Source: Prochlorococcus sp. AG-347-L17 (lineage in GTDB: Bacteria > Cyanobacteriota > Cyanobacteriia > PCC-6307 > Cyanobiaceae). From it: a stretch of 64,000 bases of DNA. Below the pieces are notes generated by a model that saw only the letters and a program-made list of their open reading frames with translations, made no database searches and was not told the DNA's origin. Made by a program: the position numbers and the translations under genes. The DNA lies in contig QCCN01000001.1 in the NCBI GenBank assembly GCA_003278925.1, positions 1 to 64,000 of the forward strand, written 5' to 3'. Positions 1 to 64,000 of the stretch are shown here, in pieces. Position 1 is the first letter of the stretch; each line of letters starts with the position of its first letter.

Positions 1-474
1 ACAACATTTTTTACAGGCAATATTCTTTATCCTTTTCCTGTAGAAAAATTTCTCACCACAATTTTGACAAGTTCCTTTGTATTTTAATTCTCTCCTTTCA
101 ATAGGAAATGAGTGCTTCACAGAAATTTGAAAATTCTTCTCTTTCTCATTAATTTCATTCATCTTTTCTAAGAAATTTGGACCATGTATCTCATTTTTTT
201 TTAATATCATATCTACCCATGCATGAATCATTTCATGACATAAAGTACTGTTTATTTCACTAATAGATAATTTACTCAAAATAGGTTTCGATAAAATAAT
301 TTCAGAATCTATAAAACCATTAATACGTTTTCTTTTATAAAAACCAGCAGTAGTTTTTAATCTATTATCACTCCATCTAACTTTTACTAAAGGATGATTA
401 TTAACCGATAAAGAATTTTCAAAGTATTGGCTATTAAATCTATGAAATAAGGGTAAAAGAGGAATTACAGGCAT
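1..474 (-). CDS. SprT-like zinc metalloprotease, partial (C-terminal end beyond window)
   Basis: The reading frame starts with ATG at 474 and is still open at base 1, giving 158 visible residues. It carries the zinc-protease signature HEMIH (His80, Glu81, His84), preceded by a helix starting ISEINSTLC, as in the SprT/Spartan family. Near the visible end is a zinc-ribbon motif, CQNCG followed by CKKC (about residues 136-157), typical of bacterial SprT-like proteins. Family members are thought to be metal-dependent proteases or DNA-associated peptidases; the bacterial role is poorly defined. It is divergent from the next gene, with 85 bases between the starts that probably hold both promoters. 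The fold assignment is firm; the substrate is unknown. Confidence 0.8.
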   Translation of the reverse strand, partial: MPVIPLLPLFHRFNSQYFENSLSVNNHPLVKVRWSDNRLKTTAGFYKRKRINGFIDSEIILSKPILSKLSISEINSTLCHEMIHAWVDMILKKNEIHGPNFLEKMNEINEKEKNFQISVKHSFPIERRELKYKGTCQNCGEKFFYRKRIKNIACKKCC

Positions 475-559
475 TATGGATTAAAATTAGTATTATTTTG
501 ACAAAAAAAGCCATCAAAAACGATTTCTTTTCTTAAAGTAATAAAAAACTAAAATCAAC

Positions 560-979
560 ATGGATGCAACACTAGTTAAAGATATCGGAATTAAAGCATT
601 ATTAGTTGGCGGAGCTGTACTAGTTTCTTTTTGGACTTTTAATGCAGTCAAATTAGTTATAAGCGCCAGAGGAATTAATCCATTGGTAAGAAAGTTTTTC
701 GATCAAATAGCTGCTGGCAGAATTGATGCAGCTTATGGTTTGACTACAAAAACTTATAAAACTCATGTAAAACGACAAGACTTTCTTAAATTTTTAGCTA
801 GTTTAAACCTCAATAAGTACAGAAATTTAAAATCAGGAAGACCTAGAGTCCAAGAAGATCAAATCATAATAACTTTAAATTTAAAATCAGAAGACAAACA
901 AGATGAGCTCCCATTAGATTTTACTTTTGCAAAAACTGACAATGATTGGAAAATAGACAGAATAGCTAAAGTGAATTAA
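560..979 (+). CDS. Small membrane-anchored protein with NTF2-like (DUF4864-type) domain
   Basis: This 139-residue protein has one N-terminal hydrophobic segment (about residues 12-33) and then a soluble region that starts with an FFDQIAAGRIDAAYGL helix and ends in a strand containing WKIDRIAKV. That layout, a helix with an aspartate-alanine-tyrosine turn followed by beta strands, is typical of small NTF2-like domains that follow a membrane anchor. No catalytic residues stand out. It lies 9 bases upstream of the ligase gene on the same strand, so the two are probably co-transcribed. Function is unknown; the domain resemblance is judged by eye. Confidence 0.7.
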   Translation: MDATLVKDIGIKALLVGGAVLVSFWTFNAVKLVISARGINPLVRKFFDQIAAGRIDAAYGLTTKTYKTHVKRQDFLKFLASLNLNKYRNLKSGRPRVQEDQIIITLNLKSEDKQDELPLDFTFAKTDNDWKIDRIAKVN

Positions 980-988
980 TAATTTCTT

Positions 989-2317
989 GTGAGGCAAAAA
1001 GAATTGTTTAAAGAAGAAATAATACATCAATTAGAAATACACCCAAGTAGATTAGATAAAGAAAAAATCATCTCAGAAGCAATGGAAGAAGGTCTAGATG
1101 ATTTTTTTGAGGGTATACGTATGGCACTTGATCCATTAGTAACTTTTGGTGTAAAAATTGTCCCTGAGAAAGAGACTGAAAAAAGTCAAAATTTTTTATG
1201 GGAAGATTTTAGAAAATTAGCCAATAAGCTTATTCAAAGAGAACTTACTGGTCACGCTGCTCGCGATGCAATTCTTACGGCTATGGAATCTGCAACAAAA
1301 GAAGAGTGGAATGGATTTTATAGACGAGTTTTAATTAAAGATCTTAGATGTGGTGTATCTGAAAAAACAATCAACAAGATAGCAAAGAAATTTCCCAAAT
1401 ATTCTATTCCTATTTTTTCTTGTCCTTTAGCTCATGACAGTGCAAATCATGAAAAAAAAATGATAGGAAAAAAGCAAATTGAAATCAAATTAGATGGTGT
1501 ACGCGTCTTAACTATTATTAGACAAAATAAAGTAGAAATGTTTTCTCGTAATGGGAAACAATTTCATAATTTTGGTCATATTATCTCAGAAATAGAAAAC
1601 GCCTTAAAAGAAGACCCAGCATGTTATGACTTAGTACTCGATGGTGAAGTGATGAGCGCTAACTTTCAAGATTTAATGAAACAGGTACATAGAAAAGATG
1701 GCAAACAAACCAAAGACGCAGTTCTCCACCTATTTGACTTATGTCCCCTTGAAAACTTTCAAAAAGGGAGATGGAACACTAGTCAAACAAAAAGAAGTTT
1801 ATTAGTAAAAGAATGGGTAACAAAACATTCTATGCATCTAAAACATATACAAACACTTGAATGGGAAAATGTAGATCTCGACACTATTGAAGGACAAAAA
1901 AGATTTGTAGAGCTGAATAAATCTGCTGTGGAAGGTGGGTATGAGGGAGTAATGATTAAAGATCCTGATGCTATGTATGAATGTAAAAGAACACACAGTT
2001 GGTTAAAAGCAAAACCTTTCATTGAAGTCACTTTAAAAGTTGTATCGGTTGAGGAAGGTACAGGTCGCAACAAAGGTAGACTTGGAGCAATCCTGGTAGA
2101 AGGAGAAGATGATGGGTATGAATACAGTCTTAGTTGCGGAAGCGGATTTAGTGATATTCAACGTGAAGAATATTGGTCAAAACGTAATCATCTCGTTGGT
2201 CAACTTGTAGAGATCAGAGCTGATGCAAAAACCAAGTCAAAAGATGCAGTGGCTTTTAGTCTTAGGTTTCCTAGATTTAAATGCTTTAGAGGATTTAAAG
2301 ATGGAGAAAAAGTTTAA
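989..2317 (+). CDS. ATP-dependent DNA ligase, T4-phage-like
   Basis: The protein (442 residues from a GTG start) is a nucleotidyltransferase of the ATP-dependent DNA ligase family. The adenylated lysine lies in EIKLDG at Lys167, motif III is near DLVLDGEV, motif IV is EGVMIKD, and motif V is around SWLKAKP. An oligonucleotide-binding domain with GSGFSD follows. The N-terminal domain contains LTGHAARDAI and RRVLIKDLRCGVS, which correspond closely to LTGNAA and RRVMMRDLECGAS in T4 DNA ligase as I remember it. This differs from NAD-dependent LigA, which bacteria use for replication. It probably seals nicks in repair. It follows the small membrane gene by 9 bases. The GTG start is the first in-frame start after that gene. 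Family is certain; phage ancestry is inferred. Confidence 0.9.
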   Translation: MRQKELFKEEIIHQLEIHPSRLDKEKIISEAMEEGLDDFFEGIRMALDPLVTFGVKIVPEKETEKSQNFLWEDFRKLANKLIQRELTGHAARDAILTAMESATKEEWNGFYRRVLIKDLRCGVSEKTINKIAKKFPKYSIPIFSCPLAHDSANHEKKMIGKKQIEIKLDGVRVLTIIRQNKVEMFSRNGKQFHNFGHIISEIENALKEDPACYDLVLDGEVMSANFQDLMKQVHRKDGKQTKDAVLHLFDLCPLENFQKGRWNTSQTKRSLLVKEWVTKHSMHLKHIQTLEWENVDLDTIEGQKRFVELNKSAVEGGYEGVMIKDPDAMYECKRTHSWLKAKPFIEVTLKVVSVEEGTGRNKGRLGAILVEGEDDGYEYSLSCGSGFSDIQREEYWSKRNHLVGQLVEIRADAKTKSKDAVAFSLRFPRFKCFRGFKDGEKV

Positions 2318-2432
2318 ATTTTAAAATAATATTCAACAAAGTAGTCAAAGAAAAATGTGGTTTTTAAATAAAAAAAATAAAAATTTTGGCTATAAAATAT
2401 ATGAATAATTATCAGGACTTTTCGAGAGACTT

Positions 2433-2579
2433 ATGACGAAGAAAACAGTTTTCAACTTCATAAAAACACCTTGTGGACAGGCAAAATATATTGAATTAGA
2501 AGCCAATAAAACCTTACTAGGTAAATTAAGGCTTTTGTGGTTTATCTTAATTGCATCAATTAGAGATTGGAATATTTAA
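2433..2579 (+). CDS. Possible 48-residue small membrane-associated protein
   Basis: An ATG at 2433 opens a 48-codon frame ending at TAA 2577-2579. The product begins MTKKTVFNFIKTPCG and has a hydrophobic stretch LRLLWFILIASI near its C-terminus, so it could sit in a membrane. A good minus-10 candidate, TATAAAAT, lies at 2391-2398, which would give a short leader. There is no Shine-Dalgarno site, which is common here. It fills most of the 272-base gap between the ligase gene and the convergent TVP38 gene, ending 10 bases from the latter. I recognise no family. It could also be chance; protein conservation in relatives would decide. Confidence 0.42.
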   Translation: MTKKTVFNFIKTPCGQAKYIELEANKTLLGKLRLLWFILIASIRDWNI

Positions 2580-2589
2580 GAGTAAATTC

Positions 2590-3186
2590 TTAAGATTTTT
2601 CAAAATATTCTCTGGAGTATTTAGCTGAGAAATATACAACTAAAAAAGTTGAAATAATTCCAATAATAGTAATATATAAATTATTTGGTGATTGCACATT
2701 CTTTAACTCCTGAATACTTTTTGCCAAACTACCTATTGAGCAATAAAGAAAAGTTCCTGGAATTATTCCAAGAAGACCAAGAGCGAAATCTCTAAATTTA
2801 ACGTTATTCAAACCATAAAAATAATTAAGAATACTGAAGGGAAATATCGGAGATAATCTCGCTAAAAAAATTAATTTAAGTCCGCCTTTTTCTACTACTT
2901 TTTCCATGACACTTAATTTTGGATAACGGCTAAAAAAGGTTTTTAGCTTTTTTGCAAAAAAACTTTTTGATACAAAAAAAGCAACTGATGCTCCTATGGA
3001 AGCGGAAATGAAAACAATAATTGATCCTAAATATGAGCCATATAAAAAACCTGATAATAAAGATAACCAAGAGGCTGGAAGTATTAATAAAACAATTAAA
3101 ATATAAATACAAACAAACGAAAAGATCCCAAAACCAGTATTAAAAAAAAAAGACAAATTATAAATATTTTCAAGAAATATATTCAT
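2590..3186 (-). CDS. TVP38/TMEM64 (DedA/SNARE-associated) family membrane protein
   Basis: The protein has about 198 residues and several membrane segments. It carries the family core: PASWLSLLSGFLYG, then GSIIVFISASIGASVAFFVSK, then a second half with GLKLIFLARLSPIFPFSILNY and GIIPGTFLYCSIG. The FLARLSPIFPF motif is diagnostic of the VTT/SNARE-associated domain. Relatives are inner-membrane proteins linked to lipid scrambling or undecaprenyl-phosphate recycling; the substrate here is not evident. An in-frame TTG at 3192 would overlap the end of valS by four bases, but the ATG at 3186 is preferred. It follows valS on the same strand and is probably co-transcribed. Confidence 0.85.
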   Translation of the reverse strand: MNIFLENIYNLSFFFNTGFGIFSFVCIYILIVLLILPASWLSLLSGFLYGSYLGSIIVFISASIGASVAFFVSKSFFAKKLKTFFSRYPKLSVMEKVVEKGGLKLIFLARLSPIFPFSILNYFYGLNNVKFRDFALGLLGIIPGTFLYCSIGSLAKSIQELKNVQSPNNLYITIIGIISTFLVVYFSAKYSREYFEKS

Positions 3187-3188
3187 TC

Positions 3189-5945
3189 TCAATTCAAAAG
3201 TTCGAGTTTTTTAGTAATTCTTTCCTTTTGTACCGAACCCTCATTTAATTTAAATCTGCATTCTTCAACAATATCTTTTGGAGCCTTATCAACGAAATTT
3301 TTATTAGATAATCTCTTATTTAAATTTTCTAATTCAATAGTCACCTTTTTTAAATCCTTGGTTAACCTTTCCTTTAATGCATCTATATTTACAAAATCCT
3401 GAAAAGGTAAGTAAACCTCTAAATCACTAATTATCCCGGAAAAAGATTTAGCAAACTCTTTTTTATCAACAGCATTAGTTTTGAAAATAAATACTTCAGA
3501 AGATTTAGTTAAGGTTTGAATATCATCAACTAAAGTTTTTAAAAAATTAATCAATTCATCATTATCTGAAATTAAATATACAGGACCTTTTTCTGATGGC
3601 TTAAGACCTAACTCAGCTCTCAAATTTCTAATCAGCCTAATAATTTCAAAGAGTTGCTGAAAGGAATTATCAAGCTTATTATCAACAAATTTATTTTCGT
3701 GAATTGGCCATTTTTGAAGAGATAATAATGCATTATCTGGTTTTAGTTGCAGCACATGCCAAAGTTCCTCAGTAATGTGCGGCATAAAAGGATGAATCAT
3801 TACCAAAATATCATTGAGCACTTTTATTAAAACTTTTTCAGATATTTGTCTATTTTTTGTCTCTTTATTATTAAACCTTTGTTTAGCAAATTCTACATAC
3901 CAGTCACAAAAATCATTCCACGTAAATTCGTATAGAAGTTTCGCAGATTCTCCCAATTTATATTCTTTCAACAATGCAGCGACTTTTATATTTACCTGAT
4001 TCAATTTCGATAAAATCCACATATCACATAACTCTAAAGCAGTTTCATCACTCGCATTAATCGAATAATTATTATTAGAAGTTTTATTAATTAACACAAA
4101 TTTAGTTGCATTCCATAATTTATTCGCAAAATTTCTTGAAGCTTCAACAGTTGAAGACGTATCTTTTTTCCTATCAAAATCAAGCCGGATATCTTGTCCA
4201 GCGCCTGCAACTTCTCGAATTAAAGCGAATCGTAGAGCATCAGAACCATATTTATCAATTAATAGTATTGGATCAATACCATTACCTGAACTTTTACTCA
4301 TTTTTTTATTGTTTTCATCTCGAACTAAACCATGAATATAAACATCCTTAAAAGGAATCTTATTTGTAAAAATATTCCCCATCATTGTCATTCTTGCCAC
4401 CCAGAAAAAAATAATATCGAAACCAGTAACGAGAACACTATTTGGATACCATTTTTTAAAATCCGGATCATTTGTATTTGGCCAACCAAGGGTTGAGAAA
4501 GGCCATAAGCCACTTGAAAACCATGTATCCAAAACATCTTTATCACGAACCAATTTAATATTTAATCCAAACTTTTTTTTAGCTTCGATTAAGGCATCCT
4601 CTTCATTTCTTGCAACGATATATGGAGTATTTTGTTCTATTGAGTCTTGAGATTCATCTAAAACATACCAAGCTGGTATTTGGTGCCCCCACCACAATTG
4701 CCGACTGATACACCAATCATTAATATTCTCTAACCAATCCCTATAAACTTTCTCCCAGCGTTGAGGAATAAACGATGGTTTTTTAGAATCAATTTCATTA
4801 AGACATCCTTGTGATATATCATCCATTTTCAAAAACCATTGTGTTGACAATAAAGGTTCAATTGGCACCTTACCTCTATCAGAAAAAGGAACAGTATGTT
4901 TATAATCCTCTATCTTTGTCAAAAGGCCTAAGTTATCCAATTCTTTGATAATTTTCTTTCTAGCATCATATCTATCTAAATTTTGAAAAATACCTGCATT
5001 AATATTTAAAGTTCCATCTTTGTTCATTACATTAATCTGTTTTAAATTATGCCTTTTTCCTATTGCAAAATCATTTGGATCATGGGCTGGAGTAACCTTC
5101 ACACAACCCGTACCAAAATCTTTATCAACATGTGAATCAGCGATAATAGGTATTTCTCTATCAACGAAAGGAACTTTTACTTTGACACCAATAAATTCTT
5201 TATACCTATCATCATCAGGATTAACTGCCACAGCAGTATCACCCAAAAGAGTTTCTGGTCTTGTTGTTGCAACTTCTAAGTACTTATCTAAGTATTCACC
5301 ACTTTCAGAAATTAAAGGGTATTTAAAATGCCATAAATGACCATTTACTTCTTGCATTTCCACTTCAAGATCACTTACGGCAGATTGAGATTCAGGGCAC
5401 CAATTAACCAAATATTCGCCTCTATAAATTAAATTCTTTTTATAGAGAATATTAAAAGCCTCAATAACTGCTTCATTTAATTTTTTATCAAGAGTAAATC
5501 TTTCTCTAGTCCAGTCAACTGAATATCCTATCCTTTTTAATTGAGAAACTATTCTTCCACCACTTTGTTCTTTCCAGTTCCATGCTCTTTTAAGAAATTC
5601 ATCTCTTCCAATATCCTCGCTTGTTTTGCCTTCACTTTTTAATTGTTTTTCGAGAATAGTTTGAACAGCTATTGAAGCATGATCAGTTCCCGGTAAACAC
5701 AAAACATTCTTACCTAAAAGTCTTTGAAAACGTACCACAACATCTATCAAAGCCGTATTAAATGCATGCCCCATATGCAAAGATCCAGTTACATTTGGTG
5801 GTGGAATAACAACACAAAAAGGCTCCCCATCATCCTCTGGGTTAGGACTAAACGCTTTTAGACTTTCCCATTTTTCTTGCCACTTTTTCTCCACTTCAAA
5901 AGGTGAATAATTCTCTAAAGATAATTGATCATTCATCTCTGTCAT
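3189..5945 (-). CDS. valS: Valyl-tRNA synthetase
   Basis: This class I aminoacyl-tRNA synthetase charges tRNA-Val with valine in the cytoplasm. The HIGH-type motif is HMGH (residues 57-60, within GSLHMGHAFN), and KMSKS is at residues 548-552 (NNKKMSKSSGN). The editing domain contains TTRPETLLGDTAVAV. The protein ends with a lysine- and glutamate-rich coiled-coil arm after LEVYLPFQDFV, as in bacterial ValRS. Length is about 918 residues, close to the usual 870-950. Possible starts are TTG 5951, ATG 5945 and ATG 5936; the first ATG is used. A tRNA-Val gene lies about 450 bases upstream on the same strand. The leader contains a perfect 7-bp inverted repeat. Confidence 0.97.
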   Translation of the reverse strand: MTEMNDQLSLENYSPFEVEKKWQEKWESLKAFSPNPEDDGEPFCVVIPPPNVTGSLHMGHAFNTALIDVVVRFQRLLGKNVLCLPGTDHASIAVQTILEKQLKSEGKTSEDIGRDEFLKRAWNWKEQSGGRIVSQLKRIGYSVDWTRERFTLDKKLNEAVIEAFNILYKKNLIYRGEYLVNWCPESQSAVSDLEVEMQEVNGHLWHFKYPLISESGEYLDKYLEVATTRPETLLGDTAVAVNPDDDRYKEFIGVKVKVPFVDREIPIIADSHVDKDFGTGCVKVTPAHDPNDFAIGKRHNLKQINVMNKDGTLNINAGIFQNLDRYDARKKIIKELDNLGLLTKIEDYKHTVPFSDRGKVPIEPLLSTQWFLKMDDISQGCLNEIDSKKPSFIPQRWEKVYRDWLENINDWCISRQLWWGHQIPAWYVLDESQDSIEQNTPYIVARNEEDALIEAKKKFGLNIKLVRDKDVLDTWFSSGLWPFSTLGWPNTNDPDFKKWYPNSVLVTGFDIIFFWVARMTMMGNIFTNKIPFKDVYIHGLVRDENNKKMSKSSGNGIDPILLIDKYGSDALRFALIREVAGAGQDIRLDFDRKKDTSSTVEASRNFANKLWNATKFVLINKTSNNNYSINASDETALELCDMWILSKLNQVNIKVAALLKEYKLGESAKLLYEFTWNDFCDWYVEFAKQRFNNKETKNRQISEKVLIKVLNDILVMIHPFMPHITEELWHVLQLKPDNALLSLQKWPIHENKFVDNKLDNSFQQLFEIIRLIRNLRAELGLKPSEKGPVYLISDNDELINFLKTLVDDIQTLTKSSEVFIFKTNAVDKKEFAKSFSGIISDLEVYLPFQDFVNIDALKERLTKDLKKVTIELENLNKRLSNKNFVDKAPKDIVEECRFKLNEGSVQKERITKKLELLN

Positions 5946-5961
5946 ATGCAAATTTTATTTC

Positions 5962-5980
5962 AATAAACTTTTTGTTTATT
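5962..5980 (-). repeat. Perfect 7-bp inverted repeat in the valS leader
   Basis: AATAAAC (5962-5968) and GTTTATT (5974-5980) flank a five-base T loop, 17 bases upstream of the valS start. In the valS direction there is no U-run after the stem, so it is not a typical terminator. It may be a weak leader hairpin or chance in AT-rich DNA. Confidence 0.3.
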
Positions 5981-6042
5981 TTATCTTGAGAGAAGCCAAT
6001 TAATGAAAATAATATTAGTTTGCAAAAAAAGACATATTCATT

Positions 6043-6252
6043 CTACAAAAGTTTGAAACAAGAACCATAGGAACAACGTTTTACATTTTTTGGTGTTGAA
6101 TTAAGAAACACACCACCGCTCAAATTACCGTAATAATCTAATTTTAAATCTTTCAGAAAATTAAACTTTTTTACATCTGCATATAAAGTTACTCCTTTAG
6201 TTCTTGAAATAGGGGATCCATTAGATGTACCTGGCCTTAATTTAATATGCAT
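6043..6252 (-). CDS. Small conserved-looking hypothetical protein (69 residues)
   Basis: The frame runs from ATG 6252 to a stop at 6043. The product starts MHIKLRPGTSNGSPISRTKG, continues with short charged and aromatic segments (LYADVKKFNFLKDLKLDYYG), and ends KRCSYGSCFKLL with two cysteines four residues apart, which could bind metal or form a disulfide. It has no signal peptide or membrane segment. Codon choice resembles the neighbours, it is a full-length frame in its gap, and it is on the same strand as tRNA-Val upstream and valS downstream. I do not recognise a family. Confidence 0.6.
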   Translation of the reverse strand: MHIKLRPGTSNGSPISRTKGVTLYADVKKFNFLKDLKLDYYGNLSGGVFLNSTPKNVKRCSYGSCFKLL

Positions 6253-6290
6253 CCATCATTCGGAACAATTTTTATCCTCTAACAATAAAT

Positions 6291-6386
6291 CTACGTTTCT
6301 CCTGGAGAACCTCCAAAAGAAGCTTGCCTCGATAGTTCTGAAGCGGCGGTTATTTGACTGATTGAAAGATTGACGATCTCAGTCAT
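6291..6386 (-). other. 31-codon ORF or structured RNA immediately 3' of tRNA-Val
   Basis: Starting 14 bases after the tRNA, an ATG at 6386 opens a 31-codon frame ending at TAG 6291-6293. The product starts MTEIVNLSISQITAASELS and ends GGSPGET. The stretch is visibly richer in GC than the surrounding intergenic DNA. It also holds two inverted repeats on this strand: TGACTGA/TCAGTCA (6355-6361 with 6379-6385) and TGGAG/CTCCA around a three-base loop. It may be a microprotein, a small RNA processed from the tRNA transcript, or an overlap of both. No family recognised. Confidence 0.35.
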
Positions 6387-6400
6387 TAGAAAATAATAAA

Positions 6401-6472
<72 letters not shown>

Positions 6473-6570
6473 TCATAATAGATCATTCTAATAGATGAAG
6501 TTGAAAAATTAATACTAAGTATTTAAATATTTCATGATTGAGGCAAAATTTAATTAATAATATATATCCT

Positions 6571-7425
6571 ATGTCCTCAAACAATAGATATAAATTGGAA
6601 AACAATTCCGATTTAGAGACTATAAATAGTTTTAAAATCTTAATATCTAATATCAAAGCATTAAAAGATAAAACTTGGGGCTGCCCATGGCAGAAAATAC
6701 AGTCTCATATATCCTTGATCCCATTTTTGTATGAAGAAAGTAATGAATTTATAGATGCGATATATGAAAAAAATGCAGATAATATATGTGAGGAGTTAGG
6801 AGATCTTTTATTACAAGTAATGCTTCATGCTGAAATCGGTTACGAAGAAAAAGAATTTGCACTAAATGATGTTATAAAAAATCTAAACAAGAAAATTATT
6901 AATAGACATCCATATATTTTTAAAAAAAAAGAAAAAGTATCATTAAAAAAATCACAAGAGATTTGGGCAAATATAAAAAATTTAGAAAAAGAAGAACCTC
7001 ATATGAAATCTTCAATTAGTAGAAATTTAAATTTGAAAATTAAAAATTTACCGCCAACAATTGGAACAGATAAAATTACAAATGTTGTGAAAGAAAATGG
7101 TTTCAAGTGGGACAGTACTGATGAGATTTTTAAAAAGTTAGAAGAAGAAATTAATGAATTAAAGGAAGCAATTAAAAGTAAAAATGATTCAGAGATAAAA
7201 AATGAATTTGGGGATATTTACTTTACCCTTATTAATCTCTCAAACTTTTTAAAGATCAATCCTGAATCAGCTCTTCAAAAAACTAATATAAAATTTTTAG
7301 ACAGATTTTCAATCATCGAAGAGCATGCAGGAGATAATATTAAAAAACAAACTCCTAAAGACTTTCAAAGGCTTTGGCAAATAGCCAAACAAAAACTGGC
7401 GGGAAAAATTCCTAAAAGCAAATGA
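6571..7425 (+). CDS. mazG: Nucleoside triphosphate pyrophosphohydrolase MazG
   Basis: MazG hydrolyses canonical and non-canonical NTPs to monophosphates and pyrophosphate, cleaning the nucleotide pool. Two MazG domains are visible. The first has EESNEFIDAI and EELGDLLLQVMLHAEI with the magnesium-binding acidic residues. The second has EEEINELKEAI and NEFGDIYFTLINLSNFL. Length is 284 residues from ATG 6571 (E. coli about 263). An in-frame TTG at 6538 would add 11 residues without conserved character and is not chosen. It is the first gene of a ten-gene plus-strand run and overlaps speE by four bases (ATGA), indicating translational coupling. Confidence 0.94.
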   Translation: MSSNNRYKLENNSDLETINSFKILISNIKALKDKTWGCPWQKIQSHISLIPFLYEESNEFIDAIYEKNADNICEELGDLLLQVMLHAEIGYEEKEFALNDVIKNLNKKIINRHPYIFKKKEKVSLKKSQEIWANIKNLEKEEPHMKSSISRNLNLKIKNLPPTIGTDKITNVVKENGFKWDSTDEIFKKLEEEINELKEAIKSKNDSEIKNEFGDIYFTLINLSNFLKINPESALQKTNIKFLDRFSIIEEHAGDNIKKQTPKDFQRLWQIAKQKLAGKIPKSK

Positions 7426-8273
7426 CAGATATTACAACTTGGATAGATGAATATCATAAAGGCTCAAGATTCGGCCTAAATGGGAAGATTCTAATTAAAA
7501 AAACCTCAAAATATCAAGAAATTATTGTTATTGAAAATGAATATTATGGTAAAGCTTTAATGTTAGATGGTTGCTGGATGACATCATTAAAAGACGAGAA
7601 ATATTATCATGAGTGTCTTGTACATCCTGCATTAAGTAGCATTGACGAAAAATCTAATGTACTAATTATTGGCGGTGGTGACGGTGGTACTGTAAGAGAA
7701 TGTGTTAAATATTCTCAAATATCAAAAATTGATCTAGTAGAAATTGATGAGGAGGTAATAAAAATATCTAAAAAATTTCTAAATGAAATTGGAGGCGAAG
7801 CATGGAATGACAAAAGATTAGAAATACATGTTGATGATGGTGTTAAATGGGTAAAAAAAACAAGAGATAATTTTTACGACGTTATATTTATAGATTGTTC
7901 AGATCCCTCTGAATTTTCAAATTTATTATTTTCAGATTCTTTTTATAAAGAATGTAAAAGAATACTTACAAAAAGGGGGATATTAGCAACGCAAAGCGAA
8001 TCTCCTGAATCCTTCAAAAATATTCACATAAATATTTTGAAAGCACTAAAAAATATATTTAAATTTTCTGAAACTATGTATTCCTTTGTGCCTATATATC
8101 CAAGCGGGATTTGGAGTTGGACAATTGCTTCTTCAGAAGATCTAAATTTATCAAAGCAAAATTATGATGAAGTCGTAAAAATAGAAAAAGGATGTGAAAT
8201 TTGGAATTTAAATTTTCAAAATGCAGCATTCAAAATGATGCCAAATAAAATTGTAAAAGAACTAGATTCATAA
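7422..8273 (+). CDS. speE: Spermidine synthase (polyamine aminopropyltransferase)
   Basis: The enzyme transfers an aminopropyl group from decarboxylated S-adenosylmethionine to putrescine. The protein has 283 residues, the usual length. An N-terminal beta domain includes the LDGCWMTSLKDEKYYHE segment. The Rossmann-like methyltransferase fold follows, with the glycine loop VLIIGGGDGGTVRE, the acidic VEIDEEVIKIS strand, and the catalytic aspartate in VIFIDCSDPSE. It overlaps mazG by four bases and is followed after one base by speB, so polyamine genes are adjacent and probably co-translated. Confidence 0.95.
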   Translation: MTDITTWIDEYHKGSRFGLNGKILIKKTSKYQEIIVIENEYYGKALMLDGCWMTSLKDEKYYHECLVHPALSSIDEKSNVLIIGGGDGGTVRECVKYSQISKIDLVEIDEEVIKISKKFLNEIGGEAWNDKRLEIHVDDGVKWVKKTRDNFYDVIFIDCSDPSEFSNLLFSDSFYKECKRILTKRGILATQSESPESFKNIHINILKALKNIFKFSETMYSFVPIYPSGIWSWTIASSEDLNLSKQNYDEVVKIEKGCEIWNLNFQNAAFKMMPNKIVKELDS

Positions 8274-8274
8274 G

Positions 8275-9156
8275 ATGACAAAAAATTTATTTGATAACGA
8301 AAATGCAATTTATATGGGAGCAAAAAGAAGTCCTGAAAATTGCTCAATTGGTATATTTGGAGTTAATTATGACGGGACATGTTCGTTTAAACCAGGAGCA
8401 AGATTTGGTCCAGAAGCAATAAGACAAGTCAGTTCTTGTTTAGAAACATATTGTCCAAAAATAAAAAAAGACTTACAGGAGATTATGTATGTTGATTTTG
8501 GATCAATACTAATTGATAAAAATGACTCAAAATCCGTTATTGAATCGGTTAAATCAGCAATAAATTATTTAATTAGTAAACGCCTCAGTCCTATTATGCT
8601 TGGAGGCGAACACTCTATTACAAGAGGTGCTATTGAAGCATTAGTAAAAAAATATCCAGATTTGATATTGATTCAACTTGATGCTCATGCAGATTTAAGA
8701 GAATCATATATCGGAAATGAACATAGTCATGCTTGTACTATGAAAAGATGCTTAGAAGTGCTACCTAAAAAGAAAATTTTGCAAGTAGGAATTAGAAGTG
8801 GGACTAAGGAAGAATTTGAAATTATGCATAAGAACGACCAATTAGTTAACTTTTGTCCAGGCGGAAATGCATATGAGTTAAAACAAGCTCTTTTACCATA
8901 CGCTAAGTCTCCAATCTATTTAACAATAGATTTAGATTGGTTTGATCCCAGTTTATTATCAGGGACGGGCACTCCAGAACCGGGAGGATTTTTTTGGAAT
9001 GATTTTGAAGAAATACTGAAAACTTTAAAAGACCTTAGAATCGTGGGTTCAGATATTGTGGAATTATCTCCAGAAATTGATAAAAGCGGAGTAAGTAGCA
9101 TAGTTGCAGCCAAAGTACTTAGAAGCTTAATTTTGTCATTAGAAAATATGCAATAA
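8275..9156 (+). CDS. speB: Agmatinase/arginase-family ureohydrolase
   Basis: Ureohydrolases use two manganese ions to release urea from agmatine or arginine. The ligand motifs are present in order: [22 protein letters not shown], and [20 protein letters not shown] near residue 220-240. The 293-residue length fits agmatinase. With speE next door, putrescine formation from agmatine is the likely role, but family members are often misassigned between agmatine, arginine and guanidino substrates, so substrate is inferred from context. It follows speE by one base, and a 49-base gap precedes gcvT. Confidence 0.9.
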
Positions 9157-9205
9157 AAAATTTCTAAACTACAGTGTAAAAATACAAAATAAAAATAAAT
9201 ATTTC

Positions 9206-10318
9206 ATGGATTTACTAAAAAGTCCTCTTTATTCAAAATATTTTGAATCCAATGCAAAATTAGTGAATTTTGCAGGTTGGGAAATGCCTATATCATTTTC
9301 AGGATTAATTAAAGAGCATGAATCAGTTAGATCTTCAGCAGGATTATTTGATATTTCTCACATGGGTGTGATTTCTATCAAGGGAATCAATCCAAAGGAT
9401 TATATTCAAAAGCTTTTTCCTACTAATTTATACTCCTTTTCTGAAGGTCAGGGGCTTTATACAGTAATGCTCAATGATAAAGGAGGAATTATAGATGACT
9501 TAATAATTTATGACCTTGGTATACAAGAAAATGACATATCAGAATTATTGTTAATAGTTAATGCAAGTAGATATGAAGAAGATTTTCAGTGGATAAAAAA
9601 TAATTTAAATATGTCTGAAATTTCGATAATAAACTTTAAAAAAGACAAAGTACTTTTAGCACTACAGGGAAAAAACTCATTCGATTTATTTGAAGAATGG
9701 ATTGAATCTTCGATCTCACATATCCCTAACTTTGGATGCGAATATAAAATTTTTGAACATATTTCGCCTAAGGATAAAATTTTCTTTTCAAAGACAGGCT
9801 ATACGGGGGAAAATGGTCTAGAAATACTTTTATCTAATAAAGCAGCAGTTAATTTATGGGATTTCTCAATTTCCAAAAATGTTGCACCTTGTGGTTTAGG
9901 AGCTAGAGATACTCTTAGACTTGAAGCAGGCATGCATCTTTATGGCCAAGACATAAATGAAGAAACTACTCCATATGAAGCAGGATTAGGCTGGCTAGTA
10001 CATCTAGAAAATAATCACGAATTCTTTGGAAGGAGATTTCTTGAAGAGCAGTCAAGATTAGGTATTCAAAAAAAGTTAGTTGGTCTCTCTATAGAGGGTA
10101 AAGCAATAGGAAGAAAAGGTTGCTCAGTTCTTAAAGGTGAAGAAAATATTGGGAGTATAACAAGCGGCAGTTGGTCTCCAACTAAAAAACAACCTATAGC
10201 TTTTGCTTACATCAATACTTCCCATGCCTTAATAAATAATGAAGTTCAAATATTAATAAGAGGCAAAAAAATCAAAGGGGTTATAACAAAAAGAGCGTTT
10301 TATAAAAAAAATTATTAA
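9206..10318 (+). CDS. gcvT: Aminomethyltransferase, glycine cleavage system T protein
   Basis: GcvT takes the aminomethyl group from the H protein, releases ammonia and forms 5,10-methylene-tetrahydrofolate. The 370-residue protein shows the family landmarks: [12 protein letters not shown] near the N-terminus, [23 protein letters not shown], the folate-binding region [11 protein letters not shown], and [20 protein letters not shown] with the conserved aspartate. The C-terminal barrel contains [11 protein letters not shown]. The genes for H and P proteins are not in this window. In photosynthetic bacteria this system supports photorespiratory glycine turnover. No glycine riboswitch fits in the 49-base upstream gap. 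Confidence 0.95.
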
Positions 10319-10373
10319 CTAAATTTACCCTTAAAGAATTATTATAAGTTATTGATAAATAAATCATACTTAG

Positions 10374-12170
10374 ATGAGAAACAAAATTTGCGAAGAACTC
10401 AATAATACAGATATTGGTAAATTAGTTAATTTATGCGGATGGGTAGATAGAAGAAGAGATCATGGTGGTGTAATTTTTATTGATTTAAGAGACCATAGTG
10501 GATTCCTACAAATAACAATTAACCCCGATGATGGTGCAGAACTATTTAAACAGGCAGAAACTCTAAGAAATGAAACAGTAATAATGGTTAGCGGAATTAT
10601 TAACAAAAGGCCAAAAGATTCAATAAATAAAAATTTAAGTACTGGAGAGTTAGAGCTTAAAGTTAAAGATTTACAAATTCTCAACCAAATTAAAAAAAAC
10701 CTACCTTTTCCAGTATCTATACATGATTATGAAAATACAAAAGAGGAACTCAGATTAAAATATAGATACCTTGATTTAAGAAGAGGCAAATTACTAGAAA
10801 ATTTAAAAACAAGACATAAAATTATTAAAGTTGCTAGAGAATTTCTTGATAATTTTGGATTTACAGAAGTAGAGACTCCATTACTTACAAAATCAACTCC
10901 AGAAGGCGCTCGCGATTTTCTTGTTCCTGCTCGTCTTTCGAATGGAGAATTTTTTGCTCTACCTCAATCCCCACAACTATTTAAACAACTTTTAATGGTG
11001 GGAGGCTTAGATAAGTATTATCAAATCGCAAAATGTTTCCGTGATGAAGACTTAAGGGCAGATAGACAGCCAGAGTTTACGCAATTAGATATTGAAATGA
11101 GCTTTATTAGTGAAGAAGAAATAATCTCTTTTAATGAAAGTCTTATAAAAAAAATATGGAAAGAAGTATTAAATATTGATTTTGATAATGCTTTTCCAAG
11201 AATGTCATGGCAAGCAGCAATGGATAATTACGGCACAGATAGACCAGATACAAGATATCAAATGTTATTAAAAGATTTAGGAGAAGTATTAGGTGATATT
11301 GGCTTTAATATTTTCACCAAAGCAATTAAGTCTGGAGGTTCTATAAAATCCATAACAGTCAAAGGAGGTAATTTAAGTATTAGCAACGTAAGAATTAAAC
11401 CCGGAGGTGATATCTTCCAAGTAGCTCAAGATGCAGGAGCTGGTGGTTTGGCCTTTATAAGGGTCAAAGGAGATGAGCTTGAGACTATTGGGGCAATTAA
11501 AAATAATCTAAATGAAGAGCATATAGCTGATATTTTGAGAATCACCGAAGCGCAAGATGGAGACTTAATTCTCTTGGGTGCTGGAGATAAACAAATTGTC
11601 AACCAGTCATTAGATAGAGTGAGACAATACATCGCAAAAGACTTAAATCTCATAGATAAAAGTAAATGGAATTTCTTGTGGGTGACTGATTTCCCGATGT
11701 TTGAGAGAAATGAAGAGGAAAATAGATATGAAGCTTTACATCATCCTTTTTGTTCTCCAAAAAATATTAAATCTAAAGATCCTGAAAACTTACAAAAAGA
11801 AATCGAGGACTCTACAGCAAATGCTTATGACTTAGTTCTTAATGGCTTGGAATTAGGAGGTGGCTCTTTGCGTATTCATAAAGCAAACTTGCAAAGAGAG
11901 GTTTTGAAAACGGTAGGACTTACTGCTAAAGAGATTAATGAAAAATTTGGATTTTTAATAGAAGCCTTAGAAATGGGTGCTCCTCCTCATGGTGGAATAG
12001 CGTTTGGATTAGATCGTATTACCATGCTGATCATAGGTGCAGATTCTATTAGAGAAACAATTGCGTTTCCAAAAAATCAACAAGCAAAATGTCTTCTCAC
12101 AAATGCGCCTTCAAATGTCTCAGAATCACAATTAAAAGAATTAGATATTGAAATAACAATTGATGAATAA
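10374..12170 (+). CDS. aspS: Aspartyl-tRNA synthetase
   Basis: This class II synthetase of the long bacterial type (598 residues) charges tRNA-Asp. The N-terminal OB-fold has [21 protein letters not shown], motif 2 is seen in [19 protein letters not shown], the bacterial GAD insertion lies around residues 300-420, and motif 3 is [14 protein letters not shown]. Whether it also charges tRNA-Asn depends on the presence of GatCAB elsewhere in the genome. It sits in the plus-strand run after gcvT with a 55-base gap. Confidence 0.97.
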
Positions 12171-12214
12171 GAATATATATGGATGTTCTAAAAGTTTTTT
12201 GTTTAAATAAAATA

Positions 12215-12222
12215 TAAGGAGG
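12215..12222 (+). promoter_or_regulatory. Displaced perfect Shine-Dalgarno sequence upstream of pyrG
   Basis: TAAGGAGG is a full match to the anti-SD sequence but ends 23 bases before the pyrG ATG at 12246, much too far for normal initiation. An in-frame upstream stop rules out a longer PyrG. Only a minimal frame, GTG CTT AAT TAA, lies close to it. Confidence 0.4.
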
Positions 12223-12245
12223 CAGTGCTTAATTAAAAATATTTA

Positions 12246-13856
12246 ATGTCAAAATTTGTTTTTGTCACCGGAGGAGTAGTTTCTAGCATTGGCAAAGGAA
12301 TTGTAGCTGCAAGCCTAGGAAGATTATTAAAGTCTAGAGGATATAGTGTTTCAATATTAAAACTAGATCCATATCTAAATGTTGATCCAGGCACAATGAG
12401 CCCCTTTCAACATGGAGAAGTATTTGTAACCGAAGATGGGGCTGAAACCGATCTAGATTTAGGTCACTACGAAAGATTTACTGATACAGCAATGACTAGG
12501 TTGAATAGTGTAACAACGGGATCTATTTATCAAGCAGTTATCAATAAAGAAAGAAGAGGTAATTATAATGGTGGGACTGTGCAAGTAATACCTCACATAA
12601 CGGGAGAAATTAGAGAAAGGATTCATAGAGTAGCCGCTAACAGTAATGCAGATATTATTATTACTGAAATTGGTGGAACAGTTGGTGATATTGAATCTCT
12701 TCCTTTTTTAGAGGCAATAAGAGAATTCAAAAATGATGTCAATAGGAACGATGTTGCATACATACACGTAACATTACTTCCTTACATCAAAACCTCTGGC
12801 GAAATAAAAACTAAACCAACACAACATTCAGTGAAAGAATTAAGATCAATTGGAATTCAGCCAGATTTACTTGTATGCCGAAGTGATAAATCTATCAATG
12901 AAGCTCTTAAAAAAAAGCTGAGTGGTTTTTGCGGTGTAAGTATCAACTCTGTAATTGAAGCTTTAGACGCAGACAGTATTTATTCTGTACCTCTTTCTTT
13001 AAAAAAAGAAGGTTTATGCAAAGAAACCCTGAAGTATTTAGACCTTGAAGATAAAAAATGTGATTTGAAAAATTGGGAACAACTAATACACAACCTAAGA
13101 AATCCTGGAGATCCAATAAAAGTTGCCCTTGTAGGCAAATATATTGAACTTGGAGATGCATATTTATCCGTTGTTGAAGCTTTAAGACATGCATGCATTG
13201 AACAAAAGGCTTTATTAGATTTACATTGGGTAAGTGCTGAAATGATAGAAAAAAATTCAGCAGAAACTTACTTAAATGAAGTTCATGCAATTGTCGTACC
13301 CGGGGGATTTGGCAATAGAGGAGTCAATGGAAAAATTTCGGCTATAAAATTCGCAAGAGAAAATAAAATTCCTTTTTTAGGTTTGTGCCTTGGTATGCAA
13401 TGTGCAGTTATTGAATGGGCCAGGAATGTAGCTAAACTTCCAGATGCATCTAGTTCAGAACTAGACCCAAACACTCCAAATCCAGTGATACATTTATTAC
13501 CAGAACAGGAAGATGTAGTTGATTTAGGTGGGACAATGAGACTTGGAGTTTATCCATGTAGATTGACAAAAAATACAACTGGAAAAAACTTATATGATGA
13601 GGATGTTATTTATGAGAGACATCGACATAGATACGAATTTAATAATTACTACAAACAAAGTTTTTTAGATTCTGGATACAAAATTAGTGGCACATCACCA
13701 GATGGCAGATTAGTTGAGTTAATTGAGTTAGAAAATCATCCATACTTCTTAGCCTGTCAATATCATCCTGAGTTTTTATCACGACCTGGCAAACCTCATC
13801 CTTTATTTAAAGGATTAATAAAAGCCTCTCAAGATAAGTTAACTCAATCAAATTAA
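12246..13856 (+). CDS. pyrG: CTP synthase
   Basis: PyrG aminates UTP to CTP using glutamine and ATP. The synthetase half begins [29 protein letters not shown] with its P-loop-like motif, followed by [22 protein letters not shown]. The glutamine amidotransferase half has [10 protein letters not shown], the nucleophile cysteine in FLGLCLGMQ, and the His-Glu pair in CQYHPEF. Length, 536 residues, is standard. It lies in the plus-strand run, 75 bases after aspS. Its leader carries an isolated perfect SD site that is too distant from the ATG. Confidence 0.97.
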
Positions 13857-13874
13857 TATTCTTTATTTTTTTGA

Positions 13875-14552
13875 ATGAAAATGACAAATTTTTTACCCTT
13901 AGTCGAACAATTTCATTCATTACAAGGTGAAGGTTATCACGCTGGAAAAAGTGCTTTTTTTGTAAGATTAGCCGGATGTAAAGTTGGATGTTCGTGGTGC
14001 GATACCAAGAATTCATGGGACGAAAAAAAACACCCTTCTATATCAATTGAAAAAATAATAGATCGCATAAAAATTGCCAGAAAAAAAGGAGCATCTTTTT
14101 GCGTTATTACAGGAGGAGAACCTTTACAACATAACTTGGATAATTTTTGCAAAGCCATAAAAAAAATGACGATGGGAGAAGAACAAAAGCCAATGAAGAT
14201 TCATATTGAGACAAGTGGAGTTAATTCGATATCAGGAAGCTATGACTGGATTACTTTATCTCCTAAAAGACACTCACCTCCAAAAAATTATTTTTTAAAA
14301 AACTGTAATGAAATCAAAATAATCATAAATGAAATAGAAGATATTGAATTTGCTATTCAAATAAAAAATGAAACTTTAAAACAATATCAACTCTCTAAAA
14401 GCGAAGATGGCTTAAAAAAAGAAGATAAAATTTTTTATTTACAGCCAGCATGGAACAATGCAAATGGTTTTTCTCTTGCTATTGATTTCGTAAAAAATAA
14501 CCCCGATTGGAAATTGAGCCTTCAAACTCACAAATACTTAAAAATCAATTGA
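13875..14552 (+). CDS. queE: 7-carboxy-7-deazaguanine synthase (radical SAM)
   Basis: QueE makes the 7-deazaguanine core for queuosine and related bases. The iron-sulfur motif is CKVGCSWC (CxxxCxxC), followed by DTKNSW, which is characteristic of QueE. The N-terminal LVEQFHSLQGEGYHAGK segment and the SAM-binding VITGGEPLQH are typical. Length is 225 residues. The start could be ATG 13875 or ATG 13881, two codons later. It sits six bases before queC, so the two pathway steps are paired; a third pathway gene, queG, lies near 57 kb. Confidence 0.93.
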   Translation: MKMTNFLPLVEQFHSLQGEGYHAGKSAFFVRLAGCKVGCSWCDTKNSWDEKKHPSISIEKIIDRIKIARKKGASFCVITGGEPLQHNLDNFCKAIKKMTMGEEQKPMKIHIETSGVNSISGSYDWITLSPKRHSPPKNYFLKNCNEIKIIINEIEDIEFAIQIKNETLKQYQLSKSEDGLKKEDKIFYLQPAWNNANGFSLAIDFVKNNPDWKLSLQTHKYLKIN

Positions 14553-14558
14553 AATGAT

Positions 14559-15233
14559 ATGACTTTTAAAAATAAATCGATAGTAGTTTTATTATCTGGA
14601 GGTTTAGATTCTTCTACAGTTACTGGTATCGCCAAAAAATCCGAAGCTAAAATTTTTGGCCTTTCTTTTGACTACGGTCAACGCCATAAAAAAGAATTAA
14701 ATTCTGCATCAATAATTGCAAAACACTTTGATATCGAAGAATTTAAAATAATTAAGCTTGACTTATCTTTATGGGGAGGGTCGTCATTAACTGATACTCA
14801 AAAAAATATTCCAATAGAAGGTGTACAAACTAATAAAATTCCTAATACTTATGTGCCTGGGAGAAATACTATATTTATTTCCGTTGCACTAAGTTATGCC
14901 GAAGCAATAGATGCTGATTTTATAGGATTGGGAGTTAATGCACTAGATTATTCTGGTTATCCAGATTGCAGACCTGACTACATTAAAAAATTTCAAGAAT
15001 TAGCAGATTTAGCCAATAAAAGAGGAAGAGAAAATAATCCAATAAAACTTTGGACACCACTATTAGATTTAAATAAAGAGGAAATTATTAAATTAGCTTT
15101 TGATAATCATGTCCCTTTAGATAAAACATGGAGTTGTTATTCGGGCAATTCAAGACCATGCGGTAAGTGTGATAGCTGCAGAATTAGAAATGCCGCTTAT
15201 GAAAAATGGCTTAATAACAATAATAAAAAATGA
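14559..15233 (+). CDS. queC: 7-cyano-7-deazaguanine (preQ0) synthase
   Basis: QueC converts 7-carboxy-7-deazaguanine to preQ0 with ATP and ammonia. The PP-loop is VVLLSGGLDSSTV at the N-terminus, FGLSFDYGQRHKKEL follows, and the C-terminal zinc site is SCYSGNSRPCGKCDSC with four cysteines. Length is 224 residues, as expected. It follows queE by six bases and overlaps the chorismate-binding gene by four bases (ATGA), so it is part of a tightly coupled unit. Confidence 0.95.
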   Translation: MTFKNKSIVVLLSGGLDSSTVTGIAKKSEAKIFGLSFDYGQRHKKELNSASIIAKHFDIEEFKIIKLDLSLWGGSSLTDTQKNIPIEGVQTNKIPNTYVPGRNTIFISVALSYAEAIDADFIGLGVNALDYSGYPDCRPDYIKKFQELADLANKRGRENNPIKLWTPLLDLNKEEIIKLAFDNHVPLDKTWSCYSGNSRPCGKCDSCRIRNAAYEKWLNNNNKK

Positions 15234-16543
15234 AAATAAAAAAAATAATTCTAGAAAAATGGATAGATCCAGCATTGATTACGCATCATCTAACAAAAAA
15301 ATTCGGAGATAAAGGATTAGCTTGGCTAGACAGTGATGGCAAAGAAAATGGGGAATGGTCAATAATAGGAATTAAACCTAAAAAAATAATCCAATCAAGA
15401 AATATCAACAACTTAGACGAAACTAATAATCCATTTAACAACTTAAAAAATATTGAAAAAGGATTTTGGATCGGATGGTTAAGTTATGAAGCTGGAGTAT
15501 TCATAGAACCCAAAAACCCATGGCGAGAATCTAATATGGCAACTTTATGGATTGCATCATATGATCCAATCATTAAATGTAATCTAATAAAAAAAGAAAT
15601 AATTATCGAAGGCACTAACTCATCTGAACTGAAGAATTATAAAAACATAATCAATAATATTAAAAATATTGAAGAAAAAATTATTAAAACAAATTTGAAT
15701 TTTGATTTTTCAAAAATCAATTTGGACGAAATGGCTGAAAAATTTCAGAAAAATATTCTAAAATTGAAAAAATTAATTTCCTTAGGGGATATATTTCAAG
15801 CAAACCTAACAACTAAATGCGAAATTGAATCTTCCAAACACTATAATCCTCTAGATATTTATTTGAAAATAAGAAGGAAATTAAGAGCTCCCTTTGGAGG
15901 AATAATAATAAATGATGATAATTATAAAGAGGCTGTATTATCTACCTCGCCAGAAAGATTTATAAAAATAGATAATAAAAATTTTGTAGAATCTAGACCA
16001 ATCAAAGGAACTAGATCCAGAGATAAGGATTTAAATCAAGACGCACTTAATGCTATCGATTTAATAACGAACGAAAAAGATAGAGCAGAAAATATTATGA
16101 TTGTTGACCTAATAAGAAATGATTTAAGTAAAGTTTGCGAAACAGGAAGTATTATGGTGCCAGAAATATTAAAGCTTGAAAGTTTCTTAAAAGTTCATCA
16201 TTTAACTTCAGTAATCAGAGGCAAATTAAAAAAAGACAAAAACTGGATTGATTTACTAAAAGCTTGTTGGCCTGGGGGCTCTATAACTGGAGCACCTAAA
16301 TTAAGATCATGCCAGAGACTTTTTGAATTAGAAGAATATGAACGTGGACCATACTGTGGCTCATTTTTAAAGCTTGACTGGAATGGAGAGTTTGACAGCA
16401 ATATACTAATAAGATCATTTTTAATTAAAGACAAAAAAATCAATATATATGCTGGTTGCGGAATAGTTATTGACTCAAACCCTGAAGAGGAAACTAATGA
16501 ACTAAAGTGGAAACTTTTACCGTTAATTGATTCACTCAAATGA
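15230..16543 (+). CDS. pabB: Aminodeoxychorismate synthase component I (PabB-like chorismate-binding enzyme)
   Basis: This 437-residue chorismate-binding protein has the anthranilate/ADC synthase I core: SLGDIFQANLT, SRPIKGTRSRD, ENIMIVDLIRNDLSKVCETGS, VHHLTSVIRG, and GGSITGAPKLRSCQ with the catalytic region. PIKGT with a lysine before GT is the PabB type, whereas anthranilate synthase TrpE usually has an alanine there. The adjacent pabC-like gene, overlapping by four bases, also supports a role in para-aminobenzoate for folate. The glutamine amidotransferase partner is not in the window. Confidence 0.88.
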   Translation: MKIKKIILEKWIDPALITHHLTKKFGDKGLAWLDSDGKENGEWSIIGIKPKKIIQSRNINNLDETNNPFNNLKNIEKGFWIGWLSYEAGVFIEPKNPWRESNMATLWIASYDPIIKCNLIKKEIIIEGTNSSELKNYKNIINNIKNIEEKIIKTNLNFDFSKINLDEMAEKFQKNILKLKKLISLGDIFQANLTTKCEIESSKHYNPLDIYLKIRRKLRAPFGGIIINDDNYKEAVLSTSPERFIKIDNKNFVESRPIKGTRSRDKDLNQDALNAIDLITNEKDRAENIMIVDLIRNDLSKVCETGSIMVPEILKLESFLKVHHLTSVIRGKLKKDKNWIDLLKACWPGGSITGAPKLRSCQRLFELEEYERGPYCGSFLKLDWNGEFDSNILIRSFLIKDKKINIYAGCGIVIDSNPEEETNELKWKLLPLIDSLK

Positions 16544-17367
16544 TTGAAACATTAGGCTGGCACAAGGATCAATGGTTGGATATTGAAAGAATATTTATTG
16601 CTGCTAATAATAGAGGATTAAAATTTGCTGATGGTATATTTGAGACCATTTTGATAAAAGAAAACAAACCTATTCTTTTTGATGAACATCTGAAAAGGTT
16701 AGAAAAAAGTAGCAAGATTTTAAATATTAATCTCAAAATAAATAAATTAACTTTGAGACAACTTATTCACGATGGAATTAGAAAGTTATCGCTTAAAAAT
16801 GATCAATTTGCTTCAGTTAGAATAAATTATAGTCGAGGAACTAATGAAGGTCGAACCCTAACAATTGATAGCACTTCAGAGACAAAAGATTTGGATAATA
16901 TATGGCTTGAGTTCTATAGAATCAAACCAAACTTTAAACCAATAAGTGTTTGCATTAGTCAAACAGAAAAAATAAATGAATTCAGTCTTATAAGTAAATG
17001 CAAAACATTTTCATATAATCAGGCAATACAAGTTTTGACAGAAGCTAATGAAAAATCATTTGATGATTCTATCCTTTTGAATACGTCAGGTGAACTTTGT
17101 TGTGGAAGTACATTTAATCTTCTAATTAAACGAAATAATCAATGGATAACTCCTAGAAAAGAGAGCGGCTGTTTAGAGGGGATTATGATTTCTAAAGCTT
17201 TAAAATTGAAAATTGTAAAAGAAGAATTAATTCCTCCAAAATTTCAAAATGATGACATAATAATTGCGATTAATAGCTTATCTTGCAGACAAATTAATCA
17301 AGTTAATGATTTAAAGCTTAAACCTAAATTCGACCCAATTTATTTTTGGGATTTATTATATAGTTGA
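16540..17367 (+). CDS. pabC: Aminodeoxychorismate lyase-like PLP enzyme (class IV aminotransferase)
   Basis: The 275-residue protein belongs to the fold type IV PLP enzymes. It shows RGLKFADGIFETI near residue 25, a KTFSYNQAI segment with the likely PLP lysine, DDSILLNTSGELCCGSTFNLL and a GCLEGIM motif late in the chain. Members include ADC lyase, branched-chain aminotransferase and D-amino acid transaminase. The four-base overlap with pabB points to ADC lyase, which forms para-aminobenzoate. Its 3' end overlaps the convergent cobA by 28 bases. Confidence 0.82.
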   Translation: MIETLGWHKDQWLDIERIFIAANNRGLKFADGIFETILIKENKPILFDEHLKRLEKSSKILNINLKINKLTLRQLIHDGIRKLSLKNDQFASVRINYSRGTNEGRTLTIDSTSETKDLDNIWLEFYRIKPNFKPISVCISQTEKINEFSLISKCKTFSYNQAIQVLTEANEKSFDDSILLNTSGELCCGSTFNLLIKRNNQWITPRKESGCLEGIMISKALKLKIVKEELIPPKFQNDDIIIAINSLSCRQINQVNDLKLKPKFDPIYFWDLLYS

Positions 17368-18155
17368 ACTTTATTAATATCTGGTAAAAATACATCAGAA
17401 ACTTTAGTTATATTATTATTAGCCTTAAATTCAACAATTTTTCCAATAATGATAATTGATGGAGCTAAAAATTCTTTATCTTTGATTTTAGCTGGAAGAT
17501 TATCTAATTTCTCAATCAAACATTTTTGATTTTTTAAAGTTGCTTCTTGAATCACAGCGCATTTAGTATTCTTATCTAAACCACCTAAAAGTAATTCTTC
17601 CACAATATATTCAATATTTTTTATACCCATAAAAATTACTAAACTATCTGATGATTTAGCTAAATCTCTCCAATTCACTGTATTTTTTTCCTTATCTACA
17701 CGCTCATGTCCAGTGACGAAAGTTACTGAACTAGCAGCATCTCTATGGGTTAGTGGAATACCAAAATATGTGGGGGCAGCTATCCCAGAAGTAATACCAG
17801 GAACGATTTCAACTGAAATTCCATTTTTTTCTAAAATCGATACCTCTTCACCACCTCTAGAAAAAATGAATGGATCTCCCCCTTTAAGCCTTACGACATT
17901 TTTGCCTTCTTTTGCCAATTGCAAAATAAGATCATTAGTTTCAGCCTGAGGTACAGAACACTTCCCAGCTCTTTTGCCTACATGGAAAATTTCTGTATTT
18001 TTTCCTGCCTCTTTTGTTATTTCATCCGGGATTAAAGCATCATGAACTAATGCATCACAGTTTTTTATTAGACGTAAAGCTTTAAGAGTCAAAAGCTCAG
18101 GGTCACCAGGACCTGCTCCAACTAAATAAACAATGCCGGGCACATTAATCTCCAT
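17340..18155 (-). CDS. cobA: Uroporphyrinogen-III C-methyltransferase
   Basis: The enzyme methylates uroporphyrinogen III at C2 and C7 to precorrin-2, the entry to cobalamin and siroheme. The tetrapyrrole methylase motifs are VYLVGAGPGDPELLTLKA at the N-terminus, VRLKGGDPFIFSRGGEE, and VPGITSGIAAPTYFGIPLTHR. Length is 271 residues from ATG 18155, the size of a stand-alone SUMT without a CysG dehydrogenase domain. An in-frame TTG at 18161 is less likely. Only 30 bases separate its start from the divergent transporter start, and its 3' end overlaps pabC by 28 bases. Confidence 0.94.
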   Translation of the reverse strand: MEINVPGIVYLVGAGPGDPELLTLKALRLIKNCDALVHDALIPDEITKEAGKNTEIFHVGKRAGKCSVPQAETNDLILQLAKEGKNVVRLKGGDPFIFSRGGEEVSILEKNGISVEIVPGITSGIAAPTYFGIPLTHRDAASSVTFVTGHERVDKEKNTVNWRDLAKSSDSLVIFMGIKNIEYIVEELLLGGLDKNTKCAVIQEATLKNQKCLIEKLDNLPAKIKDKEFLAPSIIIIGKIVEFKANNNITKVSDVFLPDINKVQLYNKSQK

Positions 18156-18185
18156 TAACAAGTATGGTAGTAAAAGTTAATCGCA

Positions 18186-19469
18186 ATGAAGGTAAATATT
18201 GTGAAAGAAAGTTTATTAAAACCAAATAAAAAATTTACTCTCCTTAGTGCTTTTATCACTCTTCTAAATGATCGTTTAAGTGAAAGTATACTGTTACCCA
18301 TATTACCCTCTTTTGTTTTACTTTTTGACTCTAAAGCAAGTACATATGGTTTATTATCATGCACTTACCAATTAGCTCAATTTACAGCTTCTCCTTTTAT
18401 AGGACTTATGAGTGATAGATATGGAAGAAGACCTGTCACTCTTTTTTGTATTACTGGTTCAGTAATAGGAATATCAATATTATCTTTTACAGTTCTTTTT
18501 AATTGGTCAAATTCAATAGCCGCTATCCCGTTATTTTTCTTATTTTTAGCGAGACTTATTGACGGTTTAAGTGGAGGGACTGCAGCTACTGCAACAACAA
18601 TTCTTGCAGATATTTCGAGCCCTGAAAAAAGAGCAAAAACATTTGGTCTTATTGGTGTAGCTTTTGGCTTAAGTTTTTTCTTAGGTAATATTTTTGTTGT
18701 AATTTTTGCAAAAAATACAAATAATAATTTTATTATTCCTGTTTTGATAGCCTCAATCATTCCAATAATAAATTTTCTTCTTGTATTTTTTTACTTACCA
18801 GAAACCAAGCCTAGTAGTGAAATAAATAAATCAAAAACTGCTTTAAAAAACCCTTTAAAAGCTCTATTTTCAGTTTTCAAAGAAGAAAAGATTAAAAAAT
18901 TATCATTAGCTTTCTTTATTTACTTTATCGCTTTTACTGGATTGACAAATATCCTTATATTTTTCCTCCAAGAATCTTTAAACTGGACGACCAAAGCATC
19001 AAGCGGAACTCTGGTTGTAGTAGGAATCATTGCGATTATCGTTCAGGGAGGATTAATTGGGCCTCTGGTTAAGCAGTTTGGCGAAATGCGATTAACACTT
19101 ATCGGATCAGGCTTTATTCTTGTGGCGTGTGCTCTTTTAATAACTGCTCCAAAAGAAAATGCGACAATTAATATTTATTCAGCTGTTTCATTTTTAGCTG
19201 TTGGGGCAGGATTAATTACGCCCACGTTAAGAGCACTAATATCAAAGAAATTAGACGTTGATAAACAAGGCTCAATTCTAAGTAACCTTCAAGGTCTGCA
19301 GAGTCTTGGAGGGGTTTTAGGAATTGCAATGGCAGGAAGGGTTTATGATAGTTTTGGTCCTAAATCACCTTTTATAGCTGGTTCCGTTATCTTACTTTTC
19401 ATGATATACCTTATTGCAGAGGGTAAAAATAATAATTCTTTTAACAATCAAAATTCAAAAGTATCTTAA
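18186..19469 (+). CDS. Major facilitator superfamily transporter
   Basis: The 427-residue protein has twelve hydrophobic segments. The MFS signature follows the second segment as GLMSDRYGRRPV, and FLARLIDGLSGG precedes TADIS-like and PEKRAKTFGLIG loops, resembling the TetA/MdtG drug-antiporter branch. The central loop after FYLPETKPSS divides the two halves. Substrate cannot be told from sequence; proton-coupled efflux is a reasonable inference. Its start is only 30 bases from the divergent cobA start, and its stop overlaps the ppk start by one base, suggesting co-transcription with ppk. Confidence 0.85.
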   Translation: MKVNIVKESLLKPNKKFTLLSAFITLLNDRLSESILLPILPSFVLLFDSKASTYGLLSCTYQLAQFTASPFIGLMSDRYGRRPVTLFCITGSVIGISILSFTVLFNWSNSIAAIPLFFLFLARLIDGLSGGTAATATTILADISSPEKRAKTFGLIGVAFGLSFFLGNIFVVIFAKNTNNNFIIPVLIASIIPIINFLLVFFYLPETKPSSEINKSKTALKNPLKALFSVFKEEKIKKLSLAFFIYFIAFTGLTNILIFFLQESLNWTTKASSGTLVVVGIIAIIVQGGLIGPLVKQFGEMRLTLIGSGFILVACALLITAPKENATINIYSAVSFLAVGAGLITPTLRALISKKLDVDKQGSILSNLQGLQSLGGVLGIAMAGRVYDSFGPKSPFIAGSVILLFMIYLIAEGKNNNSFNNQNSKVS

Positions 19470-21547
19470 TGAAAAGCCAGGTTGATGTTTTTATTAATAG
19501 AGAATTAAGTTGGATTGAATTCAATAAAAGAGTACTCCTAACTGGTATGGAAAAGGAGTACAAAATCCTAGATAAAGTAAAATTTTGTTCAATTTTTAGT
19601 AATAATCTAGATGAATTTTTTATGGTAAGGGTAGCTTCCTTAAAGGCTCAAGTTGAAGCAGGAATTACTAAAAGAAGTATTGATGGACTTACCCCTAAAG
19701 AGCAATTAACAAAAATAAATAAAGAAGTAAAGAATTTAACTATTCTTCAAGAAAACTATGTAAATAATGAGTTAAAAAATGAATTAAAAGAAAAAGGTGT
19801 AATTTTAAAAAAATATAAGCACCTAAGTGAAAATCAAAGGAATTGGTGTAATAACTTCTTTACCACATCTATTTTCCCTTTATTAACTCCATTAGTTGTT
19901 GATCCGGCACATCCATTTCCTTTTATAAGTAATTTAAGTCTAAATTTAGCAGCTTTAATAAAGGATGAGGAGGATTCTAAAAATCAGTTTGTCAGAGTAA
20001 AAATACCAACAAAAAATATACCCCGATTTATACGAATTCCCAATGAAATTAATCAACTTAGTGATGAAAGTTCTCACTGTTTCATAATTGTTGAAGATTT
20101 AATTGGGAATAATATAAATACTTTATTTAAGGGAATGGAATGTATAAATTACTCTTTTTTTAGAGTGACAAGAGATGCAGATCTAGAATTAAAAGAACTT
20201 GAAGCTGATGATCTACTTTTAGCTGTTGAACAAAGTTTGCAAAAAAGAAGATTAGGTGGAGACGTAGTTAGATTAGAAGTGGAGTCAGATATGCCAGAAA
20301 ATATTCTAAAGTTACTTATTGAAAGTATCTCAATACAGAAAGAATATATATACTTTTGCAAAAGTTTATTAGGCCTAGACGATTTAAATCAGCTTACAAA
20401 AATTGATAGAGATGATTTAAAAGAAAATCTACTAATTGGAAAAACTCACCTAGAATTAAAACATTTAGATCGGCCTTCAAACAAAAACTCTAATTCTATT
20501 TTCAAGATACTTAGAAAAAAAAATATTCTGCTTCATCATCCCTATGACTTATTTAAAACTTCAGTTGAAGAATTTATAAACAGAGCAGCTGATGATCCAC
20601 TTGTAATGGCTATAAAAATTACTTTATATCGAGTTTCCCAAGATTCCCCTATCATTGCAGCTTTAATGAGAGCTGCAGAAAATGGGAAAGAAGTAATGAC
20701 TCTTGTTGAATTAAAAGCAAGATTTGATGAAGACAATAATATTCAATGGGCAAAACAACTTGAACAAGCTGGAATTCATGTTGTATATGGAATCATCGGA
20801 TTTAAAACACATACAAAAATTGCATTAATAGTAAGAAAAGAGAAAGGACGATTAAGGAATTATTTCCATATTGGAACAGGAAATTATAACTCTAATACTT
20901 CAAAGTTTTATACAGATTTAGGATTACTTTCAACTGATCCTGATATTGCATCAGATTTACTTGAGTTATTTAACTACTTATCTGGTTTTTCTAAACAAAA
21001 AAGTTATCAAAAGTTATTAGTTTCTCCCTCATCAATGAGGGAGAAATTTATATTTCTGATTAAGAGAGAAATTAAAAATGCAGAAGAAGGCAAAAAATCC
21101 GAAATAATTGCAAAAATGAATTCTTTAGTAGACCCAGAAATAATTAAACTTCTTTATTTAGCTTCAGACACAGGTGTAAAAATTAGCCTCATCATAAGAG
21201 GTATTTGTTGCTTGTATCCCCAAAGAAAAAATTTAAGTGAAAATATTAAAGTTATAAGCATTATTGGCCATTTTCTTGAACACTCAAGAATTTTTTGGTT
21301 TTGTAATAACGGGGATAATGAAGTTTTTATAGGGAGTGCAGATTGGATGAGAAGAAATCTTGATAGAAGAATAGAAGCTGTTACTCCTATAGAGGATTAT
21401 GAATTGAAATCTAAAATATACACGCTTTTGCAAACTTACATTAAAGATAATTACTTTTCTTGGATAATGAAAGATGATGGTTCATATTCGAAATATGAAT
21501 TAGATTCATCGCATAATCGTTCGCAAATTGACCTCATAGAAAAATAG
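19469..21547 (+). CDS. ppk: Polyphosphate kinase 1
   Basis: PPK1 reversibly makes inorganic polyphosphate from ATP. The 692-residue protein starts with FINRELSWIEFNKRVL, has the head domain around LTPLVVDPAHPFPFISNLS, and the catalytic half with MTLVELKARFDEDNNI, HTKIALIVRKE, and YFHIGTGNYNSNT. The first histidine of HTKIAL is the expected phospho-histidine. A second conserved histidine lies in HSRIFWFCN, followed by GSADWMRRNLDRR. Length is typical. In phosphate-poor oceans it could serve phosphate storage; that is inference. Confidence 0.96.
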   Translation: MKSQVDVFINRELSWIEFNKRVLLTGMEKEYKILDKVKFCSIFSNNLDEFFMVRVASLKAQVEAGITKRSIDGLTPKEQLTKINKEVKNLTILQENYVNNELKNELKEKGVILKKYKHLSENQRNWCNNFFTTSIFPLLTPLVVDPAHPFPFISNLSLNLAALIKDEEDSKNQFVRVKIPTKNIPRFIRIPNEINQLSDESSHCFIIVEDLIGNNINTLFKGMECINYSFFRVTRDADLELKELEADDLLLAVEQSLQKRRLGGDVVRLEVESDMPENILKLLIESISIQKEYIYFCKSLLGLDDLNQLTKIDRDDLKENLLIGKTHLELKHLDRPSNKNSNSIFKILRKKNILLHHPYDLFKTSVEEFINRAADDPLVMAIKITLYRVSQDSPIIAALMRAAENGKEVMTLVELKARFDEDNNIQWAKQLEQAGIHVVYGIIGFKTHTKIALIVRKEKGRLRNYFHIGTGNYNSNTSKFYTDLGLLSTDPDIASDLLELFNYLSGFSKQKSYQKLLVSPSSMREKFIFLIKREIKNAEEGKKSEIIAKMNSLVDPEIIKLLYLASDTGVKISLIIRGICCLYPQRKNLSENIKVISIIGHFLEHSRIFWFCNNGDNEVFIGSADWMRRNLDRRIEAVTPIEDYELKSKIYTLLQTYIKDNYFSWIMKDDGSYSKYELDSSHNRSQIDLIEK

Positions 21548-21740
21548 AATTAATATTGATTTTTACAACATTTAAAAAAATACTTAATATTTTAAATTTT
21601 TTTTATTTTTTATAGAATCATTTCATATCAATGGATTTCAAGAAATAAGCTTTAAAAACAATTTTTTTGTCTTTAAAATTTCAACGCAAAAGTAGTTTTT
21701 ATTTCAATTTCAGTGCTAGCTTTTTAAAAAATCCATTATT

Positions 21741-21747
21741 TAGGAGG
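21741..21747 (+). promoter_or_regulatory. Strong ribosome-binding site for the sigma-factor gene
   Basis: TAGGAGG lies eight bases before the ATG at 21756 and five before an in-frame GTG at 21753. The spacing favours the ATG. A clear SD of this strength is rare in the window. The rest of the 208-base gap from ppk is AT-rich with no hairpin I can support. Confidence 0.6.
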
Positions 21748-21755
21748 CCAGGGTG

Positions 21756-22775
21756 ATGGGGATCCCTCTGGAATCTGCGAAAAGCTCTTCAGATAATAAT
21801 TTTGATGAGCCAAGATTACCAAACACTGCGGGCAAGTCTCGCAAATCGAAATCCAGTCTTACGGCAAAACAAAGCCAAAAAAAATCTGGCAGACTAGCTT
21901 CAGATTCTATTGGCTATTACTTAAGTAGCATTGGAAGAGTACCTCTTTTGACTCCAGCAGAGGAAATAGAGTTAGCTCATCATGTTCAGAACATGAAAAA
22001 GTTGCTACAAATTCCTGAAACTGATAGAACTCAACGAAATCTTTATCAAATTAAGATTGGCAAAAGAGCAAGAGATAGAATGATGGCAGCTAATCTAAGG
22101 CTAGTTGTCTCGGTTGCAAAAAAATACCAAAACCAAGGGCTTGAACTATTAGATCTTGTCCAGGAAGGAGCTATTGGCCTTGAAAGAGCTGTAGATAAAT
22201 TTGATCCTGCTATGGGATATAAATTCTCAACTTATGCTTACTGGTGGATTAGACAAGGCATGACGAGGGCAATTGATAACAGTGCTAGAACCATCCGTCT
22301 GCCTATTCACATAAGTGAAAAACTGTCCAAAATGAGAAGAGTCTCTAGAGAATTATCACATAAATTTGGCAGACAACCTACAAGATTAGAAATGGCAACT
22401 GAGATGGGAATTGATCAAAAAGATTTAGAAGATTTAATTTCTCAAAGTGCTCCTTGCGCCTCCCTAGATGCACATGCAAGAGGAGAAGAAGACAGAAGTA
22501 CTCTTGGAGAACTCATACCTGATCCAAACTGTGAAGAGCCTATGGAGGGTATGGATAGAACTATTCAAAAAGAGCATTTAGGAACTTGGCTTTCTCAATT
22601 AAATGAAAGAGAGCAAAAAATCATGAAGCTCAGATTTGGGCTAGATGGTGAAGAACCATTAACACTCGCAGAAATAGGAAGACAAATTAATGTTTCACGA
22701 GAAAGAGTAAGGCAACTAGAAGCTAAAGCAATATTAAAACTTCGAGTAATGACAACTCATCAAAAAGCAGCTTAA
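21756..22775 (+). CDS. Group 2 (RpoD-like) RNA polymerase sigma factor
   Basis: The protein (339 residues) contains region 1.2 (DSIGYYLSSIGRVPLLTPAEE), region 2 (RMMAANLRLVVSVAKKYQNQG, LELLDLVQEGAIGLERAVDKFD, YKFSTYAYWWIRQ), region 3, and region 4 with LTLAEIGRQINVSRERVRQLE. It lacks the long acidic region 1.1 and the large non-conserved insert of the housekeeping factor, so it is a group 2 sigma recognising similar promoters under particular conditions. The N-terminus is a short lysine/serine-rich tail. The upstream 208-base gap and strong SD suggest its own transcription unit. Which regulon it serves cannot be read from sequence. Confidence 0.92.
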   Translation: MGIPLESAKSSSDNNFDEPRLPNTAGKSRKSKSSLTAKQSQKKSGRLASDSIGYYLSSIGRVPLLTPAEEIELAHHVQNMKKLLQIPETDRTQRNLYQIKIGKRARDRMMAANLRLVVSVAKKYQNQGLELLDLVQEGAIGLERAVDKFDPAMGYKFSTYAYWWIRQGMTRAIDNSARTIRLPIHISEKLSKMRRVSRELSHKFGRQPTRLEMATEMGIDQKDLEDLISQSAPCASLDAHARGEEDRSTLGELIPDPNCEEPMEGMDRTIQKEHLGTWLSQLNEREQKIMKLRFGLDGEEPLTLAEIGRQINVSRERVRQLEAKAILKLRVMTTHQKAA

Positions 22776-22780
22776 CCAAA

Positions 22781-23422
22781 TTGATAAAATTTACTGTAAT
22801 TTTATTATATTTATTTTCAATTTTTTTAATATCAATAATTTTTAAAAAATATAATGAAGATAGCAGAGAAATCGTCAGAAAAATAATACATATTGGAATA
22901 GGACCTTTAATACCAATTGCTCAATTTTTAAACATTAATCAAAACTCTGCTCTAATTTTTACAGGAATTGTTTCATTAATGGTTTTCATCAATTACAACT
23001 ATAAATTATTTCCAATAATTGAGGATGTTGAGAGAAAAAGTTATGGGACATTATTTTATTGTCTAAGTTTATTTATTTTGATTTATCTTTTCTGGGATAA
23101 AGATCCATATGCACTAATTAGTGGATTTTTCATAATGACTTTTGGTGATGGATTAGCTGGATTAATAGGAAAAAGCTTTAACTCAAAGAGTTGGATTTTT
23201 TTTAAACAAAAAAAATCTTTATATGGAACCATAACAATGTTTTTAACAAGTTTGATAGTAGTTTGCTCAATAGGATACTCTCAACAAAATAGTCTAAATT
23301 TAAATTATTTTTCAATAGCTTTTATTGCGACTTTGCTCGAACAATTTAGTGTTCTAGGAATAGATAATTTCATTGTTCCAATCTGTTCAGCATTATTTTT
23401 TAATTTTTTTATAACTAGCTAA
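22781..23422 (+). CDS. Phytol/dolichol kinase-like CTP-dependent membrane kinase (VTE5 family)
   Basis: The 213-residue protein has six or seven membrane segments. Landmarks are REIVRKIIHIGIGPLIPI near residue 30 and FFIMTFGDGLAGLIGKSF around residue 118, followed by KKSLYGTITMFLTSL; these match the dolichol kinase/phytol kinase family, which uses CTP. In cyanobacteria this family recycles phytol from chlorophyll for tocopherol or chlorophyll synthesis, so phytol kinase is the likely role. It starts with TTG, five bases after the sigma gene, and overlaps the convergent DAHP synthase gene by eight bases. Confidence 0.8.
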   Translation: MIKFTVILLYLFSIFLISIIFKKYNEDSREIVRKIIHIGIGPLIPIAQFLNINQNSALIFTGIVSLMVFINYNYKLFPIIEDVERKSYGTLFYCLSLFILIYLFWDKDPYALISGFFIMTFGDGLAGLIGKSFNSKSWIFFKQKKSLYGTITMFLTSLIVVCSIGYSQQNSLNLNYFSIAFIATLLEQFSVLGIDNFIVPICSALFFNFFITS

Positions 23423-24482
23423 GTGAATCGTATAAAATAGCAATTAATTCTTTTGTTGTTTCTATATCTATACATGCATCTGTAATGCTTCTGCCAAACT
23501 GGAGATCTTCTTTTTTTAAAAGTTTTTGATTTCCTTCCTTCAAATGACTTTCAAGCATAACTCCTAAAATATTTTTTTCACCATTACTAATTTGAAAAGC
23601 TACATTTTTTAGCACTTCCGACTGTTTTCGGAAATCTTTATTGGAATTTCCATGACTACAATCAATCATCACTTTATGGGGAAGATTACACTGCCTCAAT
23701 TCTGCTGAAATTCTTTGTACATGATCACTCTCGAAATTTGGGCCTTTTGAACCGCCTCTTAAAACTATATGTCCATCTGGATTACCTGTTGTATTAACAA
23801 TAGAAGCCATTCCATTTTCATTTACACCTAAGAAATGATGAGATTTTGAAGCAGACTGCATTGCATTTATCGCAGTATTAAAAGAACCATCTGTACCATT
23901 TTTAAAACCTATAGGCATTGATAATCCTGATGCCATTTCTCTATGAGTCTGACTTTCTGTAGTTCGCGCACCTATGGCTGTCCAACTTATTAAATCGGCA
24001 ATGTATTGAGGAACAATTGGATCTAGTAATTCTGTAGCAGAAGGTATGCCACGAGTTGCTAAATATGAAAGCAAACTTCTTGCCCTTCTTAAACCAGTAT
24101 TAATATCATAAGAATCATCTAGATGAGGATCATTTATCAATCCCTTCCAACCAATAGTTGTTCTTGGTTTTTCAAAATATACTCTCATAATTATTTCTAA
24201 TTTATCTTTATACATTTCTCGGAATTTTTGAATATATTTTGAATATTCCTTTGCCGCCTCAAGATCATGAATTGAACATGGACCCACAATGACTAAAAGC
24301 TTCTGATCATTATGATGCAAAATATTTTGTATCGATCTTCTTGTTTTAGATACTGTATTAGCAGAGTCGAGATCTAAAGGTATATCATTATGTAATCTGC
24401 TTGGAGGTATTAATGGACGTGTTTCAAGAACATGTAAATCTGATGTCTTTTCTAAAGCTGAATTATTTGATGATGTCGTCAT
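23415..24482 (-). CDS. 3-deoxy-7-phosphoheptulonate (DAHP) synthase, AroG/F type
   Basis: The enzyme joins phosphoenolpyruvate and erythrose 4-phosphate in the first step of the shikimate pathway. The protein (355 residues) is the class I alpha type: LLVIVGPCSIHDLEAAKEYS, MRVYFEKPRTTIGWKGLINDP, GARTTESQTHREMASGLSMPIGFKNGTDG and MIDCSHGNSNKD. Feedback specificity (Phe, Tyr or Trp) cannot be assigned from residues alone. It is divergent from acnB with a 97-base gap and convergent with the phytol-kinase-like gene. aroE lies further right, the only other shikimate gene here. Confidence 0.94.
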   Translation of the reverse strand: MTTSSNNSALEKTSDLHVLETRPLIPPSRLHNDIPLDLDSANTVSKTRRSIQNILHHNDQKLLVIVGPCSIHDLEAAKEYSKYIQKFREMYKDKLEIIMRVYFEKPRTTIGWKGLINDPHLDDSYDINTGLRRARSLLSYLATRGIPSATELLDPIVPQYIADLISWTAIGARTTESQTHREMASGLSMPIGFKNGTDGSFNTAINAMQSASKSHHFLGVNENGMASIVNTTGNPDGHIVLRGGSKGPNFESDHVQRISAELRQCNLPHKVMIDCSHGNSNKDFRKQSEVLKNVAFQISNGEKNILGVMLESHLKEGNQKLLKKEDLQFGRSITDACIDIETTKELIAILYDSLS

Positions 24483-24579
24483 TGATTAATTAAGAAGTTT
24501 GAATATTTAAAAAAGCATTTATGAATACTCTCCTTTTCAATATTAAAAATAACAATAGATTAGGCATTAAACCTTACTA

Positions 24580-27153
24580 ATGAAGAATTTGGAAACATTG
24601 CTAAAAGATTATGCAGATCATGTAGCTGAAAGAGCTGCCAAAGGTATACCCCCTTTACCTTTAAATGCTGAACAAACAAATTGTATTACAAAATTATTAG
24701 AACAAGATAGTACTTACGATTCATCTTATTTACTTGATTTACTAATAAATAGAGTACCCCCAGGAGTTGATGAGGCTGCTTACGTAAAAGCAAGCTGGCT
24801 TACGGCTATTGTTAATTCCGAAAAATATTGCAAATCAATTAATCCCGAAAAAGCAATTGAAATACTAGGAACAATGATAGGCGGATACAATGTAAATTCT
24901 TTGGTTGAAATACTTAAAGAAGAAAATAGTTTGCTCGCAAAAAAAGCGGCAGAAGTTTTAAAAAATATTATTCTTGTTTACGACTCGGCTAATGAAATTT
25001 ATGAATTATCTCAAAATAATATTTATGCAAAAGAAGTTGTAAATAGTTGGGCAAATGCAGAATGGTTCACAAATAAAAAAGTTCTAGAGAAAGAGATTAC
25101 TTGTTTAGTATTTAAAGTTGATGGTGAGACAAATACAGACGACTTATCTCCAGCTGTACATGCAACAACACGCCCGGATATTCCAATGCATGCATTAGCT
25201 ATGTTGGAATTTAAAAAACCTGATGGACTAAAGATTCTTGATAATTTAAAAAAGCAAAATTTACCAATAGCTTATGTTGGAGATGTCGTTGGAACAGGGA
25301 GTTCTAGAAAATCTGCTATTAATTCACTCATTTGGCATATAGGAGAAGATATCGCTTTTGTTCCCAACAAAAAAACAGGTGGAATAATAATTGGCAGCAA
25401 AATAGCCCCAATTTTCTTCAATACTGCACAAGATTCAGGAGCTTTACCTATAGAAGCTGACGTATCTCAAATGAAAACAGGAGATGTTATTAAAATATTT
25501 CCCTATAAAGGCATTATTAAAAAAATTGAAAAAGATTCAAATACTGAAGAATTAATAAGCAAATTCGAGTTGTTTCCATCAACTCTTATTGATGAAATTC
25601 AAGCTGGCGGAAGAATTAATCTTATGATCGGAAGATCTCTTACGGATAAAATTAGAAACAAATTAGATTATCAACCAAGTGAAATATTTACTAGACCACA
25701 AAATCCAACCGAAAGTAGTGCCGGATTTACTCAAGCTCAAAAAATAGTAGGCAAAGCATGCGGTTTAGATGGAGTTAGGCCAGGAATGAACTGTGAGCCA
25801 ATTATGACCACAGTTGGTAGTCAAGATACGACTGGGCCAATGACTAGAGACGAATTAAAAGAACTAGCTTGTTTAGGATTTACTGCAGATTTAGTGATGC
25901 AAAGTTTTTGTCATACAGCTGCATATCCTAAACCTGTAGATCTACTTACCCATAAAGAATTACCTGATTTTATATCTCAAAGAGGTGGAGTAGCTCTTAA
26001 GCCGGGAGACGGCATTATTCATAGCTGGCTTAACAGAATGCTTCTCCCTGATACTGTTGGCACAGGTGGAGATAGTCATACAAGATTTCCTCTTGGCATT
26101 TCATTTCCTGGAGGCTCAGGCATTGTTGCATTTGCTGCTGCAATAGGATCAATGCCATTAAATATGCCGGAATCTGTGCTGGTTAAATTTAAGGGAGAAT
26201 TATTACCAGGAATTACTCTTAGAGATTTAGTTAATTCAATTCCTCTCTTCGCGATTAAAAAAGGACTATTAACTGTTGAAAAAGAAAATAAGAAAAATAT
26301 ATTCAACGGGAAAATTATGGAAATTGAGGGATTACCAAACCTAAAACTTGAACAAGCTTTTGAACTTACTGATGCTACTGCAGAACGCTCATGCGCTGGT
26401 AGCACAATACTTTTATCCCAAGAAACTGTTCAAGAATATTTAAAAAGCAATATTTGCCTGCTAGAAAAAATGATCGAGAGCAATTATGAAGATTCAAAAT
26501 CGATTTTAAGAAGAATAACTGATATGAAAAATTGGTTAAAAAAACCATCATTAATTCAACCAGATTCAAACGCTCAGTATGAAGAAATCATTGAAATTGA
26601 TTTAGCAAAAGTAACACAACCTATAGTTGCTTGCCCTAATGATCCAGATAATGTAAAAGAAATCACTGATGTTGCAAATACTAATATTGACGAGGTTTTT
26701 ATAGGTTCTTGCATGACAAATATTGGGCATTACAGGGCAGCTGCAAAAGTTCTTGAAGGAGTACAAAATTTAAAAGCTAAATTATGGATTTGTCCACCAA
26801 CAAAGATGGATGAAGAAACTCTAAAATCTGAAGGCTACTATAAAATATTTGAAGATTGTGGTGCAAGATTAGAGTTGCCAGGGTGTTCTTTATGTATGGG
26901 AAATCAAGCTAGAGTTGATGAAGGCTCTGTAGTATTTTCCACCAGTACAAGAAATTTTGACAATAGACTTGGCAAGAATGCGCAAGTATTTTTAGGGAGT
27001 GCAGAATTAGCAGCAGTTTGTGCACTGCTTGGAAAAATACCTGAAATAGAAGAATATCAGGATATTACTAAAAATAAAATTAATCCATATTCAGATGAAC
27101 TTTATCGCTATCTTCAATTTGATGAAATACACGATTTCAGCTTGACAAAGTAA
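24580..27153 (+). CDS. acnB: Aconitate hydratase B
   Basis: AcnB interconverts citrate and isocitrate with a 4Fe-4S cluster. At 857 residues it has the AcnB layout: an N-terminal HEAT-like domain (first about 160 residues), then the swivel domain with DGETNTDDLSPAVHATTRPD and GTGSSRKSAINSLIWH, then the catalytic domains. Cluster cysteines are in GSCMTNIGHYRAAAK and GCSLCMGNQARV, with a third in QSFCHTAAY. Prochlorococcus has an incomplete standard citric acid cycle, so its job is mainly 2-oxoglutarate supply for nitrogen assimilation; that is established for cyanobacteria generally. Confidence 0.96.
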   Translation: MKNLETLLKDYADHVAERAAKGIPPLPLNAEQTNCITKLLEQDSTYDSSYLLDLLINRVPPGVDEAAYVKASWLTAIVNSEKYCKSINPEKAIEILGTMIGGYNVNSLVEILKEENSLLAKKAAEVLKNIILVYDSANEIYELSQNNIYAKEVVNSWANAEWFTNKKVLEKEITCLVFKVDGETNTDDLSPAVHATTRPDIPMHALAMLEFKKPDGLKILDNLKKQNLPIAYVGDVVGTGSSRKSAINSLIWHIGEDIAFVPNKKTGGIIIGSKIAPIFFNTAQDSGALPIEADVSQMKTGDVIKIFPYKGIIKKIEKDSNTEELISKFELFPSTLIDEIQAGGRINLMIGRSLTDKIRNKLDYQPSEIFTRPQNPTESSAGFTQAQKIVGKACGLDGVRPGMNCEPIMTTVGSQDTTGPMTRDELKELACLGFTADLVMQSFCHTAAYPKPVDLLTHKELPDFISQRGGVALKPGDGIIHSWLNRMLLPDTVGTGGDSHTRFPLGISFPGGSGIVAFAAAIGSMPLNMPESVLVKFKGELLPGITLRDLVNSIPLFAIKKGLLTVEKENKKNIFNGKIMEIEGLPNLKLEQAFELTDATAERSCAGSTILLSQETVQEYLKSNICLLEKMIESNYEDSKSILRRITDMKNWLKKPSLIQPDSNAQYEEIIEIDLAKVTQPIVACPNDPDNVKEITDVANTNIDEVFIGSCMTNIGHYRAAAKVLEGVQNLKAKLWICPPTKMDEETLKSEGYYKIFEDCGARLELPGCSLCMGNQARVDEGSVVFSTSTRNFDNRLGKNAQVFLGSAELAAVCALLGKIPEIEEYQDITKNKINPYSDELYRYLQFDEIHDFSLTK

Positions 27154-27162
27154 TCATGGACC

Positions 27163-28521
27163 ATGCCAAACTTTATAAAAGATAATATTCAAAAAACAAG
27201 TAATAATTCTTCTCGTAGCATCAAAAAATTATTAAAACAAAGATCTCTAGTCGTTGCATTTTCGCTCTTATTAACCGGTTTAGGGGCTTCAATTACAAGC
27301 ATATCTTTTAAAACTGGAATCTATTTTATTAATAATTGGAGATTAGCATTATTAGACCAATTCCCATCTATTGCGGTCTTGCCTATTTTTGGAGCTCTAG
27401 GAGGAGCTATTGCAGGATATTTGATCAAAAATATAGCACCTGCCGCAAAAGGATCGGGTGTGAGTCAAATAATGGGTTTCTTAAGACATAAAAAAGTTCC
27501 AATGAATTTAAAAGTAGGATTAGTAAAACTCATATCAGGAATTATTGCGATTGGTAGTGGATTCCCTTTGGGTCCAGAAGGTCCATCAGTTCAAATGGGG
27601 GGATCCGTAGCTTGGCAAATGGCCAAGTGGCTCAAAGCTCCTACAGCTTTCAGAAGAGTAATAGTAGCAGCAGGTGGTGGTGCTGGAATAGCTGCAGTAT
27701 TTAGCGCTCCATTAGGAGGTTTTATCTATGCAATAGAGGAATTATTAAACTCTGCTAGACCAGTAATTTTATTATTAGTAGTAATTACAACTTTTATTGC
27801 AGATTCATCTGCTGATATTATTCAAGCCTTGGGTTTAGATCCTAAAGCAGGAGGATTTGATTTTAACCTCGGATTTTTGATTCAAAAAGAATATGATCCA
27901 TCAGTTTTTTTCTTACCAGTAGATTTTATTTACTTAGTTTTACTAGGAATAATTATTGGGATATTTGCAGAATTGTACAGTAAATATGTTTTATTAATGC
28001 AAAATCTTGGGAAAAAGTGGTATAAGAATAAATTTATTTTAAAAATGAGTATTTGTGGACTTATTTTAGGAAGTATCTACTCTTTTTTACCGAGTACATT
28101 TCATAATTTAGATGAATTACAGAAAATAATAGCTGAAAAAAATACAAGTATTGGAATTGCTTTATTAGCAGTTTTAGTACTATTTATCACGACAGGTTTA
28201 GCTGCAGCATCCGGAGCTCCTGGAGGATTATTCTATCCAATGCTTACTTTAGGAGGGTCAATCGGACTAATAATGGGGAGCTGGGTAGAAATTGCTACAG
28301 GACATGCACCAAGTACATACATTTTTGCGGGAATGGGAGCTTTCGTAGCAGGATGTTCGCGAACGCCAATAACAGCAATGTTTTTAGCTTTTGCTTTAAC
28401 AAAAAATTTATTAATAATGAAACCTGTGTTAATCAGCTGCATTGCCAGTTTCTTGATAGCAAGGGCTTTTAATGAAGAATCAATTTATGAAAGACAAATA
28501 CAAATAGAATTAGAAGACTAA
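27163..28521 (+). CDS. ClC-family chloride channel or proton/chloride antiporter
   Basis: The 452-residue membrane protein has the three ClC selectivity regions: GSGVSQIMGF, then GSGFPLGPEGPSVQMGG with the gating glutamate, and SGAPGGLFYPML. FIYAIEELLNS keeps the second glutamate that marks proton-coupled exchangers, and a tyrosine in SIYERQ matches the central anion-binding tyrosine. By these residues it is more likely an antiporter than a channel. The usual arginine in GREGP is proline here. There is no C-terminal CBS pair. It follows acnB by nine bases and is convergent with purU, leaving 10 bases between stops. Confidence 0.9.
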   Translation: MPNFIKDNIQKTSNNSSRSIKKLLKQRSLVVAFSLLLTGLGASITSISFKTGIYFINNWRLALLDQFPSIAVLPIFGALGGAIAGYLIKNIAPAAKGSGVSQIMGFLRHKKVPMNLKVGLVKLISGIIAIGSGFPLGPEGPSVQMGGSVAWQMAKWLKAPTAFRRVIVAAGGGAGIAAVFSAPLGGFIYAIEELLNSARPVILLLVVITTFIADSSADIIQALGLDPKAGGFDFNLGFLIQKEYDPSVFFLPVDFIYLVLLGIIIGIFAELYSKYVLLMQNLGKKWYKNKFILKMSICGLILGSIYSFLPSTFHNLDELQKIIAEKNTSIGIALLAVLVLFITTGLAAASGAPGGLFYPMLTLGGSIGLIMGSWVEIATGHAPSTYIFAGMGAFVAGCSRTPITAMFLAFALTKNLLIMKPVLISCIASFLIARAFNEESIYERQIQIELED

Positions 28522-28531
28522 GAAACTATCT

Positions 28532-29386
28532 TCAATCAAAAACCGCAGTTTTGCTGTTATAGACAAATACTTGATGATTTAGATGTAATCTAACTGCTCT
28601 TGCTAAAGCTATTCTTTCAATATCTCTTCCTTTTCTAATCAAATCATCAACTTCATCCCTGTGACTTACATTAACTGTACATTGCTCTATTATCGGGCCT
28701 TCATCAAGATCTTCAGTAACATAGTGAGCAGTAGCACCGATTAATTTAACGCCTCTCTTCCACGCTCTATGATATGGTTGCCCGCCCTTAAATGCAGGTA
28801 AGAAAGAATGATGAATATTTATTATTGAAGAAAACTTTTTTAAAAAAGAGTCACTCAAAATTTGCATATATTTGGCTAATACAACAAGATCAATGTCATA
28901 TTCTTTTAGTAAATTTAAAAATTGATCTTCAACAATAGTTTTATCAGTTTTAAAGGTATCAATATGGACAAATTTTGCATTAAAGTCATTTGCGATATTT
29001 TCAAGATGAGAATGATTTGAAATTATTAAAGGAACTTTCATTTTGAGTTCTCCATTTCTTACTCGCCAAAGTAAATCAATCAAACAATGATTTTGTTTAC
29101 TCACGAAAATAGCAACATTTGGGATTTCATCAGAATAATTAACGTTAAATTGCCCATTTACTTCATCTGCAATTTTTTCAAATTCATTATAAATTTCATC
29201 CCTATTAAAAGATTCATTGTTATTATTCCATTCAATTCGACTAAGAAACAAACCTGCATCTTGATCTGTATGATGATCAGAATGTTTTATATTGCCACCG
29301 TAATTTGAAATCCAACTTGTAAGTAAACTTACAAGGCCAGGACGATCGGGACAAACAATTTTGAATATAATTGAAGGATGTTCCAA
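28532..29386 (-). CDS. purU: Formyltetrahydrofolate deformylase
   Basis: PurU hydrolyses 10-formyl-tetrahydrofolate to formate and tetrahydrofolate, balancing one-carbon pools and feeding PurT. The protein (284 residues) begins with an ACT domain (IIFKIVCPDRPGLVSLLTSW), then a formyltransferase domain with the catalytic INIHHSFLPAF, GAYH-like region GGQPYHRAWKRGVKLIGATAHYV, and the aspartate in TEDLDEGPIIEQ. The only suitable start is TTG 29386, since no ATG lies just upstream in frame. It is divergent from the next gene with 47 bases between starts. Confidence 0.93.
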   Translation of the reverse strand: MEHPSIIFKIVCPDRPGLVSLLTSWISNYGGNIKHSDHHTDQDAGLFLSRIEWNNNNESFNRDEIYNEFEKIADEVNGQFNVNYSDEIPNVAIFVSKQNHCLIDLLWRVRNGELKMKVPLIISNHSHLENIANDFNAKFVHIDTFKTDKTIVEDQFLNLLKEYDIDLVVLAKYMQILSDSFLKKFSSIINIHHSFLPAFKGGQPYHRAWKRGVKLIGATAHYVTEDLDEGPIIEQCTVNVSHRDEVDDLIRKGRDIERIALARAVRLHLNHQVFVYNSKTAVFD

Positions 29387-29433
29387 AAATCTTTAACTAT
29401 TAAGTCAAATAAGCAAGTATATCTAATATATCA

Positions 29434-30516
29434 ATGAAAAGCTTAAAAGAAAATTTTCAAAAAGCAAACATAGTTATTATAGGATCAGGGATTATTGGAA
29501 AATTTAACGCCTTAGAATTATCAGAATTAGGTTTCCAGGTGACGATAATAGATCCAACTCAACTCCAAAATAGTAGCAATGCAGCTTTAGGCTTACTAAT
29601 GGGTAATATGTATCAAAAAAGAAGGGGTAGAAGCTGGGATCTCAGAAAACAAAGCATTGAATTATGGCCACAATGGATTACATTTCTACAAAAATTTAAT
29701 TATGAATTGAATATCGAAAAACCATTAATAAAACTAACTACTAATGAAGAAAAGTTTAAAAAATTAGAGAAATTTGTTAATGAAAATAATGATCCAACGT
29801 TACTAATTTTAGAAAGAGACTCAATATTAATCAAGAATATAAATAAAGCCTTCCAAACAAAAAATATAAAAGGAATGATCTCCTTCAAAGATGGAAGAAT
29901 AAATGCTTTATCGTTACTTCAAACATTAGATAAATATCTAAAACATAAAAAAGTAAATTTTTTACAGGGAGAAATAATTAAAATAAGAAAATCAAACAAT
30001 CAATGGATTTCTACAACAAGGAATAATGAAAATATCAAATCTGACATGGTTATTTTGTGTAATTCACTAAAAGCGATTGATTTAATAGATAGCCAATCTC
30101 ACAACATCAAATTAAAGCCTGTTTTAGGTCAAGCTATGGAAATTGAGATTAATGATGCAGAAGTTGATTTGTTATCGCTACCAAAACAATTTAGTATAAA
30201 TGGTAAAAATATAATTCCAAAATCAAAAAATAAGCTAATTATTGGATCAACTGATGAATATAGTACTAAGCCAGAAAAAAATACATTCGAAAAACTCACA
30301 AATTTTCTAGATAAAAAACCAGATTGGCTGGAGAAAGGAAAAATTTCAAAAAAGTGGTACGGAATTAGGTCAAGACCAGACAGTGAGCCTTCACCAATAA
30401 TGAAAAATCTTGAAGATGGACTAATTATATGTACAGGTTTTTACAAAAATGGAATTTTACTGGCTCCCGCTTGTTCTAAGTGGGTTGCTAATGAAATTAA
30501 AAATTACCTCTACTAA
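29434..30516 (+). CDS. FAD-dependent amino-acid oxidase-like protein (DadA/ThiO family)
   Basis: The 360-residue protein has an N-terminal FAD-binding Rossmann fold, [21 protein letters not shown] ending at the acidic IIDP, with [11 protein letters not shown] after it, where ribose-binding residues sit in DAO-type enzymes. The C-terminal part has a [10 protein letters not shown] strand, [16 protein letters not shown] and [15 protein letters not shown], the flavin-closing motif of glycine oxidase and D-amino acid dehydrogenase. ThiO (glycine oxidase for thiazole synthesis) is one candidate. No thiamine genes are adjacent, so the substrate is open. Its stop shares bases with the dnaK2 stop. Confidence 0.75.
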
Positions 30517-32420
30517 TCTTTTGTTTCAGTAAAGTCTGCATCAATCACATCATCTCCACCTTTTTCGTTTGAATCACTCTGCTCAGGACCGCCTGCTGCG
30601 CCTGGTGATGGTGGCTGATTGCCTGGTTGCTGATAAACAGATGAACCAACTGCATAAAGTTCTTGCTGGAGTTCTTCAAGAAGTTTTTTCATTGATTCAT
30701 AATCTTCTTTTGAAGTTGCTTCTTTTAAAGCATTACTTTTTTCTTCAACTTTAGACTTTGCTGCAGCATCAATTTTGTCTCCTAACTCACCAAGTTGCTT
30801 TTCTGTCTGGTAGACAAGTGTTTCAGCTTGATTTTTTAAATCAATTTTTTCTCTTTTTTCTTTATCTGCAGATGCATTTGATTCAGCATCTTTTACCATT
30901 TTTTCAACTTCATTATCAGATAGAGTAGAAGCACCAGTGATAGAAATACTTTGCTCTTTACCACTTCCTTTATCTTTAGCAGTCACACTAAGAATTCCAT
31001 TTGCATCGATATCAAATGTAACTTCAATTTGGGGAACTCCTCTGGGTGCTGACGGTATTCCATCCAATCTAAAGGTTCCTAAGCTTTTGTTATCAGAAGC
31101 CATTTCTCTCTCACCCTGTAAAACGTGTATTTCAACATTTGTTTGACCGTCTACAGCAGTTGAATATGTTTCAGATTTCTTTGTAGGTACGGTAGTATTT
31201 CGATTTATCATTTTTGTCATTACTCCGCCTAGAGTCTCTACACCTAGAGAAAGTGGAGTAACGTCAAGCAACAATATATCTTTAACCTCTCCTGCTAAAA
31301 CTCCTCCCTGAATTGCGGCTCCAACAGCTACTACCTCATCAGGATTAACGGTTTGATTTGGATCTTTACCAATTATTTTTTTAACTAAATCTAAAACAGC
31401 AGGTATTCTAGATGAACCTCCGACCATAACAACTTCATCAATTTCACTAGTAGAAATTTTTGCATCGCTTATAGCTCTCTCAACTGGGGTCTTACACCTA
31501 TCAATTAAAGAAGCTGCTAATTCCTCGAACTTTGCTCTAGTAAGGTTCAAATCTAAATGTTTTGGTCCTTCAGGCGTAGCTGTAATAAAAGGTAAATTTA
31601 TCTCACTTTGCGTAGCATTTGAGAGCTCTATTTTTGCTTTTTCTGCAGCTTCAGTCAATCTTTGCAAGGCTTGCTTATCTTGTCTGAGATCAATTCCCTC
31701 ATTTGATTTAAAAGTATTAGCTAAGTGATCTACAATACATCTATCAAAATCATCACCACCTAAATGTGTATCTCCTGACGTAGATAAAACTTCAGTTACT
31801 CCATCACCTGCTTCAATAACTGAGACATCAAATGTTCCTCCCCCTAAATCAAAAACAAGAATTTTTTCATTTTCCTTATCCAAACCATATGCTAAAGCCG
31901 CAGCGGTTGGCTCATTAACAATTCTGAGAACTTCTAAACCTGCAATCTTTCCAGCATCTTTAGTAGCCTGTCTTTGTGAATCATTAAAATAAGCTGGAAC
32001 TGTAATTACAGCTTGTGTAACTTTTTCACCAAGGTATTTACCTGCATCATCTGCTAACTTTCTTAAAACTTGAGAACTTACCTCTTCAGGAGAAAACTGC
32101 TTATCCAAAATAGGGCATTTTAATTTGACACTAGAGCCAGATTTTTCAACAGAGTAACTAACTTCTTTAGATTCTTCATTAACTTCATCAACTCTTCTTC
32201 CAACAAATCGCTTTGCTGAATAAAAAGTATTTTCAGGATTCATTACAGCCTGTCTTTTAGCTATTTGTCCAACAAGCTGATCTTGATTTTTTGTATATGC
32301 AACAACTGATGGAGTAGTTCTGAAACCCTCAGCATTTGCTATTACAGTAGGTTTGCCACCCTCCATTACAGCAACACAACTGTTAGTTGTTCCTAAATCG
32401 ATTCCTACAACCTTACCCAT
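30513..32420 (-). CDS. dnaK2: Hsp70 chaperone DnaK (cyanobacterial DnaK2 type)
   Basis: The chaperone has 635 residues from ATG 32420: [19 protein letters not shown] opens the ATPase domain, with [15 protein letters not shown] and [12 protein letters not shown], and [17 protein letters not shown] opens the substrate-binding domain. The C-terminal lid is followed by a proline/glycine-rich tail ending [14 protein letters not shown] frame extending to 32483 adds residues without DnaK similarity and is rejected. Cyanobacteria keep several dnaK genes; this looks like DnaK2, the essential one, by its canonical ends. No CIRCE element is seen upstream. It lies head to head with aroE. Confidence 0.95.
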
Positions 32421-32534
32421 TGGTAAACACTCTATATTTGTTATTCTCCATAATCGGTCATTGACGTCATTATTGTTACTCAAAGATGGGGTGTGGTTCC
32501 CGAACAGATCATTATTTTTAAAAAAATTCTAAAC

Positions 32535-33395
32535 ATGATTTCAAGTAAGACATCTTTTATAGCATTAATCGGTAATCCAGTAAGCCATTCATTGTCACCT
32601 ATTATGCAAAATGCTGCATTCAAATATTTAGGCCTAGATTTAATTTATATTGCTATACCTTGCAAAGATGAAGATCTAGAATTAGTTCTGAATTCTTTGA
32701 AAAAAATTAATTGCAAAGGTTTAAATATTACAATTCCCCATAAAGAAAAAGTATTTAAGCTATGTAGTGAAATTTCGCCTATAGCAAGCAAACTGAAAGC
32801 CATTAATACCCTGAAATTAAATTCTGAAAATGAATGGAGCGCAACTAATACTGATTTAGAAGGTTTTATTTATCCATTAAAAAATTTAAACTTAGCAAAG
32901 AAAAAATCAATAGTTCTGGGCTCCGGGGGTGCAGCAAAATCTGTTATTCAAGGTTTAATAAATTTAAATCTTTCAAAAATTTCAGTAATAGCCCGTAACA
33001 AATCATCACTAAATGAATTAATCAAAAACTTTGAAAATCAAATTGAACTTCAGAGCTTCTTAAGTAACGATAATCAATGTCAAAATTTAATTGAAGAAGC
33101 AGATTTGGTTGTAAATACAACACCAGTAGGAATGAAAACAGACAAAAATGAAATGAATTTATTGCCATACGGAGATTATTTTTGGAGATCTCTTAACTCA
33201 AAAACTATTGTTTATGATTTAATCTATAATCCTGCTCCGACTCATCTATTAAAATTCAGCGCCAATAAAGGATGCATGACTATCGATGGTTTGCAAATGC
33301 TTGTTGCTCAGGGATTGAAATCATTATCATTTTGGACAAATGGCTTAGAAGTACCTTTTCATATTATGAATGATGCACTCAAAAATCATCTTTAA
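32535..33395 (+). CDS. aroE: Shikimate dehydrogenase
   Basis: AroE reduces 3-dehydroshikimate with NADPH. The substrate-binding half has FIALIGNPVSHSLSPIMQNA, NITIPHKEKV with the catalytic lysine, and INTLK; the ATNTDLEGF motif supplies the aspartate. The nucleotide half has VLGSGGAAKSVIQGL and VVNTTPVGM. Length is 286 residues from ATG 32535, which matches the family; in-frame upstream codons to 32493 are not supported. It is divergent from dnaK2 with 114 bases between starts. Confidence 0.95.
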   Translation: MISSKTSFIALIGNPVSHSLSPIMQNAAFKYLGLDLIYIAIPCKDEDLELVLNSLKKINCKGLNITIPHKEKVFKLCSEISPIASKLKAINTLKLNSENEWSATNTDLEGFIYPLKNLNLAKKKSIVLGSGGAAKSVIQGLINLNLSKISVIARNKSSLNELIKNFENQIELQSFLSNDNQCQNLIEEADLVVNTTPVGMKTDKNEMNLLPYGDYFWRSLNSKTIVYDLIYNPAPTHLLKFSANKGCMTIDGLQMLVAQGLKSLSFWTNGLEVPFHIMNDALKNHL

Positions 33396-33421
33396 AACAA
33401 TGCTAATTTTCAAGGAACTGC

Positions 33422-33433
33422 ACATCATGATGT
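33422..33433. repeat. 12-bp perfect palindrome upstream of rpsF
   Basis: ACATCATGATGT reads the same on both strands. It lies 64 bases before the rpsF start and 26 bases after aroE. It could be an operator half-site pair or a transcript element; no known regulator is recognised. Confidence 0.35.
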
Positions 33434-33453
33434 ATCGTTAAAGATGAACAGAC

Positions 33454-33477
33454 GCTCATGACATTAATTATATGAGC
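33454..33477 (+). promoter_or_regulatory. Inverted repeat in the rpsF leader
   Basis: GCTCAT (33454-33459) and ATGAGC (33472-33477) could form a 6-bp stem with a 12-base loop ending 20 bases before the rpsF start. Ribosomal S6 leaders in other bacteria carry an S6:S18-binding structure; I cannot match its conserved bases here. Confidence 0.3.
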
Positions 33478-33497
33478 CAAAGACCTTGTCTGAAACT

Positions 33498-33959
33498 ATG
33501 AACGATCAGCAATTTTATTACGAAACCATGTATATCCTCCGCCCAGACATTGCGGAAGATGAAGTAACTAATCACATTGACAAATACAACAAGCTTTTAG
33601 AAGAATTTGGCGGTACTATTCTCGATAGTCAAATGAGAGGTAAGCGTAGATTAGCCTATCAAATAGCAAAACATAGAGAAGGTATTTACGTACAACTAAG
33701 TCATCAAGGTGATGGGCAACATATCTTCAAAATTGAAAAAGCAATGAGACTAAGTGAAGATGTTATTAGATACATGACTGTTAAACAAGAGGGTCCTTTA
33801 CCAACCCCAAGGCCTTCGAACAAGAATACATCTCAATCAGAGAATAAAGATAATCCAGATGCAAAAGTTGAATCTAAAGAAAAACAACCAGTAGCAAGTG
33901 CAGATACTTCAGCTTCGAGCAAAGATGATACTGCAACTAAAGAAAATGCTGAATCTTAA
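33498..33959 (+). CDS. rpsF: Ribosomal protein bS6
   Basis: bS6 is a small-subunit protein that binds S18 and 16S rRNA. The core (about residues 1-100) has [16 protein letters not shown], a [30 protein letters not shown] segment and an [10 protein letters not shown] strand. About 50 extra residues follow, rich in serine, asparagine, lysine and acidic residues; such low-complexity tails on bS6 occur in cyanobacteria and are not expected to fold. ATG 33498 gives 153 residues. The TTG four codons earlier is less likely. rpsR and ssb are not adjacent. It ends three bases from the convergent argG. Confidence 0.95.
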
Positions 33960-33962
33960 ATG

Positions 33963-35177
33963 TTAATCTTTTGTTTTTGAATTTAACTCAGCCCATATTT
34001 TATTAGACATACCCCACATATAAATAAAACCCTCTGCTAAAGAATGATTAAAGACATCATCTTTGCTATAAGTTGCCAAATCTTCCCTGTAAAGTGAATT
34101 ATTTTCGGACATTCTCCCAATGACTATTGCGTTCCCCTTATAAAGTCTAATCTTTACTCTTCCATTAACTGAAGTTTGAGTCGATGATATAAATGCATCT
34201 AAACTTTCTTTAAGAGGTCCAAACCAAAAACCCTGATAAACTAATTGACCCCATTTTTTTTCTACTATTCCTTTAAAATCAACAACATCAGGGTTTAATG
34301 TGATGCTCTCTAATTCTTTGTGAGCTTTGATTAAAAGTAAGAGACCAGGTGTTTCGTAAATCTCTCTACTTTTAATCCCTACTACTCGATCCTCAATCAT
34401 ATCTATTCTTCCAAACCCGTGTTTACCTGCAAGATTATTTGCTTTTTGAATAATCTCTACTGGATTTAAAAATTCATCATTAATTCCAATTGGAAGCCCA
34501 TTTTTAAAAACAATTTCTATATCTTGATGGTAATCAGGTGAATTATCAAATGATGATGTCATCGAAAATATATCCTCAGGTGCTTCTTGCATGGGGTCTT
34601 CTAATATGCCTGCTTCAATACTCCTACCAAGTAAGTTAACGTCTATTGAATATGGTGATTTTTTTGATACTGGTGCTGGTATACCAAATTTTTCTCCATA
34701 AACTATTGCCTCCTCTCTACTCATATTCCACTCCCTTGCAGGAGTAATAATTTTTAAATCTGGACCTAAAGCATTAATTGCCAAATCAAACCGAACTTGA
34801 TCATTCCCTTTGCCAGTACATCCATGAGCTACTGCATCAGCATTAGTCTCTCTAGCAATATTCACGAGATTTTCTGCAATTAAAGGCCTAGCAAGGGCTG
34901 TTGATAAGGGATATTTATCTAGATATAGTGCATTTGCTCTAATGGCTGGAAAAGCGTATCTCTCAACAAAACTATTAACTAAATTGCCAACGATTGATTT
35001 AGATGCACCAGAATTTAAAGCTTTTTGCCTAATAAGTTCTAAATCCTCGCCTTGACCAAGATCTGCTACAAAAGTAACTACTTCTGAAATTCCATATTCA
35101 TTCTTTAAATATGGAATACACACGCTCGTATCTACCCCACCAGAATACGCTAGTACAACTTTTTTTATCTGCTGCAT
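33963..35177 (-). CDS. argG: Argininosuccinate synthase
   Basis: ArgG condenses citrulline and aspartate with ATP to argininosuccinate. The 404-residue protein starts [19 protein letters not shown], an ATP pyrophosphatase loop, and has [14 protein letters not shown], the citrulline-binding [13 protein letters not shown], and [17 protein letters not shown]. The next step, argH, lies at 61.5 kb in the same window. The stop is three bases from the rpsF stop on the other strand, so the two transcripts must overlap or end precisely. Confidence 0.97.
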
Positions 35178-35213
35178 CTAAATTTGCTCCATAAATTTAA
35201 ATTTTTGAGGTAA

Positions 35214-35408
35214 TTAAGAATTTGAAAACTTATTAAATAATAATATTATTGTAACTAAAAGAGCTGGACCAAAAACCAGTAACAAGAGAAGAAAGTTATT
35301 AATTATTAAAACATTGGGATTCAAATATCCAATAAGTTTTAATAATCCAGACAGCAACAATGAAATTAGCCAGACAAAAAAGTATTTTAAATTTGCTTTA
35401 TCAAACAA
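35214..35408 (-). CDS. Small two-helix membrane protein (64 residues)
   Basis: The frame begins with TTG at 35408 (no in-frame ATG upstream before a stop) and encodes two hydrophobic segments, YFFVWLISLLLSGLLKLIGYL and a second one with LLLLLVFGPALLVTIILL, separated by a short polar turn. It probably spans the membrane twice. It lies 36 bases upstream of argG on the same strand and may be transcribed with it. No family recognised. Confidence 0.55.
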   Translation of the reverse strand: MFDKANLKYFFVWLISLLLSGLLKLIGYLNPNVLIINNFLLLLLVFGPALLVTIILLFNKFSNS

Positions 35409-35461
35409 AGTTTTTCGTGTGCATCATTATGTATTATCTTATATATAGAACATAGCCTTTA

Positions 35462-35743
35462 ATGAATTCAAATAAATTAAAACTTAGATTAGACGACATT
35501 TCTGAAGTCAATCCAGCTTTAACTTGCTATCACAGAGATGATCCAGCTCCTGTCTTGCCATTAAGAGAGGAACCTGACCTTCTATCTTGGCTGGAAAATA
35601 CAGGTAGACTTGTTGCAGAAAAAGATGGAGATTCACAAGAGATTAGTACAATAGAAGAAGAAGAACTTTCAGCACTTATGGGAGAAAAAGAAGATTATAA
35701 AACTGAAGAAGATCCTTCATTAGAAGATGATTGGGAAGATTAA
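35462..35743 (+). CDS. DUF3134 family protein
   Basis: This acidic 93-residue protein starts with MNSNKLKLRLDDISEVNPAL and contains the segment HRDDPAPVLPLREEPDLLSWLE, which I recognise as the DUF3134 core found in cyanobacteria. The C-terminal third is nearly all glutamate, aspartate and lysine and ends DDWED. It has no signal or membrane segment. It overlaps the start of mraY by 17 bases in a different frame, implying coupled expression. Function is unknown. Confidence 0.8.
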   Translation: MNSNKLKLRLDDISEVNPALTCYHRDDPAPVLPLREEPDLLSWLENTGRLVAEKDGDSQEISTIEEEELSALMGEKEDYKTEEDPSLEDDWED

Positions 35744-36803
35744 AAAGTTTAACTTTGAATCTTTATTTATATTAAATACTTTTGCTTTAATAGTTACCTC
35801 CTATTTTTTTAATAATTTTATTTTTACAGGAGTTTACATACTATTCTTCTTTATTTCTATTTTTACAACAAAAAATGGTCTAAAGATTATCAAAAAATTT
35901 AATTTACTTCAAAATATTAGGAATGAAGGCCCAGCTAATCACTTTAAAAAAAGTGATACTCCAACAATGGGTGGGATTTTTATGATAATCCCTTTTTTAA
36001 TTTTACTTTTGATAATAACTATCAATTTAGGTTCTCTAAAATTATTTCTTTTATTCCTTACTATTTTAGGTTTCTTTATTACAGGATTTTTAGATGATTA
36101 TTTAAGCATTAAAAGAAAAGAGAACACAGGTTTAAAAACAAATGAGAAATTTATCTTACAAAGTGTCATCTCAATATTTTTTATATTGTTAGCCTATGAA
36201 AAAAATTTAATCAATCCACTAATAACAGTTTCTGACTCCTGGGGAATAAATATGAATATTTTCATTTTGCCAGTTTCTTTTTTAGTACTTGTGGGCCTAA
36301 GTAATTCAGTAAATTTGACTGATGGACTAGATGGATTAGCAGCTGGATGCAGTGGGATTGTCTTTTATGGATTAGGAACAGAAATATTACTGAAAGAACA
36401 GCAAGAACTTTTTGTTTTTAGCATCTTATGTTTTTCGATGTGCGGCATATGCTTAGGATTTCTAAAATATAATAAATATCCTGCAAAAATATTTATGGGC
36501 GACACAGGATCTCTAAGTATTGGAGCAATTCTGGGTTCTATAGCGTTATTAACCAATAGTGTTTTTACCTTATCTATTTGCTCAGGAATATTTATTGTTG
36601 AATCGTTATCAGTAATGATTCAAGTAGGGTTTTTTAAAATTACAAAAAAATTATTTCATAGAGGTAAACGCATATTTTTAATGGCTCCTCTCCACCACCA
36701 CTTTGAACTTAAAGGAATGAATGAACAAAAAATAGTTGAAAATTTTTGGAAAATCAACATTTTACTTGTAATTTTAGGTATAGTTTTAAAAATCAATCTT
36801 TGA
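35727..36803 (+). CDS. mraY: Phospho-N-acetylmuramoyl-pentapeptide transferase
   Basis: MraY attaches the UDP-MurNAc-pentapeptide to undecaprenyl phosphate, making lipid I at the inner membrane. The 358-residue protein has about ten membrane segments and the conserved motifs TPTMGGIFMIIPF, FLDDYLSIKRKENTGL (two active-site aspartates), NLTDGLDGLAAGCSG, IFMGDTGSLSIGA and PLHHHFELKG with its three histidines. Its N-terminus overlaps the DUF3134 gene by 17 bases. It is separated from other peptidoglycan genes, as is usual in cyanobacteria. Confidence 0.96.
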   Translation: MIGKIKKFNFESLFILNTFALIVTSYFFNNFIFTGVYILFFFISIFTTKNGLKIIKKFNLLQNIRNEGPANHFKKSDTPTMGGIFMIIPFLILLLIITINLGSLKLFLLFLTILGFFITGFLDDYLSIKRKENTGLKTNEKFILQSVISIFFILLAYEKNLINPLITVSDSWGINMNIFILPVSFLVLVGLSNSVNLTDGLDGLAAGCSGIVFYGLGTEILLKEQQELFVFSILCFSMCGICLGFLKYNKYPAKIFMGDTGSLSIGAILGSIALLTNSVFTLSICSGIFIVESLSVMIQVGFFKITKKLFHRGKRIFLMAPLHHHFELKGMNEQKIVENFWKINILLVILGIVLKINL

Positions 36804-36813
36804 AAAATTTGTT

Positions 36814-37059
36814 ATGAATTTTTTTACATGGAAAGATAATGGATTAACAAGTGACTGCTCAAGTCTTGATGCGATGGCATCAAGATTTGAAGAAACTGCT
36901 AACTTAATGAAAAAACTTTCTAAGAAGGGCTTTAAACTAAAGAAAACTCAAAATAATCAACTAATTCTTCACCCTGATCCTGAGGTTTTTGATCAATGGG
37001 GTTTTATAAGTGAGGAAGTCCCTTTTAAACAACTTTGTTTAATATCAGAGGAAGAATAA
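36814..37059 (+). CDS. Hypothetical protein (81 residues) overlapping SPS gene
   Basis: The protein begins MNFFTWKDNGLTSDCSSLDAM, has an amphipathic helix ASRFEETANLMKKLSKKG, then two probable strands with LKKTQNNQLILHPDPEVFDQWGF and ends PFKQLCLISEEE. The distinct helix-strand pattern and 10-base spacing after mraY support a real gene. Its last 67 bases overlap the 3' end of the convergent glycosyltransferase gene, in which they encode a poorly conserved tail. Function unknown; perhaps part of the mraY operon. Confidence 0.65.
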   Translation: MNFFTWKDNGLTSDCSSLDAMASRFEETANLMKKLSKKGFKLKKTQNNQLILHPDPEVFDQWGFISEEVPFKQLCLISEEE

Positions 37060-38402
37060 CTATTTGAATTTGAAAATTCTTCAGTGAGTACTGATAAATA
37101 ATTGCGTACATGAGTGTTCCAACTAAAATGTCTGTTAACGCCCTCGATTCCATTTCTGCTCCATAATTTCCACTGATTATTATTTGATATTCCTTTTTCA
37201 AGAATAACTTTCAACTCATTAATATCATTAACATCTACTAGAAGTCCATTTTCACATTTTGAACAAATTTCTTTTGGCCCTCCATCATTTGTTGAAATTA
37301 TTGGCAATCCACATGAAGAAGCTTCAAGAAGAGTTAAACCAAAAGGCTCTGTTAAAGCTGGATTTACAAATACACCACCTCTGCTAGCAGCCCACCTATA
37401 TAAAGCAGGAATCTGACTTGGAAGATGTTTTTTTGGATAAGCTACTTTTCCATATAAATTATATTTATCAATTGTTTCAAAAATATTATTGAAAACATCT
37501 TTTTGTTGAGGGTCAAGTTTTGAAGTATTCTCTCTACAACCTAAAATCAAAATTAAATTAGTTTTTCTTTTTAATTTTTCAGATCTTCCATATGCTTCAA
37601 TCAAAGATGGAATATTTTTTCTTCGTACAGCTCTAGAAATAGTCAAAAATGGAGGTTTAGTAGAATCCTTTAGAAAAGGTTTCATCATATTATCAATTTC
37701 GGCTGTCTCGCTTGTGGAGTGAATATGGTGAAATTTATTATGATCAACACCAGGAGGAATAACTTTAGCTTTGTGAGGTGAAAAAGAAGAATATTGGGAA
37801 TATTGATACACTGATTCTTGTTTAGTGCTTGTAACGACAATATCTGCAGAATTCAATGCTTTTTCTTCTGCCTCAATTCTTTTACTTATAGAATAAAGTT
37901 TTTCTATTTGATTATTTTTTAAACCAGTATCAAGCAATTTCCTTTTTTTCTCTCTTCCTAAAGAATGACCTGTAAAAATAAGAGGAACGTTTAAGGATTT
38001 ACTTAGTTTAACTCCTACATATCCAGCATCTGCATAATGTGCATGAATAAAATTAGGCTTTTTGTTTTTTGTATAGTAAGAAATTAGTCTTTCAGTTAAA
38101 TGATCTAAATAAGGCCATAGCAATTCCTTTCTTAAATATTTATTAGGTCCAAATTTGAATCTTAAAATTCTCACTCCAGGTTCTACAAATTCTTCATCTT
38201 GAGAATATTCATCGTCTACTTTAGGGTCGTTTATTAAACGAGTAACTAAATCTACTTGATCAACTTCTGAAGTATTAGCCAAGCTTTTAATTAACTCTAA
38301 GACATATTGTGTTTGCCCTCCTGTATCTGCATCCCTGCCTAACTCAAGATTTTTAGAACGTATAAGACCATGTAAATGTAAATGTAAAAATTTCAACCTC
38401 AT
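36993..38402 (-). CDS. Sucrose-phosphate synthase-like glycosyltransferase (GT4)
   Basis: The 469-residue protein is a GT4 retaining glycosyltransferase with the SPS N-terminus: FLHLHLHGLIRSKNLELGRD, then DTGGQTQYVLELIKSL, FIHAHYADAGYVG, and the substrate loop TGHSLGREKKRKL. The donor site has AVRRKNIPSLIEAYGR and the E-x7-E region ALTEPFGLTLLEASSCGLPI. These match sucrose-phosphate synthase, which makes sucrose 6-phosphate from UDP-glucose and fructose 6-phosphate. The sequence ends soon after the GT domain, so the phosphatase domain of bidomain SPS is absent. A GGAGG ribosome site lies nine bases upstream of the ATG. Confidence 0.85.
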   Translation of the reverse strand: MRLKFLHLHLHGLIRSKNLELGRDADTGGQTQYVLELIKSLANTSEVDQVDLVTRLINDPKVDDEYSQDEEFVEPGVRILRFKFGPNKYLRKELLWPYLDHLTERLISYYTKNKKPNFIHAHYADAGYVGVKLSKSLNVPLIFTGHSLGREKKRKLLDTGLKNNQIEKLYSISKRIEAEEKALNSADIVVTSTKQESVYQYSQYSSFSPHKAKVIPPGVDHNKFHHIHSTSETAEIDNMMKPFLKDSTKPPFLTISRAVRRKNIPSLIEAYGRSEKLKRKTNLILILGCRENTSKLDPQQKDVFNNIFETIDKYNLYGKVAYPKKHLPSQIPALYRWAASRGGVFVNPALTEPFGLTLLEASSCGLPIISTNDGGPKEICSKCENGLLVDVNDINELKVILEKGISNNNQWKLWSRNGIEGVNRHFSWNTHVRNYLSVLTEEFSNSNSYSSSDIKQSCLKGTSSLIKPH

Positions 38403-38411
38403 TCAGTAAAA

Positions 38412-38416
38412 CCTCC
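38412..38416 (-). promoter_or_regulatory. Ribosome-binding site for the SPS-like gene
   Basis: GGAGG on the minus strand, nine bases before ATG 38402, supports that start. The rest of the 200-base gap to uvrA (38417-38602) is AT-rich with no gene. It holds an imperfect GAGGAG...CCCCTTT segment near 38524 that could be a weak hairpin. Confidence 0.6.
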
Positions 38417-38602
38417 GATCAGCGGCCTTTAATACAAATAAGCTGAATTTTCTAATGAAATATTAAGAAAGCATTATGATTTGAAATTTTTTTATATGAA
38501 AATTTTCAAGAAAGCAGTTATAGAGGAGTTTTATACCCCTTTAAAAAAGAATTTCATATTGCTGAAATAATTAAAATAAAAAGAAATGCAACAAGGATTT
38601 TC

Positions 38603-41506
38603 TTATTTCAGAACCTTTTTAAGATATTTTGCTGTATGACTTGTAGGATTATTAGCTACATCCTCGGGAATACCTTCTGCAATGATTTCTCCTCCTTTAT
38701 CTCCTCCGTCAGGTCCTAAATCGATAATCCAATCTGAACATCTAATAACATCTAAATTATGCTCAATAACAATCACTGAATTACCCTTATCTACCAAACG
38801 TTGTATCACATCCATTAATTTATGAACATCATAAAAACTTAATCCTGTAGTTGGTTCATCAATCAAATATAAAGTTTTTCCAGTAGCCCTTTTTGACAAT
38901 TCCGTGGCTAACTTAACTCTTTGGGCCTCTCCACCAGATAATGTAGGAGCTGGCTGGCCTAATTTGACATATCCTAAGCCAACATCAACCAATGTAGATA
39001 ATCTATCAGCAGCTTGAGGTATAGCAGAAAAAGTTTCTGCAGCTTGTTCAACAGTCATCTCTAAAACATCAGATATATTGAAACCTTTATATTTCACCTG
39101 AAGAGTTTCCCTATTAAAACGAGCTCCTTTACATACTTCACATTGAACATACACATCAGGTAGAAAATTCATTTCAATTACATTGACTCCCTGACCTTTA
39201 CAAGCTTCGCATCTTCCTCCTTTCACATTAAAGCTAAATTGACCAGCCTGATAACCTCTTGCTTTTGCTTCTACTGTGGCAGTAAATATCTGTCTTATAG
39301 GATCAAAAGCACCAGTATATGTAGCAGGATTTGATCTTGGAGTTCTTCCTATTGGAGATTGATCAATAACGATAACTTTATCAATTGCCTTTATACCCTT
39401 TAACTCTTTCACACCTTGAGGAAAAGGGACTTTTAATCCTAGAGAATGACATAATGCAGGATGAAGTAATTCATTTATCAAAGTGCTCTTCCCACTTCCA
39501 CTCACACCAGTTACAGAAACTAATCTTCCTAAAGGAAATTCAACAGAAATATTTTTTAAATTATTTTTAGAGCAATTATTTAAAATTAAACTTTTTTTTA
39601 CAGATGATCTACGTTCTTTTGGAGTAGGAATCGATTTCCTGCCACTAAGATAAGCTCCAGTTAATGACTTTTCTGAATTTAAGACATCTTGATAAGATCC
39701 TTTAGCAATAATTTCTCCACCATAAACACCTGCCCCTGGACCAATATCTACTAAATAATCTGCGGATTTCATAGTATCTTCATCATGTTCAACCACAACC
39801 AAAGTATTTCCCAAGTCTCTTAAGCTTTTTAGTGTTTCTAATAATCTGTCATTGTCTCTCTGATGCAAACCAATACTTGGTTCATCTAATACATATAAAA
39901 CGCCAGTAAGACCTGCACCTATTTGTGTAGCCAATCTAATACGCTGAGCCTCACCACCAGACAAAGTCATAGCTGGTCTATCTAAAGTTAAATAATCTAA
40001 ACCTACATTAATTAAAAACTTCAAACGTAAACGAATCTCTTTTAATACCAATTCACCTATCTGCTTTTGTTTTTCTGATAAAGATATATTTTCTTTCTTT
40101 GTCTTACCTAAGCCCATGATGCGCTCAACGTGATTTAGGGTTTCAGAAACGCTTATAGAAGTTAAATCAGTAATGTTGTATGGACCAAGTTTAACTGCCA
40201 AAGCCTCAGGTCTTAATCTTTTTCCAGAACATGTCTTACAGGGAACCAATTCTAGATACTTTTCTAATTTTTGTTTAACTGATTCTCCATTGGCTTCATT
40301 CAATTGCCTTTCTAATATTGGCAAAATCCCCTCAAAAGGTCTTTCAAAACCACTAGATGTTTTAAAACGACTATCAGCTTGAATTAATATTGGTTTATCT
40401 GATCCCAAAAGTAGAACTTTTTTTTGCAAATCACTTAAATCTTTCCATGGAGTTTTTAATTCAAAACCATAAGCTTGTCCTACAGAATAAAGTAAAGAGA
40501 AGTAATAAGTATTATCTTTTTCACTCCAAGGAGCTATTGCAGCATAAACAGGTAATGTTTTATCAGGTATAACTCTATCCGCAGTAAATTTTTTTAAATA
40601 ACCAATCCCATGACAATCTGGACAGGCCCCATATGGGCTATTAAAAGAAAATAATCTCGGAGAAAGTTCTTCAACAATAGATCCATGTACAGGACATGCA
40701 TAATTTTCTGAGTAAAGTTTTTCTCTTTCTAAATTAGAAGGTAAGTTTTCTCCTTTTTTTGGAACAACTTCTACTATTGCTAAGCCATCGCCTCTTTTGA
40801 GACAAGTTTGTAGAGAATCATTTAATCTTTCTTGTATGCCTTCTCTTGCAATTAATCTATCTACTACTACCTCAATATTATGAATTTGATTTTTATCTAA
40901 TTCAATACTATCAGCAAGTTCTCTTACCTCTCCATTGATTCTTACCCTAGCAAATCCTTCAGCAGCTAGTCCGCTTATTAATTTTGTATGTGTTCCTTTC
41001 TTACCTCTTACAACAGGAGCCAACAATTGGTACCTTGTTCCTTCTGGTAAAAGAAGAATTTGATCCACCATTTCATCAATTGTTTGAGGCGCAATTGGAA
41101 TCCCACAATGGTGACAATGAGGCTCACCAGCACGACCAAACAATAATCTTAAATAATCTTGTATTTCCGTTACTGTTCCAACTGTTGATCGAGGATTATG
41201 ACTTGTAGATTTTTGATCAATTGAAATAGCAGGTGATAAACCTTCAATATTGTCAACATCTGGTTTATCTACTTGACCCAAAAATTGCCTTGCGTATGCA
41301 GAAAGACTCTCAACATATCTTCTTTGACCTTCAGCAAAAATAGTATCAAAGGCCAGAGAACTTTTACCACTTCCACTCACACCTGTAAAAACTATAAATT
41401 TATTCCTAGGTAGAGAAAGATCAATATTTTTTAAATTATGCTGACGAGCTCCCCTAATATTAATTGAGTTATCTTCTCCAAAACTACTATCAACTCTATT
41501 AACCAT
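38603..41506 (-). CDS. uvrA: UvrABC excision nuclease subunit A
   Basis: UvrA finds bulky DNA damage and loads UvrB. The protein (967 residues) has two ABC ATPase modules: FTGVSGSGKSSLAFDT and LSGGEAQRIRLATQIGAG with LYVLDEPSIGLHQRD, then VTGVSGSGKSTLI and LSGGEAQRVKLATEL with LYLIDEPTTGLS. Zinc-binding cysteines are in CHHC (insertion domain), CPDCHG and CEACKGQG/CEVCKG. Length is typical. It is important for repair of UV damage in surface water, which is inference from habitat. It is on the minus strand after recN with 54 bases between them. Confidence 0.98.
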   Translation of the reverse strand: MVNRVDSSFGEDNSINIRGARQHNLKNIDLSLPRNKFIVFTGVSGSGKSSLAFDTIFAEGQRRYVESLSAYARQFLGQVDKPDVDNIEGLSPAISIDQKSTSHNPRSTVGTVTEIQDYLRLLFGRAGEPHCHHCGIPIAPQTIDEMVDQILLLPEGTRYQLLAPVVRGKKGTHTKLISGLAAEGFARVRINGEVRELADSIELDKNQIHNIEVVVDRLIAREGIQERLNDSLQTCLKRGDGLAIVEVVPKKGENLPSNLEREKLYSENYACPVHGSIVEELSPRLFSFNSPYGACPDCHGIGYLKKFTADRVIPDKTLPVYAAIAPWSEKDNTYYFSLLYSVGQAYGFELKTPWKDLSDLQKKVLLLGSDKPILIQADSRFKTSSGFERPFEGILPILERQLNEANGESVKQKLEKYLELVPCKTCSGKRLRPEALAVKLGPYNITDLTSISVSETLNHVERIMGLGKTKKENISLSEKQKQIGELVLKEIRLRLKFLINVGLDYLTLDRPAMTLSGGEAQRIRLATQIGAGLTGVLYVLDEPSIGLHQRDNDRLLETLKSLRDLGNTLVVVEHDEDTMKSADYLVDIGPGAGVYGGEIIAKGSYQDVLNSEKSLTGAYLSGRKSIPTPKERRSSVKKSLILNNCSKNNLKNISVEFPLGRLVSVTGVSGSGKSTLINELLHPALCHSLGLKVPFPQGVKELKGIKAIDKVIVIDQSPIGRTPRSNPATYTGAFDPIRQIFTATVEAKARGYQAGQFSFNVKGGRCEACKGQGVNVIEMNFLPDVYVQCEVCKGARFNRETLQVKYKGFNISDVLEMTVEQAAETFSAIPQAADRLSTLVDVGLGYVKLGQPAPTLSGGEAQRVKLATELSKRATGKTLYLIDEPTTGLSFYDVHKLMDVIQRLVDKGNSVIVIEHNLDVIRCSDWIIDLGPDGGDKGGEIIAEGIPEDVANNPTSHTAKYLKKVLK

Positions 41507-41560
41507 GTTTAAATCTAAATTATGATTTAAAAAGGTTATTATAGTAGAATTTTTTTTATT

Positions 41561-43240
41561 TTACGCAACTGAGCGATCAAGAAGTCTAGAAGCATATTCA
41601 TTTACCTCGCATGAACCTCCACCTATAAGTTCTATTAGTTCATTTTTTCTTTGATTTTTTGTAGTTAGTTTTGCGATTGAAGTATAAGTTATCCCATTAA
41701 TTACTTTTTTATTAACTTTGAAATGAGCTGATCCCCTAGCAGCGAGGAATGGCTGATGTGTAATACATAAGACTTGTTGATTTTTAGAAATTTCTTTTAT
41801 AAGCTCCGACAAAGAAAATAGAGATTTGCCACTTAAACCACTATCAATTTCATCTAAAAAGAAAGTATTGGGTTTTTTAGAAATACTAGATTTAATAGCT
41901 AACAAGAATCTTGACATTTCTCCGCCAGAAATAACATTTGATAATGGAGCAAGCTTCTGATCAGGATTAGCGGAAAACAAAAAATTTATATCGTCAATTC
42001 CATCGCCAGAAGGCTTGCGCTCAGAAAATTGAATTGAAAAATTTGCATTTTCTAAACCTAGATTACTTAAAATTGACATTACTGAATTTTGTAAGTGTTT
42101 AGCAATTTTTTTTCTTTCAGTAGATTGAATAACAAATAAAGAATTTAGATTACTTTGTAAATTCTCAATTTGAGCTTTAATCATGGAAATCTCATTACCT
42201 TGATCATTTTTTTGAAAATACGTTTTTAATTGATCGCGCTTTTCAATTAATTGAGTTAAATCCAATGAAAAAGTTCTCTCTAAGTTTTTTAAAAAGAATA
42301 ATCTTTTTTGTATTTCTGGAAGATTAGATTCATAATTTTCTATGTCTTGCAAATATAATTTTAAATCAAAAATTAAATCTTCAACATCAGCATGAATATT
42401 TAATAACTTCTCTCTAAATTTTTGAATCTTTAAATCGAAATCTGCTGTTTTATTTAAGATCTTTAGTGAGTGATTTATAAAAGAGGTTACTGATGGTTCA
42501 TCATGACTGAAATTATTTAAATTTTCTAATGATGATTGAATTGAATTATTAATTTCAAGATTATTTACAAGTTTATTTTCTAGTAACTCTAGTTCTAAAA
42601 TTTCTTCACTTGAATTTAAATCAGCTTCTTCTAAACTCTTCAAAATATGTTTAGTTGCCAAATTTTTTTCTTCTTGCTTCCTAGAAAATTCTATTTTTTC
42701 ATCCATTAAGCCTTTTAAAACTTGAGTTTCTCCCCATATACTTTTAATCCTTTCGCTAGTAACTTTTGATTCTTGAGAACATAAGTCATCAATAATTAGT
42801 CTTCTCTTATCTAAAGAATCAAAGATAAAAGTATCAGATTGACCTGCAAAATCTATTAGAAATCCTCCAAGTTTTTCTAACGTTTTTCTATTAATTGGTA
42901 GATCATTAAGGCTATATTTGGATATGATTTTTTTATTTTTTTTATAAGATTTTCTTTTAATTTGTAGTTCTGAAGAAGTTATTTCAAAACCATTACTAAT
43001 TAACCAATTATTAATTTGGGAAGAAGAAGAAAATATCCCCTCAATAACGCAAAAATCTTTTCCTGGACGTATTAAATGTTTTAGAGGTATATTAGTTCCA
43101 CCAAATAAGGCATTTAGGGAATCCAAAATTAATGATTTTCCTGAACCTGAATCCCCAGTTATGATATTCAAACCTTTTTCGAAATTAATTTCTATAATTT
43201 CTATTAAGGCAATATTTTCTATTTTTAGTTGTATTAACAT
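41561..43240 (-). CDS. recN: DNA repair ATPase RecN
   Basis: RecN is an SMC-like protein acting at double-strand breaks. The 559-residue protein starts LIQLKIENIALIEIIEINFE with the Walker A loop GDSGSGKSLILDSL at the N-terminus. Coiled-coil regions follow (about residues 150-370), then VISGGEMSRFLLAIKSS (signature) and TFFLDEIDSGLSGKS (Walker B). The ends meet to form the ATPase head. It is divergent from the ABC1 kinase gene, with 68 bases between starts, and lies upstream of uvrA. Confidence 0.95.
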   Translation of the reverse strand: MLIQLKIENIALIEIIEINFEKGLNIITGDSGSGKSLILDSLNALFGGTNIPLKHLIRPGKDFCVIEGIFSSSSQINNWLISNGFEITSSELQIKRKSYKKNKKIISKYSLNDLPINRKTLEKLGGFLIDFAGQSDTFIFDSLDKRRLIIDDLCSQESKVTSERIKSIWGETQVLKGLMDEKIEFSRKQEEKNLATKHILKSLEEADLNSSEEILELELLENKLVNNLEINNSIQSSLENLNNFSHDEPSVTSFINHSLKILNKTADFDLKIQKFREKLLNIHADVEDLIFDLKLYLQDIENYESNLPEIQKRLFFLKNLERTFSLDLTQLIEKRDQLKTYFQKNDQGNEISMIKAQIENLQSNLNSLFVIQSTERKKIAKHLQNSVMSILSNLGLENANFSIQFSERKPSGDGIDDINFLFSANPDQKLAPLSNVISGGEMSRFLLAIKSSISKKPNTFFLDEIDSGLSGKSLFSLSELIKEISKNQQVLCITHQPFLAARGSAHFKVNKKVINGITYTSIAKLTTKNQRKNELIELIGGGSCEVNEYASRLLDRSVA

Positions 43241-43308
43241 GATAAATCTTCCATATAAAAAAATTAACTTCTTTTTTAAAAAAATAAAGGTTTTAAATAT
43301 ATAAAGTT

Positions 43309-45165
43309 ATGAAAGAAGATTTTACTGATTTTATTGAGGTATCTGGACTCTTAAATTATGATCCTGATACAATTTCTAAAATTTACAAAAAAAATCCTAG
43401 AAGACTTTTAAAAAGACTTTGGCAAACACTCATACCTATTTTTACTTACATCTTCTCCGTTGGATGGGATAAATTAACTGGAAGGTTAAAAAATGAACAC
43501 CAAGCAAGATTTAGAGCTAGAGAATTAACAAATTTATTAGTAGAACTTGGACCTGCATTTGTTAAAGCAGGCCAAGCTTTATCAACAAGACCAGATATAG
43601 TTCCAGGAATTCTTCTAGAAGAATTATCTGAATTACAAGATCAACTCCCTGGGTTTGATGGAAATAAAGCTATGGAATTAATAGAAGAAGATTTAGGATC
43701 CAAAATAGATGAGATTTTTTTAGAAATTGATAAAAGTCCTATTTCCGCTGCTTCTTTAGGGCAAGTTCATAAAGCCAAATTAAAAAATGAAGAGATCGTT
43801 GCAATAAAAGTACAAAGGCCAGGTTTAAGAGAACAAATCACTTTAGATCTTTACATAGTGAGAAATATTGCTTATTGGCTAAAAAACAATATCGGATTAA
43901 TAAGAAGTGATCTAGTTGCTTTGATTGACGAATTAGGCAAGAGAGTTTTTGAAGAGATGGATTATTTAAACGAAGCTGCAAATGCAGAGAAATTTAGAGA
44001 TATGCATAAACATAACAAAATGATTGCCGTACCAAAAATTTACAAAGAATTAACTTCAAGAAGAGTTTTAGCAATGGAATGGATAGACGGTACAAAACTA
44101 ACAAATTTAGAGGACGTAAAAAAATTAGGAATTAATCCTGATGAAATGATTGATATAGGGGTACAGTGCAGTTTAGAACAACTTTTAGAACATGGTTTTT
44201 TTCACGCAGACCCACATCCGGGTAATTTATTAGCCTTAAAAGATGGAAGATTATGTTACCTAGATTTTGGAATGATGAGCGAAGTTTCCAGAGAGTCTAG
44301 GTCAGGATTAATTCAGGCAGTAGTTCACTTAGTAAATAAAAACTTTGATAAATTATCTCAAGATTTTGTAAAATTGGGTTTTTTATCAGAGGAAGTTAAT
44401 CTCGAACCCATTGTTCCAGCATTTCAAGATGTTTTTATTACCGCAGTTGAACAAGGAGTTTCAAAAATGGATTTCAAGAGCGTTACAGACGACATGTCTG
44501 GTGTTATGTATAAATTTCCTTTCAGGTTACCTCCATATTATGCACTTATAATTAGGTCATTGCTTACACTAGAAGGAATAGCTTTAAGCGTAGATCCAAA
44601 CTTTAAAATATTAGGCGCAGCTTATCCATATTTTGCGAGAAGATTGATGGAAGACCCTGATCCACAATTAAGAGAAAGCCTTAAAGAAATGCTTTTTGAT
44701 AATAAAAAATTTAAATGGGACCGCTTAGAAGATCTGCTTTCTAATGCTGCAAAGCAAACAAATCTCGATTTAGAAAAACTTTTAGATGAAGTTATAAATC
44801 TTCTCTTTTCTCAAAATGGGGGATTTCTAAGAAATGAGATAGTTGAAGGTTTAACAAATCAGATAGATTTACTTAGTCTAAAAATATTGAAAAATTTGAA
44901 TAACTATCTTCCAAAATCAATTAAATTAAATACTAGTAACGAAAATAACAATTTGAATGACCTTATAATGTACGTGGAGCCTTTAAGAAACTTTTTAGAG
45001 ATTTTACAAAAAGTTCCTGGCTATTCAAATGACATTTTTATAAAAAGGGTTCCGAGACTTATAAATGAGCCTTATACAAAAGAAATGGGTATAAAAATTG
45101 CGAAAAAAGTAACTGAAAAAGGTGTTGTAAGACTTGTTAAGATTGCTGCTGGTACAAATATCTAA
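43309..45165 (+). CDS. ABC1/UbiB-family atypical kinase
   Basis: The protein (618 residues) has the ADCK/UbiB hallmark motifs: AFVKAGQALSTRPDIVP (KxGQ), AASLGQVHKA (alanine-rich ATP loop), VAIKVQRPG with the lysine, MDYLNEAANAEKF, FHADPHPGNLL and YLDFGMM. Hydrophobic C-terminal stretches suggest membrane association. In cyanobacteria and plastids ABC1K proteins support prenylquinone (plastoquinone, tocopherol) metabolism; the exact target is unknown. The next gene's ATG follows its stop immediately. Confidence 0.92.
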   Translation: MKEDFTDFIEVSGLLNYDPDTISKIYKKNPRRLLKRLWQTLIPIFTYIFSVGWDKLTGRLKNEHQARFRARELTNLLVELGPAFVKAGQALSTRPDIVPGILLEELSELQDQLPGFDGNKAMELIEEDLGSKIDEIFLEIDKSPISAASLGQVHKAKLKNEEIVAIKVQRPGLREQITLDLYIVRNIAYWLKNNIGLIRSDLVALIDELGKRVFEEMDYLNEAANAEKFRDMHKHNKMIAVPKIYKELTSRRVLAMEWIDGTKLTNLEDVKKLGINPDEMIDIGVQCSLEQLLEHGFFHADPHPGNLLALKDGRLCYLDFGMMSEVSRESRSGLIQAVVHLVNKNFDKLSQDFVKLGFLSEEVNLEPIVPAFQDVFITAVEQGVSKMDFKSVTDDMSGVMYKFPFRLPPYYALIIRSLLTLEGIALSVDPNFKILGAAYPYFARRLMEDPDPQLRESLKEMLFDNKKFKWDRLEDLLSNAAKQTNLDLEKLLDEVINLLFSQNGGFLRNEIVEGLTNQIDLLSLKILKNLNNYLPKSIKLNTSNENNNLNDLIMYVEPLRNFLEILQKVPGYSNDIFIKRVPRLINEPYTKEMGIKIAKKVTEKGVVRLVKIAAGTNI

Positions 45166-45738
45166 ATGAAGTTTAGTAAATTTTTAATATTTAAAATCTT
45201 CTTTATTTTAGTAAGTTGTCCATTATTTTTTAATCTTCCAAAAGCTAAAGCTGCCGAAGAAATTAAAATAACATACAGCATATTTTCAAGAACGATTAAA
45301 GTAAATTCTTTAAAAACTTTTGCTAAAGAAGGCAAATCAACAAGAAAATTAAAAAGAATTTTGAGAGCAACCGGGTCTCCCAACAAAGAAATTAGAGCAG
45401 TTTTAAATAAAGATTTTGAAGTTCCTATTACGATTGCAAGTAAATTAGTATATTCTGAAATAGGAAATGTTTTCTTAACAAGACTTTCATCTATTATCCA
45501 CCCACCCAGAGCAAATGATGAAAGAACAGGTATGTTGGCACTTAGAGCAAGCGTAATTCAAGGAATTAATCTAGGAAATGGAAAAATAAATCTGATAAAT
45601 TTTTTTGAAGGATATCCAACTAAAACTGTAATTCTAGATGTCAGCGCTTTGAGCAAAGTTATGAATAAAGTAGAATCAATTTCAGAATTATTAACCTTTT
45701 TCACCAATTCTCCTCTAGAAAAAATTAAAACAAATTAA
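45166..45738 (+). CDS. Secreted DUF1400-like protein
   Basis: The 190-residue protein starts with a signal peptide: a lysine-rich start, hydrophobic IFKIFFILVSCPLFFNL and a PKAKAAEEI cleavage region. The mature part has AEEIKITYSIFSRTIKVNSLKTFAKEG and a second half repeating the fold, with TRKLKRILRATG and LVYSEIGNVFLTRLSSIIHPP. This agrees with DUF1400, a domain found at the N-terminus of cyanobacterial alpha/beta hydrolases. Here no hydrolase domain follows, so it is a stand-alone version. It begins directly at the end of the ABC1 gene, so joint expression is likely. Confidence 0.75.
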   Translation: MKFSKFLIFKIFFILVSCPLFFNLPKAKAAEEIKITYSIFSRTIKVNSLKTFAKEGKSTRKLKRILRATGSPNKEIRAVLNKDFEVPITIASKLVYSEIGNVFLTRLSSIIHPPRANDERTGMLALRASVIQGINLGNGKINLINFFEGYPTKTVILDVSALSKVMNKVESISELLTFFTNSPLEKIKTN

Positions 45739-45744
45739 ACAACC

Positions 45745-46848
45745 ATGGTGTTATTAAATAAAATCAAAAATAAACTGCGTATTAACTATAGAAAAAAAAG
45801 ATGGCCAGGCCTAATAAATGCTTATAAACAATATCTCCCAGTTACAAAGCAAACTCCTATTATTTCTCTCAATGAGGGAAATACACCACTAATTTTAAGC
45901 GAATCAATAAGCAACTTAATTGGAAATGGAACAAAAGTTTTTTTAAAATATGATGGCCTTAATCCAACAGGATCTTTTAAAGATCGTGGTATGACTATGG
46001 CAATTAGCAAAGCAAAAGAAGAAGGTTGTGAAGCAGTAATTTGTGCAAGCACTGGAAACACTTCTGCTGCTGCTGCTGCATATGCTTCTAGAGGAGGATT
46101 AAAACCTTATGTTTTAATCCCAGAGGGATTTGTCGCACAAGGAAAACTTGCGCAAGCACTAATGTATGGGGCTGAAATAATATCTATTAATGGAAACTTT
46201 GATAAGGCACTTGAAATAGTCAGAGATTTATCTTCAAAACATCCTGTAGAACTTGTTAATTCAGTTAATCCATATCGAATACAAGGACAAAAGACAGCAG
46301 CTTTTGAAATAGTTGATGACTTAGGTGTAGCTCCTGATTGGCTTTGTATTCCAATGGGCAATGCAGGAAACATAACTGCTTATTGGATGGGATTTAAGGA
46401 ATATTCCAAAATAAAAAGAAATTTAAAATTACCAATTATGATGGGTTTTCAATCGGAAGGCTCTGCTCCATTAGTAAAAAATATAATAGTTAAAGATCCA
46501 GAAACAATCGCTACTGCAATAAGAATTGGGAATCCTGTAAATAGAGAAAAAGCAAAAACGGTAAAAAAAGAGAGCAAAGGAAACTTTCAGTCAGTTACAG
46601 ATGAAGAAATTATCAATGCTTATAAAATCCTTGCCAAAGAAGGAATTTTTTGTGAACCTGCCAGCGCAGCGTCAGTTGCTGGACTAATTAAAAATAAAAA
46701 TAGAATTCAGAAAGAATCTACTATTGTTTGTGTTCTTACTGGAAATGGATTAAAAGATCCAGATTGCGCCATAAAAAACAATGATGCTATTTTCAGAAAA
46801 AATATTGAACCTTCATTAAAAAATATTACAAAAATCTTAGGATATTAG
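45745..46848 (+). CDS. thrC: Threonine synthase
   Basis: ThrC converts O-phosphohomoserine to threonine using PLP. The 367-residue protein has the PLP lysine in [11 protein letters not shown] (Lys79), [18 protein letters not shown] for phosphate binding, and a [12 protein letters not shown] segment near the C-terminus. The size fits the shorter bacterial class II-like type seen in cyanobacteria rather than the longer E. coli class. It is the last gene before the origin region and is six bases after the DUF1400 gene. Confidence 0.95.
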
Positions 46849-46867
46849 AATCAAAAAAAATAGTGTC

Positions 46868-46876
46868 TGTGGAAAT
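46868..46876 (-). promoter_or_regulatory. DnaA box (one mismatch)
   Basis: On the minus strand it reads ATTTCCACA, one base from TTTTCCACA. It lies 19 bases after thrC at the left end of the origin gap. Confidence 0.6.
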
Positions 46877-46897
46877 CAATTAAAAACAAACATTTTT

Positions 46898-46906
46898 TGT
46901 TGAAAA
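46898..46906 (-). promoter_or_regulatory. DnaA box (one mismatch)
   Basis: On the minus strand it reads TTTTCAACA, one base from TTTTCCACA, in the same orientation as the box at 46868. Confidence 0.5.
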
Positions 46907-46986
46907 ATACATAATAAATAATTTTATTTGTTAGATAGTTTTTTTTGTATTCAAAAAATTCAAATTTATTCAACAATTAAAGAAAT

Positions 46987-46995
46987 TTTTCCACA
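46987..46995 (+). promoter_or_regulatory. DnaA box (exact consensus TTTTCCACA)
   Basis: An exact match on the plus strand near the middle of the origin gap. It is preceded by another partial match, TATTCAACA, at 46967-46975. Confidence 0.7.
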
Positions 46996-47040
46996 TTCAT
47001 AATATTGGTAAACTGAAGAGAAATTCTTTTTTAATTTAAG

Positions 47041-47058
47041 AATTCCACAGTTCCCACA
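47041..47058 (+). promoter_or_regulatory. Tandem pair of weaker DnaA boxes next to the trio
   Basis: AATTCCACA (47041-47049) and GTTCCCACA (47050-47058) abut head to tail, each two mismatches from TTTTCCACA. They contain nearly all the G and C of this local region and end four bases before the CTA repeats. Confidence 0.55.
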
Positions 47059-47062
47059 ATAA

Positions 47063-47074
47063 CTACTACTACTA
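47063..47074 (-). repeat. DnaA-trio: four tandem trinucleotides
   Basis: The plus strand reads CTA four times in a row. The complementary strand therefore reads 3'-GAT-5' four times, the DnaA-trio unit bound by the DnaA filament during unwinding. The tract begins four bases after a DnaA box and is followed by AT-rich DNA at 47075-47160. Confidence 0.6.
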
Positions 47075-47151
47075 ATTTCTTTATTTTATTATTAATTTTT
47101 ATATTAGATAAAGTAAAAAAATAATTTATTGAATTTCATTTACGAAAAAAG

Positions 47152-47157
47152 TATATT
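47152..47157 (+). promoter_or_regulatory. Possible minus-10 element for dnaN
   Basis: TATATT lies 26 bases before the dnaN ATG. No clear minus-35 is visible, which is normal in this group. Support is positional only. Confidence 0.3.
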
Positions 47158-47183
47158 GTATTTGTAAAAAGTTCCAAATTCCG

Positions 47184-48341
47184 ATGGAAATTATTTGTAA
47201 TCAAAATGAATTAAATAATTCTATACAACTAGTGAGCAAAGCAGTTGCTTCAAGACCAACGCATCCTATTCTTGCAAATATACTTTTAACAGCTGACGAA
47301 GGAACCAATAAAATTAGCTTGACAGGATTTGATCTTAATTTAGGGATTCAAACTTCTTTTGATGGAACTGTTAAAAATAGTGGAGCTATTACAATACCCT
47401 CAAAACTTTTATCCGAAATAGTAAATAAACTTCCGAACGAAACTCCTGTGTCTTTAGAAGCTGAAGAGAGTTCGGATAATATTTTAATAAAAAGTGACAG
47501 AGGTTCTTTTACTCTTAAAGGGATCCCATCTGATGAATATCCTAATTTACCATTTGTCGAAAGTGGTACTTCTTTGAATATTGATCCTACTTCTTTTTTA
47601 AAAGCTTTAAAATCTACAATTTTTGCAAGTAGTAATGATGACTCAAAGCAATTACTCACAGGCGTCAATTTTACATTCAAAACAAATCACTTAGAGTCTG
47701 CTTCTACAGATGGTCATAGATTGGCTGTTGCTTTAATTGGTAACGAAAAATATACCGAAAATAAAGAAAACTCATCTTCAAATGATGGTAATTTGTCAGT
47801 AACTATTCCAACTAGATCATTAAGAGAAATTGAAAAACTAGTATCTTTGAGAAGCTCAGAGAATTCAATAAAGCTTTTCTATGACAAAGGTCAGGTGGTA
47901 TTTATTTCTTCTAATCAAATAATTACGACAAGAACCCTCGAAGGCAATTATCCTAACTATTCACAATTAATTCCTGATACTTTTTCTAAGATTTTGAATT
48001 TTAATACAAAAAAATTAATTGATGCATTAGAAAGAATTGCTGTCTTAGCTGATCAGCAAAGTAGTGTTGTAAAGATTAAATTGGATGATACAGATTTAGC
48101 TTCAATCAGTGCAGATGCCCAAGATATTGGAAACGCAAATGAATCAATACCTGTTTCTTATTCTGGAGAAAATTTTGATATTGCATTTAACGTTAGATAC
48201 CTTTTAGAAGGTTTAAAAGTTATTTCTTCGGAAAATGTAATTTTAAAATGTAATATCTCAACTACACCAGCTGTTTTTGTACCAGAAGATAATCTCAATT
48301 CTTTTACTTATCTAGTTATGCCTGTTCAGGTTCGTTCTTAA
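47184..48341 (+). CDS. dnaN: DNA polymerase III beta subunit (sliding clamp)
   Basis: The beta clamp encircles DNA and holds polymerase III. The 385-residue protein has the three-domain clamp pattern, starting MEIICNQNELNNSIQLVSKAV and ASRPTHPILANILL, with SASTDGHRLAVA in domain II, NYPNYSQLIP, and the C-terminal YLVMPVQVRS that belongs to the protein-binding groove. It directly follows the origin gap and starts a plus-strand block that continues through purF. The next gene begins one base after its stop. Confidence 0.97.
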   Translation: MEIICNQNELNNSIQLVSKAVASRPTHPILANILLTADEGTNKISLTGFDLNLGIQTSFDGTVKNSGAITIPSKLLSEIVNKLPNETPVSLEAEESSDNILIKSDRGSFTLKGIPSDEYPNLPFVESGTSLNIDPTSFLKALKSTIFASSNDDSKQLLTGVNFTFKTNHLESASTDGHRLAVALIGNEKYTENKENSSSNDGNLSVTIPTRSLREIEKLVSLRSSENSIKLFYDKGQVVFISSNQIITTRTLEGNYPNYSQLIPDTFSKILNFNTKKLIDALERIAVLADQQSSVVKIKLDDTDLASISADAQDIGNANESIPVSYSGENFDIAFNVRYLLEGLKVISSENVILKCNISTTPAVFVPEDNLNSFTYLVMPVQVRS

Positions 48342-48342
48342 C

Positions 48343-49047
48343 TTGAAATTACCAAAAGAAATTTTATTAAGTGAATTACTAAACTTTAGTGTTAAGGGTA
48401 ATATGGTCCTTAATTACGGAAATGGTGAAAATGTTTGGATGCATCCTCCAGTTCATCGAATTTTAGGATGGTACTCTCGTCCTTCAAATTTTGATTTAAA
48501 AAGAAATGTTTGGCGATTAAATCAAATTACTCAAATAATAGATAATGAAATTTATGTCAAAGGTGATCCAGCTATTTCTGATTTAGCAACTTTAAATAGA
48601 TTTCCAACTTTAATAGAAGCTAATCTGGTAAATGTAAATGGATCAAAAATAGGAGTTATTGCAGATTTTTTATTTGAAATGAAAACGGGTAAAATTAAAT
48701 ATTACTTAGTTTCTAGATCTAATCCTAAGATTCCAGGTTCTAGTAGATGGCAATTAAATATTGAAAATATTCATGATCAACAACCTGGATTGGTATTTTG
48801 TCAAATTAATTCTTTAGATGATTTATTTTTAATAAAATCAAGTATTAAAAATCAATTTCTTAAAAAAGGAAAAAATATTATTGAAAGATTTGATGATATG
48901 AAGAATATTGCTTCTAATAGATTAGAGGAATGGCTTGAAGAAGATGAAGATATTAGCCAAAACTTAGATTTTAAACAGAAAAGTTTTTATAATAAAAAAA
49001 AATCAATATCGTTTAGTGAAAACAAAGAAGATGACCCTTGGATATAA
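48343..49047 (+). CDS. Conserved picocyanobacterial protein with PRC-barrel-like region
   Basis: The 234-residue protein starts with TTG one base after dnaN. The middle part (about residues 60-150) has paired strands NRFPTLIEANLVNVNGSKIGVIADFLFEMKTGKIKYYLVSRS, which look like a PRC-barrel: a short beta barrel with an isoleucine-aspartate turn, found in ribosome maturation (RimM) and photosynthetic reaction-centre H proteins. The C-terminal third is helical and then charged and disordered. It may be involved in protein or complex assembly. It has no membrane segment. The domain call is by pattern only. Confidence 0.7.
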   Translation: MKLPKEILLSELLNFSVKGNMVLNYGNGENVWMHPPVHRILGWYSRPSNFDLKRNVWRLNQITQIIDNEIYVKGDPAISDLATLNRFPTLIEANLVNVNGSKIGVIADFLFEMKTGKIKYYLVSRSNPKIPGSSRWQLNIENIHDQQPGLVFCQINSLDDLFLIKSSIKNQFLKKGKNIIERFDDMKNIASNRLEEWLEEDEDISQNLDFKQKSFYNKKKSISFSENKEDDPWI

Positions 49048-49050
49048 AGA

Positions 49051-51390
49051 ATGGTAAATCAAGAAAATCATGATCTTAATGATCTTAATGATGTACTTAA
49101 AGTTGAAAATTTAACAATTAACGATTACGAAGAAATTTGTAAAAGATTAAAGAGAAAACCTAATAGAACTGAATTAGGCATGTTTGGCGTTATGTGGTCT
49201 GAACATTGTTGTTATAGAAATTCAAAACCTTTATTATCTAAGTTTCCCACTGAAGGTAAAAATGTTTTAGTTGGACCTGGAGAAAATGCTGGCGTTATTG
49301 ATGTTGGTAATAATCAAAAACTTGTTTTTAAAATAGAAAGCCATAATCATCCTTCTGCTATTGAACCCTTTCAAGGTGCAGCAACAGGTGTAGGAGGAAT
49401 TTTAAGAGATATATTTACAATGGGTGCAAGGCCTATCGCAGTATTGAATTCATTGAGATTTGGAAACCTTGATAAATCATCAAATGTTGATTTACTGCGA
49501 GGAGTTGTATCCGGTATTGCTCATTATGGAAATTGTGTAGGTGTGCCTACTGTTGGAGGTGAAATTGATTTCGATGATAGTTACTCTGGAAATCCTCTAG
49601 TAAATGTTATGGCTTTAGGACTTCTAGAAACTAATGAAATTGTTTGTTCTGGAGCAAAAAATGTAGGATCACCAGTTTTATATGTTGGTAATACTACTGG
49701 TAGAGATGGTGTTGGTGGTGCTAGCTTTGCTAGTTCAGAATTAACTACAACCTCATTAGACGATAGACCAGCAGTTCAGGTGGGTGATCCATTTATTGAG
49801 AAAAGTCTTATTGAGGCCTGTTTGGATGCTTTCAAGACAGGAGATGTAATTGCAGCTCAAGATATGGGTGCTGCAGGTTTGACATGTAGTAGTGCAGAAA
49901 TGGCTGCAAATGGAAATTTAGGTATATCTATTGATTTAGATTTGGTTCCTTCAAGAGAAAATGATATGTCTTCATACCAATATTTATTATCTGAATCGCA
50001 AGAAAGAATGTTGTTTGTCGTTAAAGAAGAAAAAATTAATGAACTTATTGAAAAATTTAACAAATGGGGATTATATGCCAATGTAATTGGTGAAGTAATA
50101 GAAACTAATGAGGTAATCATTTCTCATAAAGGTAAAATTGTGGCGCAAATACCTACTTCTGCATTATCTGATGATACTCCTGTCAATTTTCATAATGTGA
50201 TTAATAATCCGCCTGATGATCTTTTAAAGAAATGGGAATGGAAAGAAAGTGATTTACCAGAAATTTACGAGCAAAAAATATTTTCATTGAAAGATAATAA
50301 GAATTTTTCTTATTCACAAATCATTTTAAAACTACTTTCTAATCCATCAATAGCTTCTAAACGATGGATTTATAAACAATATGACTCTCAAGTTCAGGCA
50401 AATACTGTATTTAAACCTGGAAAGTCAGATGCAGCCTTAATAAGATTAAGGGAACAAAATAAAAAAAATAAAAGTAAAATTTTTTCTGGAGTCGCTGCTT
50501 CAGTCGATTGCAATAGTAGATGGGTTGCTCTCGATCCTTTTAGAGGATCTATTGCAGCTGTCGCAGAGTCAGCTAGAAATGTCAGTTGTGTTGGGGCTGA
50601 ACCATTAGCAATTACAAATAATTTAAATTTTTCCTCTCCTGAGAATGAAATAGGATATTGGCAACTTTCATCTTCTTGTAATGGAATTGCTGAAGCCTGT
50701 AAAGCTTTAGAAACTCCTGTTACAGGAGGTAATGTTTCTTTATATAATGAATCTAAGAATAAAGATAATGTAATTACTCCTATCAATCCAACTCCAGTTA
50801 TTGGAATGGTTGGAAAAATAGATAATATCGAAAAAGCTATAAATAGTGAATGGAAAAATATTGATGATCAAATTTGGATAATTGGTTCTTATAATTCAGA
50901 AATAAAAATCGCAGCTAGTTCTTATTTGGAATATTTTCATGGAGAAATTACAGGTCGGCCTCCAAAAATAGATTTGTTGGATGAAAAGTTTTGCCAAAGT
51001 TTTTTAAGAGATGCGATTTCAAAAAGTCTTGTAGTTTCTTCTCACGATATCAGTGATGGTGGTTTAGCCATAGCTTTAGCAGAGTCTTGTATTTTTTCTA
51101 AAAAAGGTGTAACGATAGAATTGAAGAAAGATTTAAATAGAGTTGATAATTTATTGTTTGGTGAAGGAGGTTCTCGAATTATTTTTTCAGTTAGCAAAAT
51201 AAAACAAAATGAATGGGTTAATCATTTAAAACAAAATCAAATTAGCTTACCATCAAGTGTTTATGTAAAAAAAATAGGACATGTATGTGGTGACAAGCTT
51301 AATATAAAAATTCAAGATAAAAATATCTGCAATATTAGGGTTGAGGAATTATCCGAAAAATTTAATAATAGTATTTCAGGTTACTTTTAA
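49051..51390 (+). CDS. purL: Phosphoribosylformylglycinamidine synthase subunit PurL
   Basis: PurL makes FGAM from FGAR with ATP, using ammonia delivered by PurQ. The protein is 779 residues, the small PurL that needs PurS and PurQ, and lacks the fused glutaminase of the long form. Seen motifs are [84 protein letters not shown] and [18 protein letters not shown]. It is followed by purF after 47 bases, so two purine steps are together. The N-terminal codons contain a direct 9-base repeat (GATCTTAAT twice). Confidence 0.97.
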
Positions 51391-51437
51391 ATATGAAAAA
51401 TATTTCTCAACTATTAAAATTTTTTAGATATTAAGTT

Positions 51438-52898
51438 ATGTGCGGAATAGTTGGAATCGTTTCTTCAGATGATGTAAATCAACAAATTTACGATAGTCTT
51501 TTGCTTTTGCAACATAGAGGTCAAGACTCAACAGGCATAGCTACAATGGAAAATACTGTTTTTCATATACATAAGGCTAAAGGTCAGGTTAATACTGCTT
51601 ATAGAACGAGAGATATGAGGAATCTAATCGGCAAAATTGGATTAGGTCATGTTAGGTATGCCACAAAGGGATCAGCAGAAAGCGTAGAAGAAGCACAGCC
51701 TTTTTACGTTAATGCTCCTTATGGAATTGTTTTGATTCATAATGGAAATTTGACGAACACCAGAGATTTAGAAAAACAATTATTTAATATTGATAAACGG
51801 CATACAAATTCTTCAAGTGATACTGAAATGTTGTTAAATGTTTTAGCAACAGAATTACAAGAACAAATTCATAATCAAGAATTAGAACCTGATATTATTT
51901 TTAATGCGGTCAAATCTTTACACAAAAGAATTCAGGGATCATATGCTTCAATTGCATTAATTTCAGGACATGGTTTATTAGCATTCAGAGATCCTTTCGG
52001 TATTAGGCCTTTAGTTATAGGAAAAAGACATTCAGTAAATACAAAAAAAGAAGAATGGATGGTTGCTAGCGAATCTCTAGTGCTTGAGAATAATGATTAT
52101 CAAGTAGTGAGAGATGTAGATCCTGGAGAAGCTGTTTTTATAAATTTTAATGGAGAGTTTTTTTCTAAGCAATGTTCAGATAATCCTATGTTATTTCCCT
52201 GTGCTTTCGAATATGTTTATTTAGCCAGGCCAGATTCAATTATGAACGGAATTTCAGTTTATAAAGCTCGTTTAAAAATGGGAGATTATTTGGCAGAAAC
52301 AATAAAAGAGACAATTAATTCTGGAGAAGTTGATGTAGTTATGCCTATTCCTGATTCTTCTCGACCTGCGGCAATGCAAGTTGCAAGACAGTTAGGGATA
52401 GAATATAGGGAAGGTTTTTTTAAAAACAGATATGTTGGCCGAACATTCATAATGCCTGGACAACAGAAACGTAAGAAATCAGTAAGACAAAAATTAAATG
52501 CCATGAGTGCTGAGTTTAAAAATAAAAATGTATTAATTGTTGATGACTCGATTGTAAGAGGTACTACTTCAAAAGAAATTGTTCAGATGGCTAAAGATGC
52601 AGGAGCAAATAAAGTTTTTTTTACATCAGCAGCTCCTCCTGTTCGTTATCCTCATGTGTATGGAATTAATATGCCTAATAGAGATGAATTAATAGCGCAC
52701 GATAGAACAATAAGAGAAATTGCTGATCAACTTGAAATTGATAACCTTGTTTATCAAAGTGTGGAAAGTTTACGTAAATCAATATTAAGTGATTCTCCTA
52801 TTAAAGATTTAGAGATGAGTTGTTTTACTGGTTCTTATGTAACAGGGACAGTAAACCAAGAATACTTAAATTGGGTTGAAAATGAATATAAATCTTAG
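51438..52898 (+). CDS. purF: Amidophosphoribosyltransferase
   Basis: PurF commits PRPP to purine synthesis with ammonia from glutamine. The 486-residue protein begins [12 protein letters not shown], so the nucleophile Cys2 follows the initiator and no long propeptide is needed. The glutaminase half has [15 protein letters not shown] and LIHNGNLTN; the PRPP site is [39 protein letters not shown] and [17 protein letters not shown] are also conserved. The stop shares two bases with the stop of the convergent gyrase-like gene (TTAG). Confidence 0.97.
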
Positions 52899-55336
52899 TC
52901 GAGAAAGTTTTCGAGTCGGAAACAATTTTCAAGGAATTCATCCTTATCTAATTTTAAAAAATCAACTAAAAAATTTGATTTATTGGATTTGAAATTTAAT
53001 TTATTTAGGTCCAATCTTGCAGATTTATTTTTATTAGTTTCAATATCAAGGAAATGGTCACTTGTAATTATTTTGAGGAAGTAATCGTTTTTAAGTTGGG
53101 TTTTTTCATTTAAATAACCCAAACTGTATTCATTTGAGTAATTGATTTCATTACTATTTATACAAAAGATTTTTCCTTGTCTAGATATTAAAAAAATATT
53201 TTCTCCATTATAATATGTACAACATGAAACGATTTTTTCAGTCGGAAACAGTTTTGTAAGTATTAATCCTTGTGATTGTTTAGAAGTAGGCGTTAAAAAT
53301 TTATTTGATAAATTAAAGTTAAAAATTCTTCCTATCGAGGTTAATATCATTAAATCTTTGTTTTCATTAGAAATAAATGAATCAATTGTTTTTAAATTAT
53401 TTTTTAATTTTGAAATTGTGAATGATCTATTACTTTTAAACATATCTTCATCAAATAAAACTTTTTTAAATCTTCCATCTGAATTCAAAATACATAAATA
53501 ATTTATAATTCCTTTTTTAATTGAATGAAAATTTATTATTTCATTAGGATGAATATTTCCAATACTTTTATTATCTAATTTAAAGTCTTTATTAATATTT
53601 GATTCCCAATCAATGTTAAAAACTTTACCCGTATTTGTGATTCCAATTAATTTTATATTTTTTTCAATATTGCATATAAATTTTTGAACATTTTTATTAT
53701 CTATAATTTTATTTACAGTTTCAAATGATTTCTTGTAATTACTTAAAATCATCTTCTTTAAATAAAGTCTATTATCTACATATAATTTAGTCTTTTTGTT
53801 TATAAAGTCTTCTAATATATTTTTATTAAGCGTTTCTAATTCCTCATTTTGATTTATATTTCTAATTACTTTTGTTTTTCGAACAACATTATATTTTTTC
53901 TTTAAAATTAATAATTCTTCTGTAAGTAATTTAAGTAATAATTTTCTTTCATTTAATAATTTCTGAAAATAATTCTTTTTTTCTTCCAAATTTTTTATTT
54001 CATTATCAATTTGATGCTTTTCTAGATTTGTTAATTTTCTAAGTGGCATATCTAAAACTGAAGTTGCTTGCTTATCACTTAAGAAAAAGTTTTCAATTAA
54101 TTTCGATTTAGCTTCTATAGAATTTTCTGATTCTTCAATAATTTCTATAACTTCTTTAATGTTTTTTGTGGCCTTAGATAAACCTTCTGATATTTCTAGC
54201 TTTTCAAGAGTGTTTTTAAGAAAAAAATAAGTTCTTTTTCTAATTGTTTCTTCTCTAAATTCAAGAAAATAGCTGAGATATTTTTTTAGGTTTAGTTGTA
54301 CAGGCTTTCCTTTAATTAAAGCTAAGAATATCGCTCCAAAGTTTGTTTGTAGAGTTGTTTTTTTATATAAATTAGAAATAATAAGTTCAGAATTAGAATC
54401 CTTTTTTAGCTCTATTACAATTCTCATTCCATCTCTATCACTCTCATCTCTAATATCAGAGATCCCATGAATTTTTCCTGAATTAACAAGTTCTGCGAGT
54501 TTTTCAATCCAACCTGCTTTATTGATTTGGTAAGGTAGTTCAGTAATGATTAGTGCGTTCCTTCTATGTTTCCCTTTGCCTAAATTTACTTCTTCAGTAT
54601 TAAAAACTCCTCTTATTGTTAAAGATCCTTTTCCTGTTTCATAAAGTTCTTCGATTGCTTGATTATAAATTAATTCTCCGCCTGTAGGAAAATCAGGCCC
54701 TTTAATAATGTAAGAAAGCTCTTTATCACTTATATTTTTATTTTTCACTAAAGCAACTAAACCATCTACAATTTCGCCTAGGTTGTGAGGGGGTATGTTT
54801 GTGGCCATGCCAACCGCAATACCTGATGAGCCGTTCAACAACAAAAATGGAAGTTGGGCTGGAAGAACATCTGGTTCTTTTTGAGAACCGTCAAAGTTAT
54901 TTGAAAAGCTTACAGTTTCTGATCCAATTTCTTCAAGAAATCCTTTGTGAGCTATCGGGGCCAATCTGGTTTCAGTATATCTCATTGCTGCTGGCGGATC
55001 ATTATCTACAGATCCAAAATTCCCATGGCCGTCGAGAGTAGGATATTTAGTAGAAAAATTTTGCACCAGTCTTACTAGTGCGTCATATACTGCTTGATCT
55101 CCATGAGGATGGTATTTTCCAAGTACATCTCCAACAACTCTCGCACACTTTCTAAATGGCTTATCAGGTGTTAAGCCTAATTCGTGCATTGCGAATAGTA
55201 TTCTTCTTTGTACAGGCTTAAGACCGTCTCTAGCATCGGGTAGTGCACGTCCAACTATTACGCTCATTGCATACTCCAAATAAGAACGTTGCATTTCTTC
55301 TTGAAGTGAGATAGAAGTGAAGTTTCTCTTATTCAT
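52895..55336 (-). CDS. Type IIA topoisomerase subunit A (GyrA/ParC family) without a GyrA box
   Basis: The 813-residue protein has the breakage-reunion core: [38 protein letters not shown], and [14 protein letters not shown] with the catalytic tyrosine at residue 120. The C-terminal half has weak beta-propeller-like blades ([44 protein letters not shown]). The QRRGGKG-like GyrA box needed for DNA wrapping is not seen, so it may work as a topoisomerase IV type subunit or a relaxing enzyme. The position equivalent to the quinolone-binding serine is glutamine here (residue 81). Family certain, gyrA versus parC open. Confidence 0.9.
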
Positions 55337-55412
55337 CAGAGCGCAAGATTGAAAATTATTGATTAACTAAATTAAGACTAATAGGTAAAAAAATATTTAC
55401 CAGTATTCAAAA

Positions 55413-56276
55413 TTAAGATGATTCAATTATTTTAGATTTCGCCAGTATTACATCTTTTTTAAGTTGTTCATCTTGTAAAAGAATTTCTGTAGAGGCTTGC
55501 AATTTTTCTCCCCATAACTGTTCTTTTCTATATTCATAATTGACATATTTGGGGTCTTTAGTCAAAGCTTTTTTTGCTAGTTGAATTGCTAATTTACTAT
55601 CATTAATTCTTATACATGAGGCCAGTCCTAGTAAAGGTTCAGCATTTTCCTCAATTGAGATAGCACTTTCAAAAAGTTTGATTGATAGATTTATATTGTT
55701 TTTCTCGAAATAAGCCAAACCTTTATTATTGATTGCTTGCCAGAAATCAGGTTTAATTTTTATAGATTTATCAAACAATTTGATAGCTTCCAAATAATTT
55801 TTTTCCATTAATAAAATATTTCCTAACTGAAAAATAGCTTTGTGGTTATTAGGTTCTATCTTTATTCCTTTTTCTAAAGCACTCTTTGCTCTTGATTGTT
55901 GGGAAATTTTTAAGTAAATGTTACTTTTAGCAAAATATATTTCGCTAATATTTGAATTTATCTTTTCTGCTTTTTTTAGAGAATTTAATGCATTTTTGTA
56001 TTGTTTGTTAGCTATTTGTGCTTCAGCTAAAATTAACCATAGTTTTTCATCTTTTGCATTTATTTTTGCAGCTAATTTGGCTAAGTTAAGACTTTCCTCA
56101 TATTGTCCTAAATAAAGTAGTTGATACGCATTTTTGCCAATATATAAACTTTGCTCTTGTAAATTTTTTATTGTTGGGAAATAATAATAGGGAATAATTG
56201 CGTGAACTTTTTCTATTTGAAGAAAGTAAAAATTTATCAAGAAGATACAGATTATTTGTTTTAAAAGCTTTTTCAT
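55413..56276 (-). CDS. TPR-repeat protein with signal peptide
   Basis: The 287-residue protein starts with a signal or anchor sequence (MKKLLKQIICIFLINFYFL) and then has about six tetratricopeptide repeats, seen as spaced pairs of helices such as LWLILAEAQIANKQYKNALNSL, KAIFQLGNILLMEKNYLEAI and WQAINNKGLAYFEKNNINLSI. Such proteins are scaffolds for complexes at or outside the cytoplasmic membrane. The partner is unknown. Its ATG overlaps the queG stop by four bases, so they are co-transcribed in the order queG then TPR. Confidence 0.85.
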   Translation of the reverse strand: MKKLLKQIICIFLINFYFLQIEKVHAIIPYYYFPTIKNLQEQSLYIGKNAYQLLYLGQYEESLNLAKLAAKINAKDEKLWLILAEAQIANKQYKNALNSLKKAEKINSNISEIYFAKSNIYLKISQQSRAKSALEKGIKIEPNNHKAIFQLGNILLMEKNYLEAIKLFDKSIKIKPDFWQAINNKGLAYFEKNNINLSIKLFESAISIEENAEPLLGLASCIRINDSKLAIQLAKKALTKDPKYVNYEYRKEQLWGEKLQASTEILLQDEQLKKDVILAKSKIIESS

Positions 56277-57229
56277 ATTTTAATTTTCTTATTATTAAGA
56301 TTCGCTTTTATATTTCTTTTCCACATCCATGGTTTAATTCTTTTTAATGTAGTTCCTTTAAGATTTTCTTTCCAAGTTTTATCATCCCAATTTAACGATT
56401 CAACATTAAGATTTGTAATCCATTCTTTCGGCCTAGTTTCAGAATTATTGTTAAATGGCACCGACTTATTCCAAGGGCATACATCTTGACAAATATCGCA
56501 TCCCGCTACCCATCCGTCTAAATTTTTTTCTATTGTCTTCGGAATAGTTTTGTTTCTATTCTCTATTGTGTGATAGGCAATGCATAGATTTGATTGTATT
56601 ACAAAGGGTTCTACTATTGCCTTTGTAGGACAATGTTCAATACAAATATCACATTTTCCGCAAAGTGATTGGTGAGGTTTGTCAGGCACTAAATCTTCTG
56701 TAAGGATCATAAAACCTAAAGTAAACCAAGAACCAATTTTTTTGCTTATTAAATTACTATTTTTACCTATCCAACCAATTCCTGACTCTTCAGCCCATGC
56801 TTTTTCAAGTAGCGGAGAGGTATCAACACATATTTTCCATTTACAATCAGGAAGTTCTAGGTTGATCCATTTACCAATATTCTTTAATTTCTTATGAATC
56901 ACTTTGTGATAATCTTCTCCTTGACTAAATTTAGCCACCTTGAGGAAATTATTCTTGTTATTTTCTGAATTATTGTAAGCAAATCCAACGCTTAATACAC
57001 TTTTTGCATCTTCAAAAAGTGAGTCTATATTTCTTCTTTTTTCTGCTTCCATCCATTTCATTTCAGCATGGTGGTTGTTCGATAACCATCTTTCTAATGC
57101 ATTAGTCCTTAATTTTATCCGTGAACTACCTGGAATTGAAGCTATTCCAGCAATTGTAAAACCTTCAAAAATAGCTCTTTCTTTTAACTTTTTACTTATT
57201 TCTTTTTTCTCTTGAATCGTATCCATCAT
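56273..57229 (-). CDS. queG: Epoxyqueuosine reductase
   Basis: QueG reduces epoxyqueuosine in tRNA to queuosine with a cobalamin and two 4Fe-4S clusters. The 318-residue protein has CGKCDICIEHCPTKAI and CDICQDVCPWNKSVPF, the two ferredoxin-type cluster sites, and GWIGKNSNLISKKIGSWF before them, the DUF1730 part that holds cobalamin. It completes a queuosine set with queE and queC at 14 kb. Two adjacent ATGs (57229 and 57226) can serve as start. It is divergent from the DUF502 gene with 145 bases between them. Confidence 0.94.
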   Translation of the reverse strand: MMDTIQEKKEISKKLKERAIFEGFTIAGIASIPGSSRIKLRTNALERWLSNNHHAEMKWMEAEKRRNIDSLFEDAKSVLSVGFAYNNSENNKNNFLKVAKFSQGEDYHKVIHKKLKNIGKWINLELPDCKWKICVDTSPLLEKAWAEESGIGWIGKNSNLISKKIGSWFTLGFMILTEDLVPDKPHQSLCGKCDICIEHCPTKAIVEPFVIQSNLCIAYHTIENRNKTIPKTIEKNLDGWVAGCDICQDVCPWNKSVPFNNNSETRPKEWITNLNVESLNWDDKTWKENLKGTTLKRIKPWMWKRNIKANLNNKKIKI

Positions 57230-57293
57230 TTCTACATTTTGTCTGGCATTTCTCTAAAAGTTATTTTTGAAGAATAAACTTATAAATAAAATA

Positions 57294-57316
57294 GATATAT
57301 TAAAAAAAAATATATC
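57294..57316. repeat. AT-only inverted repeat between queG and the DUF502 gene
   Basis: GATATAT (57294-57300) and ATATATC (57310-57316) flank a nine-base loop in the divergent gap. It could be part of a promoter or a weak hairpin; chance is possible in such AT-rich DNA. Confidence 0.25.
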
Positions 57317-57374
57317 CTAACTTAGTAAAAACAGCTAAATTATTAGTAAAGTTAATATAGTTAGAAACGTTATT

Positions 57375-58109
57375 TTGGTTGAAATTAATCAAAATCAAGA
57401 TTCAAATTTGGGATCTAGGCTTCAACAAGATCTAAAAAATGATCTTATAGCTGGCTTGTTAGTTGTAATACCACTGGCAACAACAATATGGCTGTCATCA
57501 TTGGTTAGTAAATTTGTTTTAACATTAGTTACTTCTGTTCCTAAGCAACTAAATCCTTTCATTAATTTAAACCCTTTATTACAAGATTTGATAAATCTTA
57601 CTTTAGGTTTAACTGTCCCTCTATTAGCGATTTTGCTTATAGGCTTGATGGCGAGAAATTTCGTAGGAAGATGGCTATTAGAATTTGGAGAGGGTACTTT
57701 ATCAAAAATTCCAGTGGCTGGAGCGGTTTATAAAACTCTTAAACAATTGTTAGAAACTTTCTTAAGTAATAATTCTAATAGATTTAGAAGAGTTGTTTTA
57801 GTTGAATATCCTCGTGAGGGACTGTATAGTGTAGGCTTCGTAACTGGAGATGTAGGACCTTCTCTCCAGCCAGAATTGGAAGAAAAGTTACTTAGTATAT
57901 TTATACCTACTGCTCCAAACCCAACCACTGGATGGTACACACTTGTTCCTGAGTCATCAGTGAAGGATTTGGATATTTCTGTTGAAGATGCTTTTAAAAC
58001 AATAATTTCTGCTGGGATAGTTAATCCAGATGAGAAAAATAACACTACAAATCCAACATTCTCAAAATTGTTTTCTCAATTACGAGCTTCTACTAATACT
58101 TCTTCTTAA
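57375..58109 (+). CDS. DUF502 membrane protein
   Basis: The 244-residue protein begins at TTG and has two membrane segments, LIAGLLVVIPLATTIWLSSL and LGLTVPLLAILLIGLMARN. The GEGTLSKIPVAGAVYKTLKQ segment follows and then a domain with YPREGLYSVGFVTGD and VFIPTAPNPT-like IFIPTAPNPTTGWYTLVP; these are DUF502 hallmarks. The family is found in cyanobacteria and plastids and its plant homologues (COV1-like) are linked to trafficking. Bacterial role is unknown. It is followed by nusB with a three-base gap. Confidence 0.88.
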   Translation: MVEINQNQDSNLGSRLQQDLKNDLIAGLLVVIPLATTIWLSSLVSKFVLTLVTSVPKQLNPFINLNPLLQDLINLTLGLTVPLLAILLIGLMARNFVGRWLLEFGEGTLSKIPVAGAVYKTLKQLLETFLSNNSNRFRRVVLVEYPREGLYSVGFVTGDVGPSLQPELEEKLLSIFIPTAPNPTTGWYTLVPESSVKDLDISVEDAFKTIISAGIVNPDEKNNTTNPTFSKLFSQLRASTNTSS

Positions 58110-58112
58110 TTG

Positions 58113-58730
58113 ATGCATAATAGATCCCTTTCAAGAGAATTATCTTTAATTTCTCTTGGCCTCATAAAAGATAAAGGTGGTTTTAAATTAAATAAATTTC
58201 AGATAGAAGAAATTGTTGAATCTGCTTTAGATTCTTTAATAAACCATTGCAGAGAGGAATTAGATACTTGCGAGATAGAGTTAGAAAATGCTTCACAAAA
58301 AATATTAGACAGTGAATTGCAAGAGGGTGTTGATTCCTCTTATTCAAATGTGCGCGATGAGTTAAAACAATCTCTTATAAAAATTGAAACTGTAATGAAT
58401 ACACTCTCAATAACTCTCGATTTTCCAAAATTAATTGTTTCTAGCGGTCAAATTGACATTAGAGAGGACGTTAATCAAAGGATTTGTAATTTAATAAATA
58501 ATCTTAAAAGTATTGATTCTGATATCGATCAGGCAATGGATGGTTGGAGATTAAAAAGATTACCAAGAATTGATAGGGATATTTTGCGTCTGGCTTATGT
58601 GGATATCAATTTTTTGAATACACCTGTCGCTGTTGCTTGTGATGAGGCTGTTAATTTAGCTAATAAATATAGTGATCTGCAAGGAAGAAAGTTTATTAAT
58701 GGAGTTTTAAGGAGATTACAAACAATTTAA
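58113..58730 (+). CDS. nusB: Transcription antitermination factor NusB
   Basis: NusB is part of the antitermination complex for rRNA operons. The protein (205 residues from ATG 58113) starts NRSLSRELSLISLGLI and has the family's C-terminal helices IDQAMDGWRLKRLPRIDRDILRLAY and NTPVAVACDEAVNLANKYSD, ending with GRKFINGVLRRL, the NusB signature. The N-terminal part is longer than in E. coli (139 residues), as seen in cyanobacteria, with an acidic helix region. TTG at 58110 is adjacent but unlikely. ftsY follows after 63 bases. Confidence 0.93.
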   Translation: MHNRSLSRELSLISLGLIKDKGGFKLNKFQIEEIVESALDSLINHCREELDTCEIELENASQKILDSELQEGVDSSYSNVRDELKQSLIKIETVMNTLSITLDFPKLIVSSGQIDIREDVNQRICNLINNLKSIDSDIDQAMDGWRLKRLPRIDRDILRLAYVDINFLNTPVAVACDEAVNLANKYSDLQGRKFINGVLRRLQTI

Positions 58731-58793
58731 TTGACATGATTATTTGATATAAATAAATAGTGTTTTAAAATTGTTAATTACGAATTATTGATA

Positions 58794-60023
58794 ATGACTA
58801 ATATTGATTCCGATAATTCTCGTGAGTGGGCTGCACAAGCCTATGCACTTTTAAAAAAACGACAAGAAGAGCAAAAGCAAGAATTGCAGAAACAAGAAGA
58901 GCAAAAGCAAGAATTGCAGAAACAAGAAGAGCAAAAGCAAGAATTGATTAATATTGCTTATAAAGAAAATATTTCTGGACAGCCTAAAACTATTGCCGAA
59001 CCTGAATTAGGAGAATTTGATGATAATTTTACTTGGTCAGCAATGGTATTAGCTGCTCAAGGAAAAAAATTAAATCAAATATCGATTGATGAAATTGATT
59101 GGTTAACTAAACTACGCAGAGGATTAGAAGAAACTCGGAAAGGATTTGTTACTGAATTATTAGATAAATTGGGAGATGATCCTCTTACTCCTGAATCTCT
59201 TGATGACTTAGAGACTTTATTAATAAGAGCTGATGTAGGGATTGATTCAACTGATAAAGTTATAAGTTCTCTTAGAACAAAATTAAACGAGGAAGTGGTG
59301 GGTGCAGAAGCAGGAATAAAGTTCTTGAAGAAGGAATTGAAATTAATTATCGATAAACCAATAAAAAATTCGGGTACTGATATCTTAGTTCCTCAAAAGG
59401 GTAAGTTAAATGTTTGGCTATTAGTAGGAGTTAATGGTGTTGGTAAAACTACTACATTAGGAAAGTTAGCATATTTATCTTCCCAAAGTAATTATAATAC
59501 TTTGATAGCTGCGGCTGATACTTTTAGAGCGGCTGCAGTTGAACAACTTAAAGTATGGGGAGATAGAAGTAATGTTGACGTTATATCTAATCAATCAAAA
59601 AATACTGATCCAGCTGCTGTAGTGTTTGATGCAATTAATTCTGCAAAAAAAAGAAATGTTGATTTATTACTCGTTGATACAGCGGGTAGATTGCAAACAA
59701 AAAATAATTTGATGGATGAATTAGCAAAAATAAAAAAAATTATTGATAAAAAGGTTCCAGATGCAATTGTTGAATCATTGTTAGTTTTAGATGCAAGTCA
59801 GGGTCAAAATGGCTTAAAGCAAGCAAAAAGTTTTGCTAAATCAGCAGATTTAAGTGGTGCAATTATTACTAAATTAGATGGGACTTCTAGAGGAGGCGTT
59901 TCTTTAGCTGTATCTGAAGAAGTCAATTTGCCTATAAGGTTTATTGGTGCTGGAGAAGGTATAAAAGATTTGAGACCATTTAATAGTTATGAATTCGTAG
60001 AGGCTATGCTTGCGGATAAATAA
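58794..60023 (+). CDS. ftsY: Signal recognition particle receptor FtsY
   Basis: FtsY receives SRP and its ribosome at the membrane. The 409-residue protein has an N-terminal charged region with three near-identical 10-residue repeats (KQEEQKQELQ-type), then the NG domain: helical N part with LTKLRRGLEETRKGF, GVNGVGKTTTLGKLAYLS (P-loop), ADTFRAAAVEQL, LVDTAGRLQTKN and ITKLDGTSRGG. The start ATG 58794 (MTNIDSDNS) is preferred over TTG 58788. The repeats lie inside the first 55 residues, the membrane-contact part of FtsY. Confidence 0.95.
   Translation: MTNIDSDNSREWAAQAYALLKKRQEEQKQELQKQEEQKQELQKQEEQKQELINIAYKENISGQPKTIAEPELGEFDDNFTWSAMVLAAQGKKLNQISIDEIDWLTKLRRGLEETRKGFVTELLDKLGDDPLTPESLDDLETLLIRADVGIDSTDKVISSLRTKLNEEVVGAEAGIKFLKKELKLIIDKPIKNSGTDILVPQKGKLNVWLLVGVNGVGKTTTLGKLAYLSSQSNYNTLIAAADTFRAAAVEQLKVWGDRSNVDVISNQSKNTDPAAVVFDAINSAKKRNVDLLLVDTAGRLQTKNNLMDELAKIKKIIDKKVPDAIVESLLVLDASQGQNGLKQAKSFAKSADLSGAIITKLDGTSRGGVSLAVSEEVNLPIRFIGAGEGIKDLRPFNSYEFVEAMLADK
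58861..58946 (+). repeat. 30-bp coding tandem repeat in ftsY
   Basis: A 30-base unit is repeated 2.9 times and all copies match except the first base of the first one. It encodes repeats of Q-E-E-Q-K-Q-E-L-Q-K in frame, so adding or losing a unit would not disrupt the protein. Confidence 0.95.
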
Positions 60024-60090
60024 ATATTTAATTAATTTTTTTTAAAAATTTAAATTTAATGTTAAAACATACTTATCTATTAGATTTGTT

Positions 60091-61434
60091 TTGACAAATA
60101 ATCAAAAAGAAAAAATATTTTCGAACAAATTTATTCAAAATTTTTTAGAAAATGATTCTACCGTTACTTTAAAAAATAAATATAAATTTGCTGAAATTGC
60201 ATCTTCACTAGCATATTATTTAAAATCATTTTCCAATATAAATAAATTACTGGATTATATATGCTTAATTTTAAAACATATTTTTTCTGAGAATTTAATC
60301 TTAATTATTCCTTTAAATTATGAGGGGGAGATATGGAACGATAATATAAAAATTTCTGCTAATGAAGAAAACGTCATAATACAAGAAGAAATTAGTAGTT
60401 TTTTAAATCAATTTCAATTTTCAAAAAATTTTAAAATAAAAGAAATTTTTACTTTTGAAAATGCTTTAAAAAATAACTTTAAAGAATATAAAATTGAAAC
60501 AAGAAAAATACTATCTAGAGGTAAATGTAGGGGATTTATTTACATTTTTAGCAAAGATCTTTTTGGGCAGTCGATTACTGAAAATAGTAATTTTAATTTT
60601 ATTGAAAATTGTCTAGCTGTCGGATTAGAAAATTACTACTTAATAAAAACAAAAAAAAATCATGAAAACGTAGATAGAGAAATTTCCATTGGTGCTGAAA
60701 TTCAATCTCAATTACTCCCGGATTTTTGTCCAATTATCCATGGTATAGACTTAGCTGCGCATTGCAGACCAGCTCTCCAGCTCGGTGGAGATTACTATGA
60801 TTTTATGTGCTTAAAGACCAATATATCTGAAAAAAGAAAAGAAAAATCAAGATGGGCCTTCGTAATAGGTGATGTCATGGGCAAAGGGATTCCAGCTGGT
60901 CTTTTAATGACTATGTTGAGAGGAATGTTACGTGCAGAGGTTCTCACAGGCCTGCCTCCGGATAGAATTTTGCATGATTTGAATCAACTAGCAATCAATG
61001 ATTTAGATCAATCACATAGATTTGTGACATTGTTTTACTCAGATTATGACCCTAGAACTAGAAAATTAAGATTTGCTAATGCAGCACATAATCCTCCTCT
61101 GCTTTGGAAAAATTTAGATCAAAAAATTATAAAATTAGATGCAGAGGGATTTGTACTTGGACTACAAAAAGATGCTGAATATAAATGTGGCGAAATCAAG
61201 CTTAATGAAAACGACTTAGTTCTTTATTATACAGATGGAGTAATAGATACTTCTAACTCTTTGGGGCAAAGATTTGATGAGGAAAGGTTAATTAAAACCC
61301 TTTCAAGATTATGCAAGCAATCTTATACATCCCAAGAAATTTTAAATAAGATTTTTAAAAAGTTAGATGATTTTACAGGGCAAAATAGACACCTAGAAGA
61401 TGATGCATCGATGGTTATTTTTCAATTGAAATAG
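60091..61434 (+). CDS. RsbU-like PP2C serine phosphatase (SpoIIE domain) with N-terminal sensor region
   Basis: The protein (447 residues from TTG) has an N-terminal region of about 195 residues that looks like a GAF-type fold, with no recognisable ligand. The C-terminal PPM domain has EISIGAEIQSQLLPDF, PALQLGGDYYDFM (metal aspartate), WAFVIGDVMGKGIPAGLLMTML, ANAAHNPPLLW, and a DLVLYYTDGVID segment with DDASMVIF at the end. These are RsbU/SpoIIE serine phosphatase signatures, which dephosphorylate anti-sigma antagonists. No kinase or antagonist gene is adjacent. Target is unknown. Confidence 0.92.
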   Translation: MTNNQKEKIFSNKFIQNFLENDSTVTLKNKYKFAEIASSLAYYLKSFSNINKLLDYICLILKHIFSENLILIIPLNYEGEIWNDNIKISANEENVIIQEEISSFLNQFQFSKNFKIKEIFTFENALKNNFKEYKIETRKILSRGKCRGFIYIFSKDLFGQSITENSNFNFIENCLAVGLENYYLIKTKKNHENVDREISIGAEIQSQLLPDFCPIIHGIDLAAHCRPALQLGGDYYDFMCLKTNISEKRKEKSRWAFVIGDVMGKGIPAGLLMTMLRGMLRAEVLTGLPPDRILHDLNQLAINDLDQSHRFVTLFYSDYDPRTRKLRFANAAHNPPLLWKNLDQKIIKLDAEGFVLGLQKDAEYKCGEIKLNENDLVLYYTDGVIDTSNSLGQRFDEERLIKTLSRLCKQSYTSQEILNKIFKKLDDFTGQNRHLEDDASMVIFQLK

Positions 61435-61495
61435 ATATTTTTGTCACTTATATAAAAAAATGCTTTATTAGAGATACTTAAAGTTACTAATTCAT

Positions 61496-62875
61496 ATGGC
61501 AAAAGTTTGGAGTAAAAGGTTTGATAATGCACTTGACCCTTTTATTGAAAAGTTTAATGCTTCAATTGGTTTTGATAGAAAGCTTATTTTAGAAGATTTA
61601 GATTGCTCGATTGCTCATGCGAAAATGCTTGGCAAAACCAAAGTCTTATCCCCTTCTGAAGTAATGCGAATTATCAATGGTCTAGAGTCAATAAAAATTG
61701 AGTATTTAGAGGGTAAATTTTCTCCTAGTCCACCTTCTGAAGATATTCACTATTGTATAGAAGAAAAACTGATAAGTTTAATTGGTGAAACTGGAAAAAA
61801 ATTACATACAGGTAGAAGTAGAAATGATCAAGTTGGTACAGATATAAGATTGTGGCTAAGAAAAGAGATTGACAAAGTTGAAATTTTACTAATCGATTTG
61901 CAAAAATCGTTCTTAAATCTTGCGAAATCTAATATTTATACCTTAATTCCTGGATATACTCATATGCAAAGAGCTCAACCATTATCTTTAGCTCATCATT
62001 TATTGGCTTATGTAGAAATGCTTCAAAGAGACTATGAAAGGTTTAAAGAAGTACGTGCAAGAGTCAATATTTCTCCTTTAGGAGCTGCAGCATTAGCTGG
62101 AACAAAAATAAAAATAGATAGACAATTTACAGCTGCAGAATTGGGTTTTGAAAAGATTTATAAAAACAGTATTGATGCGGTTAGTGATAGAGATTTTAGT
62201 ATAGAGTTTGTTTCTGCATCTGCTTTATTAATGTCTCATTTAAGTAAAATTTCAGAAGAAATAATTTTATGGGTAACTGATGAATTTTCTTTTGCAACAT
62301 TAACAGATAAATGTGCCACAGGAAGTAGCTTAATGCCGCAGAAAAAAAATCCTGACGTTCCAGAATTGATAAGAGGTAAGACCGGAAGAGTGTATGGAAA
62401 TCTTCAGGCATTGTTAACTATGGTCAAAGGGGTGCCACTTTCATACAATAAGGATTTTCAAGAGGATAAAGAGCCAATTTTTGATACTGTAGAAACAATA
62501 TCTTCTTGCATTAAAGCAATGACTATTTTAATTAATGAAGGTATTGAATTTAATATTAAAAACTTATCTGATTCTGTAGAAAATGATTTTTCCAATGCTA
62601 CTGATTTGGCAGATTACTTAGTTGGTAAAGATGTTCCTTTTAGGACAGCCTATCAGGTTGTAGGTGAGATAGTTAAATATTGCCTCGAGAGAAAAATGTT
62701 ATTTAAAAATCTTAAAATCGATGAATTAAAAAAATTTCATCCTGAATTTGATGAGGATGTTTTTGTGGATCTTAAACCTCTTAATGTAGTTAAATCAAGA
62801 AATAGTGAAGGTGGTACAGGTTTTGTTCAGGTAGAAAAAGAGTTAAATAATTGGCAAAAAAAATTGTTACTTTGA
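61496..62875 (+). CDS. argH: Argininosuccinate lyase
   Basis: ArgH splits argininosuccinate into arginine and fumarate. The 459-residue protein shows the fumarase/aspartase superfamily signature [16 protein letters not shown], the N-terminal [11 protein letters not shown] and AKMLGKTKV segments, [16 protein letters not shown] and [17 protein letters not shown] with the catalytic histidine. It is the partner of argG at 34 kb. The gap upstream of 61 bases has no hairpin. A terminator-like hairpin lies downstream. Confidence 0.97.
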
Positions 62876-62937
62876 ATCTAAATTATTTTTCTACAACAAG
62901 GGTATGCTTTGAAGTAGAATAATGAAGCAACGCTATG

Positions 62938-62960
62938 GGACTACTTATTGTAGTTTTTTT
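62938..62960 (+). terminator. Possible terminator or leader hairpin between argH and the RNA-binding protein gene
   Basis: ACTAC (62940-62944) and GTAGT (62950-62954) form a perfect 5-bp stem with loop TTATT, extendable by two G-T pairs, and are followed by a run of T. This is a textbook intrinsic terminator layout, though the stem is short and GC-poor. It could end argH transcripts or attenuate the next gene. Confidence 0.5.
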
Positions 62961-62988
62961 ATAAGGTAAATTTTTTGTTGAGTTTAAA

Positions 62989-63510
62989 GTGAGTATTTTT
63001 GTTGGCAATTTGCCGTTCCGCGCAGAGCGTGAAGATGTTATACAGTTATTTGCCCCTTTTGGTGAGGTTTCAAATTGCTCTCTTCCCTTGGAGAGAGATA
63101 CTGGTAGGAAAAGAGGTTTCGCATTTATTGAAATGGCAGATGAAGTAATTGAGTCAAAAGCTATTGATGGTTTGCAAGGTACAGAACTTATGGGTAGGCC
63201 ATTAAGAATTAACAAAGCTGAACCAAGAGGCTCTGGTGGATCTCGTAGAGGAGGAAGAGGTGGCAATAGTAGTGGTGGCTATGGAGGCGGCGGCTACGGC
63301 GGCGGCAATAATAGTGGCTATGGAGGTGGCGGCTACGGCGGCGGTAATGATGGATCTAATAGCTCTAATCCTAATAAATCTTCTGGAGCAGAAGGTTGGG
63401 AAGACAGAAGTTATGGAAATTCTTCTGACAACTCTGAATATGAAAATGGTAGAAGTAGAAGAAAAAGGGGAGTGTCCAATGAGAGGAATGCTTCAAACGA
63501 GACAAATTAG
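62989..63510 (+). CDS. RRM-type RNA-binding protein with glycine-rich tail
   Basis: The protein (173 residues from GTG) has one RNA-recognition motif (about residues 1-80): SIFVGNLPFRAEREDVIQLF has RNP2, and KRGFAFIEMADE has RNP1. The tail has RGGRGGN, two near-identical GYGGGGYGGGN repeats, and ends with a charged, arginine-rich RSRRKRG region. This layout matches cyanobacterial Rbp proteins, often cold-induced and involved in mRNA binding or localisation. The leader of about 110 bases contains a terminator-like hairpin. Its stop shares bases with the convergent dus gene. Confidence 0.93.
   Translation: MSIFVGNLPFRAEREDVIQLFAPFGEVSNCSLPLERDTGRKRGFAFIEMADEVIESKAIDGLQGTELMGRPLRINKAEPRGSGGSRRGGRGGNSSGGYGGGGYGGGNNSGYGGGGYGGGNDGSNSSNPNKSSGAEGWEDRSYGNSSDNSEYENGRSRRKRGVSNERNASNETN
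63277..63354 (+). repeat. Two tandem 39-bp repeats in the glycine-rich region of the RRM gene
   Basis: Two 39-base units with only a few differences encode GYGGGGYGGGNNS and GYGGGGYGGGNDG. The tract is the most GC-rich part of the window because of glycine GGC/GGN codons. Confidence 0.9.
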
Positions 63511-64000
63511 TAACCCATTTCTTCAAGCGCTGTCGTTAATTTAAATAGATATTCAATATTTAAATCTTTTTTTATAGATTTATTTGAAATTTGATTTCTC
63601 CAAATTTTAGCTTTTGGTATTCCTTCAACTAAATTTATAAGATGTTTACAAATATCCCAAGATTTTCCTCCATTACTTAAATGCGCTTCTATGTATGGAA
63701 TTAAGGAGAAAATAATGTTTGAAGCAGATTTTGAATTTTTATCAATTCCATAAATCTTTTGATCAATTTCAGACCATCTTAAGGGATGTTTATAAATTGA
63801 CCGTCCAATCATGACTCCATCAAAATCATTCAAGGCTTTTAATGATTCATCGATATTTGTTAAACCCCCATTGATTTCTATTAATAATTCTGGATTTAAT
63901 TTTTTTAATTTTTTTACTACATCAAAATTTAGCGGAGGTATGGTCCTATTTTGTTTCGGATTTAGACCTTTTAATATGGCTTTCCTTGCATGAACTGTAA
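63507..64000 (-). CDS. dusA: tRNA-dihydrouridine synthase A, partial (N-terminal part beyond window)
   Basis: The frame enters from the right edge and stops at 63507. Visible residues start near TVHARKAILKGLNPKQNRTI, followed by PPLNFDVV, LLIEINGGL and FDGVMIGRSIYKHPLRW. The HARKA...NRTIPPL segment is typical of DusA, which reduces uridines in the tRNA D-loop (U20, U20a) with FMN and NADPH. The C-terminal part is helical as expected. The 5' part is outside this window. The stop codon TAA overlaps the RRM gene stop in TTAG. Confidence 0.92.
   Translation of the reverse strand, partial: TVHARKAILKGLNPKQNRTIPPLNFDVVKKLKKLNPELLIEINGGLTNIDESLKALNDFDGVMIGRSIYKHPLRWSEIDQKIYGIDKNSKSASNIIFSLIPYIEAHLSNGGKSWDICKHLINLVEGIPKAKIWRNQISNKSIKKDLNIEYLFKLTTALEEMGY

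Follow-up and report, generated by a model that had tools for sequence, protein, structure and literature searches.

A probable basal unwinding system with four identical DnaA-trios in the thrC-dnaN gap of Prochlorococcus, and its variation among related picocyanobacteria

Few photosynthetic organisms are as abundant as Prochlorococcus, and the literature we searched holds no sequence-level study of how its replication origin opens. We examined a short gap upstream of dnaN in which DnaA boxes are followed by a perfect trinucleotide repeat. The DNA analyzed (hereafter, the window) is a 64,000-nucleotide stretch from Prochlorococcus sp. AG-347-L17, whose genome comprises 1.5 Mb in 35 contigs. 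Two parts of the answer are already in print, the location of the origin between thrC and dnaN and the existence of a basal unwinding system (BUS) in cyanobacteria. The original prediction for this DNA had suggested that such an arrangement was undescribed for the group, a suggestion overtaken by a survey that, among 2070 origins, predicted a BUS for 1755 and also tested that of Synechococcus elongatus; Prochlorococcus is not named in the main text of that survey, its supplement aside (PMC8287927).

The gap measures 335 bases, is 81.5% A+T overall, and lies between two plus-strand open reading frames: thrC (threonine synthase; 45745–46848; NCBIfam TIGR00260, 321.6 bits, above cut-off) and, downstream, dnaN (DNA polymerase III beta clamp; 47184–48341; NCBIfam TIGR00663, 331.8 bits, above cut-off; Pfam PF00712). 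Within it, two abutting DnaA boxes, AATTCCACA (47041–47049, box 1) and GTTCCCACA (47050–47058, box 2), run in the same direction on the plus strand, each with two mismatches to the cyanobacterial box TTTTCCACA. After a four-base spacer, ATAA (47059–47062), comes CTACTACTACTA (47063–47074), which is four CTA triplets on the plus strand and four 3'-GAT-5' trios on the minus strand. The boxes and the CTA run are thus where the original prediction had placed them. It had also described an A/T tract of about 85 bases after the trios; the stretch at 47075–47160 is indeed A/T-rich (89.5% A+T, a level reached by only 0.09% of the window's 86-base stretches) and presumably opens easily, but it is not pure A/T. 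This tract is weakly conserved except for an ATTAGAA-like block (ATTAGAT in the window, 47103–47109), about 41 bases past the trio start and 81 before dnaN, that is present in 116 of 132 Prochlorococcus sequences, compared with 11 of 116 for a control stretch. The block is perhaps part of the dnaN promoter or another origin element. No RNA element in 46700–47400 reached Rfam thresholds.

Does this arrangement qualify as a BUS? The published search rules specify a better box with at most two mismatches and another with at most four, a spacer of 0–16 bases (13 being commonest), and at least three NAN trios in register on the bound strand (PMC8287927). In the window the two boxes are co-oriented with two mismatches each, the first trio begins 4 bases from box 2 and 13 from box 1, and there are four 3'-GAT-5' trios. 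Order, orientation and spacing therefore fit a BUS, in keeping with the proposed Bacillus-like succession of tandem boxes, spacer and trios, and both proximal boxes point towards the trio. The proposed GC-containing spacer was mistaken: the spacer has no G or C in the window and is A/T-rich in most of 130 Prochlorococcus sequences. The survey mentions a ‘previously named GC-rich region’, and its search rules do not require G or C in the spacer (PMC8287927).

The closest well-studied counterpart is the BUS of the Bacillus subtilis oriC, made of DnaA-boxes 6/7 and DnaA-trios. Like the window, it has a co-oriented box pair leading into 3'-GAT-5' repeats carried by one strand, with dnaN on the downstream side and distal boxes on the upstream side, and its DnaA has the same five base-reading residues (PMC6669920, PMC10721633). 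The two differ in that B. subtilis box 6 matches the consensus whereas both window boxes are weaker, in the lack of G/C in the window spacer, in having four identical trios rather than six differing ones, and in the position of dnaA, which is not beside the origin here. Another cyanobacterium, S. elongatus, has a BUS that was tested in vitro: strand separation by its DnaA on the native origin scaffold requires the boxes as well as the trios (PMC8287927). We liken this system to that of the window in general terms. Cyanobacterial origins in DoriC and Ori-Finder likewise have TTTTCCACA boxes beside dnaN; DoriC stores DnaA-trio-like elements, and a 2018 account remarked on box drift in GC-rich Cyanobium (PMC6323995, PMC4674748, PMC10225481).

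In the window CTACTACTACTA occurs once, and it appeared in none of 100 dinucleotide shuffles of the window. The whole 1.5-Mb genome holds two copies, and the 250 bases inspected around the second contain no box-like sequence. Single DnaA boxes with at most one mismatch are not enriched across the window (22, against 36 expected). Between 46868 and 47058 there are three such boxes against 0.11 expected (Poisson P about 2e-4, for a stretch picked post hoc).

For conservation within the genus, we collected 173 dnaN-upstream loci, including the window and with some genomes duplicated between two collections; after L051, L078 and L128 were excluded as short, they gave 133 distinct sequences. Scoring assumed an ungapped layout of 9+9+4+12 bases, and 130 of the 133 reached the threshold. 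Two of the remaining three (L046, L173) end inside box 1 and have intact trios, and the third (L079) lacks a BUS. The original prediction had pointed to close relatives as the place to look, and there the CTA run is nearly invariant rather than freely varying: CTA occupies trio 1 in 130/130 scored sequences, trio 2 in 126/130, trio 3 in 121/130 and trio 4 in 120/130, and a fifth CTA is absent from all 130. Seventeen of the 23 changed triplets are TTA, or 3'-AAT-5' on the bound strand, a change that C-to-T drift in an A/T-rich genome likewise favours. In B. subtilis the 3'-AA-5' dinucleotide is natural at trio 3, and an origin with six such trios is defective (PMC10721633). Box 1 is the same AATTCCACA in 101/130 sequences, box 2 is GTTCCCACA in 62/130 and GTTTCCACA in 29/130, and the spacers, variable in sequence, are mostly AGAA, AAAA or ATAA. 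The distance from trio to dnaN ranges from 113 to 139 bases (121 in the window) with the box-trio layout constant, and the A/T tracts of the gap differ in sequence between relatives, whereas the trio does not. Two deep-branching genomes carry the same genus code with dnaN merely 74% identical: in G080 (locus L079), which has dnaA, no BUS was found upstream of dnaN, and in G088 (L078), which is 65% complete and in which no dnaA was found, the contig stops 71 bases before dnaN.

Prochlorococcus origins were placed between the threonine synthase gene and dnaN in 2010 from GC skew and DnaA boxes (PMC2836286). In the complete relative G049, we sampled twenty 20-kb stretches and found that the skew steps from -0.048 to +0.125 at dnaN; 8 of 10 stretches in the half following dnaN are positive, and 7 of 10 in the other half are negative. 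Both the switch and the published placement are consistent with a BUS inside the chromosome origin. An intact dnaA lies on another contig of the window's genome (about 530 kb from the origin in G049), and its product can be aligned with B. subtilis DnaA (entry 8btg) over nearly its entire length. The B. subtilis residues Asn187, Ile190, Ile193, Arg202 and Glu228 touch or flank the trio bases when DnaA is in complex with them (PMC10721633), and the equivalents of all five base-capturing residues are kept in the window's genome. As some cyanobacteria that retain dnaA are no longer DnaA-dependent (PMC7198777), the presence of the site is no proof of its use.

Upstream of the proximal pair, the gap contains four more boxes. 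Two point leftward on the minus strand, ATTTCCACA at 46868–46876 and TTTTCAACA at 46898–46906, and two point rightward on the plus strand, the weak box TATTCAACA at 46967–46975 and a perfect cyanobacterial box, TTTTCCACA, at 46987–46995. Upstream DNA was sufficient in 116 Prochlorococcus sequences, and there these boxes keep constant offsets from the first base of the trios as the intervening DNA varies: leftward boxes (at least 8/9) occur at -195 and at -165 in 89/116 each, WWWTC[AC]ACA occurs at -96 in 79/116, and a box (at least 7/9) occurs at -76 in 107/116. A/T-rich genera of the same family have boxes lying a few bases at most from -207, -175, -133, -112, -96 and -75, and genera differ in which of these they hold. 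For B. subtilis, 44 bases is the minimum distance required between box 6 and a distal box, and over three turns the functional sites fall on a single helix face (PMC6669920). The two rightward distal boxes stand 54 and 74 bases from box 1, distances that would match helical phase.

We also searched 195 genomes of the class with the box-box-spacer-trio pattern TTTTCCACANTTTCCACANNNNCTACTACTA, allowing at most three mismatches and using the reversed pattern as a control. The pattern was found in 120 of the 195, at one place each, and the control in none. Comparing by eye with the dnaN places among the matches listed, we find that dnaN usually follows the pattern by a few hundred bases, though not always. 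The single copy is away from dnaN at G396:C1:1744, G355:C2:487565, G413:C1:2464157 and G382:C1:2188282 (genera g103, g80 and g65); the separation is about 14 kb in G382 and far greater in the other three, and in G396 the BUS comes immediately after dnaA. Spacers elsewhere in the class are mostly GCCC-like, unlike those of Prochlorococcus. A PF08299 (dnaA) match was present in 192/195 genomes, and 72/195 have dnaA without the pattern, partly through divergent boxes and trios and partly because the 450 bases next to dnaN gave no match. G416, G422 and G428, the three genomes in which PF08299 found no match, have no BUS pattern either. This would be expected of a trio retained solely for DnaA, but a sample of three is too small to serve as a test.

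In B. subtilis the central adenine can be replaced by cytosine, and not by guanine or thymine, because its amino group contacts Asn187 (PMC10721633). As a stricter BUS scan gave no score in several GC-rich loci of the family, we used an anchored ungapped reading instead, applied to 94 family loci; L334 fell below the score limit, leaving 93 loci from 29 other genera. The first plus-strand trio base is C in 366/372 trios. The middle base is T in 242, G in 122, A in 5 and C in 3, with T kept at trio 1 in 91/93 loci. Seen on the bound strand, A has become C at 122 of the 130 changed middle positions. G-middles increase with local GC content, and in the GC-rich loci (L192–L197, L324–L328 and others) trios such as CTACGACGACGG have the bound-strand middle A replaced by C in as many as three of the four. 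Lineages vary in which of trios 2–4 are changed, and we therefore discarded a scheme in which alternate trios are preserved.

A second search left the middle and third bases of trios 2–4 free. It matched only 84 of 392 genomes, at 85 places, because the exact pattern fixes variable box bases, and it was used for the composition of the free positions only. We used 74 of the 85 places, omitting 10 Prochlorococcus rows and an evident chance match in G294; the reversed pattern gave 5 control matches, and a few rows may be chance. In 33 additional genomes from this search, 99/99 middle bases are T or G. Within genera, a varying T at a trio middle went to G in 12/12 cases, versus 190/721 at flanking sites; with the preceding base held as C, the figures are 11/11 versus 100/350. 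Within-genus changes in the second-search set were 11 to G and 1, the one exception, to C. Most cyanobacterial middle-base changes are those that the B. subtilis single-strand rule predicts. All five plus-strand A middles belong to trio 3; genus g30 accounts for four of them and g5 for the other (L188). Those in g30 break the rule without a change in DnaA, because g30 DnaA retains Asn187 and Arg202 (L379, L385). The authors of the B. subtilis work consider it possible that DnaA homologs recognize varied sequences (PMC10721633), and trios without a middle A have been suspected (PMC8287927). We found no description of natural trios of the A-to-C type in the literature searched.

Has the protein side of the contact changed as well? 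We read the five base-reading DnaA residues in 59 genomes (31 and 28 more). All five are kept in 42/59; in the other 17/59 (L363, L405–L420) Asn187 is replaced by Ser and Arg202 by Lys, the two residues that contact the A and G of the trio in B. subtilis (PMC10721633). On the DnaA gene tree the 17 genomes form one deep Prochlorococcus clade (support 98/93, with a long-branch warning for the outgroup), and thus the double change happened once. Among the 16 clade members in which a BUS was read, the middle of trio 3 is changed in five: CAA in G522, G524 and G547, TAA in G050, and CCA in G009. Trios 1, 2 and 4 retain their middle T. The other Prochlorococcus show no middle change in 120 sequences (DnaA was read in just 13 of them), so that within the genus bound-strand middle bases other than A are seen only in this clade. 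Parsimony counts five changes at trio 3, in a portion of the tree whose branching is poorly resolved, and at least three are likely because there are three different alleles. As DnaA changed just once, the link between residues and trio is suggestive, and the g30 cases show that such middle-base changes are possible without Ser187/Lys202. Tentatively, and with somewhat more doubt than belief, we suggest that picocyanobacterial origins and DnaA may have coevolved at the base-reading contact: GC-rich genomes would have moved trios 2–4 to 3'-GCT-5' or 3'-GCC-5' and retained the amino group held by Asn187, and in the clade Ser187/Lys202 would have relaxed the reading, with trio 3 losing the amino group several times.

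Collectively, our data make it very probable that oriC, the chromosome origin, occupies the thrC-dnaN gap and that 47041–47074 is its BUS. Against this reading stand the two mismatches in each proximal box, a spacer without the G/C seen elsewhere, the 72 class genomes that have dnaA and lack the pattern, the lost DnaA dependence of some cyanobacteria, and G080, in which no BUS was found at dnaN. Could the boxes bind DnaA and the CTA run nonetheless serve a double-stranded function, such as control of the dnaN promoter by DnaA? The run lies 121 bases ahead of dnaN, and the ATTAGAA-like block between them is conserved in the way that a promoter element might be. We consider such a function unlikely, as sigma-70-like sites in the gap are at shuffle level (4 versus 3.6), the distance to dnaN varies yet the layout with the boxes is kept, and the middle-base changes in other genera mostly obey a single-strand rule.

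With so high an A+T content, further stretches of the gap should melt easily, and the first opening might lie elsewhere, for example in the A/T-rich 46907–46966, with the trio merely stabilizing it. The proximal boxes point to the trios, however, and it is the A/T tracts that vary and the trio that does not, which leaves an opening elsewhere very improbable. A perfect trinucleotide repeat can also come from slippage; chance or a microsatellite next to the origin was nevertheless rejected, its probability being close to nil, on conservation (including the lack of any fifth CTA), the shuffles, uniqueness in the genome, and the constant box distance of the class-wide pattern in 120/195 genomes.

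If 47041–47074 is a BUS, its working can be sketched from B. subtilis and S. elongatus. Two DnaA molecules would bind the tandem boxes at 47041–47058, both pointing right, and would load further DnaA past the 4-base spacer, with one molecule added on each minus-strand 3'-GAT-5' from 47063, where strand opening may begin as the original prediction had proposed. In every trio the filament would capture G and A and so hold the strands apart, and opening would then extend into the A/T-rich tract towards dnaN, the putative site of helicase loading. The upstream boxes (46868 and 46898 leftward, 46967 and 46987 rightward) may supply extra DnaA from a fixed distance.

As far as the literature searched extends, the new elements are the family-wide A-to-C series, the fixed layout of distal boxes and the Ser187/Lys202 clade; in the portions available, the DoriC and Ori-Finder accounts describe no fixed box layout, A-to-C trio variation or clade-specific DnaA change (PMC6323995, PMC4674748, PMC10225481). 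The A-to-C series suggests that search rules demanding a middle A in three trios would miss or misplace some origins. In Prochlorococcus itself the core hardly varies, and it offers in vitro work an exact target. Together, the A-to-C series and the clade with altered residues offer an evolutionary test, across species, of the base-capture model built on B. subtilis, and if coevolution at this contact is true, the choice of trio middle base would be partly predictable from two residues of DnaA.
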